Shown here: piece by piece, positions 1 to 60,846 of the stretch | Position numbering within the stretch: position 1 is the stretch's first letter | Layout: the number at the start of each line of letters is the position of its first letter | IMG/VR virus record: IMGVR_UViG_3300020473_002126 | Location: 1 to 60,846 of that record | Source: a virus | DNA length: 60,846 nt | Reading direction: 5' to 3' (one strand) | The notes under the pieces: generated by a model | Told to the model about the DNA's origin: nothing | Database searches by the model: none | Seen by the model: the letters and a program-made list of their open reading frames with translations, nothing else | Position numbers and translations under genes: made by a program

Positions 1-228
1 CGGCGCGCAACAGAGAAGTGAAGTGTACAGCTCATTCAATGGCGCGCAGAATATCATAGACGACAGTAAGGCGTGCTGTTCCGTAGTCTTACGGCTAAGA
101 ACAGGGAGAAAGCTCGTGAACGGTGTTACTTACCGGTGTGCTTACATCTAACCCGAAGAGGGGACAGGCCCAAAAGGCTTGATGGTCACGAGCAAGGAAT
201 AAAGAAGTGCTAAGTATTCCACCCTTTT
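1..228 (+). ncRNA. candidate structured non-coding RNA (3' part)
   Basis: This stretch has no convincing reading frame but is dense in nested complementary segments. An 8-bp long-range stem pairs 112-119 (GCTCGTGA) with 186-193 (TCACGAGC). It encloses hairpins 121-125/131-135, 152-154/160-162 and 166-170/176-180 (loop CAAAA). Upstream, 76-80 pairs with 100-104 around hairpin 81-85/90-94, and GCGCGC at 3-8 can pair with 42-47. Downstream, 196-201 pairs with 215-220 and is followed by ACCCTTTT, which could be the 3' end. The layout is that of a multi-branched RNA, possibly continuing upstream of the window. The class is unknown; the large phage RNA GOLLD is one candidate by context only. The strand is inferred from the genes that follow. 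Confidence 0.5.
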
Positions 229-242
229 AAATTTAAGAAATC

Positions 243-500
243 ATGGATGACGAAGCAGACAAACTACTATTAAAAACAGTAGGCGCTACGGTGACAAAAG
301 TAGCATTATTTATTTGTATTGCAATCGCATCAATTTCATTTTTTCATTCATGTAAACTAGACAAAGAAACAATGTCTGAGTGCAAATCTGTTTGTGGGTC
401 TTCTGGTGGTATTAAAGAAGTCACATATTCAAAATGTATTTGTAATGACTCACAGATGCAAATAAATTCATCTGATGCTTGGGTATTGCCAAGAAAATAA
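243..500 (+). CDS. small single-pass membrane protein, unknown function
   Basis: An 85-residue protein with a short charged N-terminus, one hydrophobic segment at about residues 13-35, and a short cysteine-containing tail (Cys at the membrane edge, then four more in a CxxxC plus CxC arrangement). The tail probably faces the periplasm, where disulfides could form. The FHSC sequence after the hydrophobic segment is only a weak lipobox, so a lipoprotein is possible but not supported. It lies between the RNA candidate and the ExbB-like gene, suggesting a link to that membrane cassette. The start is ATG at 243; AAGAAA just upstream is a poor ribosome binding site. No family is recognised. Confidence 0.6.
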   Translation: MDDEADKLLLKTVGATVTKVALFICIAIASISFFHSCKLDKETMSECKSVCGSSGGIKEVTYSKCICNDSQMQINSSDAWVLPRK

Positions 501-517
501 AATAGTTTGACATAATC

Positions 518-534
518 CCCTATTTATTTTAGGG
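518..534 (+). promoter_or_regulatory. hairpin overlapping the ribosome binding site of the ExbB-like gene
   Basis: CCCTA (518-522) and TAGGG (530-534) form a perfect 5-bp stem with a 7-nt loop. The 3' arm contains the only Shine-Dalgarno-like AGGG upstream of the TTG start at 542. Folding would hide the binding site, so translation could be regulated. A TTGACA box lies at 507-512, but I see no good -10 partner. Confidence 0.35.
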
Positions 535-541
535 TGTTACC

Positions 542-1069
542 TTGTTAAAGAAGATTACAAAACTATTTAAAAGAGCAAAAAACTTTATTGCTAATAAAGT
601 AGATCGGCGGATAGTAAAGTGGTATGCAGGTCTTGCTATTTGTATTTCAGGTTTAGAGATTGCGTACTTGAATGGCACTCTAAAAGAGATATATGAAAAT
701 GATCCGACAAAAATTAGCGTTGGAATTTTCTTAATTTTAATCTGGCAAACATTTAAAGCTGGATTTATTCTGTTTGAAAGAAATAGAACAGGTTTTAAGG
801 CTAATAAAGATGCGTTTAAAAAAGACATCGAGTCCGGATGGTTTTGGAGTGATTCTGTTCTATCACTTGGTATGGTGGGAACGGTGATTGGATTTATGTC
901 AATGCTAGCCGGTTTTATAACACTTGATATTGCAGATCCCGAGTCTGTTCAAGGAATAATCGCTCAACTAGGATCGGGAATGGCTACGGCATTAACAACA
1001 ACTCTAGTTGGGTTGATAGCGAGCATCTTGATAAAGGTTCAATTTTTTATGTTAGATAACATGGACTAA
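542..1069 (+). CDS. MotA/TolQ/ExbB-family proton-channel-like membrane protein
   Basis: A 175-residue protein with a basic N-terminus, hydrophobic segments near residues 28-46 and 58-75, and a C-terminal pair of helices at about 103-130 and 143-170. The third helix carries GMVGTVIGF and the fourth GSGMATALTTTLVGLIAS. Both are hallmarks of the MotA/TolQ/ExbB domain, in which these helices line the ion pathway of an inner-membrane pentamer. It is smaller than bacterial ExbB/TolQ (about 230-245). Translation must start at TTG 542 because no in-frame ATG occurs before the conserved core. It is followed after 1 nt by a protein with an ExbD-like N-terminal helix, the usual partner arrangement. Function in a phage is unknown; energised membrane or envelope manipulation is an inference. 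Confidence 0.75.
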   Translation: MLKKITKLFKRAKNFIANKVDRRIVKWYAGLAICISGLEIAYLNGTLKEIYENDPTKISVGIFLILIWQTFKAGFILFERNRTGFKANKDAFKKDIESGWFWSDSVLSLGMVGTVIGFMSMLAGFITLDIADPESVQGIIAQLGSGMATALTTTLVGLIASILIKVQFFMLDNMD

Positions 1070-1070
1070 A

Positions 1071-1670
1071 ATGCGTCGATCTTATCATTCAAATACAGCA
1101 TTCTTAGATTTGCTATTCAACACGCTGTTGGGTTTTGTTGCTTTTTTTGCAATAACTCTGATTCACGTAAAAAAAGATGCATCAGACAGCGCTTTAAGTG
1201 AAGTTGAACTTGATTCTCACGTTTTAATAATTGCTTCTTGGCCTGAACATCATACAGATGATATCGATATGTACGTGAAAGACCCTAAGGGTGGGATTGT
1301 TTTCTTTCGAAATAAAGACAACGATATTATGCATTTAGACAGAGATGATTTAGGGAGGGAGGGCGAGTATTACTATGGAAGCGATGAAGAAGATTACGGG
1401 ACTAATAGAGAGATGGTAACTATTAGAAAGAAGTTCCCAGGAGAGTATGTTGTCAATTTACATGCATACACGAAATCAGGTGATGATCCTGTGCCGGTAG
1501 AGGTAAAAGTATACAAAATTAAAGACGGTAGGCTTGTTCATGACGAGTTAATTTTTATAGAACATAGAGGTCAAGAAAAGACAGCTATAAGACTAGATGT
1601 CAAAGAAGACGGAAGTGTTTTGATAAAAGAGCCTCGATATCTACCTATTGCAAGAGACATCGTGAGGTAG
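1071..1670 (+). CDS. ExbD/TolR/MotB-like single-pass protein with periplasmic beta domain
   Basis: A 199-residue protein. Residues 11-32 form one transmembrane helix beginning FLDLLFNTLLGF. It has an Asp at the membrane entrance, the position of the proton-carrying Asp in ExbD/TolR/MotB stators. After an acidic linker comes a soluble domain (about 45-175) rich in predicted strands, with DIDMYVKDPKGG and PGEYVVNLHAY. This resembles small beta-sandwich domains rather than the compact ExbD periplasmic fold or an OmpA peptidoglycan-binding domain. The gene sits 1 nt after the ExbB-like gene and 2 nt before the next, so the three are probably co-translated. The stator role is inferred from the helix and gene order; the ligand of the soluble domain is unknown. 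Confidence 0.65.
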   Translation: MRRSYHSNTAFLDLLFNTLLGFVAFFAITLIHVKKDASDSALSEVELDSHVLIIASWPEHHTDDIDMYVKDPKGGIVFFRNKDNDIMHLDRDDLGREGEYYYGSDEEDYGTNREMVTIRKKFPGEYVVNLHAYTKSGDDPVPVEVKVYKIKDGRLVHDELIFIEHRGQEKTAIRLDVKEDGSVLIKEPRYLPIARDIVR

Positions 1671-1672
1671 AC

Positions 1673-2179
1673 GTGCTATTTCCAATGTATATCGCTTTAC
1701 TTTCGGCAGCTGTCATAGGCATGATTGCTATGCCTACAAAGAAACACACGTTCAAGACGTTGGTGTTGATAACTCTTTTAAGTCACGGTTACTTGACAAC
1801 TTATGCTACACTAAAAGAAATTAGCGGATATCCTACTAATGACGACCTTCCAGAAGAATTTGAGATAGTTTGGGCAAAGGTTGAAGAAAGCGGAGATGAA
1901 AAGTTTATTGAAATATGGGTTAAGTATGACACTGACTTTCATGAAAGAATTTATTCTAAGTTTTCTCTTGCGCGCTTGCCCAGTCAAGTTTCAAGAGTTC
2001 ACATACTTCCATACACAGAAGAAAACCATGAGTTTGTAGAGACTACTCAAGAAAAAATCATTGCGGGACAAAAAGTGGGCGTGATAATTGAGCCGGGTCA
2101 GGAAAATGAAGAAGTAGACTTGAGAAAATCTCAAGAACAGTATCAGATTCAGTATGAAAATAACAAGATAGCGAAATAA
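1673..2179 (+). CDS. membrane-anchored protein, third member of the ExbB/ExbD-like cassette
   Basis: A 168-residue protein starting at GTG 1673, two bases after the previous stop. Two hydrophobic segments (residues 2-20 and 28-46) form an N-terminal hairpin. They are followed by a soluble domain of mixed charge (about 55-145) and a Gln/Glu/Lys-rich tail. No known family is recognised. Its tight linkage to the ExbB- and ExbD-like genes suggests a three-protein complex in the inner membrane with the soluble part outside the cytoplasm, but that is inference. Confidence 0.6.
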   Translation: MLFPMYIALLSAAVIGMIAMPTKKHTFKTLVLITLLSHGYLTTYATLKEISGYPTNDDLPEEFEIVWAKVEESGDEKFIEIWVKYDTDFHERIYSKFSLARLPSQVSRVHILPYTEENHEFVETTQEKIIAGQKVGVIIEPGQENEEVDLRKSQEQYQIQYENNKIAK

Positions 2180-2187
2180 ATAATTTT

Positions 2188-2787
2188 ATGCAGAAACCCA
2201 CAATGCAAAATAAAAATGTCTTTACATTGTTAAAGGAAAATACGGGTCTAGTTTCAGAGGGTTTGTTGTATCACCTGGAAAAAGAAATTCCTATTAGTGA
2301 AAACATCTACAGACCTGGATCAGATAATTTTTTCAAACTATTTAGAGAGGTCAGAAATCTTCACAGACATGGTCTCTATGAACTAGATGAATCAGAAATA
2401 TACTTTATTGAAGAATTAGACATTGGAGAATTTGGGATTTATGAAGGTGAGTCTGTACCCTTAGATTTTCCACTCTTAGAGGTTAATGAATTAGATGAGG
2501 CCAAATACAAGGGTCGAAAAGTCAAGCTTGGTAAAAAGGGTGCAAAAAGATCAAAGGGAGGAAAAGCTCACGTTTACGTCAGAGATCCAAAGTCAGGAAA
2601 TGTGAGAAAGATACCTTTTGGATCATCTATGCCCGATGCTATGGGAGATAGTCCAGAGCACAAGAAACGCAGAAAGAGTTTTGGTGATAGACACGGTTGT
2701 GCTAAAAAGAAAGACAAGACCAAAGCTGGATATTGGGCATGCAGAGCAACAAAAATGTTTGGTAGGAACATACCCGGGTGGTGGTAA
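2188..2787 (+). CDS. basic protein with C-terminal Cys/Trp motif, likely virion-associated
   Basis: A 199-residue protein. Residues 1-100 are acidic and helical; from about 105 it becomes strongly basic (KVKLGKKGAKRSKGGK). The C-terminus has a compact motif with HGCAKKKDKTKAGYWACRAT and a terminal GWW. Short basic proteins with this RHxC...KxxYWxC pattern are common in marine T4-like phages and usually lie near structural genes, but I know of no proven function. The two Cys and one His could bind a metal. It overlaps the next gene through TAATG, so they are translationally coupled. Nucleic-acid binding inside the head is a possibility only. Confidence 0.6.
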   Translation: MQKPTMQNKNVFTLLKENTGLVSEGLLYHLEKEIPISENIYRPGSDNFFKLFREVRNLHRHGLYELDESEIYFIEELDIGEFGIYEGESVPLDFPLLEVNELDEAKYKGRKVKLGKKGAKRSKGGKAHVYVRDPKSGNVRKIPFGSSMPDAMGDSPEHKKRRKSFGDRHGCAKKKDKTKAGYWACRATKMFGRNIPGWW

Positions 2788-3587
2788 TGAGCGTTTATCC
2801 GTTTAAAGAAGCAGTAATTTCTGAGAGTCTGAAGATCAGATTATTTGACAAGTCAGTAAGTATCGACGATCTTGTTTGGCATAGAGATGAAAACTGTCGC
2901 GTCATAGAAGTAGTCTCAGGGAATGGCTGGTCTTTTCAAAGAGACAATGAGTTGCCTACTAGTTTGAAAGAAGGTGATGTTTTCAACATTGAAAAAGAAT
3001 CATGGCATAGACTGATAAAAGGCGAAGATGATCTGGTGTTGATGATTTCAGAGAAGAAAAAGAAAAAGCAGAAAAAACTCCCTTCTCAATATGATGCTCC
3101 TCCGAAAAGCAAAAGAGCTAAACTACTTAAAAAAGCATCTGACCTCTATAAGAAAGGTGATATAAAGGGCGCTGCTAGAATCAGACAAAATATGGAGAAA
3201 AAGCACATGGGCGAATCAGTTCGCTTACTAGAAGCAGATGAACTCAAAGGGATGATTTACGATATCACAGAAGAGATCAAGCTTGATGAAGTGCTTAATG
3301 AAGTAGAGAAAATTCTCCAAGAAAAGAAGAGAAAGAAGAGCGGTAAATCACCCAAAGGATTGTCCAAGGCGGTAAAGAAATCTCTTGATAAAAAGGCAGA
3401 TCGACGATGCCTAACACGGGGATCCGTCTATTCAGAGTTTAGAAAGGGGCTTTCCGCCTTTCTTTCATCCGGATCAAGAAAAGGAATGACAGCCCACCAA
3501 TGGGCCCATGCGCGCGTTAACTCAGCACAGCCAAGTAAAAAGTGGGCAACAGTTAAGAAGAGAAAGAAGTGTCCAAAGAAGAAATGA
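2787..3587 (+). CDS. cupin-like domain fused to a basic C-terminal domain, likely structural
   Basis: A 266-residue protein starting at ATG 2787, which overlaps the preceding TAA; the upstream in-frame GTG codons would extend into the previous gene. Residues 20-90 look like a small cupin barrel (VWHRDENCRVIEVVSG, then EGDVFNIEKESWHRLIKG). A lysine-rich linker and a helical section (about 100-180) follow. The basic C-terminal domain (200-266) has CLTRGSVYSEFRKG and MTAHQWAHARVNSA. Its composition matches that of the previous product. Similar cupin-like proteins occur in T4-like cyanophages. A sugar-isomerase function is not supported, since the barrel is short and lacks a full metal-ligand set. 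Confidence 0.6.
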   Translation: MSVYPFKEAVISESLKIRLFDKSVSIDDLVWHRDENCRVIEVVSGNGWSFQRDNELPTSLKEGDVFNIEKESWHRLIKGEDDLVLMISEKKKKKQKKLPSQYDAPPKSKRAKLLKKASDLYKKGDIKGAARIRQNMEKKHMGESVRLLEADELKGMIYDITEEIKLDEVLNEVEKILQEKKRKKSGKSPKGLSKAVKKSLDKKADRRCLTRGSVYSEFRKGLSAFLSSGSRKGMTAHQWAHARVNSAQPSKKWATVKKRKKCPKKK

Positions 3588-3615
3588 TTTTAGTGTAACT
3601 AATACTTCCCTATGT

Positions 3616-3621
3616 TATAAT
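3616..3621 (+). promoter_or_regulatory. -10-like box TATAAT upstream of uvdE
   Basis: A perfect TATAAT lies 24 bases before the ATG at 3645, in the 57-base gap after the basic virion-type gene. AGGAGA at 3635-3640 is the ribosome binding site. No clear -35 element is seen, so this could be a host-type extended promoter or chance in AT-rich DNA. Confidence 0.35.
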
Positions 3622-3644
3622 AAAAGAGTATCATAGGAGATTTT

Positions 3645-4565
3645 ATGACAGTTAGACTAGGTTATGCTTGTATTAACATGAGCCTCCAAGAAAGGCGCCC
3701 TGGAAAGGTTACATGCAACAGAGGTATGATTAGGCGCACATTTTTAGCCAAGGGTGCAGAATACGCTTCACAGCTTGCATTGCTCAACTCTCTTGATCTT
3801 ATCAAGATTATTGCATGGAACAACGAGCAAGGGATAAAGGTGTTCAGGATGACATCATGCCTATTTCCATGGATGTCCGAGTATGAACTAGAAGATCTTC
3901 CTGATTATGAAGGCATCAAGGCAAATCTAGAATATGCAGGTAGAATTGCTCGAGAGAACAATCAGCGACTTTCTTTTCACCCTGGGCCGTTTAATATTCT
4001 ATCTTCCCCCAAGGAAAAGGTTGTCCAGTCTTCTTTGCTAGATCTGACCCGTCACGGTGAGATCATGGACCTGCTTGGTCAGCCGCGTAGCCACTGGGCC
4101 AAGATTAACATCCACCTGGGTGCTGCGTACGGTGATCGTGAAGGATCGATCGATCGATGGTGTAGAAACTTTGAGTTGCTTCCTGACTCTGTCAAGACTC
4201 GTCTCACACTAGAGAACGACGACCGTGGAAATCTCTACTCGACAAAGATGCTTTACGACGGTGTCTACAAGCGACTCGGTGTTCCCATTGTCTTTGACTC
4301 TCATCACTTCGAGTGCGGTCCGCAGGACACGCCGTACGACGAGGCAATTGGCATGGCTGTGGAAACGTGGCCTGATGGTATCACGCCACAGTGTCACCAC
4401 TCAAACTCCAAGCGCGACTACGAAGATCCAACAGTGGCCAAGTCTGCTCACAGCGCTTATTACTACAAACCCTTCGAAAGCTGTGGGCACACAGTCGATG
4501 TTGTACTAGAAGCGAAGGCGAAAGAACGTGCATTGTTCAAGTATATGAGAGACTTTTGTGCTTGA
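3645..4565 (+). CDS. uvsE: UV-damage endonuclease UvdE/UvsE
   Basis: A 306-residue protein, the normal length for bacterial UVDE. It is a TIM-barrel nuclease that nicks DNA 5' to UV photoproducts using a metal cluster. Family landmarks occur in order: LGYACIN at the N-terminus, FRMTSCLFPW (about 67), LSFHPGPFN (about 106), INIHLGAAYGDREG (about 150), TLENDD (about 188), IVFDSHHFECG (about 214) and CHHSNSKRDY (about 248). These contain the His, Glu and Asp ligands expected. AGGAGA precedes the ATG. The 3' half (about 4030-4460) is clearly richer in G and C at third positions than its neighbours, which suggests recombination from another source. It would repair phage DNA damaged by sunlight. 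Confidence 0.92.
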   Translation: MTVRLGYACINMSLQERRPGKVTCNRGMIRRTFLAKGAEYASQLALLNSLDLIKIIAWNNEQGIKVFRMTSCLFPWMSEYELEDLPDYEGIKANLEYAGRIARENNQRLSFHPGPFNILSSPKEKVVQSSLLDLTRHGEIMDLLGQPRSHWAKINIHLGAAYGDREGSIDRWCRNFELLPDSVKTRLTLENDDRGNLYSTKMLYDGVYKRLGVPIVFDSHHFECGPQDTPYDEAIGMAVETWPDGITPQCHHSNSKRDYEDPTVAKSAHSAYYYKPFESCGHTVDVVLEAKAKERALFKYMRDFCA

Positions 4566-4845
4566 GGGTGATCTAGTTGGCATTTGGGATTATGTGAGCA
4601 ACAAAGAGCGGTTCGGGGTTATCTGTAAAATTGATCAAGATCGAGTAGTAGTTCAAGTAGATTCTGCTTTTCATTCTATCCCCAGAGGCTATGTTCACAA
4701 GCCGGGAACAGCAAAACCTAAAACAGCTGAAGAGACTATAAAGAAGGCATTTTGGTCAATACAAGGGAGGTGGTGTAGATTAAATGTCCATGGTGAGCCC
4801 ATAGTTAACATAGAGCAGCCTGGTTTACATGAGGATGTTTTCTAA
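4558..4845 (+). CDS. small protein of unknown function
   Basis: A 95-residue protein starting at GTG 4558, overlapping the end of uvdE by 8 nt. The first half reads as a short beta barrel (LVGIWDYVSNKERFGVICKI, DRVVVQVD), similar in feel to small SH3-like or KOW-type modules. The tail is mixed. No catalytic motif or family is recognised. Overlap with uvdE indicates co-translation. Confidence 0.5.
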   Translation: MLEGDLVGIWDYVSNKERFGVICKIDQDRVVVQVDSAFHSIPRGYVHKPGTAKPKTAEETIKKAFWSIQGRWCRLNVHGEPIVNIEQPGLHEDVF

Positions 4846-4858
4846 TCAAAAACATACG

Positions 4859-4864
4859 TATAAT
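4859..4864 (+). promoter_or_regulatory. -10-like box TATAAT
   Basis: TATAAT in the 66-base gap before the small gene at 4912. A ribosome binding site AGAGGA sits at 4902-4907. There is no convincing -35 box, so support is limited to the hexamer and its position. Confidence 0.3.
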
Positions 4865-4911
4865 ATCATTTATCAGTTTAGTGATCAACAGAAGTCATCC
4901 TAGAGGACATT

Positions 4912-5094
4912 ATGAATTTATTTAAAAAGCTAGTGACGTGGAGAAAACCACCGGAAACTTATGTAATAGAAGAAGAAGATCAGATTACAGATGAGATTGA
5001 AAAATCTCTTTGGGATCTTAAAAATTCAATGGATCTTCCCACAGAAGAAGTAGAAAAAGCTGTTCTTTCTCGAAAGGAAGCAAAATCTAAGTAG
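4912..5094 (+). CDS. small charged protein, unknown function
   Basis: A 60-residue protein with good AGAGGA spacing to ATG 4912. It begins with a short amphipathic basic/aromatic stretch (MNLFKKLVTWRKPP) that could touch a membrane. A strongly acidic helical region follows (residues 20-55), with many Glu and a heptad-like leucine pattern. No family is recognised. Position just before the FtsZ-like gene might indicate an adaptor, but nothing in the sequence proves it. Confidence 0.5.
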   Translation: MNLFKKLVTWRKPPETYVIEEEDQITDEIEKSLWDLKNSMDLPTEEVEKAVLSRKEAKSK

Positions 5095-5305
5095 TTTCCT
5101 GCTTTTACAAGGCAGTTTTATTGCCATAAAATTTACTATGGCTAGTACTATAAAAAAATCAACAATGACGAAGGAGCACAAAAGATATCTTGCGGCTTCT
5201 AAAAATAGTAGTACAAAAGTTAAGACTAATCATGAAGAAGTTAAAAAACTTAACGAAGAGATTAGTTATATAGACGAAGACATTAATAATTCAGAGGAGA
5301 ATAGT

Positions 5306-6349
5306 ATGTCACAAGATTTTGACGATTTTGATTTTGTGAGTCATTTTGATGAGAATGCCGAGGTGGGTAGCGATGAGTTACTACCAGAAAACGAAGCACC
5401 CAGTTCATTAAACTGCGCTTTTATCGGACTAGGTGGAGGAGGTGGAAAACTTGCTAAATCTTTTCTTGATCTAGGTTTTAACAAGACTATTTTAGTAAAC
5501 ACGACTGAAAAAGATCAACCTAGCGGTGTAGATCCAGATCATTTTTTGCTGATTCCAGGTGCTGACGGTGTTGGTAAAAATGTTGAATTAGGCGAAGGCG
5601 TGCTTTCTGAGAACTCTACACTTGTCGAAGATGCGCTCAGAACAAAAATAGGTAAGGTTGACTGGATTTTCGTATGCTCAGGTGGCGGAGGCGGAACAGG
5701 CAGTTCAGCAGGCGTCCTTCATGAATCTTTTGAGCGCCATTTAAAATCAGTCCAGGGTGAAGGCAGGGTTGTTTATATTATATCAACACCGACTGCTCAA
5801 GAACTTCTAAACCCTACAATCAAGCAGAATTCAAAACACCTGAGCGACGCTGTTAGTAGTCATCCACACATCGTCTTAGATAACGAGAAGCAATTAAAGT
5901 TACTAAGAGGAAAAGTAGGGATGCTCGACATGTATCCGGCTGCGAACAAAGCGTTTGCCAAGATGCTGTCCCAGGTTTTAAAGCTTTCTAGTGAGTCTTC
6001 AACTGTTCAGACTTTTGACTCAAAAGATCTTGAAGCATGTCTAAAATCACCTGGGCGAATCTTTGTAGGAACGTCTATCGTTAGAGACGCATCTCAAAGA
6101 GGGTTGGGTTCAATTATTTTTCAAAGTTGCCTAAAAGGCTCACCTTGCCAGTCCGTCAATGGAAAAGGATCTGCTGGTGCTTTGGTTTTAGTCGCACCTT
6201 CCAATATTTTAGATGACGCTGCTATTAGCAATCACCTAGAATCAGCGATCTCTTATGTGGGCGGCAGAGTAGACACACTATTTTCAGGTGTCTATGTAAA
6301 TGACAATGCGCCTGGACTAATTTCAATTATGATGGTTTGCGGTTTATAA
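5306..6349 (+). CDS. FtsZ/tubulin-family GTPase
   Basis: A 347-residue protein from ATG 5306, chosen because AGAGGAGA (5293-5300) stands five bases before it. The same frame is open back to ATG 5138, which lacks a ribosome binding site but would add 56 charged residues. An acidic N-terminal tail precedes a Rossmann GTPase core. The first nucleotide loop is GLGGGGGKLAKS (about 40) and the tubulin signature is GGGGGTGSS (about 126). The T7-loop equivalent FDSKDLEAC keeps both Asp residues of FtsZ's NxDFAD motif, so hydrolysis across a filament interface is plausible. The C-terminal activation domain is present (AGALVLVAPSN to the end). The glycine loop is nearer FtsZ than PhuZ. It may form filaments that position phage DNA or capsids, or disturb host division. 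Confidence 0.85.
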   Translation: MSQDFDDFDFVSHFDENAEVGSDELLPENEAPSSLNCAFIGLGGGGGKLAKSFLDLGFNKTILVNTTEKDQPSGVDPDHFLLIPGADGVGKNVELGEGVLSENSTLVEDALRTKIGKVDWIFVCSGGGGGTGSSAGVLHESFERHLKSVQGEGRVVYIISTPTAQELLNPTIKQNSKHLSDAVSSHPHIVLDNEKQLKLLRGKVGMLDMYPAANKAFAKMLSQVLKLSSESSTVQTFDSKDLEACLKSPGRIFVGTSIVRDASQRGLGSIIFQSCLKGSPCQSVNGKGSAGALVLVAPSNILDDAAISNHLESAISYVGGRVDTLFSGVYVNDNAPGLISIMMVCGL

Positions 6350-6366
6350 AAATAAAAATAGACTAT

Positions 6367-6399
6367 AAAAGCCCTGCCTTGTGCAGGGCTTTTTCTTTT
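6367..6399 (+). terminator. intrinsic terminator, probably bidirectional
   Basis: AGCCCTGC (6370-6377) and GCAGGGCT (6383-6390) form a perfect 8-bp GC-rich stem with loop CTTGT, followed by TTTTCTTTT. On the other strand the stem is followed by TTTTATAG and T-rich sequence. It lies between two converging genes and can stop transcription from both sides. Confidence 0.9.
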
Positions 6400-6409
6400 G
6401 CGTAGATAT

Positions 6410-6673
6410 TTATGTCATGTATGTCTTGGATAATTGATTTGCATCCTTTAGTTTCGACAAGATCTTTTTTTCTATTTGACATACCCTCATTCTTGTGATG
6501 TTAAAAATTTCGCCTACCTCTTGCAAAGTTTTCGGACCTTTTTCTGATTCTATCAATGCGCAGTTCAGCGATTCAGGCATGTCTAACCATAATCGACAGT
6601 CCTTGTTGTCACAAGATACTTGGCATTCTTGGTGTGCTTTAAAGCACGTGATGCCTTTTATTATTTCTTCCAT
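6410..6673 (-). CDS. small sigma-70 region 4-like helix-turn-helix protein
   Basis: An 87-residue protein on the reverse strand. I place the start at ATG 6673 because AAGGA lies ten bases before it; the frame is open to TTG 6736. The N-terminal half has several Cys (CFKAHQECQVSCDNKDC) that could bind a metal. The C-terminal half (about residues 45-78) reads GPKTLQEVGEIFNITRMRVC followed by QIEKKILSKLK, the pattern of sigma-70 region 4, which recognises the -35 element. It lacks region 2, so it is not a complete sigma factor. It more likely acts as a DNA-binding regulator or RNA-polymerase-associated protein. It is one of only two convincing reverse-strand genes here. Confidence 0.75.
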   Translation of the reverse strand: MEEIIKGITCFKAHQECQVSCDNKDCRLWLDMPESLNCALIESEKGPKTLQEVGEIFNITRMRVCQIEKKILSKLKDANQLSKTYMT

Positions 6674-6750
6674 TTGTGTAAAATCCTTAATGATGTGCCT
6701 ACAAGTATTAAAATGCATGAATTGGAACATGTACAAAATGGAGTACTAGC

Positions 6751-8058
6751 GTGAGTAAAACACAAAAAAGAAAAACATTTATAGTTGACACTAATGTGCT
6801 GCTTTATGACAAAACCTCTATACACTCATTTCCAGGAGCAAAAGTAGTACTGCCGCTGACAGTATTAGATGAACTAGATAGGTTTAAAGATAAACCCGGC
6901 CTATTGGGTGAATCAGCCAGATATGTCAATAGGTTCTTAGATGAAGTTCGAAAAAGCGGTTCACTAACCGAGGGTGTCTTTATTGAAGATATCGATCAGA
7001 TAATAAAGGTGGAATTCAATAATGTAGAATTACTACCTGCTGATTTAAATCATACTACAGGTGACAACAAGATACTGGGTGTAGCATTACAACTAGCTAG
7101 AAATGAAGATATCACGGTAATCACAAAAGATATTAACTTTAGAGTAAAGTGCGATGTTCTAAAAATACCGTCAGAAGATTATTACAAAGATCATATCAGT
7201 AATCTAGACAATATGGATGACCTCTACTCTGGTCAAGACGAAGTATCAGTTGGAAAAGATCAGATTGATGATTTCTTTGCAGATGAAAAAATTCCTGCAC
7301 CTGAAATAGAAGGGAGTGAGTATCATGAAAATCAATTTTTCGTTCTAAAATCAAATTCGTGCAAAGCATCCGCTCTAGCAAAATATCAAAAAGGAGATTT
7401 GGTAGCTGTAAAACCCACTATAAATGATATGGTTAAAGTGAAACCTAGAAATAAGGAGCAAAAATTTGCTTTAGAGTTGCTTACTAATGATAAAATACAG
7501 TTAGTAACTATTACAGGTATTGCCGGGTCTGGCAAGACATTCTTAACTCTCATGAGTGCTCTTTCTGGGATCTATAGCGAAAGATACAATAGAATTGTCA
7601 TAACAAGATCTATGCAGCCTGTAGGTAAAGAAATAGGCTTCTTGCCCGGGACACTTGATGAAAAAATGTCCCCGTGGATGTCTCCCATTGTTGATAATTT
7701 TAGATGCAACTTCAAAGATATCACATATTTTGAAATGATGTGCCAAAAAAGACAAATTGAGGTTGCTCCTTTGACTTATATGAGAGGTAGAACTTTTAAT
7801 GATGCTTTTATTATTGTTGATGAAGCACAAAATGCTACAATTCATGAATTGAAAACTATTATTACTAGAGTAGGGGACAATTCTAAGGTTGTCCTCTTAG
7901 GTGATGTAGAGCAGATTGATACCCCCTATATTGATAAGCTGTCAAATGGTCTTTCTATTGTGACTGAAAAGTTCAAAGAATCCGAAATAACCGGCCACAT
8001 ACGGCTAGAAAAGGGTGAGCGATCACCATTAGCTACATTAGCATCAAAAGTTCTCTGA
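6751..8058 (+). CDS. phoH: PhoH-like ATPase with N-terminal PIN domain
   Basis: A 435-residue protein starting at GTG 6751 with GGAG at 6740-6743. Residues 9-150 form a PIN nuclease domain: FIVDTNVLL with the first acidic residue, a conserved LDELDRFK, then DNKILGVAL and VITKDINFR. Residues 225-435 are the PhoH P-loop ATPase: Walker A GIAGSGKT at about 255, an arginine-rich ITRSMQPVGK, Walker B FIIVDEAQNA at about 352, and LLGDVEQID. The architecture equals bacterial PhoH2/YlaK proteins, in which the PIN domain cleaves RNA and the ATPase domain unwinds it. PhoH genes are frequent in marine phages. A role in RNA turnover during infection is inferred; a direct phosphate-starvation role is not shown by the sequence. 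Confidence 0.9.
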   Translation: MSKTQKRKTFIVDTNVLLYDKTSIHSFPGAKVVLPLTVLDELDRFKDKPGLLGESARYVNRFLDEVRKSGSLTEGVFIEDIDQIIKVEFNNVELLPADLNHTTGDNKILGVALQLARNEDITVITKDINFRVKCDVLKIPSEDYYKDHISNLDNMDDLYSGQDEVSVGKDQIDDFFADEKIPAPEIEGSEYHENQFFVLKSNSCKASALAKYQKGDLVAVKPTINDMVKVKPRNKEQKFALELLTNDKIQLVTITGIAGSGKTFLTLMSALSGIYSERYNRIVITRSMQPVGKEIGFLPGTLDEKMSPWMSPIVDNFRCNFKDITYFEMMCQKRQIEVAPLTYMRGRTFNDAFIIVDEAQNATIHELKTIITRVGDNSKVVLLGDVEQIDTPYIDKLSNGLSIVTEKFKESEITGHIRLEKGERSPLATLASKVL

Positions 8059-8102
8059 CTTCATTTAATGAGCTTAATACTTATCTTAAAGGAGCTTGAC
8101 AA

Positions 8103-8450
8103 ATGGGAAGGGCGAAGTTTAAGAAAAGAGACAGGAATAGGTTTAGAAAGACTTATCCGTACATGAGAACAAGACCTGTCATGGAGTACATGGCAGGAAA
8201 AGAAACCATCATGGAGACAGGAGCGGCAACATTTGCAGGAGATGTAAGTGTAGATTATAATTTCATCTCTTCTTTTCCTGTGCCGCCAACAATTAGTTTG
8301 ACACCTTACGATTCGGAAGGTCTCAACGCTGCCGGTGTAAATGTTTATATCGAGCATGTCACAACAGAAAAGTGTACAATAGCTGTCAGTGAAGGTTTTA
8401 CAGGGACAGTGCATATTCACGCGCTGTATATCAAGGCGGGGGCTTCTTAA
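8103..8450 (+). CDS. small beta-rich protein, probable tail-fibre-associated
   Basis: A 115-residue protein with ribosome binding site AAGGAG about seven bases before ATG 8103. The first 30 residues are basic. The rest alternates strands (FPVPPTISLTPY, VNVYIEHVTTEKCTIAVS, GFTGTVHIHALYIKA), a pattern like H-type lectin or receptor-binding beta sandwiches. The next gene product ends with a related strand pattern (AFTGYVHYKAARAE), so the two look like paralogues. They sit directly before two large tail fibres and overlap each other by one base (TAATG). A virion adhesin or fibre adaptor is the best guess. Confidence 0.55.
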   Translation: MGRAKFKKRDRNRFRKTYPYMRTRPVMEYMAGKETIMETGAATFAGDVSVDYNFISSFPVPPTISLTPYDSEGLNAAGVNVYIEHVTTEKCTIAVSEGFTGTVHIHALYIKAGAS

Positions 8451-8704
8451 TGGGTGTCGCATTAGATTTAGAAATAAACAAAGTAGAATTTAACAAAAGC
8501 ACGGGAAGCTACATCAGCTTTGAAGAAGAGTTTGCAAAGTTTCCTTACATAACTGTCGTTGTAAGTGGAACAGCCCATACCCACAAATCTGGAAGTCAAA
8601 ATATTAACTCTTTTGTCAGCAATGTATCAAAGTCGGGCTTTAGTATTGAGTTTTCTGATGCTTTTACAGGATATGTACATTATAAAGCAGCACGTGCCGA
8701 ATAG
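8450..8704 (+). CDS. small beta-rich protein, paralogue of the preceding gene
   Basis: An 84-residue protein whose ATG overlaps the previous stop. Strands FPYITVVVSGTAH, NINSFVSNVSKSGFSIEFS and AFTGYVHYKAA align in order with the second half of its neighbour, without the basic N-terminus. The shared feature is a strand pair ending in G-x-VH. No enzyme motif is visible. Likely a virion or fibre component by context. Confidence 0.55.
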   Translation: MGVALDLEINKVEFNKSTGSYISFEEEFAKFPYITVVVSGTAHTHKSGSQNINSFVSNVSKSGFSIEFSDAFTGYVHYKAARAE

Positions 8705-8715
8705 GTGATTTAAAA

Positions 8716-11700
8716 ATGAGTAACCCTAAAGACTTTTTAGCTAAACAGATAAGAACTAACACTTTAATAGTGTCAGGTGGTAATTGGGCGATAGGATCAG
8801 ATGGATCATCCCCGGGACTGCTAATTTATTCTGCATCATTGGCCCCTGACTTTGTCGGTGGTAGGCCTGACAAACTGTTCTCAGGATCAGGCAATTTTGG
8901 AATGGTCCAGATTTATCAAACAGCAGCGAAGATTAATGGAGGTTTGGCTGTATCAAACACTCATGGTGGTAACGTTAGAATAGCTTTTGATCAAGAAATG
9001 GACATCAACCCGCACGTTGCAACCCAAAGGGTGACAAAAGCTCATGTTCTTTTGGGATCAGGCTCGAATGCAGTTCCATTTATAACATTTGTTTCCGGGT
9101 CTAGCTCGAGTCCAGGTGGTACAACCCAGAGAATGTTTTTACTTTCTCAGTCCATTGGTGGTACTCATCCTCACACCAGCTCCAACACTGCTGCTAACAA
9201 CCCATACAACATGTTGGATGTCAACTTTTGGGTGTCTGGATCTAAAGGTTCTAAGAGAAGCTCTGGAACTCCGGGTTCTCATGTACCCACGTACTGCGGT
9301 ACCGCTGTGTTCGGAGGTGACCTTGTAGTATCAGGAACACTTTATGCAGAAAGACAGGTAATTGAAGTTGACGTATCACAGTCTGGTTCGCTTTTTGTCT
9401 CAGGGTCAGCAGAAATTGGCGGTGGTCTTATCGTCAATGAGCACGGTGGTTCCGTTGCTACACAATGGAGAAATAGAGAATCAAACAACTTCCTCTATTT
9501 CAACCCAGCCGGTGATAGCAATAATGGAAGAATAGGTATTGGTAATAATGATTGGTCAGCTTCGACAGTCCCAGCTGCGCCTCTGCACATAGCTGAAGAA
9601 AATTCGGCGACCAACTCAGTTGTAGACCAACTATTCCTTCAAGTAAAATCATCAGGAACACCTGCAGCAGGGCTGGGGTCGAACACAACTTGGACTGTAG
9701 AAACTGTTGCTGGTAACCATATCATCGCCGGATTAGAAGTTATAACAACAGATGCTGGATCTGGAACTGAAGACGGGGCTATGGTCTTCAAGACAATGAC
9801 GGCCGGGCAAACAAGGACCGAGAAATTTAGGATCGGTGCTAATGAAACTGTTGTCAATGAAGGTAACATAAATCACGACTTCAGAGTAGAAGGAAATAGT
9901 GCATCTGCCACTAATCTATTTTTAGTAGATGCAAGCTTAGATAGGGTTATCGTTCAAGGAGCAACCGGAGATGATACAGAGTTATTTAAGGTAATCGGTA
10001 ACGATGATGCAGGAAGTGGTCAGGAGGCTGACTTTTTAACTATCTCCCCAACGAAAGTCGTTATAAATGAAGATGGTCAAACAGTCGACTTCAGGGTTGA
10101 AGGTAAAAATAGAGCTCACGCGTTATTCGTAAATTCTCAAGTAGCCTCAGGGTTTGATCAAGTCTTAATCCTTTCAGGTGGAGGAAGCGGCGGATCGACT
10201 GATAATGATGACGCTGCAGGTACTGACGTTGCTTTTTACGTGTCAGGATCAACTTCATTTGGAGGAGGCGCAGGTCGAACCGAACCCGGCACTTACGGTA
10301 TTAGTTTATTCGGTGGCGATCTCCACTCGTCAGGAAATATCACGGCAGACGGCCGAGTCGGACCATGGGTTGATGGTGGGACATTTGTTTATCCTTACGG
10401 TACTGAACACCTGGTATTAGGTGCCACAACGATCGCAGCATCAGATATCATTCTATCAGCTACAGGATCTGCGACATTCAACAATCAGTCTTCAGCTAAC
10501 GGTGACTTTAGAATCAAGAGTCAGACAGACGAATCTATGGTGTTTGTCGACGCAAGTGGTGATGTAGTAGGTATAGGGACTGACGCACCAAATGGAAGTG
10601 CGCAGCTTCACGTCGGTAACTCAGGAGCTTCTTCACTTGCTTCAACAGTGCTTTATCTTGAAAATGAAAGTGCTAGCTCTGCAGATGTCAAAATCTGGTT
10701 CGGTAAAAATGCAACAGTAAAGCATGCGATAGGTTTGGATGATGATGATAGTGATAAGCTCAAAATCGTCTTGGGCGGCCTTCTCGGAGCTTCAAATAAA
10801 ACACTGATGGATTTTCCGTCAGCATTCGGTAATGCAATAGTAGTTAACGAAAGTGGCCAAGATTTAGACTTTAGAATTGAAAGTGAAAATGATGCCAATC
10901 TTTTCGTTGTTGACGCGTCGACTGATTCTATTGGAATCAATGTGGCTGCTGGTTCTCATGGGGCAAGACTGGATATACTAGCAAATGATGCAGGTGAAAA
11001 GGGTTTGTTGGTTACTTCAAATCCTGGGTCTGGTCTCCAAGGTGGCGATGTTGCTAAATTTGTTAGCGGATCTTCAGAGGTATTTTCAATCGGTGGTAGC
11101 GACGGTGACGTTGTTGTTAATGAAGCTGGCGCAGATAGAGACTTCCGAGTCGAGACGAGCGGAGATGACAAAGCGTTTGTAGTTGATGGTGGTACAAATA
11201 CTGTTGTTGTTAACGAAGATGGAGATGGTGCAGACTTCAGGGTTGAAACAGCTGCAGAAGACGAAGCCCTTTTCATAGACGCTTCAGCAAATACCATTTA
11301 CATTAATAAGGGTGAGGAAGCAGTAACTACAATCATAGGTAGTACAAATGATGAAGCAATCAGAATTGGTGCTGCTGGCGTTATTTTCAATGAAGATGGC
11401 CATGGAACCAATGACTTTAGAGTTGAGTCAAATAATAAACCAAATGCACTGTGGGTAGATTCTGGGCGTGATTATGTAGCGATCCTCACAGGCTCGGGAC
11501 CGGTTATAGACAACGGTAAGGCCGGAACAGATGTTTGTTTCTTTGTATCAGGATCTAATGATAAGGATACAGCGGTACGAGGTGTCTCAGTATTCGGTGG
11601 TGACGTAGTTGTCTCTGGTACTCTTTATGATGGTAGTGGAAACGCAGTAACCAAAAACTACGGAAAAATGGCAGTACTCGATACTGGTGGTAGTACAGAG

Positions 11701-12357
11701 GGCACTGCTGAAGCTGGTAGCGTAGGTGATACATTCAAGCTAAAAGAAGGAACAGGTATTGGGTTGTCTATCAATACAGGCACCGATACAGTTACAATAT
11801 CAGCAAATATTGGAACGGCTTCCCCAGCGTTTACAGATAGAGGGTTCCAAACAGGACATGTTGAAAAACATCGCGGTACATCAATTATTTGTACAAGCTC
11901 AATTGCTTTTGTAAGTGGTAATCACATTGGTGGTGTATCTCCAGTGGCTTACGATGCTTCTAATGTAGGAACCGATACTTTCTTCTTTGTCTCTGGTTCT
12001 ATTGGTGGCAAGGCAGCTTCAGCAGCTAATAGACATGGTGTGGCCACATTTGGTGGTGATGCAGTAATAAGCGGAACCTTCTACACAGGTGGAAATACTG
12101 TTCTTGGAGATGCAACTTCTGACTCTGTCACCTTTAATGGAAGAGTTGGTTCACACATACTTCCATCTGCTGATAGTACATATAACTTAGGAAGCAATTC
12201 GCTAAGATTTGCCAACGTTTATACTGGAGACCTTCATTTGAGGAATGATAGAGGTAACTGGACTATTTACGAAGAACCGGACATGTTGGTTGTTGTTAAT
12301 AACTTAACAGGAAAGAAATATAAGATGGGACTTACCCCGCTAGAGGATGATGAATAA
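8716..12357 (+). CDS. large tail fibre protein with repeated beta modules
   Basis: A 1213-residue protein, low in Cys and rich in Gly, Ser, Asn and Asp, as expected of trimeric phage fibres. Two repeat types are visible. One contains VVNEDG, then DFRVE, then LFVDxxxxxV, about 30 residues long, and occurs at least six times between residues 376 and 920. The other contains an FFVSGS strand and FGGDxVVSGTLY, at about 198, 536, 960 and 1115. The C-terminus has STYNLGSNSLRFANVYTG, a motif common in fibres that carry or precede S74 domains. No S74 chaperone is present in this gene; the next one has it. The gene overlaps the next through TAATG. It probably forms the shaft, or is the partner fibre, of the host-recognition apparatus. 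Confidence 0.85.
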   Translation: MSNPKDFLAKQIRTNTLIVSGGNWAIGSDGSSPGLLIYSASLAPDFVGGRPDKLFSGSGNFGMVQIYQTAAKINGGLAVSNTHGGNVRIAFDQEMDINPHVATQRVTKAHVLLGSGSNAVPFITFVSGSSSSPGGTTQRMFLLSQSIGGTHPHTSSNTAANNPYNMLDVNFWVSGSKGSKRSSGTPGSHVPTYCGTAVFGGDLVVSGTLYAERQVIEVDVSQSGSLFVSGSAEIGGGLIVNEHGGSVATQWRNRESNNFLYFNPAGDSNNGRIGIGNNDWSASTVPAAPLHIAEENSATNSVVDQLFLQVKSSGTPAAGLGSNTTWTVETVAGNHIIAGLEVITTDAGSGTEDGAMVFKTMTAGQTRTEKFRIGANETVVNEGNINHDFRVEGNSASATNLFLVDASLDRVIVQGATGDDTELFKVIGNDDAGSGQEADFLTISPTKVVINEDGQTVDFRVEGKNRAHALFVNSQVASGFDQVLILSGGGSGGSTDNDDAAGTDVAFYVSGSTSFGGGAGRTEPGTYGISLFGGDLHSSGNITADGRVGPWVDGGTFVYPYGTEHLVLGATTIAASDIILSATGSATFNNQSSANGDFRIKSQTDESMVFVDASGDVVGIGTDAPNGSAQLHVGNSGASSLASTVLYLENESASSADVKIWFGKNATVKHAIGLDDDDSDKLKIVLGGLLGASNKTLMDFPSAFGNAIVVNESGQDLDFRIESENDANLFVVDASTDSIGINVAAGSHGARLDILANDAGEKGLLVTSNPGSGLQGGDVAKFVSGSSEVFSIGGSDGDVVVNEAGADRDFRVETSGDDKAFVVDGGTNTVVVNEDGDGADFRVETAAEDEALFIDASANTIYINKGEEAVTTIIGSTNDEAIRIGAAGVIFNEDGHGTNDFRVESNNKPNALWVDSGRDYVAILTGSGPVIDNGKAGTDVCFFVSGSNDKDTAVRGVSVFGGDVVVSGTLYDGSGNAVTKNYGKMAVLDTGGSTEGTAEAGSVGDTFKLKEGTGIGLSINTGTDTVTISANIGTASPAFTDRGFQTGHVEKHRGTSIICTSSIAFVSGNHIGGVSPVAYDASNVGTDTFFFVSGSIGGKAASAANRHGVATFGGDAVISGTFYTGGNTVLGDATSDSVTFNGRVGSHILPSADSTYNLGSNSLRFANVYTGDLHLRNDRGNWTIYEEPDMLVVVNNLTGKKYKMGLTPLEDDE
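9844..11470 (+). repeat. degenerate tandem module encoding NEDG..DFRVE..LFVD
   Basis: Protein-level repeats within the first fibre gene start near 9844, 10053, 10836, 11107, 11195 and 11377, with a weaker copy near 10490. Each encodes a strand ending VVNE(D/S)G, a DFRVE strand, and an LFVDA strand. Two more copies lie in the next gene near 12964 and 13457. DNA identity is low, so duplication is old or the units are under selection to diverge. Confidence 0.75.
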
Positions 12358-15300
12358 TGGCTTTTATAGGATCACTAACTGTAACAGGATCTTCCACCAG
12401 CACTGTAAAGAAAGGTGAAGCTAGGTGGATCGCAGCAGGTAATGCAGGTTCGACCGGTAGTATAGGGCTCGTATTGCAGTCAGGAGACTACGGTAACGCT
12501 CAAGAAAGAGATGCTAGTGGAAGTATCGTTTTTGTAAGTAAAAACGGGGGATCTACTAATAGGGCAGGTGTTATAACTTCTCAACCCTACATAAATCAAG
12601 ATCTTATTTTTAGTAGCTCACAGTCACACTCAGACATTAGATTTACTGTAAATGATAATGGGTCAATGGTCAACCTCATGACTATCACTGCCGGTAGAGG
12701 TTCAGGCGGAATTACAGCTCATCGAAAACCTAAAGTTTATATCTCTGATACTGCGGGCGGGTACGATAGAACAGGAGGTAGTGCAGGAACGGGAGGCTCA
12801 TTTAAATACAGGTCCCAAGGCCTTTTGTCTGTTGTTACAGAAACTAATGTTCCTGCAGTTCAAATAATACATACTGGTACATCCACTGAGCCGGCGCTAG
12901 AAATCAGGAAGAAGCACAGTGGAGCTAATCAATATAGCTCACTATTTCAAGTAAAACATTCAGAAACCGTAGTTAATGAGACAGGTGATGCTTATAACTT
13001 CAGAATAGAATCAGATAATCAAGTTAACATGTTGTTAGTCGATGGGACTAATAATAGAGTCGGTATTGCAAACAATGCGCCGATGGCTTCATTAGACGTC
13101 AACGACGCAGGTGGAACATACTGCGTAGTCTTGAGAAACAACGATAGTGCAGGTCCTGCTGCGGGTTTTTCTGCTATTTCTATAGGAAGTACTGGACAAA
13201 CGGTGTTCACTGGATCAAGCGGTGTATATAAGTTTAAGGGTGGTGGCGCCAATGGCGAGGGCGACACAAAATTTCACATTATCGCAAAATCTACTGCAAA
13301 CACTCCAGGTGACGCGCAACTATGGTTCTCTGATGAAAACGACGCTGGTACAAAGACTGACAGAGTCTATGTGGGTTACGATAAAGGTGATGATCGCTTC
13401 GTGGCCGGAAAGAGTTCTACTTGGGGAGCTAATGAGTACATAGGGTTTAACGATTCTGAAGTTGTAATTAACGACGACAGTACAAGCGTTGATTTTAGAG
13501 TTGAGTCAAACAATCTTACTCACTTCTTGTTTTGTGATAACTCCACCAACAGGGTGGGTATAGCCACTTCCGCGCCGATGAATTCACTGCAAATCAATCA
13601 TGGTAATGCAGATGGCGGCGATGGCGCCATGATAGTCAGGGCTGACGTGACGACTGGGGAAGACGATTGGTTAGGGGGGATTGGTTTTGACTCACTTGAT
13701 GGCAATGTCCCTAGCTCTGTTAGAGAAGCCTCTGTATACATCGGCGCACGTGCTGCTGAAGCCCAGGGTGAAGGAGACAAGGGAGGTTACCTAGTCATAG
13801 GAACCTCAGCAATTGACGAAAATGACGATACAACTTCTACAGAGAGATTGAGAGTCGGGCCTGACGGTCTTGTCCAGGTTTCAGGTAGTTTAAGAATTCG
13901 AGATAGTTTGATTGTTGGAGACAACATTATTCGTGCATCTGACGGTGGTGCTACTATCACAATGGATACTAGTGATAATGTGACACTTGCCGGGAATTTG
14001 ACAATACCGCAATACATTTATCACGCTGCAGACACAGACACATATCGACAATTCGGCGTTAATACGCAGGTTTTTGTTGTAGGAGGGGCAGAGAGGCTTA
14101 GACTCAATTCAGACGGTACATCAATAGGTACTGTCACACCTGTTTCCAATCGAGAACTCGCAGTAGGTAGTACAAGTGGCGGCCGCGTTTCTCTCAGAGA
14201 CACAGGAGCCGCCTCAGAAACTAATTGTCTAAGCTATATTGATTTCTGGCAAGGGCAAAGTACAAAGCTACTTGGCTGGGTGGGTCATGCAGACACTGGG
14301 AACCAGCACCTGCAGATTTACAACAAGTCATCTTCTGGAAATCTCTACATGTCGTCATCCAATGATATCACGCTTGACCCCGATAACGGATTTATTCGAT
14401 ATAGGCGGAACGGGTACTGGGGTGGCGGGTTCAAGTCCGACGATCCGAGCACTACAGTAGCTAACAATGGGTTCATCGCTAGATATATCGGGTATACCGG
14501 GTATAACGGTGATACATACATCAACCTAGCAGGGGCGTCAGTTGGTGTCGGCACATCTCCCTATAATGGGAAATACATGCTAGCATCTCACTCGTTCGTT
14601 CATAGCGGCACCACGTATAGAGGAACGGATGGAGCCACAACTCCCACAAACACCTCCTACACCGGCTACAATCCACTCACCAGCACCAATCACGCAGGGA
14701 GCCCGTCGAGCACTTCACCAAGTGACAATACACACTTGGTGACGCCACTCTCTGCGAGATCGGTGCTGCTAAACAAGGGTAGCTCAGTAAAAGTCGACTT
14801 TCAGAATTCTGTAGCATTCCACGGATCTGACGATGAGTTTTACATATATTTTCAGTATATGATCTGGTCGAACAACGAGGAACCCAACGACGAGGCTTAT
14901 TTTTACTTCCTGAACTCCAGTGGCACTCACCTGACTGTCGATGGTACCTGGTATCTTGAAGTTGATAACGGATCCGGTGGATGGACTCAAATAATGTCCG
15001 ACGATGACACTACTTTTCTCTCTATCGACACCACGTTAGACAACTATAATGATTCAAAGTGGCGCTGGTATAGAATCAGGGGGACAAACGCTGCCGATAT
15101 TAATGCCCTTTGCGGAATGGAGTTTAAAAACTTCAACAACGTCTCCGGCGAGTACCAGCAGGTCGCCAATGTTACGATTAGATCATTGACAAATGATCGA
15201 AAATGGTATACAGTCCTGAGAGGCGCGCTCGGCAATGATGGCTACAGTCAAGGTGATAATTTTGGAAATGGCGGCCGAGACGGGGATGCTCTGATAGGTG

Positions 15301-15905
15301 ATGGAAATCAGTCTGCAGCTATTGATAATTCTACTGACTGGCTGATATACATTCCTAGAAATGGAAGGGCTCGTTTTACGCACAATTATTGGAATGGCTC
15401 CGCCGGGTCCGGTGCCGCTGGCTACACAACTTCATGGCTGACAATATGGAGAAAGGCAGACATATACGCTAATATAGGAATATACGATTCTACTCCTGAT
15501 TATCGTCTAGACGTTAACGGTGATATTAATACGAATGGTCAGCTTAGAGAGAGTGGAAGTACTAGTACATCTGATGAAAGATTAAAAGAAAATGTTGTTG
15601 ACATGGATCCTGTCCTTGACCAGGTTTTACAAATAAAACCTAGAAGATTTGACTGGAAAGAAGATGCCCGCGGGGGAAGACTAGCTCGTGAAGAGTATCG
15701 AACAGGAGACATGGGGTTTATTGCTCAAGAACTCGAAACAGTATTTCCTGAATATGGGCTTAATTTAGTAGACGTGGGTGATGATAAAGAAAAGACAAAA
15801 GGTGTAGCTTACGGAAAAATGGTAACTATACTTACAAAAGCTATTCAAGAATTAAATCAAAAAGTTGTAGATTTGCAAGCTGAAGTTGACAGCTTAAAGC
15901 AGTAG
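12357..15905 (+). CDS. tail fibre with C-terminal S74 intramolecular chaperone
   Basis: An 1182-residue protein. Residues 200-240 and 365-405 hold the same NE/DFRVE module as the upstream fibre, each followed by NRVGIA(N/T)xAPM, a typical fibre strand. Residues about 625-1040 are different: GC-richer, aromatic-rich and unrelated to the repeats, with several WxW-type strands (KWRWYRI, GGWTQIM); this is the likely receptor-binding part. The C-terminal 110 residues are a peptidase S74 chaperone (STSDERLKENV, RRFDWKED, DMGFIAQELE, then a long coiled tail). That domain trimerises and cleaves itself off using a Ser/Lys dyad; the Ser-Asp-Glu-Arg-Leu-Lys motif is intact. Cleavage would be just before SDERLKE at about residue 1075. 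Confidence 0.9.
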   Translation: MAFIGSLTVTGSSTSTVKKGEARWIAAGNAGSTGSIGLVLQSGDYGNAQERDASGSIVFVSKNGGSTNRAGVITSQPYINQDLIFSSSQSHSDIRFTVNDNGSMVNLMTITAGRGSGGITAHRKPKVYISDTAGGYDRTGGSAGTGGSFKYRSQGLLSVVTETNVPAVQIIHTGTSTEPALEIRKKHSGANQYSSLFQVKHSETVVNETGDAYNFRIESDNQVNMLLVDGTNNRVGIANNAPMASLDVNDAGGTYCVVLRNNDSAGPAAGFSAISIGSTGQTVFTGSSGVYKFKGGGANGEGDTKFHIIAKSTANTPGDAQLWFSDENDAGTKTDRVYVGYDKGDDRFVAGKSSTWGANEYIGFNDSEVVINDDSTSVDFRVESNNLTHFLFCDNSTNRVGIATSAPMNSLQINHGNADGGDGAMIVRADVTTGEDDWLGGIGFDSLDGNVPSSVREASVYIGARAAEAQGEGDKGGYLVIGTSAIDENDDTTSTERLRVGPDGLVQVSGSLRIRDSLIVGDNIIRASDGGATITMDTSDNVTLAGNLTIPQYIYHAADTDTYRQFGVNTQVFVVGGAERLRLNSDGTSIGTVTPVSNRELAVGSTSGGRVSLRDTGAASETNCLSYIDFWQGQSTKLLGWVGHADTGNQHLQIYNKSSSGNLYMSSSNDITLDPDNGFIRYRRNGYWGGGFKSDDPSTTVANNGFIARYIGYTGYNGDTYINLAGASVGVGTSPYNGKYMLASHSFVHSGTTYRGTDGATTPTNTSYTGYNPLTSTNHAGSPSSTSPSDNTHLVTPLSARSVLLNKGSSVKVDFQNSVAFHGSDDEFYIYFQYMIWSNNEEPNDEAYFYFLNSSGTHLTVDGTWYLEVDNGSGGWTQIMSDDDTTFLSIDTTLDNYNDSKWRWYRIRGTNAADINALCGMEFKNFNNVSGEYQQVANVTIRSLTNDRKWYTVLRGALGNDGYSQGDNFGNGGRDGDALIGDGNQSAAIDNSTDWLIYIPRNGRARFTHNYWNGSAGSGAAGYTTSWLTIWRKADIYANIGIYDSTPDYRLDVNGDINTNGQLRESGSTSTSDERLKENVVDMDPVLDQVLQIKPRRFDWKEDARGGRLAREEYRTGDMGFIAQELETVFPEYGLNLVDVGDDKEKTKGVAYGKMVTILTKAIQELNQKVVDLQAEVDSLKQ

Positions 15906-16136
15906 TTTTTCACAATTATCCAAATTTAAATTTTCTGAGAGAGATGTTAACATATTAGACTCATCTCTCAAAATGTAAAAATTAATTTAAACAAAACTCA
16001 AATTTAGTTTTAGATTATCTCTAAGAGAGAGACAATAGAGAGATACTAACTATCTTAGATAGAGTATAATATATTATAATATTCTTCTAGAGAACTGTAC
16101 TCTAGAATCTGAATAACTTTAAAGAGAGATTTTAAT
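15906..16136 (+). promoter_or_regulatory. AT-rich leader with hairpins and TATAAT boxes before the glycan island
   Basis: This 231-base gap has no reading frame. GAGAGATG (15939-15946) pairs with CATCTCTC (15962-15969). CTATC (16050-16054) pairs with GATAG (16058-16062). TTCTAGAG (16085-16092) pairs with CTCTAGAA (16100-16107). TATAAT occurs at 16065-16070 and 16075-16080. GAGAGA-type words recur along the region and end in AAAGAGAG just before ATG 16137. It is the longest gap downstream of 243 and precedes about 20 kb of co-directional genes. It therefore probably holds their promoter and a structured 5' leader. No hairpin is followed by a T run, so a simple terminator is unlikely. Confidence 0.55.
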
Positions 16137-18059
16137 ATGCTAGTTAGACCTAATGAGCAGGGACAGATTGATACTAATCAAGTAGACATAGTTTTTGTCT
16201 CAGACATGTTTGTTGAAGATTATGTGGGAGGAGCTGAGCTCACAACTGAAGCTTTGATTGAATCCTGCCCTATGAGAGTTTTAAAACTCAGGTCACAATT
16301 TGTCGATGTCAACACACTTCAGGGTCTGTCAAATGCGTACTGGATATTTGGAAACTTTTCTCAGTTAAATACTGAGATGATTCCATCAATTGTAGCAAAT
16401 CTAAAATACTCAGTTTTGGAGTATGACTACAAATATTGCAAGTATCGATCACCAGAAAAACATCAATCTATCGAAGATAAAGAGTGTGATTGTCATCATT
16501 CTATGCATGGAAAAATGATATCAGCATTTTATTACGGAGCTACAACACTCTGGTGGATGTCTGAGGCGCAGGAAGAGAAATATCACTCCATGTTCCCGTT
16601 CCTCAGAGAAAAGAACAATGTTGTTCTCTCATCAGTTTTTGATGACAAGTTTTTCTTAGATGTAAAGCTATTAAATGACCTCAACAAGGACAAAGAAAGA
16701 AAAGGGTGGATTGTTTTAGGTTCTAACTCCTGGATCAAGGGTGCACAAGATGCTGAAGACTGGTGTAAGGAGCAGGGTCATGAATATGAAGTAGTATGGG
16801 ACCTACCCTATCAGACTGTCCTTAAAAAGCTAGCAACTGCTGAAGGTTTTGTTTATCTTCCAAAGGGAGGCGACACATGTCCTCGCATGGTAATCGAAGC
16901 AAAACTACTGGGTTGTAAATTGCACCTTAATGACAATGTTCAGCATGCAAAAGAGATTTGGTTTGATACCGAAGATGAATTTGACACTCTTGCATGGCTT
17001 TTTGCAGCTCGTGAAAGATTCTGGAATGGAATTAAGTTTGATATGACATACCAACCTCCAATTTCAGGCTACACTACCACCAAGGATTGTATTGAGCAGG
17101 ATTATCCGTTTGAAGCTTCTATTAAGTCACTTTTAGGCTTCTGTGATGAGGTTGTCGTCGTCGATGGAGGTTCAACAGATGGAACATGGGAAAGACTTCA
17201 AGAACTAGCAGAAAGCAATGAAAATCTCGTAGTACATCAACAAGTTAGAGATTGGGATTCAAAAAGATTCGCTGTTTTTGATGGAGCACAAAAAGCGTTA
17301 GCAAGATCAATGTGTACTAAGAAGTTTTGTTGGCAGCAAGATTCTGATGAAGTTGTCCATGAACAGGACTATGGAAAAATTATCGACTTGGTAAGAAACT
17401 TTCCAGCTGGCGTCGAACTTCTTGCGCTTCCTGTGGTGGAGTACTGGGGTGGACCTGAAAAAGTCAGAATGGATATAAACCCATGGAAATGGCGCCTTTC
17501 CAGAAACTTACCCCACATTACACACGGGATCCCTGATGATTTAAGAAAGTTTGATGAGGACGGAAATCTTTATTCACTGCCGGGCTCAGATGGATGCGAC
17601 TACGTAAGATCCGACAACTATTCTAGAATACCATTTGCAAACTTTATGACACAAGATGTTGATAATGCAAGAATACAAGGTATTACAGATGAGGAAATTC
17701 GTGGTCAGTACGAAGTCTGGTTTAATAGAGTTTTAGATCAGATACCTGGTGTTCAACATTACTCCTGGTTTAATATTGAAAGAAAAATCAAGACTTATAA
17801 AAATTACTGGTCAAAGCACTGGCAAAGTCTTTACGACATAGTTCAAGATGACACTCCTGAAAACAACATGTTTTTTAACAAGTCGTGGGGAGATGTCACA
17901 GATAAAGAAGTTTCTTCACTGGCTAAAAAGCTAAGTGACGAGATGGGCGGGTGGATATTTCATAGCAAGGTCGACTTTGATAAGCCTACACCACATTTAA
18001 GAGTAGATAGAAATCATCCCGCTGTCGTCGCCGAATGGGTGGAGAAAAATGACAAATGA
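16137..18059 (+). CDS. bifunctional glycosyltransferase (GT4-like + GT2)
   Basis: A 640-residue fusion. Residues 15-300 resemble a GT-B glycosyltransferase: VFVSDMFVEDYVGGAEL at the start, WIVLGSNSWIKG, then LPKGGDTCPRMVIEAKLLGC where GT4 enzymes bind the nucleotide-sugar phosphate. Residues 305-640 are a GT2 (GT-A) enzyme with VVVVDGGSTDGTW at about 336 and a QQDSDE metal-binding stretch at about 399. The two catalytic folds in one chain could add two consecutive sugars. It opens the glycan island and overlaps the next GT2 gene by ATGA. Acceptor and sugar are unknown. Confidence 0.82.
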   Translation: MLVRPNEQGQIDTNQVDIVFVSDMFVEDYVGGAELTTEALIESCPMRVLKLRSQFVDVNTLQGLSNAYWIFGNFSQLNTEMIPSIVANLKYSVLEYDYKYCKYRSPEKHQSIEDKECDCHHSMHGKMISAFYYGATTLWWMSEAQEEKYHSMFPFLREKNNVVLSSVFDDKFFLDVKLLNDLNKDKERKGWIVLGSNSWIKGAQDAEDWCKEQGHEYEVVWDLPYQTVLKKLATAEGFVYLPKGGDTCPRMVIEAKLLGCKLHLNDNVQHAKEIWFDTEDEFDTLAWLFAARERFWNGIKFDMTYQPPISGYTTTKDCIEQDYPFEASIKSLLGFCDEVVVVDGGSTDGTWERLQELAESNENLVVHQQVRDWDSKRFAVFDGAQKALARSMCTKKFCWQQDSDEVVHEQDYGKIIDLVRNFPAGVELLALPVVEYWGGPEKVRMDINPWKWRLSRNLPHITHGIPDDLRKFDEDGNLYSLPGSDGCDYVRSDNYSRIPFANFMTQDVDNARIQGITDEEIRGQYEVWFNRVLDQIPGVQHYSWFNIERKIKTYKNYWSKHWQSLYDIVQDDTPENNMFFNKSWGDVTDKEVSSLAKKLSDEMGGWIFHSKVDFDKPTPHLRVDRNHPAVVAEWVEKNDK

Positions 18060-18760
18060 AATTAGTTTTCGTATCGCCCTGCTATAATGCTTCAAATAAC
18101 TTAGAAAATTTAATTAACTCTGTTAAGCAGCAAAACGACGATCGCTGGGAGCATGTATTGATTGACGACATATCTTCAGATAATACGTGGACTCGATTAA
18201 ATGACTTAGTTGGGAATGACGAAAGATTTAAAATTATAAAAAATGAAGAAAAGAAATACGCTTTAAAAAATATTATAGAAGCTTCTAGAGATTATGAAAA
18301 CGAAGAAGATGTAATAATAGGCACTATTGACGGCGATGATGCTCTGTGCAATGACAAGACTGTACAGTTAGTGTTATCGGAATATGAGAAAGGAGCAGAC
18401 GTCGTTTGGACCGGGCACCGGTGGGATATTAATAGTCTAAACATATCAAAGTCAATGCCAGAAAATGTAAATCCATATCAATGGCCATGGTGTACATCTC
18501 ACTTTAGAACATTTAGATCAGATTTATTAAAGTCCATCGATGATAAAAATTTTAAAGACTCGAGTGGTAATTGGTTTGAAAGAGGTTATGATCAAGCACT
18601 AATGTTGCCACTTCTTAGTCTAACCAATAAAAGAAAATACATAGATAAAATATGCTATCTTTATAACATAGATTCTGTCTCAGTCAATGATAGAGACTGG
18701 GCAGAAATGAAACAGATAGCAACAATAAATCTTGTCAGAGCTAGAGGGTTTTTGTCATGA
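18056..18760 (+). CDS. GT2 family glycosyltransferase
   Basis: A 234-residue GT-A enzyme. The N-terminus KLVFVSPCYNASNNLENLI and the HVLIDDISSDNTW strand form the nucleotide-binding region. GTIDGDDAL at about residue 94 gives the DxD motif for the metal and nucleotide-sugar. Length is normal for a single-domain GT2. There is no transmembrane anchor. It overlaps its neighbours by ATGA on both sides, implying co-translation within the glycan island. The donor sugar cannot be read from the sequence. Confidence 0.85.
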   Translation: MKLVFVSPCYNASNNLENLINSVKQQNDDRWEHVLIDDISSDNTWTRLNDLVGNDERFKIIKNEEKKYALKNIIEASRDYENEEDVIIGTIDGDDALCNDKTVQLVLSEYEKGADVVWTGHRWDINSLNISKSMPENVNPYQWPWCTSHFRTFRSDLLKSIDDKNFKDSSGNWFERGYDQALMLPLLSLTNKRKYIDKICYLYNIDSVSVNDRDWAEMKQIATINLVRARGFLS

Positions 18761-19668
18761 ACATTTTACTTGATAATGTAAATTTCTCTTCATCTTCAGG
18801 GCCCAATAGCTTTGGGAGAAAAATTGCAAAGTCATTTATAGAAAAAGGTCACAATATCGATATTCAGAGTGTTGATGAAGTCGATGTGATTCTAACATTT
18901 ATTATGTCAAGCTTGAAAAGTAAGTTTTCACCAATGGTACAGCGTCTAGACGGTATTTATTTCAATGAGGCACAAGACTACAACGCATTAAATTCTCCAA
19001 TAAGAATGACCTATGAGATGTCTGATGCTGTGATCTTTCAATCAAACTTCAATAAGCAGTTAACTGAAAAATACTTCGGTGTGCACAATAATTCAGCTGT
19101 TATTAGAAATGGTACTTCACTAGAAGACATTGAAAAAATTATGCCCTTAAAGCATCATGCGATTGATGGTTTTGAAGAAGTTTGGACATGTGCGTCTAGC
19201 TGGAGACCTCACAAACGATTAAAAGAAAACATTAGATACTTTTTAGAGCACGCTTCTGAGAAAACATGCTTGATCGTCGCTGGAAACAATCCAGACTATA
19301 ATATCAATCATCCCAGGGTGTTTTATGTGGGCCCCTGCGATTGGGTAACACTTATATCTCTTTATAAGAGGAGTTCTAAGTTTATTCACTTGGCTTGGTT
19401 GGATCACTGTCCAAATGTTGTTGTCGATGCTAGAGCAGCCGGCTGCAAAATTATCTGTAGTTCCGCCGGCGGCACAAAAGAAATCGCTGGAACAGAAGCA
19501 ATAGTTTTCGAAGAAGATGAATGGGATTTTTCGCCTGTAAGGCTGTACCAACCACCCGATATTGACTTTACGAGAGTTTACAATAATAATTCTGAAGAAG
19601 TTTCTTTGAACATTCATGACGTTGCAGATGATTATTTAAATGTATTTAAATCTGTAGTGTTGAAATGA
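18757..19668 (+). CDS. GT4-like glycosyltransferase
   Basis: A 303-residue GT-B protein. The N-terminal domain starts with LLDNVNFSSSSGPNSFGRKI, where the Gly/Asn loop is typical of GT4. The C-terminal domain has TCASSWRPHKRLKENIRYF, then the donor-site segment CPNVVVDARAAGCKIICSSA with the Asp in place of the usual Glu, and GGTKEI. It is slightly short compared with most GT4 (350-400). It overlaps the adjacent genes by 4 bases each. Confidence 0.82.
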   Translation: MNILLDNVNFSSSSGPNSFGRKIAKSFIEKGHNIDIQSVDEVDVILTFIMSSLKSKFSPMVQRLDGIYFNEAQDYNALNSPIRMTYEMSDAVIFQSNFNKQLTEKYFGVHNNSAVIRNGTSLEDIEKIMPLKHHAIDGFEEVWTCASSWRPHKRLKENIRYFLEHASEKTCLIVAGNNPDYNINHPRVFYVGPCDWVTLISLYKRSSKFIHLAWLDHCPNVVVDARAAGCKIICSSAGGTKEIAGTEAIVFEEDEWDFSPVRLYQPPDIDFTRVYNNNSEEVSLNIHDVADDYLNVFKSVVLK

Positions 19669-20396
19669 ATGTAACTGTAAATCACATACTATCTTTAGTA
19701 GAAAAAAAGAAAAGCAACTCTGCAATATTTCTTGGGTGCGGACCATCAATAAATGATATTGATGACAACTTTAAGGAAAAACTTGCAAGTCTTGACACTT
19801 GGTCGTCTAACTCTTGGATAATTCACAAGGAAATAGTTCCTGATTTCTATCATGTCGAAGTAAAGGCCCACCGATCTGGACCAATTTTTAAACGACTGTG
19901 TGTTGAGAAGTCTGAAGAATATAAAGACGTAAACTGGATAATTGACGGTTCTAGACCTTACTTGCTGGATTACGTTAGGCCGGACTTGTATGAGTCACTT
20001 TACGCTTATCCTAAGTTTTATAGACAAGAAGAGTCAGGAAGATACAAACCACACCCACAAGCGATCGCAGTCAGCAACAATGCTAGCTTAACTGTTATTT
20101 TAGACATCATGGCACGAATGTCTTATGAAAAAATATACTTCTTGGGTGTTGACATGTACTCTAGCAAGTATTTTTGGACAGAAAATAGCGAATATGATGA
20201 TGTTAATATTCCAGAAATCATCAGGACATGCAAACCCGACGAGCGTCCTCCGGATTCAAACCACCCTACACAAAAGCTAAAAGATTTTATAGTTGATTTC
20301 GGAGACGAGAACAATATTGAGATGATAAACCTATCACCTAAAAGTTTGCTCGCTTCTAGAATGAAAACTATAGAATTAGGAGAATTAAATGTTTAA
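19665..20396 (+). CDS. GT42/DUF115-like putative glycosyltransferase
   Basis: A 243-residue protein. The N-terminal SAIFLGCGPSIND matches the 'GxGPS' start of DUF115/GT42-type enzymes, which bind a CMP- or nucleotide-activated sugar. The segment NASLTVILDIMARMSYEKIY followed by FLGVDMYS is like the conserved S-G-x-x-x-L-x-x-A...IYLxGxDF block of that fold. A late HPTQKLKDF and the C-terminal SPKSLL complete it. Sialyltransferase activity is plausible because a second, similar enzyme (29875) lies next to NeuA- and NeuB-type genes. A different sugar cannot be excluded. Confidence 0.6.
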   Translation: MNVTVNHILSLVEKKKSNSAIFLGCGPSINDIDDNFKEKLASLDTWSSNSWIIHKEIVPDFYHVEVKAHRSGPIFKRLCVEKSEEYKDVNWIIDGSRPYLLDYVRPDLYESLYAYPKFYRQEESGRYKPHPQAIAVSNNASLTVILDIMARMSYEKIYFLGVDMYSSKYFWTENSEYDDVNIPEIIRTCKPDERPPDSNHPTQKLKDFIVDFGDENNIEMINLSPKSLLASRMKTIELGELNV

Positions 20397-21288
20397 GACA
20401 GATCTATTTGGAAAACAATCACCACAAAAAAAACAAAATCAGTGGGTTCAAAAGAGAATAGATGGATTCAATATGCACCTTAACCCGTATGACGGCGGAA
20501 TATCGGCCGCCCTATACTCCATGGGGGGAAGAGAAAAAGCATTCATGGGAATTCTTCAAAACACTGTGACAGAAGGAATGACATGCCTAGATCTCGGGGG
20601 AAACATAGGATATACAACACTCTATATGTGCCGCGGCGTCGGAGCAACAGGAAAAGTTTATGCTGTCGAACCTGACCCAAATAACATTGAACTTTTAAGA
20701 GCTAATATTTCTGAAAATGGATTTAATGATAAGTGTGAAATAACACAATGTGCAATATCAGATAGCGACAAAACTCTAGAATTTTGGCAGGCTGACAAAC
20801 CTAATCTAAGCAGTGTTCATAAGACTAAACACAGTACTGACAAGATAGAGGTTGAAGCCTATAGTTTGAGCACGTTCTTTAAAGATAGAGACTTTCCAAA
20901 TTTTATTAAAATGGATGTTGAAGGACACGAGGTATCGATATTTCAGGGTGGTCTAGATTATTTTTCAAACAACAGTGAAGACCACACTTCTATTCTTCTA
21001 GAAGTTCATCCTCATTTTTATAGTAAAGACAATGATTTTGAAGCCGTGCTAAAAGATTATTTCTCAATAGGTTTTAAGGCCAGGTTTACTGTTGCAACAC
21101 CTGTCCCTAGGCCCAAGCTTTTTGTTGAAGCAGGATATGAACCACTGGCAGAAATCTGGACTGATGGATTTCATAGAGGTGTCTACGGCGAAATATCAAA
21201 TGACGACTTGCTTAGATTTGCTTGTCGAGAAAACATCGAAGGAACTAGCAAAAAAATAGTAAGAAGCTTTATGCTTTCAAGAAATTAA
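20389..21288 (+). CDS. FkbM family SAM-dependent methyltransferase
   Basis: A 299-residue enzyme overlapping the previous gene by 8 bases, with ribosome binding site AGGAGA. The SAM loop is CLDLGGNIGYTTLY (about residue 66), the acidic end of strand 2 is VYAVEPDPNN, and the FkbM hallmark IKMDVEGHEVSIFQGG is at about 172. FkbM enzymes O-methylate sugars or polyketides. In this setting it most likely methylates a glycan hydroxyl. The C-terminal 60 residues are extra. Confidence 0.88.
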   Translation: MFKTDLFGKQSPQKKQNQWVQKRIDGFNMHLNPYDGGISAALYSMGGREKAFMGILQNTVTEGMTCLDLGGNIGYTTLYMCRGVGATGKVYAVEPDPNNIELLRANISENGFNDKCEITQCAISDSDKTLEFWQADKPNLSSVHKTKHSTDKIEVEAYSLSTFFKDRDFPNFIKMDVEGHEVSIFQGGLDYFSNNSEDHTSILLEVHPHFYSKDNDFEAVLKDYFSIGFKARFTVATPVPRPKLFVEAGYEPLAEIWTDGFHRGVYGEISNDDLLRFACRENIEGTSKKIVRSFMLSRN

Positions 21289-21289
21289 T

Positions 21290-21946
21290 ATGAGAAAGAC
21301 ATTTGTAAAACTTGATATGCCTACAAGAAAGTATTCAAAATTTCTTAAGGTACAAGAGTTTCTAGATACCAACGCCGCGTATGAAACGATAAATCACGAT
21401 CTTTTTGCAGCCCAAAGCATACACATCGAGACAGCCTTTTCTAAGCTATTTGATTACATTTCATCCAAGAATAGAAAAGTTCAGTTAGTTGAAATTGGAA
21501 CTTTTAAAGGCGGTCTCACGGTAATCATAGATACATTTGCAAAATCTAGAAATCTAGACTACACGTTTACAACTTACGATATAACAGACAGATTAATAGA
21601 AGAAAAAACATTTAAAATTTTTGAAAAAGCGGGTATCAAATTTTTAAAAGAAGACCCCATGGTCAAAGATGACTTATTTGACAAGGACGCGCTTTCTGTG
21701 TTTTTCTGCGATGGCGGTAATAAAAGCAATGAAGTAAATAAAATGATGTCTATTTGCAAGCCAGGTGATATTATAATGGGTCATGACTATGGTTACGATA
21801 GTAATTCTTTTCAAAAGAAAGAGTGGACAGCTTTTGAACTATCGTTTAATCAACTAAAATCCGCTTATGACAAAAATAATTTAAAATTTATCTTTAAAGA
21901 AGAGATGGAAGAAGCTGTCTGGTTTTGTGCAGAGAAGCAAAAATGA
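21290..21946 (+). CDS. class I methyltransferase, CmcI/Methyltransf_24-like
   Basis: A 218-residue protein. LVEIGTFKGGLTVII (about residue 64) is the SAM-binding loop. FTTYDITDRLI is the second strand, and FFCDGGNKSNEVNKM plus GDIIMGHDYGY form the acidic metal/acceptor site typical of cephalosporin hydroxylase-like and sugar O-methyltransferases. It starts one base after the preceding TAA and overlaps the next gene by ATGA. The acceptor is probably a glycan intermediate. Confidence 0.7.
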   Translation: MRKTFVKLDMPTRKYSKFLKVQEFLDTNAAYETINHDLFAAQSIHIETAFSKLFDYISSKNRKVQLVEIGTFKGGLTVIIDTFAKSRNLDYTFTTYDITDRLIEEKTFKIFEKAGIKFLKEDPMVKDDLFDKDALSVFFCDGGNKSNEVNKMMSICKPGDIIMGHDYGYDSNSFQKKEWTAFELSFNQLKSAYDKNNLKFIFKEEMEEAVWFCAEKQK

Positions 21947-22587
21947 AAGATAATTTAGTAATATTGACAGTTTGCAACGAACCGTACGTTAAGGTGATGA
22001 AAAACTTGATAGAAACTTTAGAAGAGTTTCATCCGGAAGTACCTATAAAAATGTTAGCACTAAACCTTTCTACAGAGTCAAAAAATTACTTTGCATCACT
22101 TCACAACAACATTAACTTTATTGACGACAACTACAGTGATTTTGATGGATTTCATGAAGAGCGAGCATATTGTGAAAGCTGTAGAACATGGAACATTAAA
22201 GATCTGTTAAGATCAACTGGCAAGAATGTTTTTTATCTAGACGGAGACGTCTATCTTGAAGACAAAATAGACGAACTATTTGACTTTTTCAATTCTGTTG
22301 ATTTTTGCGCTAGAATAAAAGTTGAAGATCCACTTAGGTTTAACGCTGGAATGATTTTTGTTAAGAACACTCCTAAAAATATTGAAATTGTAGAAGAGTG
22401 GGAAAAAGCTACAAGATCGCATGGCTGGGTTTGGCTAAGCGCCCAAAATGAACTAGGCGATGTTCTTCAAAATTACAAGCAAGATGTAGTTGTAAAGACA
22501 TTTCCAAAAAAGTTTGATGGAATCGACACAAATAAAGAGTCAGTTCTGGTTCACATGAAGGGCCCACAAAAAAGAAGGCGAAAATGA
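21943..22587 (+). CDS. GT-A nucleotide-diphospho-sugar transferase
   Basis: A 214-residue protein started at ATG 21943, which overlaps the previous TGA; TTG 21925 is a less likely start. It has a GT8/GT77-like core: LVILTVCNEPYVKVMKNLI, FYLDGDVYL with the DxD motif at about residue 97, and FNAGMIFVKNT, the usual conserved Asn-Ala-Gly block. A basic tail (KRRRK) ends the protein. No membrane segment is seen. Confidence 0.75.
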   Translation: MKDNLVILTVCNEPYVKVMKNLIETLEEFHPEVPIKMLALNLSTESKNYFASLHNNINFIDDNYSDFDGFHEERAYCESCRTWNIKDLLRSTGKNVFYLDGDVYLEDKIDELFDFFNSVDFCARIKVEDPLRFNAGMIFVKNTPKNIEIVEEWEKATRSHGWVWLSAQNELGDVLQNYKQDVVVKTFPKKFDGIDTNKESVLVHMKGPQKRRRK

Positions 22588-24350
22588 TACGGTATTTTAC
22601 AGCTGTTGACAAGAACTACGGATGGTGGGCAATCCACCTCCTAAGATCTTTTAAAAACAATGCACCCGCTTCAGATGTGACATGTTTTATTTTAGGAAAG
22701 CCTTCTCAATTAAATGAAATAGAAGAGCTGAAAGAGCTTCTAGAGGTAGCCAACCCATCTGCACGATTAATTTATGTAGATCCGACTAGCTGGTTTAATG
22801 AAATTGATGAAGGTGCAATGGGAAGAATTACAGCTGGTTATCGAACTGTAGTATTTTCAAATAGAGCATTTTTTAATGATGATGATACGTTGATTTGGGT
22901 TGATGCTGATTCAATAGTGAGAAAAGATTTGACCGAAGTAGAAGAATTTTGCAAAAAAGATTTTGATGTTTCTGCAAGAGGAAAAAATGCACACTTAAAA
23001 TTCGCTTCAGGATTCATCATATCAAAACCCACAGAGGGATCAAGATTATTTTCTAATGCCTTGTTTAGAAACTGGAAAAAACGATTTAATGAAAATGAGT
23101 GGACAGCAGATCAAAATGCTTTTAATGATGCAGCCGCAGAGCTTTACGGGTCATCAAGTGTAATAAAAGCTCCTCGCGGATTTTGCGATGTTTGGTTGAG
23201 TGAAGAAGGATCGATTTGGCAAGCCAAACACCAAACAAAGTTGAAGAAACGCTATGTCGATGAAATGAACAAACATCGAATTGATGAGTGTGATCTCCCT
23301 TTGTGGAAAAAACTCTCTGAAGAAAACAACAAGGTTGTTATTGATGAGACAAGATTTTCATACAAGGGTATAAAGTTTAATTTTATGGGTTTAGACGGTG
23401 AAGAAGTTTTCGAATACATTAGAGAAAACAATAGTTTTTATAATGTCGATTTTCTAGAAAAGCTCAGTGATCTAAAAAATGAAGATGCAACTGTTATCAT
23501 CGGCGGCGGGATACAAAATACACAAGTATATTTAAATGCATTTACTGACACTGTAGCTACAATTACTTTTGAACCTAATCCTAAAATGATTGATGTCGGT
23601 CTTCGCAATGGACAAAATAATTACGGTGCTTCTAGAATGTATGGCGGAGAAAAATTTGCAAAGCAAGAAGATTTCTTAGAAGAGGGAATTGAAAATAAAA
23701 GAAAGCAAAATCTGTGTTACATGTATACTAATTGGAGGGCTGATTTTCCCAAAGGATCTGTGGAGATTGCGTCTCTCGGTATGTCAAGATATCAAGGCGT
23801 TACTTATGACTATGACGGTTTTGTTTGGGAAGAACGAAAAGCAATACCAGATGTCATAGATGTTTGTGACGTGACAAATCTAAGACCAGACTTGTATAAA
23901 AAAATTAGAAAGACAGTCTATAGAAATGTCAGCCTAGAACGATGGAATCAAGCTAGAAAACATTTAATAGACAAGGGCGGGGAAAATAGATCGATCGTAT
24001 CTTCAAAATTTAGTTCATTAGACGAGGCAATGGACTTAATGTGGCGAGGAATGTGCGGCACACCAAACAATAGAATAACTCAAGTAAAACCCGGGTACGA
24101 TTTTGGAAAATTAGTAGGATTACTTGTCATATCTGTTCCTGAAATTTCTCATGAAATTTTAATGTCTGGAAAAGATACAATTGAATTTTTCAAGCCTCAC
24201 TTAGGAATCGTCTATGTAGACGACGAATCGGGTGCTAAAGAAAAGATAATTGACGACATGCTTCCAAGTTTTTACGTAAAAGAAGCAGTTTACCCTGACC
24301 AACTAGATAAAAATGTAAAGTGTGCTGTATATAGAAATAGACGGAGGTAA
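22584..24350 (+). CDS. GT-A glycosyltransferase fused to an unrecognised C-terminal domain
   Basis: A 588-residue protein. Residues 1-230 form a GT8-like transferase: YFTAVDKNYGWWAIHLLRSF, DTLIWVDADSIV (DxD at about 105), KFASGFIISKP and TADQNAFND. Residues 290-588 form a second domain starting VIIGGGIQNTQVYLNAF and TITFEPNPKMID, resembling a Rossmann-type start. It contains SVEIASLGMSRYQG, DVTNLRPDLYKK and a WRGMCGTPNN stretch. I recognise no family for it. It could be a second transferase or modifying enzyme acting on the same sugar. Confidence 0.7.
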   Translation: MIRYFTAVDKNYGWWAIHLLRSFKNNAPASDVTCFILGKPSQLNEIEELKELLEVANPSARLIYVDPTSWFNEIDEGAMGRITAGYRTVVFSNRAFFNDDDTLIWVDADSIVRKDLTEVEEFCKKDFDVSARGKNAHLKFASGFIISKPTEGSRLFSNALFRNWKKRFNENEWTADQNAFNDAAAELYGSSSVIKAPRGFCDVWLSEEGSIWQAKHQTKLKKRYVDEMNKHRIDECDLPLWKKLSEENNKVVIDETRFSYKGIKFNFMGLDGEEVFEYIRENNSFYNVDFLEKLSDLKNEDATVIIGGGIQNTQVYLNAFTDTVATITFEPNPKMIDVGLRNGQNNYGASRMYGGEKFAKQEDFLEEGIENKRKQNLCYMYTNWRADFPKGSVEIASLGMSRYQGVTYDYDGFVWEERKAIPDVIDVCDVTNLRPDLYKKIRKTVYRNVSLERWNQARKHLIDKGGENRSIVSSKFSSLDEAMDLMWRGMCGTPNNRITQVKPGYDFGKLVGLLVISVPEISHEILMSGKDTIEFFKPHLGIVYVDDESGAKEKIIDDMLPSFYVKEAVYPDQLDKNVKCAVYRNRRR

Positions 24351-24351
24351 T

Positions 24352-25242
24352 ATGAAAAAAATAGCTTTAATGTGTGGATATTTTGGAGGAAGACCCTCTG
24401 ACAATAAAGGCAACATCTACAGAAGACCAGACGGTTCAGAAATCAATGGCATCTGGCCTTTAGAGCTTCCAGCTTTTTTAGTTTCTTGTGAGAAAAATTC
24501 GTCAATTGATTGGAAAATAGTTACAAACCTTACACCGCCTGAAAACCCACCGAAAAATGTTGAGTTCATAAATGTTGAACTGGAAGAATTGTTCGAAAGG
24601 TTCCAGAAAAAAGTTGGCGTACCTCTTCCATTTACTAATCTTAAAAAGATGGGAGATGTGAAGTCTACATACGGTATTATATTTGACGACATCCTTAGTG
24701 ATTATGACTTCTGGGGTCTTTGTGATATGGATATTATTTGGGGTGACATTAGGAATGTAATAACTGATGATTTACTAGAAGAATATGATATAATTTCATC
24801 TCGCGAAGGAAACATGTCTGGTCATTTTAGTTTATTTAGAAACATACCAGGCGTCGCAGACATATGTAGATACGTTCCAGGTTTTAGTGAGACATGGACA
24901 CAGACCAGATATCGAAGCTTAGATGAAGTTCAGATGTCAAATTTTTTAAAAAGAAGGATTATTAAACCAGACGGAAAAGATTTAAAAGTCTTGATGAAAA
25001 AAATTCAGCATGACGCCGGGGAAACAACACCCGGACAATCAGATCCAGAATCTCAAGAAGTTTGGAAGTGGATTGATGGAAAAGTTTATAGATTACAGCA
25101 AAATAGCGGTATAGTTGAAAAAGAACCACTAGAATCAATGTACGTTCATTTAATTCACTGGAAATTTGTTATGAATGAAGTTAATATAGACCATACTCAA
25201 CATGTCAAAGAGATGACAATAACAAAAGAGAAGATAGTTTAG
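24352..25242 (+). CDS. putative glycosyltransferase, DUF6625-like
   Basis: A 296-residue protein whose start at ATG 24352 follows an excellent GGAGGT site; the longer frame from 24322 would overlap the previous gene. IALMCGYFGG, a leader of LPAFLVSCEKNSSIDWKIVT, and FWGLCDMDIIWGD (DxD) match bacterial capsule-cluster proteins of the DUF6625 type, thought to be GT-A enzymes. LREGN-like MSGHFSLFRN follows. The sugar is unknown. Confidence 0.65.
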   Translation: MKKIALMCGYFGGRPSDNKGNIYRRPDGSEINGIWPLELPAFLVSCEKNSSIDWKIVTNLTPPENPPKNVEFINVELEELFERFQKKVGVPLPFTNLKKMGDVKSTYGIIFDDILSDYDFWGLCDMDIIWGDIRNVITDDLLEEYDIISSREGNMSGHFSLFRNIPGVADICRYVPGFSETWTQTRYRSLDEVQMSNFLKRRIIKPDGKDLKVLMKKIQHDAGETTPGQSDPESQEVWKWIDGKVYRLQQNSGIVEKEPLESMYVHLIHWKFVMNEVNIDHTQHVKEMTITKEKIV

Positions 25243-25251
25243 GGGTTTGTT

Positions 25252-26568
25252 ATGTCAACAAAAGATAAAATAAAAGAAATAATGAGCCGCTTCCAGACTT
25301 CTGATAGCTCTAGAAAAAATGGGCCGGCAACTTATCTTGGCAATACACCAGATATCTTCAAGGCTTACGAGACAAAAAACCCTGATGATCTCCCAATACC
25401 TCAGTGCGTTCAATTTGAAATTACAAACTTCTGTACAACTGGGTGCAGAATGTGCTTCCGATGGACATGGTTAAAACAGCGAGACTATGATGAAACCGCA
25501 GAACTAACTGTTGAAAGACAAATAGAGTTGTTTAAAGAACTGGCTGATTTAGGAGTAAAAACTTTTTTGTGGACAGGCGGCGAACCTGTTTCCCACCCAG
25601 AGTTTGTCAGGTTAATTAAAGCAGCACACGGTTTTGGCGTAGAAGTCGGTGTATTGAGTAACGGTGTAGGAATAGATAGAAAAATAGCAGACGCAATGGT
25701 TCAATATGGTTCATGGGTTCGAATATCGCAAGATGATGTAAAGACAGACTTTGAGAAAAAGAATGTGAGAACTGTTTTAGAAGCACCGTCTTATGGAAAG
25801 AATCACGGCGATATTTTTGAAGAACTTGACAAGTCTATAGGAAATCTAAGAAAAGCAATGGAAGAGCACCCAGATTCTAACTTTTCAATAGGTTTAGCAT
25901 TCACTATTCAGAAAAACAATGTAAGAAGCATCCCGGAGATGATAGCATACGCAGAAGAAAACAAAATTAAAGCTTCAATGAAATTAGCTCACGGTGAAGG
26001 CGGCAAGTACTTGTGCACAAAAGAAGATCTAGACTGGATAAAGAATGATCTTCTTACAAATGATGACTTAGTTAATTCTGAATATTCAAACTTAAACTAT
26101 TTGAAAGACTACTTTTTAAATCTGTTAGACGAACAAGACATTATTGAAGGACTACCTACAAGAAAATATTATGACAACAATGATATCACATGCTTCACAA
26201 CAGAGTTGTTTTCTTTGATTGATGCGTTCGGGCGTACTTACGTTTGCTGTCACTTGTATGACGATAATGGCACGTTTAAATCTGATCAAAGAGACAAATA
26301 TAACATTGGCGATGTGACTACTAATAGTTTTGAGTCAGTCTGGAGAAGCAATGCTTATCAAAAAATAAGAGAAGAGCTTTCTCCAATCGATGTCTGTAAT
26401 ATGCATTGTTCCAACTGTACTAGACATTGGGTTCCAAACACTGTTTTAACGTCCTTACACAAAGAAGTATTTACACCATTGAAAGAAGAACTAGGCTTAG
26501 AAGAAGGACTGAAAGAATATAAAAAAGCTGCACTAGATCTTTCAGTGAATACACCTGTATGGCACTAG
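25252..26568 (+). CDS. radical SAM enzyme with SPASM-like C-terminal cysteines
   Basis: A 438-residue protein. ITNFCTTGCRMCF at about residue 60 is the CxxxCxxC cluster site that holds the 4Fe-4S for SAM cleavage. FLWTGGEPVSHPEF is the GGEP SAM-binding strand. Near the C-terminus YVCCHLYDD and CNMHCSNCTRHW supply the extra cysteines of a SPASM/Twitch-type auxiliary cluster. Within a glycan island it may catalyse radical deoxygenation, epimerisation or C-C bond chemistry on a nucleotide sugar, but the substrate cannot be deduced. The start is ATG 25252, with AGGGG upstream. Confidence 0.88.
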   Translation: MSTKDKIKEIMSRFQTSDSSRKNGPATYLGNTPDIFKAYETKNPDDLPIPQCVQFEITNFCTTGCRMCFRWTWLKQRDYDETAELTVERQIELFKELADLGVKTFLWTGGEPVSHPEFVRLIKAAHGFGVEVGVLSNGVGIDRKIADAMVQYGSWVRISQDDVKTDFEKKNVRTVLEAPSYGKNHGDIFEELDKSIGNLRKAMEEHPDSNFSIGLAFTIQKNNVRSIPEMIAYAEENKIKASMKLAHGEGGKYLCTKEDLDWIKNDLLTNDDLVNSEYSNLNYLKDYFLNLLDEQDIIEGLPTRKYYDNNDITCFTTELFSLIDAFGRTYVCCHLYDDNGTFKSDQRDKYNIGDVTTNSFESVWRSNAYQKIREELSPIDVCNMHCSNCTRHWVPNTVLTSLHKEVFTPLKEELGLEEGLKEYKKAALDLSVNTPVWH

Positions 26569-26569
26569 T

Positions 26570-27472
26570 ATGAGAAAATCTAGGTACAGATCGGTAAAGA
26601 ATAGACCTAGAGAAAAAGAGTATAGAGACTGGGCCCAACATCTTTTTGATGATACTCTAGAATCATTAAAACTTGATAAGCTTAGAGAAATATGCAAAGA
26701 CAACAACCTCCCAAAGTCAGGAAATAAGTCCCGATTAGCCAAGAGGATTAAAGATAATTTAACTTTTTGTACGCACGAATTTTTAAAAAACGAAAAAACT
26801 GTTTTTATTAAGTGCTACAAATATGATTATATTTCTGAGTGTGTACGCTTAGATAATAACTTTTATGAATGGAAAATACTTGACAATATTAATGACTTAA
26901 GCTTAAATCCAGGTGTTCTTGTTGACATAGGTGGGCACGTGGGTAATCACTCTTTGTTTTTTTTAATGTTTTCTAGTATTGAAAAATCTTATATTTTTGA
27001 ACCTAGAAGAGACCTCTGCGATTTAATTAAGCATAATGCAAAATTAAATAATTTAGAAAAAAACATAGAACTGAATTATCGTGGAGTCAAGGCTATTGCT
27101 GACAGAAAGGGTAAGTTTGATTTTTTAAGAAAGAAAGACTTTAATTTAGGCACGGGTAAGATTTTAATAAAAGAAAAGGGTGATGTACCTGTTGATACAG
27201 TTGACAATCTCTTTAAAGAAATTTCTGTCTCTGTTATGAAGATTGATGTTGAAGGATTAGAAGAGACTGTTTTAAAAGGTGCAAAATCAACAATACAAAG
27301 AGACACACCTGTAATCATCGTCGAATCAAATGTAAAAAGCAAAGAAGATAGCGATCATACAAAGGGCTTAGATGAAATATTAGATAGGTTAAAGCCAACC
27401 AAGTATGAAGTTTTCTATAGAGATGGTGCAATTCCGGGCCCGTTCACCTATATTTTAAAGCCAACATTGTAA
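26570..27472 (+). CDS. FkbM methyltransferase with N-terminal SAP-like motif
   Basis: A 300-residue protein. Residues about 33-65 fit a SAP helix-extended loop-helix motif (LKLDKLREICKDNNLPKSGN then KSRLAKRIKDNL), normally used for DNA or RNA binding. Residues 100-290 are FkbM: LVDIGGHVGNHSLFF (about 116), YIFEPRRDL, and VMKIDVEGLEETVLKGA (about 222). The N-terminus is very basic. The combination is unusual. The SAP unit could target the enzyme to nucleic acid or simply be a protein-interaction hairpin. It begins one base after the radical SAM stop codon. Confidence 0.75.
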   Translation: MRKSRYRSVKNRPREKEYRDWAQHLFDDTLESLKLDKLREICKDNNLPKSGNKSRLAKRIKDNLTFCTHEFLKNEKTVFIKCYKYDYISECVRLDNNFYEWKILDNINDLSLNPGVLVDIGGHVGNHSLFFLMFSSIEKSYIFEPRRDLCDLIKHNAKLNNLEKNIELNYRGVKAIADRKGKFDFLRKKDFNLGTGKILIKEKGDVPVDTVDNLFKEISVSVMKIDVEGLEETVLKGAKSTIQRDTPVIIVESNVKSKEDSDHTKGLDEILDRLKPTKYEVFYRDGAIPGPFTYILKPTL

Positions 27473-27489
27473 ATTTCAGACTTAGATAC

Positions 27490-27495
27490 TATAAT
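27490..27495 (+). promoter_or_regulatory. -10-like box TATAAT before the sugar isomerase gene
   Basis: TATAAT sits in a 38-base gap, 15 bases before ATG 27511, and is followed by GAGGAAA as the ribosome binding site. Most neighbouring genes overlap, so this gap could hold an internal promoter. No -35 element is evident, and the short distance leaves little leader. Confidence 0.3.
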
Positions 27496-27510
27496 TTTCT
27501 TGAGGAAATA

Positions 27511-28089
27511 ATGATAGATTTTGAAAATATTGAAGAAAAATTTGAAAATGCTGTAGCCTCCAAGCAGTGGAAGAATCTTGTAAAAGACTTTCTTTCAGTT
27601 GATCGCATTTACTTAATTGGCAATGGCGGGCTCCATTTTACAGCAGCCCATGGAGCAACTGATTGCACCAGACTGATACCAGATAAGCTTGTAATGTCAT
27701 TTGATTCAAGCGGATATATTACATCATGCGCGAATGATCATGGATATGAAAATCTTTTTATACGGTGGCTTGAAACTTCTGGAGTAACAGATACCCCTGA
27801 AAAGACGATGGTGATAGGTCTTTCATGCTCTGGGAATTCAAAAAATATTACTAGAGCCTTGTCGTGGGCAAAAGCGTCAAAACTTAAAACAGCTATGATC
27901 TCTGGTCAAGAATCTAAGCGGCTAGAAAAAGGAATAAATGAAGTAAATCTAAACTGTCGATATTTTCACACTTGTGAAGTTTTGACATTGATACTATTTT
28001 ATCAACTAATACACGAAGCAGGCCAATCTTGCCCTGCTATTATTGATGAAATTAAGCGAAAAGATCCGTGGGCACTGGGAAAAGAATGA
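27511..28089 (+). CDS. SIS-domain phosphosugar isomerase (GmhA-like)
   Basis: A 192-residue protein of GmhA size. DRIYLIGNGGLHFTAAHGAT and VIGLSCSGNSKNITRAL are the two SIS phosphosugar-binding loops, with Ser residues in the second. GmhA isomerises sedoheptulose 7-phosphate at the start of heptose synthesis. The expected GmhA HxxxE/His residues are only partly visible (FHTCEVLTLILFYQLIHE), so another ketose/aldose phosphate is possible. It overlaps a HAD phosphatase and is followed by a cytidylyltransferase, an order that suggests synthesis of one activated sugar. Confidence 0.8.
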   Translation: MIDFENIEEKFENAVASKQWKNLVKDFLSVDRIYLIGNGGLHFTAAHGATDCTRLIPDKLVMSFDSSGYITSCANDHGYENLFIRWLETSGVTDTPEKTMVIGLSCSGNSKNITRALSWAKASKLKTAMISGQESKRLEKGINEVNLNCRYFHTCEVLTLILFYQLIHEAGQSCPAIIDEIKRKDPWALGKE

Positions 28090-28490
28090 AGCAAGAAATA
28101 AGAGAACATTCCTTTCCAGATGAAACTTTTCAAGTAGGCATAGATTTCGACGGCGTCATTCATGCAAATTCAAAAGGATTTTATGACGGTACTGTTTACG
28201 ATGAGCCTATACCGGGTGCCAGAGAAGCATTAGCAAAACTATCAGAAAGATTTGTAATAATCGTCTATAGCGCCAAAGCCAGAAAAGATAGAATGTTGAT
28301 TAACGGACAAACTGGTGTAGATTTAATATGGGAATGGCTTAAAAAGCACGACATGGATGGGTTTGTTAAAGATGTTACAGCAGAAAAACCTCGAGCAGTT
28401 TTCTATATTGATGACAAAGCTGTAAGATTTAACGGTGATTGGCCTGAGACTTTTCAGAACTTGCAGAAATTTGGGTATTTAGATGACTAA
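28086..28490 (+). CDS. HAD-superfamily phosphatase-like protein
   Basis: A 134-residue protein started at ATG 28086 (ATGA overlap). VGIDFDGVIHA gives the DxD nucleophile motif, followed by FVIIVYSAKARKDR (motif II Ser/Thr region) and the late acidic motif FYIDDKAVRF. The small size leaves little room for a cap domain. Between the SIS isomerase and the cytidylyltransferase it could dephosphorylate a sugar phosphate, as GmhB does in heptose synthesis. Confidence 0.75.
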   Translation: MKQEIREHSFPDETFQVGIDFDGVIHANSKGFYDGTVYDEPIPGAREALAKLSERFVIIVYSAKARKDRMLINGQTGVDLIWEWLKKHDMDGFVKDVTAEKPRAVFYIDDKAVRFNGDWPETFQNLQKFGYLDD

Positions 28491-29199
28491 CGTATACGCA
28501 CTACAGACAGCCAGAGCCGGAAGTAAGTCAGTAAAGAGCAAGAACACCCTGCTGATTGATGACAAGCCACTATTTCAATATCCAGTTGAAAAAGCTTTAA
28601 ATTCAAAGAAAATAAAACAAGTTTATATTAGTACTGACATTTATCTTGTCAAAAGAAACCCTGATAACCTGCCCTATAGGGTAATATCTAGACCAGAATC
28701 TTTGTGCGGTGATGATTCTTCTCACCATGATGTCATGATTCACGGATTAAAAGAAATAGAAAAAAGAGAAGCAGAACAAGTCGATATATTGGTCGTTTTA
28801 TTGGGAAACTCTCTAGGCGCAGAAAGTCACGTATTAGATGAGGCGATAAACTTTTTAATCGAAAACCCAGAGTATGATTCGATCCAAAGCGTTTCAGAAT
28901 TCAACATGTTTAATCCGTTTCGTGCGTTTACAGTTGAAAACGAATCTCTAAAAACTTACATGAGTCAAGAAGATATCTTGAACGGAAAAAAGATAAAAAA
29001 CATTAATGATAAAAAATCAGCAGGAGACATATACTTTGCCAACGGTTCTTTTTTTATATGTCGAAGAGACATTCTGTTGAAAATGGAGGGAATGCTTCCC
29101 TTTCCTTGGTTAGGGTTTAATATAAAACCTTGGGTACAACCAGTGACAATGGAAATAGATGCATATTGGCAAAGTTCAGTTCTAAAGGATCAAGTATGA
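28483..29199 (+). CDS. CMP-sugar synthetase-like cytidylyltransferase
   Basis: A 238-residue GT-A-like nucleotidyltransferase. QTARAGSKSVKSKNTLLI corresponds to the ARGGSKxIxxKN nucleotide loop, with Ala for the second Gly. VYISTDIYLV and ISRPESL follow as in NeuA/KdsB. It is the first of two such enzymes in the island (the other begins at 30510), so two different CMP-activated sugars may be made. The changed loop may affect activity. Confidence 0.75.
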   Translation: MTNVYALQTARAGSKSVKSKNTLLIDDKPLFQYPVEKALNSKKIKQVYISTDIYLVKRNPDNLPYRVISRPESLCGDDSSHHDVMIHGLKEIEKREAEQVDILVVLLGNSLGAESHVLDEAINFLIENPEYDSIQSVSEFNMFNPFRAFTVENESLKTYMSQEDILNGKKIKNINDKKSAGDIYFANGSFFICRRDILLKMEGMLPFPWLGFNIKPWVQPVTMEIDAYWQSSVLKDQV

Positions 29200-29885
29200 G
29201 CGAAATTTATGACAAGTATTTAACACCAGAACAACAAAAAAAGATCAAACAAATTCCTGATGAACGAAGATGGAATAATTACAGAAACTTTGATTTAGAA
29301 CTTGAAGTCTGGGATAATTTCTGGAACAATGTTTTTAAAGGCACAGACGGTCAAAAGGTTCTAGACTATGGTTGCGGTGCAGCATATGATGAATTAGTTG
29401 CCCGCACACTAGGGAAGGCTGATGTGACATCTCTAGATATTGACACAAAAGAAGTAAAAATTGTCTTTGGAAGATTTCACGAAGCAACAGGAATCAATGC
29501 TAAGTACTGGGACGGAAAAACGATGCCGTTTGAAGATGAATCATTTGATGCAATTATTTCAAAGGCTTCTCTTTCAAAATTAGTAAATTCAAGCTGGGAA
29601 TCAGCATTGTCAGAACTAGCCCGTGTTTCAAAAGACAATGCTATTTGGTATATATCTCCCCATTACATGTCTGAGCGCCTTGTACAAAACATGCCTGAGT
29701 CTATCAAAAACACGCTTGTGGAGAAAAACGTTCAATTATGCTCTTGGACATGGGACACAGAAGATCCTAGAAATAGATACTGGAGAAACAAGGGCATTAT
29801 TACTGAAGATGCCGCTGGTGGCCATGATTTCAACTATGAAAATCGAGAAAACATAGGTGCGGATGTAACAGATAATGAAGATTGA
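29196..29885 (+). CDS. class I SAM-dependent methyltransferase
   Basis: A 229-residue protein started at ATG 29196 (overlapping the previous TGA, with AAAGGA upstream) instead of the longer frame from 29130. VLDYGCGAAYDELVAR is the SAM loop (about residue 52), VTSLDIDTKEV the acidic second strand, and MPFEDESFDAIISKASL motif II of the Methyltransf_11 group. It probably methylates a sugar or a small precursor. Confidence 0.8.
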   Translation: MSEIYDKYLTPEQQKKIKQIPDERRWNNYRNFDLELEVWDNFWNNVFKGTDGQKVLDYGCGAAYDELVARTLGKADVTSLDIDTKEVKIVFGRFHEATGINAKYWDGKTMPFEDESFDAIISKASLSKLVNSSWESALSELARVSKDNAIWYISPHYMSERLVQNMPESIKNTLVEKNVQLCSWTWDTEDPRNRYWRNKGIITEDAAGGHDFNYENRENIGADVTDNED

Positions 29886-30513
29886 TAGTTGTGTAATAGT
29901 TTGTAGAGGGTCTTCTGTAGCTAGAATAGATGAGTTAAGCAAGTCTTATGATGTTTGCCTTCTAGTTAATGAATGGACAACTGAGCTTGAAAAATTTGAT
30001 AACATCTCTGAATTTTTACTATTACAAAACAAAGTCATTCATGTTATAAATCGCGATGCGAGATCATTTCTAAAGAAAGAGCAGTATCAAAAATATAAAA
30101 TAGATCACTGTCAACTAAATGTAAGAGAACCAGAATACAAACAAAGTCCTTTAAGAATGTGGTTGGAAGACAAATCAATAAATACAAAGTTTCTAAGCGA
30201 ATCGTTGGTGCCCATATCAAAAACTGGCGCCGGAGGATTTCCATCTACCGGTGTCTTGGCAGTTGCTCACGCTGCAAAAGTTCTAAATGCTAAGTCAATT
30301 GATGTGATCGGTTTAGACTTTTTTGAAGCAGATTATTTCTCTCATCACTCTCATTCTAGAAAGCCAGCTGCTCAAGATTATCAAAAGAAAAAAGGTGTTG
30401 TTATGAAAGAGTATACTGAAAAACTTTTAGCACTTTTCCCAAATACAGACTTTAGATTTTTTACAAATTCTACATTTGAACCCAATTTAGAAAACGTAAA
30501 GATAGTAAAATGA
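29875..30513 (+). CDS. sialyltransferase-like protein (GT42-type fold)
   Basis: A 212-residue protein. CVIVCRGSSVARIDEL is a nucleotide-binding start like the GxGxS loop of GT42. FPSTGVLAVAHAAKVLNAKS followed by IDVIGLDFFEADYFSHH matches the GT42 block in which an S/T-G precedes a helix and the IYLxGxDF strand. It is directly followed by CMP-sugar synthetase and NeuB-type genes, so transfer of a nonulosonic acid fits well. It overlaps both neighbours. The enzyme is shorter than characterised bacterial GT42 (about 260-300). Confidence 0.65.
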   Translation: MKIDSCVIVCRGSSVARIDELSKSYDVCLLVNEWTTELEKFDNISEFLLLQNKVIHVINRDARSFLKKEQYQKYKIDHCQLNVREPEYKQSPLRMWLEDKSINTKFLSESLVPISKTGAGGFPSTGVLAVAHAAKVLNAKSIDVIGLDFFEADYFSHHSHSRKPAAQDYQKKKGVVMKEYTEKLLALFPNTDFRFFTNSTFEPNLENVKIVK

Positions 30514-31172
30514 CACAAAAAATAGTTGCAGTAATCCCTGCCAGGGGCGGTAGTAAGGGAATACCAAAAAAGAACCTCGCAACTCTAAATGGTAAGCCGC
30601 TACTATATTATAGTGTAACAGCATGCATAAAATCACAAGTAATTGATGAAACATGGGTATCATCAGATGATGATGAAATATTAAATTATGCAAAGTCTTT
30701 GGGGGCTAAGGGTTTAAAACGGCCTAGTTCAATTTGCTCAGACGAGTCGTCGTCTGAAAGTGCATTACTCCATTTTGCTGACTGTGTAGGGTTTGATACA
30801 CTTGTTTTTGTTCAAGCAACTTCCCCACTAATTACATGTGATATTGTCGCAAATGCAGTAACTCACTACAAACAAGACACGGGATTGGACTCTTTAGTTT
30901 CTGGGCACATTGATCATGGTTTTTGGTGGGCAAATGGCAAACCTTTGTTTGACCCGCTCAATCGACCAACTCGACAACAGCAAGGTGACTTGTACAAAGA
31001 GTCAGGAATGTTTTATATTACATCTAGGAGTGCACTTTTAGAGTCAGGATGTAGATATTCCGGAAACGCAAAAATCTATCCAATAGACAAAATGTCTTCT
31101 CTAGAGGTGGACACCGAAGAAGACTTAAGGCTAATTGAACTTATAATGACTAGGAGAAAAAATAATGTTTAA
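30510..31172 (+). CDS. neuA: acylneuraminate (nonulosonic acid) cytidylyltransferase
   Basis: A 220-residue protein of the usual NeuA/PseF length. VAVIPARGGSKGIPKKNLAT is the intact CTP-binding loop. WVSSDDDEIL, KRPSSICSDES, and FVQATSPLIT follow in standard order, and the C-terminal PIDKMSSLEVDTEEDL carries the conserved metal-binding D-T-x-x-D. It activates a nonulosonic acid with CTP to give the CMP-sugar for the transferase encoded just upstream. Whether the sugar is Neu, Leg or Pse type cannot be told. Confidence 0.9.
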   Translation: MTQKIVAVIPARGGSKGIPKKNLATLNGKPLLYYSVTACIKSQVIDETWVSSDDDEILNYAKSLGAKGLKRPSSICSDESSSESALLHFADCVGFDTLVFVQATSPLITCDIVANAVTHYKQDTGLDSLVSGHIDHGFWWANGKPLFDPLNRPTRQQQGDLYKESGMFYITSRSALLESGCRYSGNAKIYPIDKMSSLEVDTEEDLRLIELIMTRRKNNV

Positions 31173-32025
31173 TCCGTACTCAACAGGCAACACGCCATTC
31201 ATCATAGCAGAAATAGGGATCAACCACAATGGAGACGTTGCTATTGCAAAAAAATTAATCGACGTAGCTGTTGATACTGGTTGTGACGCTGTCAAATTTC
31301 AAAAAAGAAATATTGATATTGTCTACACTGAAAAATATCTAGATGGTCATAGAGAGAGCCCTTGGGGGACAACTCAAAGAGAACAAAAGGCAGGTCTTGA
31401 GTTTTCACTAGAAGACTATCAAGAAATAGACAGGTACTGCAAAGCTTCTGGTATAATGTGGACAGCTTCTGCCTGGGACGAAGATAGTCAAGATTTTATC
31501 AATAAGATGGGCGTCCCTTTTAACAAGGTAGCCTCCGCCATGGTGACCAACCCGGCCTTCCTTGAAAAGGTTGCAGCCGAAGGCAAGCATACATTTGTGT
31601 CTACTGGTATGTGTACTTTGGAAACAATCGATCAAGCCGTAGCTATTTTCAAATCTGCAGGATGCCCACTCACATTGTTCCATACAGTTTCAGTGTATCC
31701 ATGCAATGACGCTGATTGCAACGTGAGAATGATAACAACTCTTAAAGAAAGATATAATTGCCCGGTAGGATACAGCGGCCATGAAAGAGGTTTATTGCCG
31801 TCACTTCTTGCAGTTTCTTTGGGCGGAGTAGCTTTAGAGAGACACATAACTCTGGATAGAACTATGTATGGATCTGATCAATCAGCATCTCTCGAACCAG
31901 AAGGACTAAGAAGGCTCGTCAGAGACGCACGCAATGTCACCGCGACATTAGGGACAGGTGAAAAGACATACTCAGCTGAAGAGAGAAGCGTTTCAGAAAA
32001 ACTAAGGTATTTTGAAAGTGAGTAA
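31165..32025 (+). CDS. neuB: NeuB-type nonulosonic acid synthase, without SAF domain
   Basis: A 286-residue TIM-barrel protein that condenses phosphoenolpyruvate with an N-acyl hexosamine. IIAEIGINHNGD (about residue 13), AVKFQKR, MWTASAWDEDS, KVASAMVTNPAFL, VSTGMCTLETID, VGYSGHERG and ALERHITLDRTMYGSDQS follow the NeuB/PseI/LegI order and include the metal His residues. The typical enzyme is about 340-350 residues with a C-terminal antifreeze-like SAF domain. Here the chain stops after ERSVSEKLRYFES, so SAF is absent. It overlaps neuA by 8 bases. The activity may be retained, as SAF-less relatives occur. Confidence 0.9.
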   Translation: MFNPYSTGNTPFIIAEIGINHNGDVAIAKKLIDVAVDTGCDAVKFQKRNIDIVYTEKYLDGHRESPWGTTQREQKAGLEFSLEDYQEIDRYCKASGIMWTASAWDEDSQDFINKMGVPFNKVASAMVTNPAFLEKVAAEGKHTFVSTGMCTLETIDQAVAIFKSAGCPLTLFHTVSVYPCNDADCNVRMITTLKERYNCPVGYSGHERGLLPSLLAVSLGGVALERHITLDRTMYGSDQSASLEPEGLRRLVRDARNVTATLGTGEKTYSAEERSVSEKLRYFESE

Positions 32026-32407
32026 AAAAGAGCAAAGATTTCTCCCAAGAGAAACTCAGCTTGAGATGACTCATGTCGACAAGGGCTGGGGTTGGGAGAG
32101 GTGGATTTGCAATGGTCCAGAATACTGTGGAAAACTATTGTTTTTTAACAAGGGTAAGAGGTGTAGCTGGCATGTTCACAGGTTGAAGGATGAAGTCTTC
32201 TATCTACAGTCTGGAAGAATGCTGGTAAAGTATTCTGATAATGATGACATTGAAAAAGCAAGTGAGGTAACTCTCGAACCAGGTCAAAATTTTCATGTAT
32301 ATCGAGGTTTAAGGCATCAAATGATAGCTCTAGAAGATTCAGAATTATTTGAATTCTCAACTCAACATTTTGACAGCGATAGTTATAGGTTAATCAAAGG
32401 TGACTAA
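32018..32407 (+). CDS. cupin-fold protein, mannose-6-phosphate isomerase-like
   Basis: A 129-residue single-cupin protein. I use GTG 32018, overlapping the neuB stop; TTG 32012 is the alternative. GWGWERWICNG leads into CSWHVHRLKDEVFYLQSG, giving two His and a Glu, and GLRHQM gives the second-motif His, so a full metal site is present. Such cupins act as sugar isomerases, epimerases or sensors in glycan clusters. The exact reaction is unknown. Confidence 0.75.
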   Translation: MSKKEQRFLPRETQLEMTHVDKGWGWERWICNGPEYCGKLLFFNKGKRCSWHVHRLKDEVFYLQSGRMLVKYSDNDDIEKASEVTLEPGQNFHVYRGLRHQMIALEDSELFEFSTQHFDSDSYRLIKGD

Positions 32408-32895
32408 TGATAAAAGACTTGCCCTTAAAAGATCTTTTGAAATCTCAGATTTACAAGGGTGAGCTTTATTCTTTTCAGATTGTTGCAATCCTTTTGGCTT
32501 TGGAAAACTTCTCAGGAAAAAACAATATAGGGGTTGAAATATATCACAAGTGGATAAAGTCTAGAAAAAAGAGAGACCCTTTTCAATCAACGATCAATTT
32601 AGCAATCTTGGCCCGTTCATTTGAAATAAACGGATTTTCTAGTAATTTTCCTTTAGAAATTGATGAAGATGATTATCTTTTGAATGGGGGCACACATAGA
32701 ACTGCGTGTTCTTTATTCTATAATTTAGATAGTGTCCCCCATGTTTTTCGCAGTCGACAAGGCCCATCTAAGGACAATCCAAAATATTATGGGATTGACT
32801 ACTTCAAATCTGATGAAAACTTTTCAAAAAAAGATATCGAAGTTTTATCATTGCGATGGGCAGATATAATTGAAAAATACGAGATAAAAAAATGA
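32407..32895 (+). CDS. small protein with ParB/sulfiredoxin-like motif, unknown function
   Basis: A 162-residue protein. The segment YLLNGGTHRTACSLFYNLDS at about residue 94 resembles the DGxHRxxAxxxxG loop of ParB/sulfiredoxin-type nucleotide-binding folds, which bind or hydrolyse NTPs. The rest is helical and unrecognised. Its ATG overlaps the cupin stop codon and its stop overlaps the next start. In this setting a kinase-like or regulatory role in glycan synthesis is possible but not shown. Confidence 0.55.
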   Translation: MIKDLPLKDLLKSQIYKGELYSFQIVAILLALENFSGKNNIGVEIYHKWIKSRKKRDPFQSTINLAILARSFEINGFSSNFPLEIDEDDYLLNGGTHRTACSLFYNLDSVPHVFRSRQGPSKDNPKYYGIDYFKSDENFSKKDIEVLSLRWADIIEKYEIKK

Positions 32896-33848
32896 TATTT
32901 CCTGTAATTTTGTGGTCAGTGGCTAGAACATACTTTGATATAATAACATTCGAACTAGCATCAGCTTTCAAAGTTCACAACGTCAAAGATTTTAAGTTTG
33001 AAGAAAATTATGAACCCTTCATTAGAAAAATCTACGAGCCTGACAGTATTGCCGACTGGAAGATTACTAAAAAATTAGATAGACTAAGTACACACCCCAA
33101 GGTTGCAAGATTGATTCAAATAGAAATACCTGACCCAGCTTACAGAGTAAAGTCAGATGGTAATCCAATATCAACCGTAACTGAGCAAATCAAAAGAGTC
33201 ATTAGACAAAAATATGCATTTTTAAAGGATCATCAAGATAAGCCCGATACGATTATTCATATGGGTGATACACACGAACATTCTAAGTTTATCACTGACG
33301 TCTTTGATCAATTCGGCACTCAGCTGTTTAAGTCCCTGGATGTCCCCAGATTTTTGGAAACAATATCTGATAAAACATATGCCCTAACTAAGACGGATAC
33401 ACCCTACATGGTTCCTGGATTCCCTAAAGTATATCCTGTGGGTAAAGACTTAGATGTACTAGTTTCACCAGAAGACTTTTACTCTGTTATGGCAAAATTG
33501 ATTTCTTTTTCTAGAGATTATTCGCAAGAATTTGAAATAAGAGATGTTCCGGAACCTGACGGGATTAGAATAAGATTTCATAAGAAGACACCTGATAAGC
33601 CTCTAGAATATCAAATAGACGTAACGTCTTCTAATCTTGTCAAAAAGATTGATAATTCACTCGGTTACAATATTTTGACAAAAGATCTTGAAATATGCTC
33701 AAGATTAGCATCTTTAAAAAAGAAACCCCACAAGGCACATCATGCTGACTACATAAAGAAGTACAAGTCTGAAGCTGATAAATCCTTGATTAAAGAGTTG
33801 TTGGGGGAAGATCTTGTAAGATTGTATGATTCTCTTGTAGAAGAATAA
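32892..33848 (+). CDS. uncharacterised protein, possible nucleotidyltransferase fold
   Basis: A 318-residue protein with no family I can name. The N-terminal half starts as a hydrophobic strand and contains IIHMGDTHEHSKF. The second half has VYPVGKDLDVLVS (about residue 182) and a later LEYQIDVTSS. The spacing of Asp residues (D-x-D, then D) resembles the catalytic triad of the nucleotidyltransferase superfamily, but the classical GS motif is missing (here VG). It is translationally coupled to the upstream gene. Function remains unassigned. Confidence 0.5.
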   Translation: MIFPVILWSVARTYFDIITFELASAFKVHNVKDFKFEENYEPFIRKIYEPDSIADWKITKKLDRLSTHPKVARLIQIEIPDPAYRVKSDGNPISTVTEQIKRVIRQKYAFLKDHQDKPDTIIHMGDTHEHSKFITDVFDQFGTQLFKSLDVPRFLETISDKTYALTKTDTPYMVPGFPKVYPVGKDLDVLVSPEDFYSVMAKLISFSRDYSQEFEIRDVPEPDGIRIRFHKKTPDKPLEYQIDVTSSNLVKKIDNSLGYNILTKDLEICSRLASLKKKPHKAHHADYIKKYKSEADKSLIKELLGEDLVRLYDSLVEE

Positions 33849-33872
33849 TACTTATACACCAGAGGTGGATGA

Positions 33873-34610
33873 GTGTTGCTACGCGAATTTATAAGACAAA
33901 TAATCTTAGAGAGTGAGTCCTGTAGATCTCCAAAAGTAATTTTCATGGCAGGCGGCCCGGGATCAGGTAAGTCTCATGTAATAAATCAGCTGGGCTTAAG
34001 ACAGAGAATGCGAGTAATAAATCCAGATGATCAGTATGAAGCAGCAATGAAAGCCGAATGCATTCCGATGGACAGGGCCTCTTTGATGGATGAATATAAA
34101 CCACTGAAAGACGAATACTTGTCAGCCGAAGAGTCCGGAGATTTAGAGGCGATGAGTAGAATTCGTCCCGAGTATGAACGATTAAGGGACATATTAAGCA
34201 GAAACATGACACTATTTACTCAAGCCAGGTCTCAAGCTAAGAAAGACGCAGCCGCATGCTGCTTGAATAAAGTTGATTACATTGTAGATGGTACTGGAGG
34301 CCAACTTAGAGAGATTAGTCAACAGGTTGAAAAAGCGAAAGAAGCCGGCTATGATTTTGCAATGATTTATGTTCACGTTCCCTTAGAAGAATCTCAAAGA
34401 AGAAACTATGAGCGATCAAAGCAACCAGAACCAGGTAGGACCTTGACTACTAAGACTGTTAAGCGATCGTGGGAAGCTGTCAATAGAAACAAACAAGCTT
34501 ATGAAGAAATGTTTGGTAATAACTTTTTTTATGTCGTCAATACACGTGAAGAATCTGAAGAATCTATAAACAGTGTTCGGTCAAACTTAAGTAGATTTTT
34601 AGACACCTGA
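33873..34610 (+). CDS. P-loop kinase, zeta-toxin/AAA_33-like
   Basis: A 245-residue protein starting at GTG 33873 with AGAGGTGG a few bases upstream. VIFMAGGPGSGKSHVINQ is an intact Walker A. RVINPDDQYEAAM and VDYIVDGTGGQLREISQQVE match the acceptor and second acidic strand of zeta-toxin and polynucleotide kinase-type enzymes. YVHVPLEESQRRNYERS is the arginine lid. Zeta enzymes phosphorylate UDP-GlcNAc, so a nucleotide-sugar substrate would suit the location. No epsilon antitoxin is nearby, so a toxin role is unlikely. Confidence 0.75.
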   Translation: MLLREFIRQIILESESCRSPKVIFMAGGPGSGKSHVINQLGLRQRMRVINPDDQYEAAMKAECIPMDRASLMDEYKPLKDEYLSAEESGDLEAMSRIRPEYERLRDILSRNMTLFTQARSQAKKDAAACCLNKVDYIVDGTGGQLREISQQVEKAKEAGYDFAMIYVHVPLEESQRRNYERSKQPEPGRTLTTKTVKRSWEAVNRNKQAYEEMFGNNFFYVVNTREESEESINSVRSNLSRFLDT

Positions 34611-34618
34611 ACAATTTT

Positions 34619-34641
34619 TTAGATTTGCTGTATAAATCTAA
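34619..34641 (+). promoter_or_regulatory. hairpin upstream of the HAD gene
   Basis: TTAGATTT (34619-34626) pairs with AAATCTAA (34634-34641) across a 7-nt loop, ending just before the GAGGTTGTC-ATG start region. The 3' arm includes TATAAAT, close to the T4 late promoter core TATAAATA. It could be a leader structure or part of a promoter. No T tract follows, so termination is unlikely. Confidence 0.3.
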
Positions 34642-34650
34642 GAGGTTGTC

Positions 34651-34965
34651 ATGATATATTGTTTTGATATAGACGGTACTATTTGTTCTATTACTGACGG
34701 GGATTATGAAGATGCTAAACCCTTTATTGATAGAATAGAACATGTAAATAGGCTACATTCAGAGGGTCATAAAATAGTTTACTTTACCGCCCGAGGATCT
34801 ACTACGGGAATAGACTGGACTAAAGTGACAGAAGCTCAACTAAACAAGTGGGGTGCAAAGTATCACGAGCTACACTTGGGCAAGCCTCACTATGATGTTT
34901 ACGTGGGTGATAAAGCTTTTAATGATAAAGTGTACTTTAGGGACGAAGAAAAAAATGAGACTTGA
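34651..34965 (+). CDS. small HAD-family phosphatase-like protein
   Basis: A 104-residue protein. IYCFDIDGTICSI is the DxDGT motif, IVYFTARGSTTGID is motif II, and PHYDVYVGDKAFND the late acidic motif. It belongs to the short, capless HAD proteins found in capsule and LPS clusters. It overlaps the dehydrogenase gene by 11 bases. Likely substrate is a sugar phosphate or nucleotide. Confidence 0.78.
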   Translation: MIYCFDIDGTICSITDGDYEDAKPFIDRIEHVNRLHSEGHKIVYFTARGSTTGIDWTKVTEAQLNKWGAKYHELHLGKPHYDVYVGDKAFNDKVYFRDEEKNET

Positions 34966-35815
34966 TACAATCGGGATAGTAGGACAGGGGTTTGTAGGCT
35001 CAGCGGTCCGCGAAGGGATGAGTAATTTTGTCGATGTTCAAACATACGACAAAGACCCAGACAAATTGTCAACATGCAACAGCTTAGAAGAACTAGTTAG
35101 AAGAAATGATATCATATTTGTTTGTCTACCAACGCCAATGAGGCGCACGGGAGAGTGCGATCTCAGCATTATTGACAAGGTTGTACATGAAATAGATGAA
35201 ATAGCGTTGTCAATTGATCAGAAAAAAATAGCAGTCGTAAAATCAACAATACCGCCGGGAACAACAGTAAATTTGAATTCAGAAATGAAAAAAATTCAAA
35301 TCGTATTTAATCCTGAATTTTTAACTGAAGCGAACCACATAGAAGATTTTAAAAATCAGACCAGAATTATTCTAGGTGGACCCAGACCTGCAACTACCAC
35401 AATAAAAACTCTGTTTAAAAAAGCCTTCCCAGCTGTTCCGATCATAAAAACAGGTTCTAACACGGCAGAGATGGTAAAGTATTTCATCAACTGTTTTCTT
35501 GCAACAAAGGTGACTTTTGCTAATGAAATGTACATGCTATCTAAAGACTTAGATATCGATTTTGATAAAGTCACTGAATATGCTTTATACGACAATAGAA
35601 TCGGAAGAAGTCACCTAGCAGTGCCAGGACCCGATGGCGACTTTGGCTTTGGTGGTCATTGCTTTCCAAAAGATTTAAAAGCAATGATATATCTAGCACA
35701 TACGCTAGGAATTGATACAACCCTTTTGAGTGCTGTAAATAATAAAAACAATATACTTAGAACAGATAGAGATTGGGAAGGAATGATAGGAAGAGCAGTA
35801 AGCGAAGAGAGTTAA
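34955..35815 (+). CDS. UDP-glucose/GDP-mannose dehydrogenase family, C-terminally short
   Basis: A 286-residue protein, started at ATG 34955 where the Rossmann strand begins; the frame is open further upstream but lies inside the HAD gene. TIGIVGQGFVGSAV binds NAD, VFVCLPTPMR and VVKSTIPPGTT are dehydrogenase landmarks, NPEFLTEANH is at the active site, and FGGHCFPKDLKAM contains the catalytic Cys (about residue 235). Normal family members reach 390-450 residues because of a C-terminal UDP-binding domain, which is missing here. The active-site Cys and Lys are intact. It could use a different donor, rely on a partner, or be a decarboxylated relic. Confidence 0.8.
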   Translation: MRLDTIGIVGQGFVGSAVREGMSNFVDVQTYDKDPDKLSTCNSLEELVRRNDIIFVCLPTPMRRTGECDLSIIDKVVHEIDEIALSIDQKKIAVVKSTIPPGTTVNLNSEMKKIQIVFNPEFLTEANHIEDFKNQTRIILGGPRPATTTIKTLFKKAFPAVPIIKTGSNTAEMVKYFINCFLATKVTFANEMYMLSKDLDIDFDKVTEYALYDNRIGRSHLAVPGPDGDFGFGGHCFPKDLKAMIYLAHTLGIDTTLLSAVNNKNNILRTDRDWEGMIGRAVSEES

Positions 35816-35816
35816 T

Positions 35817-36707
35817 GTGAAAATTTTGGTTACAGGAGGCAAAGGATTTGTAGGTTCCCACTTAGCCGTTAGGATGAGAGACGATGGTCACGAGGTAGTG
35901 GTGATAGATGATGAGTCTGCAGAAGAAAATGATGAATTCTACGAGTTTGATGGGATAGAGTATCATACTCAATCCATCCTTGACCCGTCTACAGAATGGC
36001 TTTACAAAAACACAGACGTGGTTTTTCATGCTGCGGCAAAAGCAAGAATACAACCATCAGTTTCAAAGCCTGGGTCTGCATTTGAAACAAATGTTTTAGG
36101 GACTCAGACTGTTTGTCATTTCTCAAAAAAGGCAGGGGTAAAAAGATTGATATACTCTGCCAGCTCATCTTGCTATGGAAAAAAGAATAAAACACCCTTT
36201 AGAGAAGATATGGATGTAGATTGTCAAACCCCCTATTCTCTCTCAAAATTTATGGGTGAAGAAGTGTGCCGACTATACAGTAACCTGTATGATCTCGAAA
36301 CAGTAATTCTAAGATATTTTAATGTCTATGGACCTCGCGAACCTAAGAAAGGGCACTATGCTCCCGTAATAGGGCTTTTTAAGCAGCAGTCATCGAGAGG
36401 AGAGCCCCATACAATCGTGGGCACAGGAAAACAACGTCGAGATTTCACTTATATCGATGATATAGTAGATGCTTCTATTTTATCAATAGACGTAGATTCT
36501 CTGTATGCTTATGGAGAAGTTTTCAACATAGGCACTGGAAAAAGCACTTCTATCTTAGAGATTTCTAAGATGATAGGTGGCCCAAGTATTCAAATAGCTG
36601 ATAGAGTGGGGGAATCAATGGAAACGTTAGCAGACATTAGTAAGGCCAGATCAATTCTTAAGTACGAACCCGCTAACTCTCTTCAGGAAAAGATTAAAAG
36701 TTACTAG
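35817..36707 (+). CDS. NAD-dependent sugar epimerase/dehydratase (SDR)
   Basis: A 296-residue extended SDR starting at GTG 35817. ILVTGGKGFVGSHLAVRM is the GxxGxxG NAD loop, DVVFHAAAKARI follows, IYSASSSCYG gives the catalytic Ser, and TPYSLSKFMGEE is the YxxxK pair. RYFNVYGPREP and RDFTYIDDIVDA are typical of GalE/WbpP-type C4-epimerases and related 4,6-dehydratases. It is the last gene of the forward glycan run, and its stop overlaps the reverse-strand gene by 4 bases. Confidence 0.88.
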   Translation: MKILVTGGKGFVGSHLAVRMRDDGHEVVVIDDESAEENDEFYEFDGIEYHTQSILDPSTEWLYKNTDVVFHAAAKARIQPSVSKPGSAFETNVLGTQTVCHFSKKAGVKRLIYSASSSCYGKKNKTPFREDMDVDCQTPYSLSKFMGEEVCRLYSNLYDLETVILRYFNVYGPREPKKGHYAPVIGLFKQQSSRGEPHTIVGTGKQRRDFTYIDDIVDASILSIDVDSLYAYGEVFNIGTGKSTSILEISKMIGGPSIQIADRVGESMETLADISKARSILKYEPANSLQEKIKSY

Positions 36708-37057
36708 TTTTTCCAAAAAACCTGGATGCCAACGATTAAAAAAGACAGAGCTATACAGACTAGATTCTTCGGGGTTAACATACTTTCTTTGAGAAGCAGC
36801 CATGTCAATACTGGAAATACAAGATAAGATGTTCCAAAAGCGAGGAATCTAATTGACCACACAGACTCACCTAACCCATCATATGTTAATTGAGTCCCAT
36901 AATAAGCCAGTAAAGAGGTGGGTAGAGCTAGAGCAAGACATATTGCCAAACTGTTGTTGGCGGCTTTTTCGCTAACAAATTGTAGATTTGTTGAAAACCA
37001 CACACATGTGTGCACTCCAATGAGGCAAAGTGTACCTGCGATTAGTTTACCAAACAT
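36704..37057 (-). CDS. small four-helix membrane protein, SMR/EamA (ArnE-like) superfamily
   Basis: A 117-residue reverse-strand protein. I choose ATG 37057 because AAGGGG lies nine bases before it; ATG 37066 touches that site. Four hydrophobic helices cover about residues 3-20, 32-52, 64-82 and 93-113, with short loops, as in small multidrug resistance proteins. The ending LVCIALSFLIVGIQVF is characteristic of the fourth helix. Because it adjoins a glycan island, an ArnE/ArnF-type lipid-linked sugar flippase subunit is a reasonable guess. A drug exporter is the alternative. Reverse orientation means its expression is independent. Confidence 0.65.
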   Translation of the reverse strand: MFGKLIAGTLCLIGVHTCVWFSTNLQFVSEKAANNSLAICLALALPTSLLAYYGTQLTYDGLGESVWSIRFLAFGTSYLVFPVLTWLLLKESMLTPKNLVCIALSFLIVGIQVFWKN

Positions 37058-37114
37058 TTGAAACATCCCCTTTTTTCTGTATACAATTAAATATAAAACT
37101 ATTTGGCAGGTTAA

Positions 37115-37945
37115 ATGGAAGAAAAAACTTTACCCACAGGAAAAAAGCACATATCATTTTCTGAGATAAAATGTTGGAAAGAATGCTCATGGCGACACAA
37201 ACTGTTACATATTGACAAGATTGATGTTTTTAAACCCTCGCCCTATCTAGACTTTGGAACAGCAGTTCATGAAGGTTGTGAAACTCTGTTAGAGACTAAA
37301 GAAGTTGACAAAGAAAAGCTTATAAAAGATATAAGAGATGCTTGGGAAAAAAATGGATTCGATGATCCAGAGTGGGTTGAAAAACAACCAGGTTGGTTCA
37401 AATATCAGCCAGTTGATACTTGGTGTGAGTGGGCATCAAATATGTGGGATGATGTACTACCCTTTTTAGATGAAGCATTTCCTGGTTGGCAACCGATAAA
37501 AGCTGAAGAACAACTATATGAAGACATAGACAATACATTTGTAAAGTTCAAAGGTTTTATTGATGCTGTTATTGTAGCACCTGATTCTAAAAACAAAGAC
37601 AAAGTGTGGATTCTTGACTGGAAAACATCACAATCCTACGGTTGGCGAAGAGAGAAAAAGCAAGACATTTTAATGACCGCTCAGCTAATGCTATACAAGT
37701 ATTTTTGGTCAAGAAAACATAATGTAGATTTAAAAGATATTAGGTGTGGTTTTATTCTATTGAAGCGGGGTGGAAAACCTGGAAAAATGTGTGAACTAGT
37801 CCCGGTTTCTGTAGGGCCCAAGTCAATCGATCGATCAACCAAGATGATGAACAATATGATAAATGCTGTTTCTAAAAAGTTTTATTTAAAAAATAGAAAC
37901 TCATGCAAGTTTTGTGACTTTAAAGACACAGAACATTGTACTTGA
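37115..37945 (+). CDS. PD-(D/E)XK nuclease, Cas4/RecB-like, probable Fe-S protein
   Basis: A 276-residue protein. LDFGTAVHEGCETLL (about residue 45) is the RecB/Cas4 motif I. FVKFKGFIDAVIV and VWILDWKTSQSYG hold the catalytic D and the D-x-K pair. QLMLYKYFW gives the QxxxY motif. One Cys pair near the start (CWKECSW) and CKFCDFKDTEHC at the end can hold the 4Fe-4S cluster seen in Cas4 and AddB. There is no CRISPR array here, so it probably serves phage recombination or host DNA degradation. Confidence 0.85.
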   Translation: MEEKTLPTGKKHISFSEIKCWKECSWRHKLLHIDKIDVFKPSPYLDFGTAVHEGCETLLETKEVDKEKLIKDIRDAWEKNGFDDPEWVEKQPGWFKYQPVDTWCEWASNMWDDVLPFLDEAFPGWQPIKAEEQLYEDIDNTFVKFKGFIDAVIVAPDSKNKDKVWILDWKTSQSYGWRREKKQDILMTAQLMLYKYFWSRKHNVDLKDIRCGFILLKRGGKPGKMCELVPVSVGPKSIDRSTKMMNNMINAVSKKFYLKNRNSCKFCDFKDTEHCT

Positions 37946-37997
37946 TTAACGATTAGAATTAGTTTCTGTATGATTATGATTAAAGAATGGAGATGTT

Positions 37998-39245
37998 TTG
38001 TCCAAAAATAAAATATTAATGCTTTCAGACCATGCTTTGTCAACTTCAGGGGTTGGAACACAAAGTAGATTTTTGATTCAAGGGCTTATTGCAAAAGAAA
38101 AGTGGTCAGTTCGACAATTCGGCGCCGCACTAAAACACTCTGACTATGAGACTGTTGTTGTAAACGAAGACTTTATTATTAAACCCATAGATGGTTTTGG
38201 AGACCCAGACTTGCTGAGGGTTGCATTGGCTACTGAGCGACCAGACGCTTTGTTTCTATTTACTGATCCAAGATTTTTTATTTGGCTCTTTGAAATGGAA
38301 GACGAAGTACATCAGGTTTGTCCCATAGTCTGGTGGCATGTGTGGGACAATGGACCATATCCTGAGTTTAATGATTCAATTTATCAAGCGACCGATCTTT
38401 TAAATTGTCACTCTCACATGACTTATGAACTCATTAAAGATCGCCATCCCGGGAAAGTAAATTTTATTCCTCATGCTGTTCCTGAAGAGATATACTTTGA
38501 ACTACCTGAATCTGAAAAGAGAGATATTCGTCGACAAGTCTTGGGGCCAGGATATGACGATCACTTTGTTGGCGTTTGGATCAATAGAAACGCAAAACGC
38601 AAACGCCCGTCCGATCTTTTAGAAGCCTGGAAGTTGTTTTTAGATAAACTAGAGTCCGAACACGGACATCGAAAAGGCTGCTTAATAATGCATACAGATC
38701 CACTTGATAACGAGGGCCCAAATTTGTACGCAGCTGCTGAGATGTTGGGTGTTAATGAAAACGTCTGGTTTTCTACAGATCGACTTGAATTTGAAAAAAT
38801 AAATGCTCTTTACAACATAAGTGATTTTTGCATAAATGTTTCTCTAGCTGAAGGATTCGGTCTAGGCACATTGGAAGCCATGATGTCAGGGACACCTATT
38901 ATAGCTCCAATGACGGGTGGCTTAACAAGGCAGGCCGTAGATCATAGAGATGGATCACATAATGGTGTTGCCATGCCGATAGAATTTAAGACACTCGTAG
39001 GGTCACAAGGTGTACCTTATATTTATGAAGATTATGTTTCTTCTGAGACGATAAGCAATGCAATGTACAAGCTCTTTTCAATGGACAATTCCGAGCGAAA
39101 AGAACTAAGCAAAAAAGTAAAAGAATATGCAAAGACTCAGTTTTCAATACAGTCGACCATAGATCAGTGGGACGAAACATTGACTGAATGTGTGGAAAAC
39201 TTTAAAAAAGGCAAGTATCAACCCTGGACTTGCGAGGAGCTTTAA
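37998..39245 (+). CDS. GT4 family glycosyltransferase
   Basis: A 415-residue GT-B protein starting at TTG 37998 with GGAGATG upstream. MLSDHALSTSGVGTQSRFLI is the acceptor-side Gly loop, FVGVWINRNAKRKRPSDLLE the donor-side start, and FCINVSLAEGFGLGTLEAMM the EGFGxxxxE nucleotide-sugar site, followed by TPIIAPMTGG. All catalytic landmarks are intact. It pairs with the next GT4, separated from the main island by the nuclease gene. Confidence 0.9.
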   Translation: MSKNKILMLSDHALSTSGVGTQSRFLIQGLIAKEKWSVRQFGAALKHSDYETVVVNEDFIIKPIDGFGDPDLLRVALATERPDALFLFTDPRFFIWLFEMEDEVHQVCPIVWWHVWDNGPYPEFNDSIYQATDLLNCHSHMTYELIKDRHPGKVNFIPHAVPEEIYFELPESEKRDIRRQVLGPGYDDHFVGVWINRNAKRKRPSDLLEAWKLFLDKLESEHGHRKGCLIMHTDPLDNEGPNLYAAAEMLGVNENVWFSTDRLEFEKINALYNISDFCINVSLAEGFGLGTLEAMMSGTPIIAPMTGGLTRQAVDHRDGSHNGVAMPIEFKTLVGSQGVPYIYEDYVSSETISNAMYKLFSMDNSERKELSKKVKEYAKTQFSIQSTIDQWDETLTECVENFKKGKYQPWTCEEL

Positions 39246-40409
39246 GTGAAACAAGTAGTAGTAAGAGGGCCACTAATAACTTCATCTGGTTACGGAGAGC
39301 ATTCCAGGCAGGTTTTTAGATGGGCAAAGTCTAAAAAGGATTGGAACGTTTCTGCACAACTAACACCGTGGGGAAACACTACGTGGTTGATAAATCCAGA
39401 CTATATGAACGGACTAGTTGGGGAGATAATGCAGTGCTCAGGACCGATTGAGCGATCTAATTCTGACATATCTTTTCAAATTCAACTTCCAAATGAATGG
39501 GATCCTTTGCTTGCTAGATTTAATGTAGGCGTAACAGCTGCTGTTGAGACAGATGTATGTCATCCAGAATGGGTCACAGCATGTAATAAGATGGACTATG
39601 TTATTGTCCCTTCTGAGCATACAAAGCAGACAATACTAAATTCAGGTGAAGTCCAAGTCCCAATCGAAGTAATACCTGAAGCTTATTTTGATGAACTAGC
39701 TTATGAAAAGATTAAAGAAATAGACTTGAATTTAAAGACCGACTTTAATTTTCTAATGATTGGTACTTTGACAGGCAATAACCCGTGGAATGATAGAAAA
39801 AATACGTACCAGACTATCAAGTGGTTTTGTGAAACATTTAAAGACAACCCAAATGTCGGCCTAGTGATCAAAGCAAGCTCAGGAAGGGCAACCACACTTG
39901 ATAGAATGTTGACAAAAAGGGCACTAACTCAAGTGTTGTCAGAAGTAAGAGAAGGAGAGTACCCAAGGGTAAATCTTTTGCATGGATTAATGTCAGGCGA
40001 TGAAATGTCGGCAGTATATCGAGAACCCTCGATCAAAGCTTACATTGGGTTGACAAGAGGCGAAGGGTACGGATTGCCAATTTTAGAAGCTGCAACATCA
40101 GCGATTCCAGTAATTGCTACTAATTGGTCGGGCCACCTAGATTTTATGAAACTGGGTAAGTTTATTTCTGTTGATTATAGGCTTCAAGAAATACATGAGA
40201 CACGAATTGATAATCAAATCTTTATGGAAAAGTCTCGTTGGGCAGAACCATCAGAAGAGCATTTTAAGAGAAGACTTAAGAAGTTTTATGAAAAACCTGA
40301 ACCCCCACAAGAATGGGCAAAAGACCTATCAGCAAAATTAAGAGAGTCTCATAGTCTTGAAAATATTTTTTCAATTTATGATAGTGCCTGGGATAGAAAT
40401 GCAAAATGA
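39246..40409 (+). CDS. GT4-like glycosyltransferase
   Basis: A 387-residue GT-B protein starting at GTG 39246 directly after the previous stop. VRGPLITSSGYGEHSRQVF is the N-terminal Gly loop. FNFLMIGTLTGNNPWNDRKN opens the donor domain, and YIGLTRGEGYGLPILEAAT is the EGxGxxxxE motif with GHLDF further on. It overlaps the next gene by ATGA. The acceptor is unknown; virion or host glycan is likely. Confidence 0.88.
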   Translation: MKQVVVRGPLITSSGYGEHSRQVFRWAKSKKDWNVSAQLTPWGNTTWLINPDYMNGLVGEIMQCSGPIERSNSDISFQIQLPNEWDPLLARFNVGVTAAVETDVCHPEWVTACNKMDYVIVPSEHTKQTILNSGEVQVPIEVIPEAYFDELAYEKIKEIDLNLKTDFNFLMIGTLTGNNPWNDRKNTYQTIKWFCETFKDNPNVGLVIKASSGRATTLDRMLTKRALTQVLSEVREGEYPRVNLLHGLMSGDEMSAVYREPSIKAYIGLTRGEGYGLPILEAATSAIPVIATNWSGHLDFMKLGKFISVDYRLQEIHETRIDNQIFMEKSRWAEPSEEHFKRRLKKFYEKPEPPQEWAKDLSAKLRESHSLENIFSIYDSAWDRNAK

Positions 40410-40714
40410 TTTCTCCTTGGATAATTAGCACAGTTGTCTTATCCCTGATTTCTTCTGTGTCTCTTTATTTTACTTTTAAATTTGCGCGCATAATTTTGCG
40501 TATTGAAGATGCTGTTGAAGCATCATTAGACACGTTAGATGAAAAGTATGTCGCCATAAGCGAGGTATTAGAAACCCCTTTGTTCTACAACTCACCTGAA
40601 GTAAGGAGAGTTTTGGTAGAACTAGAGGATGCTAGAAACTCTGTGCTTTATGTTGCTAATAAAATGACATTACTAGAGACGGAAGATGACAACGTCACTG
40701 CTGAAGGAGAATGA
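40406..40714 (+). CDS. small membrane-anchored protein, unknown function
   Basis: A 102-residue protein with one N-terminal transmembrane helix (about residues 4-28) followed by a cytoplasmic or periplasmic helical domain. It contains FYNSPEVRRVLVELEDARNS, a short motif I associate with proteins next to gp55-like genes in marine myoviruses. The tail is acidic. It overlaps the GT4 gene by ATGA. No function can be assigned. Confidence 0.55.
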   Translation: MISPWIISTVVLSLISSVSLYFTFKFARIILRIEDAVEASLDTLDEKYVAISEVLETPLFYNSPEVRRVLVELEDARNSVLYVANKMTLLETEDDNVTAEGE

Positions 40715-40717
40715 TAA

Positions 40718-41452
40718 TTGGCAACAAGAAAAGTTAGAAGAAAGAGAACTAAAAAGAGATCATCAGTCAAACTGTATTTTAATCAAGACACACAAGAATC
40801 AATAATAGCTTATCAAAATGAAGATACGTTATCAAAAAAACAAGACATATATGTAACGGGAATACTTCCAGCTTTTGACAAGTTGGTTGAAAACTTAATT
40901 TTTATTCATGGTTTTACAAAGTCGTTTGGAGCTGGTTCTTACGAGATGCTGAAGGCAGACTGTGTTTCTTTTTTATACGAGTCAATTCACAAATGGGACC
41001 CTGCCAAAGGTAGTAAAGCTTTTTCCTATTTTAATGTAGTGGCAAAGAACTGGCTAATAATAAAAACTAAACAGCGCCAAAAACTAAATAAGCGTCATGT
41101 AAGCATTGACAATACAGCGCTGGGAATTCGAGACAAGCAAGCTATAGAGAATCATCAGATTGCTCCAGCCCAAGATGAAGTCATGATAAGTGCTGAGCGG
41201 TCTGAGGCGATCATCGCTATGCTTTATGAAATTAAAAACAGGGTAAGTAGCGACAATGAAAACGCTTGTATCGATGCAATTATTACTATTTTTGAAAGTG
41301 TTGATCAGCTTGACTTTTTAAACAAAAGAGCTTTGTTTGTCTACATGAGAGATTTGTCAAGTTTAAATCCAAAACAACTTTCAATAGCAATGAGTTCTAT
41401 ACGAAAGCATTATAAACAGCTAGCCGGCGCAGACGCGTTTGATATTTTGTGA
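40718..41452 (+). CDS. gp55-like late-transcription sigma factor
   Basis: A 244-residue protein starting at TTG 40718 after GGAGAAT. The basic N-terminus (RKVRRKRTKKRS) is followed by a sigma region 2-like block. This has helices with ADCVSFLYESIHKWDPAKGS (about 88-107) and SYFNVVAKNWLIIKTKQ, which match T4 gp55 and its relatives that melt late promoters. The C-terminal part is longer than T4 gp55 (185 residues) and helical. It stands before the baseplate genes, so it probably drives their late expression with the small protein encoded next. Confidence 0.82.
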   Translation: MATRKVRRKRTKKRSSVKLYFNQDTQESIIAYQNEDTLSKKQDIYVTGILPAFDKLVENLIFIHGFTKSFGAGSYEMLKADCVSFLYESIHKWDPAKGSKAFSYFNVVAKNWLIIKTKQRQKLNKRHVSIDNTALGIRDKQAIENHQIAPAQDEVMISAERSEAIIAMLYEIKNRVSSDNENACIDAIITIFESVDQLDFLNKRALFVYMRDLSSLNPKQLSIAMSSIRKHYKQLAGADAFDIL

Positions 41453-41459
41453 GGTAGAC

Positions 41460-41825
41460 ATGTCTAAGACTTTGAACAAGGCAATGAAAAAAGCTAGTGA
41501 AGTTTCAAAAAAAGTAGATAAGTTTTCTGATTTGCTTGATTCTATAGAGACTTTAGAAGATAAAAGAAAACATTTGTGGAAAGAAATTTATGAGAATGCA
41601 CTTGTAGATCGTGAAAACGCCGGAATGCTCTTTACTGACATATATCAGGAAATGCAAGGCAACGCCATGCAGCACACTGCCTTGGGGCCCACAGCTGCAA
41701 AATACCTAGAAAGGATGTGCAAATCAAACGATCAGATACTTAGACTGGCAGAGTTGGTAGCAAAGGCTGAAGAAGCCAGTAGCACAATTTCGCCAGACGA
41801 TATTTTTAATGAGATAAGTGGATAA
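41460..41825 (+). CDS. small acidic helical protein, possible gp33-like late co-activator
   Basis: A 121-residue protein from ATG 41460 with GAGGT upstream; the longer frame from 41439 overlaps the sigma gene. It is all-helical and charged (LDSIETLEDKRKHLWKEIYE, TAAKYLERMCKSNDQIL) and ends in an acidic, hydrophobic tail (SPDDIFNEISG). T4 gp33 (112 residues) is similarly small and links sigma gp55 to the sliding clamp. The tail could be a clamp-binding peptide, though no clear match exists. Position after gp55 is the main support. Confidence 0.55.
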   Translation: MSKTLNKAMKKASEVSKKVDKFSDLLDSIETLEDKRKHLWKEIYENALVDRENAGMLFTDIYQEMQGNAMQHTALGPTAAKYLERMCKSNDQILRLAELVAKAEEASSTISPDDIFNEISG

Positions 41826-43279
41826 TGCCCGTAAGTTTAAAGACCCAGTTTCCGCCCGTCAATGCAATACTTGCGCAAAGGTTTGACTCAGACGAAGTAG
41901 AGATGTTTTACCCTATTTTTCCAAGTCATCTCATGATGCCTTTAAAAGTAGGGGAAGTAGTTTGGGTCTTGTATCCTGATCAATCATTTTCAGCTGGTGA
42001 TGATAGTGCTAGCACAATGATGGGAACAAATGCAGAAAGATTGCAAACAGAAGGATCGGATAATAACTACGGTGATGTGCTGTCTTCCGCCCGAGGTGAT
42101 ACAACAGACGGCGCTGTATTTCAGAAAGCTGTAGTTCACCACATTTACTTGACACATGATTATGTTTTAGCACACTCAGAATTCCCAGCCGATCACATAG
42201 ATTATAACGGGGGTTACTGGTTGTCTCGAGTTGCAGGAACTCGTCTAAGTGAAGATACAAACTATACGTGTTATGGCCGAGACTTTGATGAACGAGCTTT
42301 TGCCGTCGTCGAAGATAGATCACCAAGTGATGTGTTAGCAGACGGGGATTATTTCCCAGGAACACCGAACAAGGTGCAAACATCAACGACATCTGATGAA
42401 GATGTTGATCCAAGTGGAAATTATATTGTAGGAGACAATCCTGAAGTTTTTTCACAACTAAAACAGAAGAATGATTTGGAAATGACTTTTGAAGCGACAC
42501 CTCGCATATCAAAACACCCGGGTGACTTTATCATTCAAGGGTCGAATAACACAGCGATTATTTTGGGCGAGAATCCTTCGGGGATAGAGGATGATAGCCT
42601 TGTGTCCGGCGGTATTGATATCGTCGCAGGAAGAGGTCTTCATCCTGATTCTTTTAATTTAATGTCAAAAATTGCAAATGATGATGCAAGATTTGAGTCT
42701 GACAAATGTCACGAACTGTCTGAGCAAGAACCGAACTTAAATGAAGGGACAATGGATGTATTTCATGACTTTTCAAGAATAGTTGTTTCTGCTAACGCAA
42801 TGCCTGATGTTTTATTTTGTGACCCAGAAACAACAGGTGCAAGTGAAAATATAACATTTTCATCCACAGTTAGTGCTGCGATGGGAAGAGATTTAAAGCC
42901 TTTTTCCGAAGATGATGCAGAAACAGCACTTCAACAGATCGCTGCTGAAATAACAGGGCCCACAATTGCTATGAAGTCAGATCATATCAGAATAGTAGGT
43001 AGAGAGACCCTGAGGCTAATGGTGGAATCACCTGACGGCCCTGCATCAGCTCCTGAAATAATACTTCATAAAGACGGGAACATATTTATCAAACCCGGCG
43101 TCAATGGTCAGGTCTACATAGGCGACGGTCCTGATGCCGGAGAACCAGGTACTGCTGTTTTTGCTGATATGTTAACTTATCCAGATGACATGGAAGGTGG
43201 TACAGGCTTCGCTGCCGAGATGGCAGTAGCCGCCAAGATTCCAACGAGGCACTCACCAAAAGTCAAAGTGAAGATATGA
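41825..43279 (+). CDS. gp5-like baseplate hub/spike protein without lysozyme
   Basis: A 484-residue protein whose ATG overlaps the previous TAA. The N-terminus fits an OB-fold (AILAQRFDSDEVEMFYPIFP, then LKVGEVVWVLYPD), as in T4 gp5 and gpV. No lysozyme motif is visible in the middle. The C-terminal third has short alternating strands (HIRIVGRETLRLMVES, EIILHKDGNIFIKPG, QVYIGDG) like the beta-helix of a spike. It would form the trimeric membrane-piercing needle. It is followed by the hydrophobic protein and then gp25. Confidence 0.75.
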   Translation: MPVSLKTQFPPVNAILAQRFDSDEVEMFYPIFPSHLMMPLKVGEVVWVLYPDQSFSAGDDSASTMMGTNAERLQTEGSDNNYGDVLSSARGDTTDGAVFQKAVVHHIYLTHDYVLAHSEFPADHIDYNGGYWLSRVAGTRLSEDTNYTCYGRDFDERAFAVVEDRSPSDVLADGDYFPGTPNKVQTSTTSDEDVDPSGNYIVGDNPEVFSQLKQKNDLEMTFEATPRISKHPGDFIIQGSNNTAIILGENPSGIEDDSLVSGGIDIVAGRGLHPDSFNLMSKIANDDARFESDKCHELSEQEPNLNEGTMDVFHDFSRIVVSANAMPDVLFCDPETTGASENITFSSTVSAAMGRDLKPFSEDDAETALQQIAAEITGPTIAMKSDHIRIVGRETLRLMVESPDGPASAPEIILHKDGNIFIKPGVNGQVYIGDGPDAGEPGTAVFADMLTYPDDMEGGTGFAAEMAVAAKIPTRHSPKVKVKI

Positions 43280-43280
43280 G

Positions 43281-44216
43281 ATGGCAACTTTCTACGGTTT
43301 ATTTAGAGGCACACTAGAAGAGCTAATAAAATTAATAATACAACTTGTCTTAGCCGTTCTGGGTAAAATTGTAGAAGTAATACTTTTTGTTATCGAAATG
43401 TTATTTGCTATTATTATGCAAATATTAGAAGCTATTTTTGGCCCGATTATCAAGTTTATTATGTTTATCGCGGGCCTAATAATCATGGTTTTGACAAAAA
43501 TTGCAAAGGTGCCTATTTGGCTGTTGGGCCAGATTGCAAAGTTGATGGAAATGATTAAGCAAATAATAGAATTGCTTGCTAAGATTGTCCGGTTACCTTT
43601 TGAAATATTAGCGATTATATTGCAAAAAATTGCTGAGGCAATTGCTTATATTTTATCACTACTTGCGATGTTGTTTGCTGATCTTTTAGCACTTTTAATA
43701 TTCTTGATAAACTTCATCATAAGCCTCTTGATTGAAATAATCATGGCGATACTAGAACCAATCATTAAAAAAATAATTGAGATTTTGCTGGCAGCACTAG
43801 TACCACCAATGTTTGTCATTAAGATGATAATGTGGGTAATTGAAGCAATAAAGGATATAATTGCAGCTATTATGAGCCTGTTAGGTATCCCACCTTTCTT
43901 AGAAATAATAATGGCAATAATTGCAGCAATACTTGAAGGCGTCATGGAGATAGTGATGTCTGTTGTTCAAGTATTGGTAAAAGTATTTTCGTATATCATG
44001 GATCTAATAGAAGACATCATGGCTATTGTAGCCCACATCATAATGGCAATCATTAAGTTTATTATGGGACTCTTAGCAGGCCTAGATATAATAGCAGTTA
44101 TACTGGCACCGATAATAGGCGTTATTATGATCATAGGTGCAATTTTGGCAACATTTACACCAACCCAAGAGCTTACAATACCGATTCCTGTCCTTGATCC
44201 GTTGATGGGAGGCTAA
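43281..44216 (+). CDS. extremely hydrophobic protein in the baseplate operon, unknown
   Basis: A 311-residue protein made almost wholly of Ile, Leu, Met, Ala, Val and Phe with isolated Lys and Glu. It reads as a chain of about a dozen 18-25-residue helices broken by Pro or Gly (IFGPIIKFIMF, KVPIWLLGQ, LVPPMFVIKM, GIPPFLEIIM). Many have charged residues at i, i+3/4 or i+7, which makes them amphipathic. It has no signal peptide-like boundary and few polar loops. Its place between gp5- and gp25-like genes suggests a virion protein. It could be a tape-measure-like, central-hub or ejected pore protein. Nothing in the sequence decides between these. Confidence 0.7.
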   Translation: MATFYGLFRGTLEELIKLIIQLVLAVLGKIVEVILFVIEMLFAIIMQILEAIFGPIIKFIMFIAGLIIMVLTKIAKVPIWLLGQIAKLMEMIKQIIELLAKIVRLPFEILAIILQKIAEAIAYILSLLAMLFADLLALLIFLINFIISLLIEIIMAILEPIIKKIIEILLAALVPPMFVIKMIMWVIEAIKDIIAAIMSLLGIPPFLEIIMAIIAAILEGVMEIVMSVVQVLVKVFSYIMDLIEDIMAIVAHIIMAIIKFIMGLLAGLDIIAVILAPIIGVIMIIGAILATFTPTQELTIPIPVLDPLMGG

Positions 44217-44272
44217 ATATCTTTCCAGGATTTGATGTAAGTGATAATTATTAAATAACAGGAGGGCTCAAA

Positions 44273-44755
44273 TTGGAATTTAACTTTAAAAACTCAGGCA
44301 AATCAGTCTTAGACGTCTTTGACGAAACTAAAAAAGCTCTAGAAGATAAAAAGAAAGTCCCTTACGGTATAATGACGCCTCTTCGTCATGGTAGAGAACG
44401 CTCTGGAATATTCGAAATGAATTTTGATTTAGGGGATCAAATTGCTGATAATCTTAGAAATCTAGTTCAGACTAACCACGGGGAACGACTAGGTCACTTT
44501 GATTTTGGTGCCAACTTAAGACCCTTGTCTCTAGAAGTAATGGGACACGAAAGATTTGAAACTGAAGCCATGTCAAGAATCGGTAAAGCAGTTTCTAAAT
44601 ACCTGTCTTTTGTAAGACTTACGACAATGTCAATCCAGCGAGTCCCAGAGACAGAACAGAATTTGCCACAAGTAGTGATCACTCTAGAATATTCAGTTCC
44701 TGCTGCTAGTAGTCGAAAAAGAAGACTAGACGTCATAGTTAATTTAGCAGGTTAG
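44273..44755 (+). CDS. gp25-like baseplate wedge protein
   Basis: A 160-residue protein starting at TTG 44273 with GGAGGG nine bases upstream. It has the GPW/gp25 core: FDLGDQIADNLRNLVQTNHG then ERLGHFDFGANLRPLSLE, and a late VVITLEYSV. T4 gp25 is 132 residues; the extra length is at the N-terminus. gp25 with gp6 builds the wedge that triggers sheath contraction and starts sheath polymerisation. The order gp25-gp6 is retained. Confidence 0.88.
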   Translation: MEFNFKNSGKSVLDVFDETKKALEDKKKVPYGIMTPLRHGRERSGIFEMNFDLGDQIADNLRNLVQTNHGERLGHFDFGANLRPLSLEVMGHERFETEAMSRIGKAVSKYLSFVRLTTMSIQRVPETEQNLPQVVITLEYSVPAASSRKRRLDVIVNLAG

Positions 44756-44764
44756 GTATTTAAA

Positions 44765-46612
44765 ATGAGCAAGAATATTAAAAAGCAGTTAAAAAAGAAG
44801 AGAAATGTTTCATATCTAAACAAAGATTTTGATGGATTTAGAGCTGACTTATTAGAGTATGCAAGAACTTTTTTCCCTGATCAGATTCAAGACTTCTCTG
44901 AAGCATCAATGGGAGGCATGTTTTTAGATTTAGCCGCGTATGTGGGCGATGTGATGTCATTTTATTTAGATCATCAGTTTCAAGAATTGAATATCGAAAC
45001 TGCTGTTGAAAGAAAAAATATCGAACGTCACTTAAGGTCTGCAGGCGTCGAGGGTGCAGGGGCTTCACCCGCTGTGGTAGATGTCAACTTCTCTGTGACA
45101 GTTCCGGCTGTTTATTCTGAGGGCCAGTACATACCAGATAGAAGTGCATGCCCAACAATCAGACAGAACACTTCCGTAACATCTGCAGGCGGAATACTCT
45201 TTCACCTAACAGAAGATTTAGACTTTTCAGCACTTGATGAGTTCGACGAATTTGTGGCAAAATACAGGATAAAGAACGTAAACTCTAGTGGTAATCCTTC
45301 AAAATTCCAGCTGACACTCACTGGACTTTGTGTAAGCGGCAAAGTATCAGACAAAGAAATCAAAATAGGTGATTCATTTGTACCGTTTAGAAAGATAGTT
45401 TTGCCCGCTCAAAATGTAACTGATGTAATGTCAGTAATTGATTCTGAGGGGAACAGATATTACGAAGTTCAGTCCCTAACACAAGATACTGTTTTCAGAT
45501 CTGTATTGAATGGCAATCTAGCTGATTCGAACTTAGTCCCTGAGACCCTAGAGCTAATACCTGCTCCATATCGATATGTCAAAAGGCATAATTTAAATAC
45601 TGGAAAGACAGAACTTCAATTTGGTAGTGGCCTAGCTGAATCTTTAGATGATGATGTATTGCCTGACCCTTCGTCTCTTTCAATTCCACTTTATGGTAAA
45701 AAAGTTTTTTCTAGATTTTCAATTGATCCAAATTCACTTCTAAAAACTAAGACAATGGGTGTAGCGCCTACCAATACAACATTAAAAATAACTTACAGGC
45801 ATGGTGGAGGACTAAATCATAACGTGGGAATCAATTCTTTGAGAAGTGTCTCAAAACTTTCTATATCTTTTCCTCATAATCCAGATCCTACTGTAGCAGC
45901 AACAGTGAGAGGAAGCGTCACAACCACCAACGTAGAATCAGCCTCCGGAGGCGCCCCCGGCCAGTCAATCGATGATTTAAAGGCTGCTGTGGTTTCATAT
46001 AGAAACTCTCAATCAAGAATAGTTACAAAACAAGATCTTTTAGCGAGAATCTATACTATGCCAAGTAGTTTTGGGAGGGTTTTCCGGGCAGGCCTTTCAG
46101 GCAACCCAAACAACCCGTTAGCTTCGATTGTCTATATTATAAGTCAGGACAGTAGAGGTCGTCTCGTTACTGCACCCGATGCATTGAAAGAAAACTTGTC
46201 AAAGTATTTAAATGAATACAGGTTAGTATCTGACGCTGTTGACATTCTCGACGCACCAGTTGTTAATGTAAAAGTAGTCGTCGAAGTATTGACAGACTCC
46301 ACGCAAAATCCAGACACAATTTCAAATGTAATAAGACAAAAATTAGTCAAGTTTTTTAATATTAAGAATTTTCAATTGGATCAACCAATTATTAAGTCTG
46401 AGATTTTAAACCTAGTGGCAAGTACGGAGGGTGTAATGTCTGTTGTGGATTGTAAGCTATTAAACATCTCCGGAGAGATTTCAAAGAGAAAATACTCTAA
46501 TGTTTCTCATAATATAAATCTAAACACCATTAAAGGTATAACATTTCCTCCAAAGGGTGGAATTTTTGAGATGCGTCATCCCAATGATGATATCGTAATT
46601 ATAGCAGGATAG
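44765..46612 (+). CDS. gp6-like baseplate wedge protein (J-like)
   Basis: A 615-residue protein, close to T4 gp6 (660). The N-terminal YLNKDFDGFRADLLEYARTF is typical. GGMFLDLAAYVGDVMSFYLD (about residue 50) is the strongly conserved wedge signature. SYRNSQSRIVTKQDLLARIY (about 413) and the C-terminal block with FFNIKNFQLDQPIIKSEI then LVASTEGVMSV match gpJ/gp6. It follows gp25 by 9 bases. Confidence 0.9.
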   Translation: MSKNIKKQLKKKRNVSYLNKDFDGFRADLLEYARTFFPDQIQDFSEASMGGMFLDLAAYVGDVMSFYLDHQFQELNIETAVERKNIERHLRSAGVEGAGASPAVVDVNFSVTVPAVYSEGQYIPDRSACPTIRQNTSVTSAGGILFHLTEDLDFSALDEFDEFVAKYRIKNVNSSGNPSKFQLTLTGLCVSGKVSDKEIKIGDSFVPFRKIVLPAQNVTDVMSVIDSEGNRYYEVQSLTQDTVFRSVLNGNLADSNLVPETLELIPAPYRYVKRHNLNTGKTELQFGSGLAESLDDDVLPDPSSLSIPLYGKKVFSRFSIDPNSLLKTKTMGVAPTNTTLKITYRHGGGLNHNVGINSLRSVSKLSISFPHNPDPTVAATVRGSVTTTNVESASGGAPGQSIDDLKAAVVSYRNSQSRIVTKQDLLARIYTMPSSFGRVFRAGLSGNPNNPLASIVYIISQDSRGRLVTAPDALKENLSKYLNEYRLVSDAVDILDAPVVNVKVVVEVLTDSTQNPDTISNVIRQKLVKFFNIKNFQLDQPIIKSEILNLVASTEGVMSVVDCKLLNISGEISKRKYSNVSHNINLNTIKGITFPPKGGIFEMRHPNDDIVIIAG

Positions 46613-46616
46613 TAAA

Positions 46617-48134
46617 GTGTATAGAATTCTTAAAGCATTGAAAGACACGTACATTACTAATAGGATTGTTTCTAATAATTTTAGAGCAAAAGATGCAAAT
46701 GTAGGCCAGGCAGGAACGCTGGATCTTTTTAAACTGCACGATGAAAATACGCTGACGGGAACTGCAGCCCCACAAGAACTCTCTAGAATTCTAGTAAAGT
46801 TTGACTTAAGTAATTTGCAGTCATTGACAGGTTCAACATTGGACATTAATCATTCGTCATTCAAGTGTACTTTAAAACTGTATGACGTTTACGGTGGGCA
46901 ACCTACACCTGAAAACTTCAAAATAATAGTTCATCCCCTCTCTAAGTCATTTGATGAGGGGACAGGCATGGACATAAGAAATTACAGTCATTTGGGTAGC
47001 TGTAACTTTATAACTGCATCTGCAACTAGTGGAAATCCTGTCGTCTGGAACAGTCAAGGAGCCAATGCATCAGGTATTTTAGGACAGAGTAATATTGACA
47101 TAATATCAAGTGGTAACCTCAAAGATGGCGATGGTGTTGCAAATTTATTTAAAACCCAATCATTCGCTACGGGTTTAGAAGATATCTCTATTGATATAAC
47201 AACATTGGTTTCTGCCACAATCGCCGGCTTATTACCAGACCATGGTTTGAGAATAGCATTCTCAGGAACACAGGAAACAGATACAAAGACTCGATTTGTC
47301 AAAAGATTCGCATCAAGACATTCGTCAAATGATAGAAAAACGCCCAGAATTTGCGTTCAATATGATGATAGTGTTCACGATGATCATGAAAACATGTTTT
47401 TTGATTTGACAGGATCTTTGTTTTTAAGAAACTATCACAGAGGTCAGCTAGCAAACCTAAGGTCAGGATCTAGCTTAACTGAGATTACAGGTGACAATTC
47501 TATTCGGCTGAAGATAAAGTCAGGTTCTTGGTATAAATTATTGACAGGATCACAACACAAAATAGGGTCTGCTGCTGTTTCTGGAACATACTCAGCTTCA
47601 TTTGCTATTTCATCGCTGACTACCGAGCTGACAGGAGAAATAAATGCAGCAGGATCTGGAACTTTTAATCTGTATTGGATTTCATCAGACCAGACAGTTG
47701 CTTATCACACTGGTTCTTTAGTTATCAATTCAATTACAAGAAACTCTTTCTCTAGTAATCCTAGAAAGTTAAATTTCACAATTATGAATCAAAAGCCTTC
47801 TTATTTAAGCACTGAAAAGGTTAGATTTAGAGTTCATGTAGAAGATATATCTCCGGTTGTAAAAAGAGCTAGAAAAGTCCCGATAGAAAATAAAACAATA
47901 CTGTTTAGAAATATGCATTATCGAGTTGTCGATGCACAGACAAACGATGTAATAATTCCGTTTGATGAGTCAAAAAATTCGACAAGACTATCTTCGGATG
48001 GAAATGGGATGTTTTTTGATATGTATATGGATTCGCTGACCAAGGGTAGAAACTATATGATACATTTTAAAGTGTCAGATATGGGAACTACGATCATTGA
48101 TCGCGATGCAGGAATTAAATTTCGGGTAGATTAA
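46617..48134 (+). CDS. beta-rich baseplate-operon protein, DNRLRE-like N-terminal region
   Basis: A 505-residue protein starting at GTG 46617, four bases after gp6. The first 260 residues resemble the DNRLRE fold: SRILVKFDLSNLQSLTG (about 57), CTLKLYDVYGG, an FDEGTGMD segment, ISIDITTLVSATIAG, and RFVKRFASRHSSNDRKTPRI near 230. That fold forms carbohydrate-binding sandwiches in secreted proteins. The rest contains Ig-like strands (YWISSDQTVAYHTGSLVI). It may be a peripheral adhesin or a wedge component. It overlaps the next gene by TAATG. Confidence 0.65.
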   Translation: MYRILKALKDTYITNRIVSNNFRAKDANVGQAGTLDLFKLHDENTLTGTAAPQELSRILVKFDLSNLQSLTGSTLDINHSSFKCTLKLYDVYGGQPTPENFKIIVHPLSKSFDEGTGMDIRNYSHLGSCNFITASATSGNPVVWNSQGANASGILGQSNIDIISSGNLKDGDGVANLFKTQSFATGLEDISIDITTLVSATIAGLLPDHGLRIAFSGTQETDTKTRFVKRFASRHSSNDRKTPRICVQYDDSVHDDHENMFFDLTGSLFLRNYHRGQLANLRSGSSLTEITGDNSIRLKIKSGSWYKLLTGSQHKIGSAAVSGTYSASFAISSLTTELTGEINAAGSGTFNLYWISSDQTVAYHTGSLVINSITRNSFSSNPRKLNFTIMNQKPSYLSTEKVRFRVHVEDISPVVKRARKVPIENKTILFRNMHYRVVDAQTNDVIIPFDESKNSTRLSSDGNGMFFDMYMDSLTKGRNYMIHFKVSDMGTTIIDRDAGIKFRVD

Positions 48135-51100
48135 TGGGAAAAAAGACTTTAGATTTAGGGCGCCCAAGGCTTTTCACATCTAGCAATATTAGAAAAATAA
48201 TGACTGATTCTGATATGCGAGAGCGAAAACCGATAGACGTCGAAGCAGGCACCACATCATCCTATAGATACGATCCATTGGGTACGGGTCTAAAGTCAAC
48301 ACAGCAGTCAAATATTGATTTTTCTAAGTTTGAGAATCATACGTTTTTTAATTCGGCCATTGTCAATACAAACATTGCTTTTGATAAAATAATAAACTTC
48401 TATCCCTTCGATGGGACAAAAAAAGAAAAAGAATCATTTGAAGACAGGCTTACTGGTTTTGAAAAGCACATTTTAGACACCTGGCCAAAATCTAAGGGGT
48501 ACTTGAGTTTCGGACCACCTGCCAGCGGAAGTTACATATCTGTGGAAGACATGAAAGGAATAACTAACCCGTCTCTTTCTAGAGAAGACACAGCTCAGGC
48601 AGCTCTAGACCCAGGTCAAAAATCAGTATCTATAGAATTTCATATATTGCTTCCTGACAATAGTCAAAAAATAAATAATCAAATAATCTGCCAGAAAATA
48701 GATTCAACAAAGAAATTTGGGTATTCCGTCGCAACACATGAGGCCGCTTCATCACAGTCTTCTTCAGTCATCTTTTCAGTCTGTTCAGGTAGTTCAACTA
48801 TTACTCAAAAGATGCCGATCTCTAGAGGAAGATTTCATCATGTTGCGTTAGTTTTTAATCGAGATAAAAGCTTAGATAGATTATTGCTCTATAGGAATAC
48901 AAAACTAATTGTAACTTCCACAACAAGGTCTGATATAGGGAGTTTTGGTGCGGGCTTTAAGGCTGCCAATCTTTTAATAGGGTCGGGATCATCATTTACG
49001 ACTTCTAGCTATGGATCAGCTGAAAGATTTGTTCCCGGGACAACTTTCACTGGATCACTTGATGAATTTAGAATACATCATAAATCGTTAACTCTTGCTG
49101 ACATAAAAGAAAATTATGTGAGAGATATCGAACAAAATGAAGACTTGGCCGTGTACTTTAAGTTTAATGAACCGACCGGTACACTGGGCAGTTCAACCAG
49201 TACAGTTTTAGATTATTCAGGAAATTCCCTCCACGCTTCAGTGTCTAATTTTCATCACGATATGCGAAGCACCGGATCAGTTGACAATCCGATGGTGGGC
49301 GAAGACAAGCACAACTGCCCTGTTCTTTTCCCCGGGTATTCAGATGTCATCACTAAAAATAAACAACTTCTTGTTACAGCTAGTGCATATGATAACATAA
49401 ATCCAAACTTAATTACACGGCTAGTTCCACCACATTATTTTGACGAAGGAATGATATATCAAGGCTTGGCAAATGTTGATGGTTCGATAACATCTTCTTA
49501 CGGAGGCTCAGGCAGACCCGGCTCCGGTGACTTGGGAACTTATCAAATCCTTTCTGCATTTCTATATACATGGGCAAAACATTTTGATGAGCTGAAAATA
49601 CAAATAGATGCATTTGCCAATATTTTGACAGCAGATTATCGCGATCCAGATACTGTACCAGATCAATTTCTTCCATTTTTAATGAAATATTACGGTTTTG
49701 ATGTGCCCAATATGTTTCAAAAGAGTTCAACATCACAATATGTCGAAGGAAGAGATCTTAAAACTTTTGCAGGTTTAAGCTCAGAGTCTCTAGCAAAAGT
49801 TCAGTCGAAAATATGGCGACAAGTTTTGTCAAATCTTTCAGAAATAATGAAATCCAAGGGGACTTTAAACAGTGTGAAATCAATTCTTCGCTCTGTGGGA
49901 ATTGACCCTGATTCTTCTTTGAGGATAAGAGAATTCGGAGGACCCACAAGGCGATCATTGAGCGGATCCAGAGCGACTAGAAAAGCTATAAAGGGAATGA
50001 TAAACTTTTCAGGTTCTTTGAAAACAGCACCCGGAACATTGACAACTCAGGGCGTCTCTTTGAACAAGCCGTTTCTAATTTCACCATTCTTATCTGGGTC
50101 TAGAGTTGAACCAGGAATTCCTAATGTTAAGGGTACTTTTGGAAAGAAAAACAAAATAGTAACCGGTACAAATGTGCCAGCTGACGGGTTTTACACGTCT
50201 GGATCATGGACTTATGAGGCAATGTACAGGTTCCCGCAGAGGTTGACTGGATCGATGATTCTAACCCAGAGTTTAGTTAGACTGGGTGTAACGGGAACAT
50301 CAGCTCCATCAAACAAAAACGGTATCGTTTTAAATCTAGTACTAGTATCAGGATCAGAAGTAACTGGATCGAGACTGACACTTCATGCAAGACCAGGCCG
50401 AGATGTAAGTACATCAGCTTCTAAGTTTTTTGAACTCACTCTAACTGGAACCGAGATGATGAACGGAGATTTATGGTGGGTTTCTTTTGGTAGAACTAGA
50501 AACGATCTTATTTCAACCCCAAATTCATCTTCTTATTTTCTGAGAGCTGCATGTCCAAACTTAGGTGAAATAAATACAAACAAACTGTATATGACTTCGT
50601 CTTTCTTCCAAGAATCAACGAATAAAAACAACATAGTCTTTTCTAATAAATCAGTGCATAACCTATCAGGTGCCTTCATATTGATAGGATCGCAGAGCCT
50701 TGATTTGACTTCTAACTATTTCTTGCACAGAGACGTTACAGGTGACACAAGAAAATCTAATGAAATACATGCAACTGATTTCATGGGTCAAGTTTCAAAT
50801 GTTCGATTTTGGTCTAAAGCGTTGGCTGAAGATGAATGGCAAGAGCACGTCAGAAATTACAAATCTTTAGGCGTAAGAAACCCAGCAGTCAACTTTAACT
50901 TTACCACTAAGATATCCGGGTCTTTTGAAAAGCTTCGAATGGATGTTTCCGCCGATCAGACTATTACCGGATCAAACGCTTCAAGGCAAATAACTTTTAC
51001 CGACTATAGTCAGAATTACAATCATCTCACAGGGACGGGTTTTGAGGTAAGTGCTTCAATTATAAAACCCGTGGATCTTTACTATACACATCTAACGACA

Positions 51101-51655
51101 AAGATTGATGAGTTAGTTGCAAGTAACAAGATACGAGTTCGAGGTTTTTCTAATTTTAGCAAAGCTAAAAATGCTGATGTTGAAGTGGCACCTGTCTATG
51201 CCTTAAATAAATCAGAAGAACCACTTGATGACCCGAGATTTAGTGTTGATTTCTCTGTTGTTGACGCTCTTGATGAAGACATTGTTTCCATATTTGGAAC
51301 TCTAGAATTCTTAGACAATGCTATCGGAGATCCTGAGTTAATATTTTCAAATGACTACCCCAAACTTGATCATTTGAGGTACGTATATTTTGATAAATTG
51401 ACAGGCGTGATCAATCATCAACGGTTTTTTGAGTTCTTTAAGTGGTTTGATACTACAATAGGTTCTTTTATAGAAAATGTACTACCTAGAAAAACTAGTT
51501 TCCTTGGGACAAATTTTGTGATAGAATCACATATGCTTGAGCGCCCAAAGATGGAATACTTCTTTAATAAGCAGTATTTGAACGAATCTGATAGGCGGGG
51601 ACTCAAGGGGACAATAACTTTAACACAATATACTGGCGATGTTAAGAAGTTTTAG
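48134..51655 (+). CDS. baseplate wedge protein (P2 gpI/T4 gp7-like) carrying LamG-like domains
   Basis: An 1173-residue protein. Residues about 155-335 form a LamG/ConA-like sandwich (FHHVALVFNRDKSLDRLLLY, FTGSLDEFRIHHKSLTLADI). Residues about 475-605 match the tail protein I/gp7 pattern (PDQFLPFLMKYYGFDVPNMF, then WRQVLSNLSEIMKSKGTLNS VKS, including the conserved K-G-T). A second LamG-like domain spans about 690-915 (DLWWVSFGRTRNDL, DFMGQVSNVRFWSKALAEDE). The last 150 residues are helical (FFEFFKWFDTTIGSFIENVL). The wedge core places it at the baseplate, and the LamG units would bind host glycan. Confidence 0.75.
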   Translation: MGKKTLDLGRPRLFTSSNIRKIMTDSDMRERKPIDVEAGTTSSYRYDPLGTGLKSTQQSNIDFSKFENHTFFNSAIVNTNIAFDKIINFYPFDGTKKEKESFEDRLTGFEKHILDTWPKSKGYLSFGPPASGSYISVEDMKGITNPSLSREDTAQAALDPGQKSVSIEFHILLPDNSQKINNQIICQKIDSTKKFGYSVATHEAASSQSSSVIFSVCSGSSTITQKMPISRGRFHHVALVFNRDKSLDRLLLYRNTKLIVTSTTRSDIGSFGAGFKAANLLIGSGSSFTTSSYGSAERFVPGTTFTGSLDEFRIHHKSLTLADIKENYVRDIEQNEDLAVYFKFNEPTGTLGSSTSTVLDYSGNSLHASVSNFHHDMRSTGSVDNPMVGEDKHNCPVLFPGYSDVITKNKQLLVTASAYDNINPNLITRLVPPHYFDEGMIYQGLANVDGSITSSYGGSGRPGSGDLGTYQILSAFLYTWAKHFDELKIQIDAFANILTADYRDPDTVPDQFLPFLMKYYGFDVPNMFQKSSTSQYVEGRDLKTFAGLSSESLAKVQSKIWRQVLSNLSEIMKSKGTLNSVKSILRSVGIDPDSSLRIREFGGPTRRSLSGSRATRKAIKGMINFSGSLKTAPGTLTTQGVSLNKPFLISPFLSGSRVEPGIPNVKGTFGKKNKIVTGTNVPADGFYTSGSWTYEAMYRFPQRLTGSMILTQSLVRLGVTGTSAPSNKNGIVLNLVLVSGSEVTGSRLTLHARPGRDVSTSASKFFELTLTGTEMMNGDLWWVSFGRTRNDLISTPNSSSYFLRAACPNLGEINTNKLYMTSSFFQESTNKNNIVFSNKSVHNLSGAFILIGSQSLDLTSNYFLHRDVTGDTRKSNEIHATDFMGQVSNVRFWSKALAEDEWQEHVRNYKSLGVRNPAVNFNFTTKISGSFEKLRMDVSADQTITGSNASRQITFTDYSQNYNHLTGTGFEVSASIIKPVDLYYTHLTTKIDELVASNKIRVRGFSNFSKAKNADVEVAPVYALNKSEEPLDDPRFSVDFSVVDALDEDIVSIFGTLEFLDNAIGDPELIFSNDYPKLDHLRYVYFDKLTGVINHQRFFEFFKWFDTTIGSFIENVLPRKTSFLGTNFVIESHMLERPKMEYFFNKQYLNESDRRGLKGTITLTQYTGDVKKF

Positions 51656-51671
51656 ATAATTAATCACTGTT

Positions 51672-54600
51672 ATGGCAAAGAAACCTTCATGGAAATCTAG
51701 AGAAGTAGTCGAACCCTACGTTGAAAAACAAGGGACAAACCGAAAACTTCATACTATACGAAAACTGGGCCCTGCTAGAGAAGCGCCCGATCTAAAGCTG
51801 GGTTTCAAGACTAAAAACGGTTTCGAGTACGGTCAAACAGCAAATCTCGTAATGTGGATGCGGGCCCAAAAATCAGGTGTGCCAACTGATGGTACTGGTA
51901 ATCACACAATACAACACACAACGGGCTCAGCTGATCATAACGGGATCCAAGGCGCCGATGGAAGCCTCCTGACAACAAAAGATGATACGCCCTTTGTAAG
52001 GTTTACACCAAAACCTTATCGATCTCTAACAAGAGCAATAGTTTTCAATTCAGGTTCAGGCGACCGACACTTTTTACACGTAACATCATCACAGTACACA
52101 ACACTAGCTAGCGGAACAGCTGGAACAAAAAACAAGTCGATGACTTGGAACGTGTGGGTCAAGCCACGATTGACGGGTACTCATGCAGGAAACACAAGAA
52201 GATATATCTTTAGAAAACAGTCAGGTTCAGCAGCTGCGACTAATAGAGAATATTCTCTTTCTATAGACCCAGATGCAAAGCTCGTATTTCAACTTTGGGA
52301 TGAGTCTACAAGTAAACATGTCTTAAAAACAACAGATCTTCGCATATCAGGTTCAGGAATACAAACAGGGGTTTGGCAGAACATCTGTGTGACATACTCG
52401 GGTAAAACTGGATCGTACACCCATCAAGGCATCAAGATGTACAGGAACGGTAACCTGGTGTCTTCTGGGAACGCTGGTACAACACAGTCAGGTTATGTAG
52501 CTACAGAAAATGCAGGCGGCGACTTAGTTATTGGAACTGCATTTACTGGCTCCACGACAGCAAATAATTTCTTTGCTGGAAAAATGGCAGAGTTCAGTAT
52601 GTGGCACACAGCGCTGACAGAGAAAGAAGTAAAAGCTCTATATGATGCTAGAAAATTCTTTGGAAGAATGGATACGACTGCTATCGATCATCTTCGCCAA
52701 GGTGTGAGCATTTTAAGTAGTAAGCAGCGATGGCGTTCTTCCAATGCACCAAAAATTAGCGGCATATCAAGATTAAGCACAGATGATGTAATATCACACG
52801 AACAAGATAAAAATATATACGGAGATGCAAAGCTATTCAGAGACGATACTCCTTTTGAAGAGTTAGCTGATGCCGAGAGGCTCAGAAAGGATATATCTCG
52901 TACTGTGGTAGGATCCAAAGCTTCCGCCTCGCTAGAGTTTAGGGGATATCAGCCGATCAAGAGCGGGTCTTCCATGGCAAATGGTTTAATTTTAACAGGG
53001 GCAAATGGAACAAAATCTGTTTTCTACTTTGAAAGAAAGGGCCAGCTTTCCTCTGCAAACACCACAGCGTTCAAGGCCAGTGGATTCCACGCCGTCACCG
53101 TCACCGCAGCCTCACTGACTTTGGCAACAGGCAACCTCGGCCGAGGCGAGTTATGGGCAGCCGCATTCACATCTGCAGTAAACGGTCAAACAAATTCCAA
53201 TCAAATTGTTGCAAGAAGAGTGGGAAATGTTGTAAAGTTAACTAGTACTGTAACGGGAACTGCCGGCAACACGTATATCTCCCCGCGCATACTTAGAGCC
53301 GCCACTACATCTGTAACAGGGGTCGCAACATTATTTGAAAATAGAAAAAACGATGCCTCTATTTACCCGTCTGCTTTTAGCTTTATAACAGGTACGTTTA
53401 ATACGGCCAGTGTTGGTGCAACTCCAGGTCGGGATGGTGTTCTAACATTTAGGGGCGGCAATTCGACAATGAAGCATGTTGTGACCCGCGCTCTTGGTGG
53501 TGCTATCGATTACATGCAAGACAATGGCCACCAACAGTATCCTGTGATCATAACAAATGTTTCAATGAGAGACCCAGCTCAGTTTGATGGAAACATCGAA
53601 CCCCTTCCAATCAGAACTAAAGTTTCTTGGGCTTCACCTGAAGCTCCTTTTCTTGCTAGAGACGTTCGAGCATCATTCATGGGAGGCGAAGGAAGCGTGC
53701 TCTTTGGATCGACAATTATTGAGCAGAAATATGACAATAAAAACCCAGCAAAACAAGTGTCAACGCCATTGTCTGCTCCTCACGGGGCCAGAAGAGATGA
53801 TAAAGTAACAGATCCATTTATTGATGCGCAAGAAAATATCTTTGGCCTTGGTGCTAAGCCGGCGTATGCTTACCTTAGATTTAATAAAGTCCCCCACAAT
53901 AGAGACAAGATTATATTGACAGACACAAAAGGGAAGGCTGTGTGTTTTGAATTTGTCAACAGCACGTCTAGGTCAACAGGTACTTTTGGAAAGTTAAGAA
54001 ATAGACCTTCTTCGAGCGGAACAGGAAGGGGGACATGGCGTGTTCTCTTAACATCATCAGCCGGTACTGGCTTAACAACGGGTTCCCAAACAAAGTCTCA
54101 AGTTACTAGAGCGATGCACCTCTTTAGGATGGAATTGCATCACGCATATAATTTAGGTAGACTGGCAATATCAGGATCTGATAGAGCCTACAAAGAGACA
54201 GCATTCGATGCAGACGGGAAACCAATTAATGATCCGAGTACAAATCGCCCTAGAGTTGTAACGTATCCCAATTCTGGCTCAAATCGGTCGAACACATACG
54301 TACGCCTAGACCAAAAAGCATCAGGTTCAGACGGAAATAGGCGAATAGACTTTCGGGCGAGAGGTTTTAGTTCAGGGACTTATATTGTCAATAACGTGAC
54401 AGCATCAGAAGCATATAGATCAATTGTATCACAATTTTCCGGAGCAACAACGTACAGAAACTTTAGAACAAGAATAAAGTTTGTCAGACAAAAAGCCAAA
54501 AAGATGGGGATTGCATTTGTAAGTGGATCGGATGCATTTAACCTTCCAGTAGACGGATATATTTCAGATATCGAAAGAAAAGCGGAACCATTCAAAGACA

Positions 54601-55259
54601 CACTTTCGCAATTTACAAAATATGTAATGAGTTCAAAAGCAGCAAGTGTGAGAATTCGTGTGCACAGTCGAGCTGGCTTTGATGCCCGACATGGTCTAAA
54701 GTTCGCAGATGCAGATGGCAATATTTTTTCTGCTTCCATTGATAGTTCGAAGACTATTGAGCAGTCTACTTCAACAAAAATAGGCTACTCAAATGCTAGT
54801 ACAACTGCAAAACTAGCTAGAGCAATTTACGGATCATTGCATCATGCTATGACATACGGTGTAACTGCAGCATCTACAGGATCAGCCTCAAGCGGCGGAA
54901 ATAAGTTAAAAATCCAATTGGGCTACACTCATGGAACCTCAGGAATATCTAGACACCTATTTTTGTCTCAATCAACACCAGGGCCTGCCGGCAACAACAC
55001 AATTACCCTTAGTCTGCCTGATGTATCATATATTCGAGCATATGCAGGTGACACAGATGTTCCTTCAAACCGCACAACTGGATTTACTGAAGGAGCCGCC
55101 GAAATCGGTGGCCCCCACGCAATACTGACGTCGACTATGAGAGGGACTAGAGAGTGGACTGATTTAAGCCATGGTTACAAATCATCCGGTGCAGGGTTTA
55201 CTTATGATAACGACGTTTTCGGAACAGATTCAATAGCATTCGGTGGAAAAAAGAGATGA
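51672..55259 (+). CDS. LamG-domain tail adhesin with internal repeats
   Basis: An 1195-residue protein. A LamG/ConA-like domain lies at about residues 115-335 (MTWNVWVKPRLTGTHAGNTR, WQNICVTYSGKTG, KMAEFSMWHTALTEKEVKAL). At least three later modules share a pattern of a D/G-rich strand, an F-x-F strand, and an AxxHAxxxG helix ending GxxGN. They lie near 433-545, 739-850 and 990-1115, the last reading LHHAMTYGV and PAGNNTITL. The protein is basic at its start and has few Cys. Its stop overlaps the next start by ATGA. Probably a baseplate-attached side spike binding a host surface. Confidence 0.75.
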   Translation: MAKKPSWKSREVVEPYVEKQGTNRKLHTIRKLGPAREAPDLKLGFKTKNGFEYGQTANLVMWMRAQKSGVPTDGTGNHTIQHTTGSADHNGIQGADGSLLTTKDDTPFVRFTPKPYRSLTRAIVFNSGSGDRHFLHVTSSQYTTLASGTAGTKNKSMTWNVWVKPRLTGTHAGNTRRYIFRKQSGSAAATNREYSLSIDPDAKLVFQLWDESTSKHVLKTTDLRISGSGIQTGVWQNICVTYSGKTGSYTHQGIKMYRNGNLVSSGNAGTTQSGYVATENAGGDLVIGTAFTGSTTANNFFAGKMAEFSMWHTALTEKEVKALYDARKFFGRMDTTAIDHLRQGVSILSSKQRWRSSNAPKISGISRLSTDDVISHEQDKNIYGDAKLFRDDTPFEELADAERLRKDISRTVVGSKASASLEFRGYQPIKSGSSMANGLILTGANGTKSVFYFERKGQLSSANTTAFKASGFHAVTVTAASLTLATGNLGRGELWAAAFTSAVNGQTNSNQIVARRVGNVVKLTSTVTGTAGNTYISPRILRAATTSVTGVATLFENRKNDASIYPSAFSFITGTFNTASVGATPGRDGVLTFRGGNSTMKHVVTRALGGAIDYMQDNGHQQYPVIITNVSMRDPAQFDGNIEPLPIRTKVSWASPEAPFLARDVRASFMGGEGSVLFGSTIIEQKYDNKNPAKQVSTPLSAPHGARRDDKVTDPFIDAQENIFGLGAKPAYAYLRFNKVPHNRDKIILTDTKGKAVCFEFVNSTSRSTGTFGKLRNRPSSSGTGRGTWRVLLTSSAGTGLTTGSQTKSQVTRAMHLFRMELHHAYNLGRLAISGSDRAYKETAFDADGKPINDPSTNRPRVVTYPNSGSNRSNTYVRLDQKASGSDGNRRIDFRARGFSSGTYIVNNVTASEAYRSIVSQFSGATTYRNFRTRIKFVRQKAKKMGIAFVSGSDAFNLPVDGYISDIERKAEPFKDTLSQFTKYVMSSKAASVRIRVHSRAGFDARHGLKFADADGNIFSASIDSSKTIEQSTSTKIGYSNASTTAKLARAIYGSLHHAMTYGVTAASTGSASSGGNKLKIQLGYTHGTSGISRHLFLSQSTPGPAGNNTITLSLPDVSYIRAYAGDTDVPSNRTTGFTEGAAEIGGPHAILTSTMRGTREWTDLSHGYKSSGAGFTYDNDVFGTDSIAFGGKKR

Positions 55260-58200
55260 GCGACACAAGACTTAATAGACAAAAGTTAGTAAATTTTCAC
55301 CCAACTGGGTCCAACATAGTCAGCGCCCTTAACGGTAGTCACTGGGACGGATCGACTACAAAACGTCCTCTGATGTATCTGTCTATGAATGATGTATCTG
55401 GTACTGACATAGGCGCATCCGGAGGCTATTTACATGACCGCTCCGGACAGGCTAATCACGCTGAAATTTATCACGCTACAGGGACTAATGCTACTGGAAA
55501 ACCATCAACATGGCATCATGAAGATGTACCATGGGGACCTTCTCTAAGGAGGGGAATACACAAGTATTCGATTCAGATCAATGAAATGACTGGGTCAAAA
55601 ACTGCTGCAAACTGGAATCTCCATTGGGCTGCAGCAACTAATCAGACAACCGCTAGAATTTATCACCCAGTTTCTATCAACCTTACAAAGTCTGACGGCA
55701 CAGTAGCTACAGGCCAGTCTGAAGATATTGTATTTGAAAATGAATATACTTCAATGGTTTGGATAAAGCCTTCTAGATCAATATTCACAACTGTTGACGG
55801 TGACAAAGTCGGAATGGCTCTCTTTAATTTCACAAATCAAGAAATGCTATGGTACCGTCTCGAGGACGGCGCTTTAGCATGGGAAGTAGATGACCCCGCG
55901 TCGGGCAGAGATGACGAATACAACTACCAGCTAAGGACAAAGAAAAAGAGTCTTTTAAAACCTGACAAGTGGTATCATTTAGCAATTTCAAGGGATGTAA
56001 AGGGAGGCAAGCCACCTAGAATATACTTGAACGGAAAGCGTCTAACACTTGATTTTAATGTTAGCTGGGGAGGCTCCTCAAACACAGACGGTCTTCCTGG
56101 TAGTTCAACAAACTACATATCTCATATTTTTGGTGCCTGGACGGAAAATAGATGGGATGTAAACCCAGATGACAGCGACGGTTATGTTAACAAAAGACAC
56201 TTTATTGGAAGGATAGCGCAGTGGATCACTTGGCCCATTCAACTGTCCGATCGAGATATCTACACGATCTACGGAGCGTGTCTAGGTGCCTATGAAAGAA
56301 AGTCAGGCGTGTTAGACGTAATTCCCCAGAGAGAACGTCTTTACATTCAGGATAATAAGACAGGATCCTACCCGACAATTCAGCGATCAGGAATTGACAA
56401 TCGCCATGGAAGTTACAACGTTTCTTACGATGACACTAATACAATTATCTTCAAGAAGCATGCAGATATCTTTCCTGGAGAATTAGACAAAGTCAACAAG
56501 GGCGCTGTGAGAAAAGAAAGGCTCATGGCATGGTGGCGATTACAGAACCTTGCTGCTTCATCAAGTCACACCTCGTGGAAGGGTAGAATCAAGATAGGGA
56601 CTACACTTTATAACGACGTCGCAACGTCGATGGTGGGCAATGGCTCGATGGTTAACATCACTGGTTCAAAAGGACACCCTGGCGCTGGAGACCAGAGACT
56701 TTTAGATTCAGGACAGTGGGGCCTTACAGGGACGCTGTTTGGTAACGCTACATTTACAACTGATCAAAGATTTGCCAAGTCATTTACAACAAGCTCTAAG
56801 GGTCCGTTCACAAAACCTCGTGAAGAAGACTTGAAACTTATGAGCCCCGATCAACTATCCCGATGGGGAGGCCAAAGAGCTCTTTTCCTACCCCAGACTG
56901 GAACCATGGCATCGTATGTTTCATTTACTGATAATGTCGTTCCAAAGATGCGTCTTGTTAGAGACTTTAAAAATGGTCGCAGAAGAGATAAGCCCTGGAC
57001 AATGTCGATGTGGTTTAAAGTTCAAGATAAGGGGAATCATCATGATGATGCCATAAGCAACGACTACCACGGCTTCTTTACTATCGAGAATGACACGTCT
57101 GGAACTCTATCTCGTGCCAGAATTAAAAGAGATCTAGACACAGGTAGGTGGTCCATTAAGTGGTGGGTGTACGGTATTGACGACGAGACTGCTGACTTAT
57201 CCACTGTCTCTGTAGAAACGAACAATCTTTACGCAAACGGTCAATATTTTAAGACTGTCCCTACTGGCTCACTACCCAACAGGGGCCTACCAGAAGGTTG
57301 GCATCATATAGCCTTTGTCTACAGAGGTGGTAAAGTCAGAAGATCTAATGCACACTGGCGCGGCAAAATAAAATCTTTGTTTAAGCTTGTAGGTTTTCTG
57401 CCAATTGTTAATCCTAAAGTCCGCGGCGGCCGAATGCAAATTTGGCTAAACGGAAAGCAGCTTGTCACATCTGCAACTTTAGGCAATGTGAATAGCTTCA
57501 AAAGAATTAAAGAACCTCACCCGACTATTTCTGATGGAAAAAATGTCGTCCTCGGCCACTACTCTGTAAAAGCAGCAAGGACTGCAGCTAACACAGGAAT
57601 GACAGGCTCATTTTCTGGATCCCTCGCTGAGGTTGCTTTCTTTGATCGGGCCTTAAAGAAGCCAGGGATCAACAGGATTGTTAATAACGGCAAGTTCACG
57701 CCAGAAATTAACGTGACTGACTTCCCAATGATGCTTGATAGAGATCATCCTCAAATGGACAGAATGCCTGTAACAGACCTAAAGACATTCGGGTCAACCC
57801 GCCCAGGAATATCAGACACAAGGGTGACTTTCACAAAGGGCGACGACCTAGTACCCTTCGATGATCGAAAGACCCTCATCGCGACAGGATCAAATCTTAT
57901 TGGGACTCCTTCGCACATTTATCCGGATCTCGAAGCACCTCTGGCGTCAAAAGCTTCATTCACAGTCAATATAACCCCAAAACACGACATGGTTCTGACA
58001 AAGTGGATGCACACAGGACCGGCATACGGTACTGCGGTTGGGTCTTGGGACGACGAAACAGCTAAACACTGGAATGTTGGAAGAAGCACACTCCGTGCTA
58101 TGGCGAGAGAATACGAAGGTTCCGACGCGATATCAGCAAATGAGAATGATGGTCATAACGGTTCGGGTGGTGGTTCCGCTGGAACACACTGGTTAGATTC

Positions 58201-60846
58201 TAGATCTACCAAAACTGCTAATCTTCCCGGATTAATCCGCCCAGGAGGACCTATCGAGATAGGAGACTACACAGGCTTTGTGTATTATAACTTTCTCGCA
58301 GGGAAGTGGGAACAGATAGGCCTCTACGATCCTGCTTCAGGGGCAAGAATTCACTTCGATTATGCGAGTAGTGTTGAGTCCAGTGCCAACAGGTCGGGAA
58401 GGTCAGATACAGTTATTTCAGCATCTTACCCACAACAGTTTAAGCCCCCACCAAGAACCCGCGTGGCAGGAAGCTATCTTCAGGAACATTCATACGTTAC
58501 AACTGGCAGGCCCTCTATACATGCGATGGCGCCACACGGGGTAAAATATCATGCGACATCTTCACAGGTAGTAAAGGTTTCAGACTATATAAAACAACCT
58601 TTCCTCTTAGAGCGAATTCGTGTAGAACTTCCTGTTCAAGCTTTTAAAGCCTTTGGTGGCGACAACGCATCATCATACACAGATAAGAATTATGCCGGCG
58701 GCTCTGCCGGTGATTACTACTCTGCAGTGGGTCGAGTCATGCACAGGCAGATTCATTGTGAAGACAGTATGGTGTTCTTCATCTATCGTCAAACCAGACC
58801 AAAGTTTCCTCACATTCGACCGACTAGATTTCCAAAGCACACAAACCAGCATGCAGGCTCGGCATATGATGAAGATAATCTTAAAAAATATACACACCCC
58901 CTCGTAGTGTCAGGAACTGAAAGATACTTGATATGCTCGGGCGTTGCAACATTCTATAATGATACACGCCATGCAGTTGATTCGGTAAAAGCGCAAGGAA
59001 CTAACGCTATAACTGCATCGAACTTTCCAAATGATTATGAACCACAACACGGACCGGCTTGGAGTCACAACTGGGAACATAAGCTCACACTGACAGAGCA
59101 GGAGTGGTCTGACCAAGTAGCATCTGGCACTCAGAACGGAGTGTATACAGGTTCGATAATAATGGACATAATCCCGGCTGTTCAGGGCAGATTAAGTCTA
59201 GGCCAGTTTCAAGTATTTGGCCCTGGTGCATACGCTAATGGTTACGACACATCGGGAGGGTCCTCTGGCGGACCCGCATCAAAGGTCAGGCACTTTACCT
59301 CAAAGCACAAAGACAGGAGTGTTTTGTACGGCTTCTGGCCAGGCGGTACAGGCTGGAAGAACATTTTCCCATACAGACATACAGGAAAGACCAACTTCCG
59401 GGGTGATGGGGGGCAAGGAAACCTGACAGGCTCAGCCGGAATGGACTTTGTTAAAGCACTTATAACCGGAGAAGCCAAAGGCCAGTACAGCTTGCCCTTT
59501 GCAGATGTTGACGACTGCAGAACAATAAATAGAGCAGGTAGGCCTGTCGATGTTCTGTATCCCGTGACACTTTCAAATACTTCCGCCGGCGGCGGACCCA
59601 CATGGGCTGCCTCAGGCTCTGGTGATGACCCAACACAGCGACAGCATCCATATCTTTTGATGCCCGAAGATGAGCTTGTGTTCGGCATAGATTATCTACC
59701 CATGATAACTGAATACGGCTTGCAAGCCAATGAGATGTCTGGTTCGTACATAAAGCTGCTTTCAACAGGATCAGCTACAGTTACATTTTATGGATCGTTT
59801 TTCAAAGAAGGGAAACCGTATACGCCATCACTAAATCAGAACCTGACGTCAGATGCTGTTCATGAAGTAGTAGGAAACGATCCCGTAATAGATCAGTACA
59901 TGATAGCACCGAGAGATCAATATTCTGGATCTTATATCGATAATTTATTCCGCGGCCCACCAGGAATCAAGGGTCTAGTTGATGGGTGGCACGGCGGCAA
60001 ATTCAAAACTGCGTTTAGTGGTAATATGCAGGGAGCCACCCGACGACGTTGGCGACAGAGTATTGTAGGTGGTGATATCTGGAAAGTACTTTCAGAACCT
60101 GTCAAGATACTGCTTTCAGGCGCCCGCTACGAAGACGCCCTTAGTAAAGGCAAGATGGTAATGCAGTTCAGCCCTACTCCGTACGGCGCCCCAGCCTGGG
60201 GATCAAAGCATGGTGGGACCACACGTGCTGACATGGGTGTGGCAGGAAATGCAGGCAGGACGTGGTATGAAAAGGAGAATGTTTCAGGCCAGTACAGCAT
60301 GAACGGCTTCCCCGGGTGGCACGGTGGGGAGGATGAATTCGGATCTTCTTCATCTTATTATTACAGCACCCGAGGCTCTGGGATTCATTCAAAATACAAT
60401 AAAGGTGGCAACTGGGTATTTCACAACAACATTCAGTCTACTGCTAAGCCCTTTCCTGCTAGTTTGCTGAGAGGTGTACGTCTAACAACTCAAAACGAGA
60501 GATATTATGATTCGCTAATTCCTCATCTAGGACAATATGCAAAGGCTCATAAGGGTCATGTCATTATGGGAAGAAATCATGTAGATACTAAAGCAACCAG
60601 GCGCCCAGCAATTTCACTGCCTCATCAAACAAGAATAGGCTACACAGGATCATTCTTTGACCACGGTGGCCTCACGCATGCATTTTCGCCTTCCGGGCTG
60701 ACATTTAAGGACAGCTTTAAGACCCCGATGTGGACTAATATTTACTATTACCAAGCTCGATGTTGGACTAAGTCTGTTAGCAGACCTCAAAATACGTCCA
60801 AAGCCCATGGCTTCATGGTAGAACCTACTGATCGTGCAGGTTGGGA
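55256..60846 (+). CDS. giant LamG-containing tail protein, 3' end outside the window
   Basis: The frame is open from ATG 55256 to the window end, 1863 codons without a stop; I followed it throughout. It begins MSDTRLNRQKLVNFHPTGS. LamG-like domains occur at about residues 160-345 (YTSMVWIKPSRSIF, KWYHLAISRDVKGGK, GRIAQWITWPIQLSDRDI) and 577-810 (PWTMSMWFKVQDK, WHHIAFVYRGGK, GSFSGSLAEVAFFDRALKKP). The remaining 1050 residues are His- and Tyr-rich with many Gly-Ser turns and no recognised family. It is GC-richer than the glycan island. A very large adhesin or long baseplate fibre is likely. Confidence 0.88.
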   Translation, partial: MSDTRLNRQKLVNFHPTGSNIVSALNGSHWDGSTTKRPLMYLSMNDVSGTDIGASGGYLHDRSGQANHAEIYHATGTNATGKPSTWHHEDVPWGPSLRRGIHKYSIQINEMTGSKTAANWNLHWAAATNQTTARIYHPVSINLTKSDGTVATGQSEDIVFENEYTSMVWIKPSRSIFTTVDGDKVGMALFNFTNQEMLWYRLEDGALAWEVDDPASGRDDEYNYQLRTKKKSLLKPDKWYHLAISRDVKGGKPPRIYLNGKRLTLDFNVSWGGSSNTDGLPGSSTNYISHIFGAWTENRWDVNPDDSDGYVNKRHFIGRIAQWITWPIQLSDRDIYTIYGACLGAYERKSGVLDVIPQRERLYIQDNKTGSYPTIQRSGIDNRHGSYNVSYDDTNTIIFKKHADIFPGELDKVNKGAVRKERLMAWWRLQNLAASSSHTSWKGRIKIGTTLYNDVATSMVGNGSMVNITGSKGHPGAGDQRLLDSGQWGLTGTLFGNATFTTDQRFAKSFTTSSKGPFTKPREEDLKLMSPDQLSRWGGQRALFLPQTGTMASYVSFTDNVVPKMRLVRDFKNGRRRDKPWTMSMWFKVQDKGNHHDDAISNDYHGFFTIENDTSGTLSRARIKRDLDTGRWSIKWWVYGIDDETADLSTVSVETNNLYANGQYFKTVPTGSLPNRGLPEGWHHIAFVYRGGKVRRSNAHWRGKIKSLFKLVGFLPIVNPKVRGGRMQIWLNGKQLVTSATLGNVNSFKRIKEPHPTISDGKNVVLGHYSVKAARTAANTGMTGSFSGSLAEVAFFDRALKKPGINRIVNNGKFTPEINVTDFPMMLDRDHPQMDRMPVTDLKTFGSTRPGISDTRVTFTKGDDLVPFDDRKTLIATGSNLIGTPSHIYPDLEAPLASKASFTVNITPKHDMVLTKWMHTGPAYGTAVGSWDDETAKHWNVGRSTLRAMAREYEGSDAISANENDGHNGSGGGSAGTHWLDSRSTKTANLPGLIRPGGPIEIGDYTGFVYYNFLAGKWEQIGLYDPASGARIHFDYASSVESSANRSGRSDTVISASYPQQFKPPPRTRVAGSYLQEHSYVTTGRPSIHAMAPHGVKYHATSSQVVKVSDYIKQPFLLERIRVELPVQAFKAFGGDNASSYTDKNYAGGSAGDYYSAVGRVMHRQIHCEDSMVFFIYRQTRPKFPHIRPTRFPKHTNQHAGSAYDEDNLKKYTHPLVVSGTERYLICSGVATFYNDTRHAVDSVKAQGTNAITASNFPNDYEPQHGPAWSHNWEHKLTLTEQEWSDQVASGTQNGVYTGSIIMDIIPAVQGRLSLGQFQVFGPGAYANGYDTSGGSSGGPASKVRHFTSKHKDRSVLYGFWPGGTGWKNIFPYRHTGKTNFRGDGGQGNLTGSAGMDFVKALITGEAKGQYSLPFADVDDCRTINRAGRPVDVLYPVTLSNTSAGGGPTWAASGSGDDPTQRQHPYLLMPEDELVFGIDYLPMITEYGLQANEMSGSYIKLLSTGSATVTFYGSFFKEGKPYTPSLNQNLTSDAVHEVVGNDPVIDQYMIAPRDQYSGSYIDNLFRGPPGIKGLVDGWHGGKFKTAFSGNMQGATRRRWRQSIVGGDIWKVLSEPVKILLSGARYEDALSKGKMVMQFSPTPYGAPAWGSKHGGTTRADMGVAGNAGRTWYEKENVSGQYSMNGFPGWHGGEDEFGSSSSYYYSTRGSGIHSKYNKGGNWVFHNNIQSTAKPFPASLLRGVRLTTQNERYYDSLIPHLGQYAKAHKGHVIMGRNHVDTKATRRPAISLPHQTRIGYTGSFFDHGGLTHAFSPSGLTFKDSFKTPMWTNIYYYQARCWTKSVSRPQNTSKAHGFMVEPTDRAGW

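Follow-up and report, generated by a model that had tools for sequence, protein, structure and literature searches.

Two phage tubulins have been characterized in detail, PhuZ from nucleus-forming phages and TubZ from plasmid-like phages. These are also the two that reviews name as phage tubulins (PMC7950403), and surveys tie the tubulin of jumbo phages to the phiKZ type (PMC7824862, PMC9123017). AdsorpSeq viral population 18 (2020), a circular jumbo contig from sewage, is reported to encode a homologue of FtsZ while having no protein of the nuclear shell (PMC7452251). This may be a case related to the one described here; it differs in that its terminase lies near those of Ralstonia phages and proteobacterial jumbo phages, a comparison made from the published description only (PMC7452251).

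We have analyzed a gene lying in a 60,846-nucleotide stretch of viral DNA (IMG/VR record IMGVR_UViG_3300020473_002126), the whole of which we call the window. Relatives of its product are encoded on at least 252 viral contigs, and the 118 family members that we compared keep the motifs of the nucleotide site, so the gene is not a chance open reading frame. A tblastn search of the INPHARED phages with the window protein gave no match at E up to 1. The FtsZ matches that do occur there appear to be bacterial FtsZ, in records that are host-like or fragmentary, and not members of this family. A further candidate, L071 (Clostridiaceae, 30% identity), proved to be a glycerate kinase picked up through a shared peptide and is no relative. 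Within the open-access literature, the family appears to be previously undescribed. The features of the locus are collected in the table.

Features of the tubulin-like gene and its surroundings (window coordinates)
Feature	Position	Strand	Evidence or remark
Weaker terminator-like hairpin ahead of gene	5099..5115	+	Region fold z -2.5; best fold pairs otherwise
AAATTTA, one mismatch from ATATTTA	5129..5135	+	L096 and L102 have exact ATATTTA at the aligned site
Whole open frame, 403 aa, tubulin-superfamily protein	5138..6349	+	ORF listing; true start 5138, 5165 or 5306
Conserved part, 347 aa, tubulin/FtsZ fold	5306..6349	+	PDB, NCBIfam and Pfam matches; AlphaFold2; Foldseek
Acidic N-terminal arm, residues 1-33	5306..5404	+	Net acidity; pLDDT <50 at residues 1-5 and 8-21
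DFDFV, conserved arm motif ([DN][FW][DG]F[V/I/A/L])	5324..5338	+	33-34 residues before T1
T1 loop GLGGGGGK	5426..5449	+	118/118 members; aligned with FtsZ T1
T3 loop NTTEKDQP	5498..5521	+	Columns mostly invariant; NTTxKDQP in 104/118
GGGTGS signature (T4 loop)	5687..5704	+	Invariant in alignment; 118/118 members
T7 loop TFDSKD, both catalytic Asp	6011..6028	+	Both Asp (D238, D241) invariant across 41 sequences; aligned with FtsZ NxDxxD
Intrinsic terminator behind gene	6367..6393	+	-17.5 kcal/mol, z -4.9
Sigma-70 region-4-like ORF, right border of slot	6410..6736	-	PF04545 2.7e-10
PhoH-PIN protein bordering slot	6751..8058	+	Domain matches; order kept in relatives

Fold, nucleotide site and place in the superfamily

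With the window protein alone as query, PDB chains of FtsZ are matched at 2e-8, and with a profile of the family at 1e-10. For CetZ the same profile gives 3e-9 and for TubZ 1e-6; no PhuZ chain is among the matches listed. The NCBI ftsZ model TIGR00065 is matched at E = 2.5e-8, with a score of 33.7 bits against a cut-off of 295.2, and the Pfam family PF00091 is matched only at 5e-4, under its cut-off. An AlphaFold2 model from 41 family members (mean pLDDT 90.8, pTM 0.88) has the two-domain fold formed, with the core helix H7 at residues 206-227; the pLDDT drops under 50 at residues 1-5 and 8-21 alone. A Foldseek search with this model found FtsZ (2.8e-20), CetZ (3.8e-20) and TubZ (1.6e-19, TM 0.73), with 16-18% identity to the best-matching FtsZ structures. 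Among viral models the best match is A0A6J5RW92 (1e-22, TM 0.78), annotated 'FtsZ' in BFVD and coming from an uncultured Caudovirales phage, and annotated PhuZ is found at 3e-11. At 452 aa and only 20% identity, A0A6J5RW92 belongs to a different phage FtsZ-like family, itself apparently undescribed. The earlier note had staked its proposal beforehand on membership of the superfamily and on a formed GTP pocket. The protein does fall within the superfamily and its predicted fold is formed; we infer the pocket from the positions of the motifs in the model. Thus sequence and model together confirm the assignment as a tubulin/FtsZ-superfamily GTPase with an FtsZ-like fold.

The motifs were compared in the 118 family members, and the invariance of individual residues was read from an alignment of 41. 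The GGGGG loop, the GGGTGS signature and the pair of T7 aspartates, on which the earlier note had based its expectation of catalytic ability, are all there: T1, GGGTGS and D..DL are found in every one of the 118. Aligned with FtsZ, the window protein shares the T6 Asn and the T7 Asp-x-x-Asp, and has Thr in place of the FtsZ Asn in T7. By these motifs the nucleotide site is intact and the catalytic residues are retained. The C-terminal end is short, running 8-15 residues beyond PGL in all 118 members, and in the alignment with FtsZ the family has neither the FtsZ C-terminal linker nor the conserved C-terminal peptide.

At the other end the protein carries the acidic N-terminal tail that had been noticed at the outset. 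The 40 residues ahead of T1 hold a median of ~10 net negative charges over the 118 members. Within this arm the strict form of the acidic-aromatic motif is present in 108 of the 118, at a spacing of 34 residues from T1 in 92 and of 33 in 16, and the listed members without it are close variants or have a truncated N-terminus. The motif keeps a fixed spacing although this part of the modeled monomer is disordered, which suggests to us that the arm docks to a partner or to a neighboring subunit.

In a mixture-model tree the family forms one clade (100/98) on a long stem, and both the FtsZ clade (97/97) and the PhuZ clade (100/100) exclude it. The unconstrained best tree joins the family with PhuZ weakly (74/28). 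In the AU test neither a joint clade with FtsZ (p = 0.30) nor one with CetZ (p = 0.42) is rejected, the latter with a single CetZ sequence in the tree, since the motif filter dropped the CetZ of pNRC200 (L254). TubZ was compared through fold and profile scores, the tree being built from the other families. The phylogeny proposed in the earlier note, run here with FtsZ, CetZ and PhuZ, thus sets the protein apart from PhuZ as that note expected, with the weaker PhuZ fold match in agreement, but also places it outside FtsZ. The view that it is closer to FtsZ holds for profile and fold, where FtsZ and CetZ score best and TubZ is close behind; on the tree FtsZ, CetZ and PhuZ all stay candidates for the nearest group. 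The family is on this phylogeny a clade of its own, and we reject identification as FtsZ itself, given the FtsZ clade that excludes it, the score far under the TIGR00065 cut-off and the missing C-terminal linker and peptide.

FtsZ, the cell-division GTPase of bacteria and archaea, is the best match in sequence and fold and shares T1, GGGTG, the T6 Asn and the T7 aspartates; the window family differs in its separate clade, the T7 Thr, an extended T3 (NTTEKDQ) and the acidic N-terminal arm, as well as in its C terminus. PhuZ of the phiKZ type is likewise a phage-encoded tubulin homologue of large genomes, for which a role in positioning cargo is plausible, whereas the window family has no C-terminal acidic tail and is a mobile single-gene cassette of a gp23-bearing T4-like virus. 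CetZ is archaeal and equals FtsZ in fold match; the window family is borne by phages. TubZ is similar in fold, but the window gene has neither an adjoining TubR nor iterons, and its product lacks the long C-terminal tail.

The gene, its genomic slots and the carrier virus

The gene had been taken to begin at 5306. An in-frame ATG does stand at this position, close before the conserved region, yet an ATG farther upstream, at 5138, belongs to the same open frame. The 56 codons between the two are kept as protein (MASTxKxSTMTxEH) in the nearest relative, L001, which is 81% identical; the extension is MASTIKKSTMTKEH in the window and MASTVKTSTMTREH in L001, and the differences are mostly synonymous. 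Therefore the true start possibly lies upstream of 5306, and the protein may be 403 aa in length. Between the window gene and that of L001 dN is 0.15 and dS is beyond calculation, presumably saturated. This combination is consistent with purifying selection on the gene.

Genes for the T4-type baseplate wedge and for tail fibers are present in the window, which is collinear with the 293 kb contig G001, itself encoding a gp23 capsid. Tubulin was found in 24 of 24 viral contigs searched, nearly always as one clear copy. A gp23 capsid is present in 19 of 25 relatives (18 of the 24 viral contigs and one MAG), and relatives also have genes for the portal (gp20) and the protease. Genomes of the clade are large, at 200-290 kb and up to 293 kb. 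The attribution to a T4-like phage in the earlier note is thus borne out: judged by gp23, gp20 and the T4-type baseplate, the carrier is a large T4-like phage, one of a family of uncultured marine phages. The closest capsids from cultured phages belong to Microcystis phage Mel-JY01 (36%, covering 95% of the query) and to Flavobacterium phage immuto (47%, covering 61%). In G001, two gp23-type capsid genes stand in tandem at 175700-180700, and G033 (L212) likewise has two adjacent capsid matches.

Four contigs of the family had been binned into MAGs, three in Flavobacteriales bins and one in a Halobacteriovorax bin. Shine-Dalgarno sites precede 41-64% of clade genes, whereas the control, Flavobacterium phage immuto, has them at 2 of 18. 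This argues against a Bacteroidota host, in tension with the Flavobacteriales bins.

The distribution of the gene is patchy. It is missing in sixteen related contigs (58-257 kb) and in five named phages, and its presence, mapped on a capsid tree, requires seven changes or more and covers two deep clades. It occupies at least seven genomic slots, among them one between capsid and neck genes, one between the portal and protease genes, and the one beside the sigma-like and PhoH genes seen in the window. On a quick tree of the tubulins the slot switches at least 22 times. Three genomes (G029, G031 and G003) have flanks matching these, in the order c28, sigma-like gene and PhoH, with no tubulin between. 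Some 46 of 118 tubulin loci lie within a head-neck or portal-protease block, on the same strand. The capsid-neck slot itself is variable in the loci L146-L224, holding different ORFs of ~60-690 aa, and by this gene content it is a hotspot for cargo genes.

When six carriers were compared with five non-carriers (BLAST, families of at least 70 aa), tubulin was the sole family present in all of the former and none of the latter; four of these non-carriers are incomplete and five of the carriers are without their last few kb. No co-inherited partner gene emerged at this level, which remote or tiny partners would escape, and no neighbor gene is universal across the tubulin loci. In the window the gene has the strong terminator of its own that had been claimed for it, and with the weaker hairpin ahead of it a terminator stands on either side. 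In its genomic distribution the tubulin behaves as a mobile, patchy single-gene cassette. The sigma-70 region-4-like ORF bordering the slot is divergent from PhoH, is kept in most genomes of the clade, and is a possible late transcription factor.

Timing of expression

The T4 late promoter is TATAAATA. It is absent before the genes of this clade in the upstream regions examined. We scanned the 60 bp ahead of genes in 11 related genomes (L263-L369). The 7-mer with the greatest strand asymmetry there is ATATTTA, with 86 sense and 13 antisense occurrences in 1004 regions, and its asymmetry outranks that of the Shine-Dalgarno words. It stands before the genes for portal, c9, neck and sheath and before further large genes that are widely shared, and is thus a candidate clade-specific late promoter unlike that of T4. 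ATATTTA lies ahead of 22 of 71 tubulins and 15 of 27 neck genes, compared with 34 of 345 among the other spaced genes. The enrichment at tubulins has p = 1.4e-5, an optimistic value that ignores kinship and counts related loci. Several tubulin loci have no ATATTTA, and the one-mismatch AAATTTA in the window is only 9 bp ahead of the ATG at 5138, too close to be the promoter for that start. Since a motif found before virion genes preferentially precedes tubulin in the relatives, late expression together with the virion genes is likely, by this indirect support.

Proposed function and alternatives

We propose that the protein would bind and hydrolyze GTP and would be made late in infection by a large T4-like phage. 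It would polymerize on its own in a head-to-tail manner, the nucleotide face of one subunit meeting the T7 face of the next. The filament would arrange large cargo (capsids, virions or replicated DNA) as PhuZ does, without a phage nucleus, and the acidic-aromatic arm would be the likely docking element, either for the neighboring subunit or for a cargo always supplied by the clade phages or the host. Invariant residues lie on both head-to-tail faces in the 41 aligned sequences, namely T1, T3 and GGGTGS on one, and T7 with the region 267-281 on the other. Searches by sequence for homologues of ChmA, PhuZ and the phiKZ RNAP found none in 11 genomes including six carriers, the best ChmA match having E = 1.9. 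A self-sufficient filament for capsids or DNA is our best guess because of the likely late expression, the large genomes, the invariant interface, and the lack of a shell, a tubZRC locus and an FtsZ tail. For such a late-made, partner-free, PhuZ-like filament, in which we infer the polymerization, the cargo and the role of the arm, we judge the chances to be even. Of the three functions put forward in the earlier note, it agrees with the centering of DNA and the movement of capsids, and the third, poisoning of the host division ring, is disfavored by the likely late expression and by divergence from FtsZ. Since many close relatives lack the gene, handling of capsids would not be an essential or general function in the clade.

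The principal competitor is a role that involves no filament, as a virion-associated or assembly GTPase, a lysis organizer or a phage-exclusion protein. The gene is accessory, is often found among head and neck genes, and has the promoter motif of virion genes, all of which would fit. Yet the slots also house unrelated accessory genes, so position alone is little informative, and both polymer faces are invariant, T7 aspartates included, which points to hydrolysis coupled to polymerization. We regard a non-filament role as unlikely, though it retains some weight. The FtsZ-like fold raises the possibility of a poison of host division, which would join or cap host FtsZ or titrate its partners, halting division and enlarging the cell. 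Such a protein could well be accessory, patchy and mobile, as genes of host takeover are, and as no phage partner was found its partner could be in the host. Phage inhibitors of host division usually act early, whereas the promoter motif here is of late type. Moreover copolymerization is made unlikely by the low identity to FtsZ structures, there is no C-terminal peptide to compete for FtsA or ZipA, and the whole catalytic site is retained, which would be superfluous in a simple inhibitor. We consider division poisoning improbable.

Fold comparison, where TubZ comes nearly as close as FtsZ, bears on a further reading in which a TubZ-like filament segregates phage DNA in a carrier or plasmid-like state. 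Partition of this kind is known for the TubZ of plasmids and phages (PMC7950403). The window, however, has no tubZRC locus: there is no TubR-like regulator adjoining the gene and no iteron array, its neighbors being small ORFs, the sigma region-4-like protein and PhoH. With no co-inherited partner, a late-type motif and a C-terminal tail that is not of TubZ length, we think DNA partition very improbable. Least credible of all, and hardly to be expected, is a diverged PhuZ spindle of a nucleus-forming phage. The weak union of the two families in the best unconstrained tree would suggest it, but PhuZ has its well-supported clade to itself and a weaker fold match than FtsZ, the window protein has no acidic tail of the PhuZ type, and the family belongs to gp23-type phages, in six carriers of which the sequence searches found no homologue of ChmA, PhuZ or the phiKZ RNAP.

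Returning to the self-assembling filament, a broader claim would be that the family is a third lineage of phage tubulins, apart from PhuZ and TubZ: mobile, partner-free, forming late a filament that organizes virions with no nucleus, and equipped with an N-terminal docking arm. We put this forward tentatively, and with some doubt. The occurrence in gp23-type phages of a conserved family with its catalytic site intact breaks the link between tubulin and the phiKZ type, and hints that phages without the known phage nucleus may have an internal 'skeleton'. If the protein does polymerize, phage cytoskeletons would be no by-product of the phage nucleus. In that case the purpose of a phage filament, a question raised in PMC7950403, could be tested in near relatives that naturally have or lack the gene.

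Other genes of the window deserve mention. The region from fibers to baseplate (16137-40409, + strand) contains a glycosyltransferase, a radical-SAM-like gene and many unmatched genes, and is largely missing in the relatives compared. An ExbB/TolQ/MotA-like ORF at 542-1069 (+ strand; PF01618, 2.2e-7) is odd for a phage. At 3645-4565 (+ strand) lies a UvdE-type UV endonuclease gene (PF03851, 1e-54), which is also present in several genomes of the clade.

Follow-up and report, generated by a model that had tools for sequence, protein, structure and literature searches.

A super-hydrophobic protein encoded beside a putative spike gene as a candidate exchangeable tail-tip component of marine T4-like phages

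Comparison of the gene at 43281-44216 with its relatives inclines us, with modest confidence, to regard its 311-aa product as an exchangeable, spike-coupled component of the tail tip, which would move into the cytoplasmic membrane to open or line a passage for the DNA. The stretch analyzed, hereafter the window, is a 60.8-kb IMG/VR fragment (60,846 nucleotides) of a contractile-tail (T4-like) marine phage. The interval between the putative spike gene and the gp25-like gene, in which the 311-aa protein is encoded, is referred to as the slot. The following features of the window were used.

40718-41452 (+): conserved protein, resembling T4 gp55 on visual inspection only; upstream limit of the conserved block (synteny)
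41454-41825 (+): conserved protein of small size (~121-130 aa), encoded upstream of the spike gene and found with most slot types (synteny)
41825-43279 (+): putative central spike/hub protein, 484 aa (motifs, 36 homologues)
43022-43279 (+): last ~85 residues of the putative spike, covarying with the slot protein in relatives (sequence comparison)
43091-43123 (+): motif KPGVNGQVYIG, of the type PG..G.[IV][KY][LI]G, in the spike C-terminus; occurs beside hydrophobic slot proteins
43281-44216 (+): super-hydrophobic slot protein, type A (ORF, relatives L001, L004, and L083, composition, helical periodicity, purifying selection)
44273-44755 (+): gp25-like protein of the baseplate wedge, bordering the slot downstream (PF04965, E = 0.003; phrog_43, E = 0.016; conserved order)
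44765-46612 (+): gp6-like baseplate wedge protein (phrog_219, E = 1.6e-20)

The ORF runs from the ATG at 43281 to the stop at 44216 and its product has a GRAVY of 1.74. The residues I, L, A, M, V, F, and W make up 70.4% of the chain, isoleucine alone accounting for 24%; 41 residues are charged (18 E, 15 K, 6 D, and 2 R; net charge -7) and 13 are prolines. Mean Kyte-Doolittle hydropathy was at least 1.6 in 68% of all 19-residue windows, with a maximum of 3.03. These values, together with conservation in three relatives, bear out the preliminary description of a nearly all-hydrophobic protein. A spectral peak was obtained at 100 degrees, with a power of 154 compared with 42 ± 4.6 in shuffled sequences. 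All four type-A members gave a power of 144-159 at this angle (shuffles: 39-45, s.d. 5-6), a level reached by 0 of 100 shuffles. The chain is therefore predicted to be a series of amphipathic helices with narrow polar stripes. The earlier estimate of around a dozen helices is plausible; the number itself was not readable from the AlphaFold model of the type-A protein (mean pLDDT 43), which was not used for fold searches.

Relatives of the 311-aa protein in IMG/VR were limited to three (L001, L004, and L083; 65-85% identity), in which length, position, and the start and end sequences of the protein are kept. All three are encoded in the slot between putative spike and gp25-like genes, so that homologues at the same locus, by which the preliminary description proposed to check itself, were indeed found. 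Between the window and the 85%-identical L001 gene, differences at the three codon positions numbered 63/16/175, with dN = 0.11 and saturated dS, indicating strong purifying selection. No match was obtained in Pfam up to E = 1, to PAAR families included, and no homologue was found among 50,697 phage records or when genome contigs were searched with the 311-aa protein.

The same gene order, consisting of the conserved block, the putative spike gene, the gene for the hydrophobic protein, and the gp25-like and gp6-like genes, was found in all four type-A members. Weak by itself, with its PF04965 match below the curated cut-off, the gp25-like identity is backed by the adjoining gp6-like gene. The protein encoded at 40718-41452 had no PHROG match. 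Upstream of the block, 40406-40714 (+) encodes a 102-aa single-helix membrane protein with a weak holin PHROG match (E = 0.007), found beside many slot types. In the putative spike, a stretch resembling an OB fold (FYPFFSPHL..PVKPGE.VWV) and a C-terminus rich in beta structure were noted. Profile comparison of its 36 homologues with Pfam, PHROG, and PDB gave nothing significant, and HHalign yielded 0.1% against T4 gp5 and 7% against the Mel-JY01/LR756508 counterpart. Foldseek searches of PDB and BFVD with an AlphaFold model (pLDDT 64) gave no significant match, and entries for VgrG1, VgrS, and the gp5/Vgr OB fold were confined to insignificant rows; the PVC central spike 9qgm aligned with Z = 3.9 over 133 residues at 3.4 Å, which is below any safe level. 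Given the OB-like stretch and beta-rich C-terminus on the one hand and the lack of a profile or fold match on the other, the protein was labeled putative spike. The preliminary placement between gp5- and gp25-like genes thus held on the gp25-like side, whereas the gp5 identity found no backing from profiles, HHalign, or fold comparison. In T4, genes 5 and 6 enclose the PAAR spike-tip gene 5.4 and other small genes. The 311-aa protein is encoded in the equivalent interval, but no sequence relation was seen between it and gp5.4, which is a small soluble PAAR protein.

Several other genes of the window were recorded. Among them is a cytoskeletal protein, a 403-aa FtsZ/tubulin-like GTPase with a GGGGGTGS motif (5138-6349, +), which matched Tubulin in Pfam (E = 6e-4), FtsZ in PDB (E = 3e-8), and, weakly, a PhuZ PHROG. 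A MotA/TolQ/ExbB-like proton-channel protein (542-1069, +; PF01618, E = 2e-7) is followed by two small ORFs with membrane-anchored-looking products. At 12357-15905 (+), a 1182-aa fibre-like protein ends in an S74 endosialidase-type chaperone domain (PF13884, E = 5e-14). Amid the tail genes, ~20 kb (16137-36707) is occupied by sugar genes: glycosyltransferases, FkbM-like methyltransferases, NeuB (PF03102, E = 5e-69), a CMP-sugar synthetase (PF02348, E = 1e-25), and, by eye, a UDP-sugar dehydrogenase and an epimerase. This block includes a Radical SAM/SPASM protein at 25252-26568 (+; PF04055, E = 2e-19; PF13186, E = 4e-9). A Zeta-toxin-like kinase is encoded at 33873-34610 (+; PF06414, E = 1e-13).

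A gp6-like profile was used to find 80 syntenic contigs and to construct a tree. Gene order was kept across these loci; the content between the spike and gp25-like genes differed widely. Type A comprises the proteins of the window, L001, L004, and L083 (GRAVY 1.5-1.7). Type B proteins (305-438 aa; those of alignment A8 plus L045, L057, and L078, the latter three assigned by composition) begin with a polar N-terminal part that contains a DPT motif, are rich in proline in the middle, and have hydrophobic helices, with G.G.I as a C-terminal feature; those of L017 and L059 had no homologues among annotated phages. Three shorter hydrophobic proteins were grouped as class b. Other slots contain short polar proteins (74-212 aa) or fibre- or collagen-like proteins (L005, L062, and L063), and in L010, L025, and L074 the slot is empty. 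In the Microcystis phage isolate Mel-JY01, the slot encodes a GH19-type endolysin (phrog_181, E = 1e-32). This enzyme, which acts on peptidoglycan, is unrelated in sequence to the 311-aa protein but is located between the same putative spike and gp25-like genes; as the slot here holds an envelope-breaching enzyme, it supports a location at the tail tip or hub.

In the gp6 tree, type A formed one clade (100/99), and the type-B label required 9-10 changes. Type A and type B may be homologous: HHalign gave 92% and E = 6.5e-7 over 110 columns, in a comparison that is prone to composition effects, and the polar N-terminal domain of type B has no obvious counterpart in type A. A gp162 match of type B (8y6v, E = 0.023) was rejected as too weak. 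The slot protein of L068 (5418-7406, 663 aa), which had no significant Pfam match, contains a type-B-like stretch (IPKPPNLPSIPE) and a C-terminal part that is peptidase/amidase-like by eye; the spike of this locus bears the hydrophobic-type motif. The immuto slot encodes a 371-aa helical protein, the annotation of which as RecN is probably wrong. Mel-JY01 and immuto carry an extra small polar protein between the slot and the gp25-like gene (L084:13970-14500 and L085:14160-14579).

Exchange of the slot gene was found to extend into the adjoining end of the spike gene. L027 encodes a 160-aa polar slot protein, and its near-twin L032 a 438-aa type-B protein. Identity between their DNA was 83-100% in the upstream block and 81-89% over most of the spike gene, fell to 16-47% from L032:5300 to ~7099, and was again 78-93% from gp25 on, the replaced segment consisting of the last 450 bp of the spike gene and the slot gene only. 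At the protein level, identity was 85-90% for spike residues 1-300, 30% for residues 400-500, 28% for the slot protein, 88% for gp25, and 94% for gp6. The same exchange pattern was obtained for L009 and L017. When L009 and L027, both with a polar slot protein, were compared, the spike C-termini were 63-71% identical and the N-termini 44-49%. Similarly, the last 85 residues of the spikes of the window and L001 were 92% identical, compared with 54-62% elsewhere.

In the relatives, it is the last ~100-150 residues of the spike that covary with slot content. A C-terminal motif of the spike, PG..G.[IV][KY][LI]G, was present at 21/21 loci with a type A or B protein and at 1/27 loci with a polar or empty slot (48 loci), the pattern having been composed after viewing the sequences and relaxed once. 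With the stricter first pattern, the counts were 18/21 and 1/27 (Fisher, 3e-9). The class-b loci L039 and L054, for which the spike is known, lack the motif and were left out of the count; including them gives 21/23. Motif and slot type agreed in all seven phylogenetically independent pairs (sign test, p = 0.016). The twin comparisons are independent of the motif pattern. Taken together, these data point to a specific genetic pairing of the slot protein with the spike C-terminus, and the two may also be in physical contact. Joint exchange is expected if the slot protein has to fit the spike end, although it can also result from simple linkage of adjoining genes. According to the preliminary description, the protein may be loaded inside the tail tube or hub; it is the tail-tip or hub part of this proposal that gains indirect support, from the conserved slot, the Mel-JY01 endolysin, and the joint exchange with the spike end.

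We propose the following mechanism. The slot protein would fit the C-terminus of the central spike and form an exchangeable module with it. Upon sheath contraction, the spike would carry the slot protein to the host envelope and into the periplasm. There, its amphipathic, almost wholly hydrophobic helices could insert into the cytoplasmic membrane and open or line a passage for the DNA. We infer presence in virions, contact with the spike, and membrane insertion; the DNA channel is a hypothetical further step. In other phages, hydrophobic segments of the tape measure are thought to perform this DNA-passage task.

Known systems offer partial parallels. The diffocin tape measure CD1366 has five predicted transmembrane helices (residues 540-684), and its trimer was proposed to be a membrane pore (PMC10996793). 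Both cases involve tail-carried hydrophobic amphipathic helices, and a weak match of the 311-aa profile covers CD1366 residues 559-694; however, this match is compositional, and here the helices form a protein of their own, the gene of which adjoins that of the putative spike and is exchanged along with its end. In type VI secretion, prePAAR effectors that contain transmembrane parts are loaded next to the spike, with Eag chaperones shielding them (PMC7773334). Like these, the 311-aa protein is encoded beside a (putative) spike, is modular, and has hydrophobic segments that would be bound for a target membrane; in contrast, it has no PAAR match or toxin domain and is hydrophobic over almost its entire chain. 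No Eag-like chaperone gene was seen here. Podophage ejection proteins of the T7 gp14/gp15/gp16 type are virion proteins thought to build a trans-envelope DNA channel. They are capsid-core proteins of short-tailed phages, and no relation to the 311-aa protein was detected.

The main rival reading is that of a spike-coupled membrane protein with another role, such as membrane sealing or depolarizing, superinfection exclusion, or anchoring of the baseplate during assembly; we give it a minor though appreciable probability. It draws on the same cassette evidence (motif covariation and the L027/L032 swap), the hydrophobicity of the protein suits a membrane, and type VI secretion, which delivers spike-coupled effectors with transmembrane parts (PMC7773334), provides a parallel. 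Speaking against it, no toxin-like or immunity-like partner gene is present in the block, and the slot types, several of which are unrelated and which include a wall hydrolase, suggest entry rather than exclusion.

The very hydrophobic chain and the late gene block could also fit a holin or other late membrane protein outside the virion. No holin or other lysis family in PHROG or Pfam matched the 311-aa protein, and such a function would leave the position in the baseplate block and the joint exchange with the spike C-terminus unaccounted for. Moreover, the holin-like candidate at 40406-40714 is a separate, conserved membrane protein beside many slot types. The size and helix number of the 311-aa protein exceed those of usual holins, and holin identity is unlikely. 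We consider it equally improbable that the protein is structural filler buried inside the spike or hub, for instance as a trimeric helical core, without ever contacting a membrane. Helices with a strong 3.6-residue periodicity could pack by their hydrophobic faces in the lumen, but few residues are polar and the 68% of windows given above pass a transmembrane-like threshold, compared with none in the tape-measure-like protein of the type-B relative G002.

Least probable, by a little, is the alternative raised in the preliminary description, a tape measure; in this reading the protein, alone or in addition to another tape measure, would occupy the lumen of the tail tube. Weak matches of the 311-aa protein to tape measures were obtained (phrog_4200, E = 1.6e-5; FtbJ and the diffocin tape measure in PDB). 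However, reversed sequences also matched tape-measure families (phrog_5493, E = 1e-3; reversed L059 with phrog_4200, E = 2e-5), whereas a shuffled one did not, showing that the similarity reflects composition and helical period and not homology. In addition, a 311-aa tape measure would be short for a T4-like tail, and the gene lies in the interval between the putative spike and gp25-like genes, not after sheath, tube, and hub. No sheath gene was found in the 60.8-kb window, and the tape-measure position was tested in relatives. In G002, a sheath gene (90538-94023), tube, and hub are directly followed by a tape-measure-like 722-aa helical ORF (95791-97959), ~60 kb from the slot. This ORF had no PHROG match of its own, but its residues 47-398 are homologous (E = 1e-28) to a 1187-residue G007 protein that matches phrog_167 tape measures (E = 2e-15; as this profile matches all 14 control genomes too, weak matches were not relied on alone). 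The annotated tape measure of immuto has the same gene order as the 722-aa ORF. A search for further tape measures yielded only three more, short copies, on contigs without gp6. On account of this separate tape-measure-like gene and the reversed-sequence controls, the tape-measure alternative is contradicted; for type A, the reading is disfavoured by synteny with the type-B relative G002.

At the sheath position of G002, a 125-kb relative, a tandem gene pair (G002:C1 87308-94023) encodes very long sheath-like proteins of 1063 and 1161 aa, and G007 likewise has two long ORFs there.

Swapping of the slot protein together with the spike end thus suggests not a tape measure but a tail-tip part that would aid crossing of the host membrane. 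The G002 tape-measure-like protein (722 aa) is without any hydrophobic segment, its maximum 19-residue hydropathy being 0.90, and the slot of this phage is type B; maxima of 2.24, 2.37, and 1.73 were obtained for the tape measures of immuto, Mel-JY01, and G007, the slots of which are non-hydrophobic or mildly hydrophobic. This contrast, which sets one hydrophobic-slot phage (type B) against three, with G007 borderline and only mildly hydrophobic, is consistent with the slot protein having taken over the membrane-active part of the tape measure. Tentatively, and with doubt outweighing confidence, we suggest that this lineage moved membrane crossing from the tape measure to a DNA-channel-forming hydrophobic protein matched to the spike tip, swapped as a spike-tip-plus-pore cassette. 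Proteins that are carried by the tail and insert into membranes are a known kind; one devoted to this task and exchanged along with the end of the spike is, as far as could be found, a new variation on it.

To our knowledge, inner-membrane crossing by the DNA of contractile-tail phages is poorly known. A short conserved protein that is separate and pairs with the end of the spike would provide a handle on this step, and the natural swaps between L027 and L032 and between L009 and L017 pinpoint the exact segment concerned. In a large group of uncultured marine phages, the slot seemingly is an interchangeable attachment site at the tail tip; if the spike-tip-plus-pore cassette is real, its swaps would perhaps suit different host membranes.
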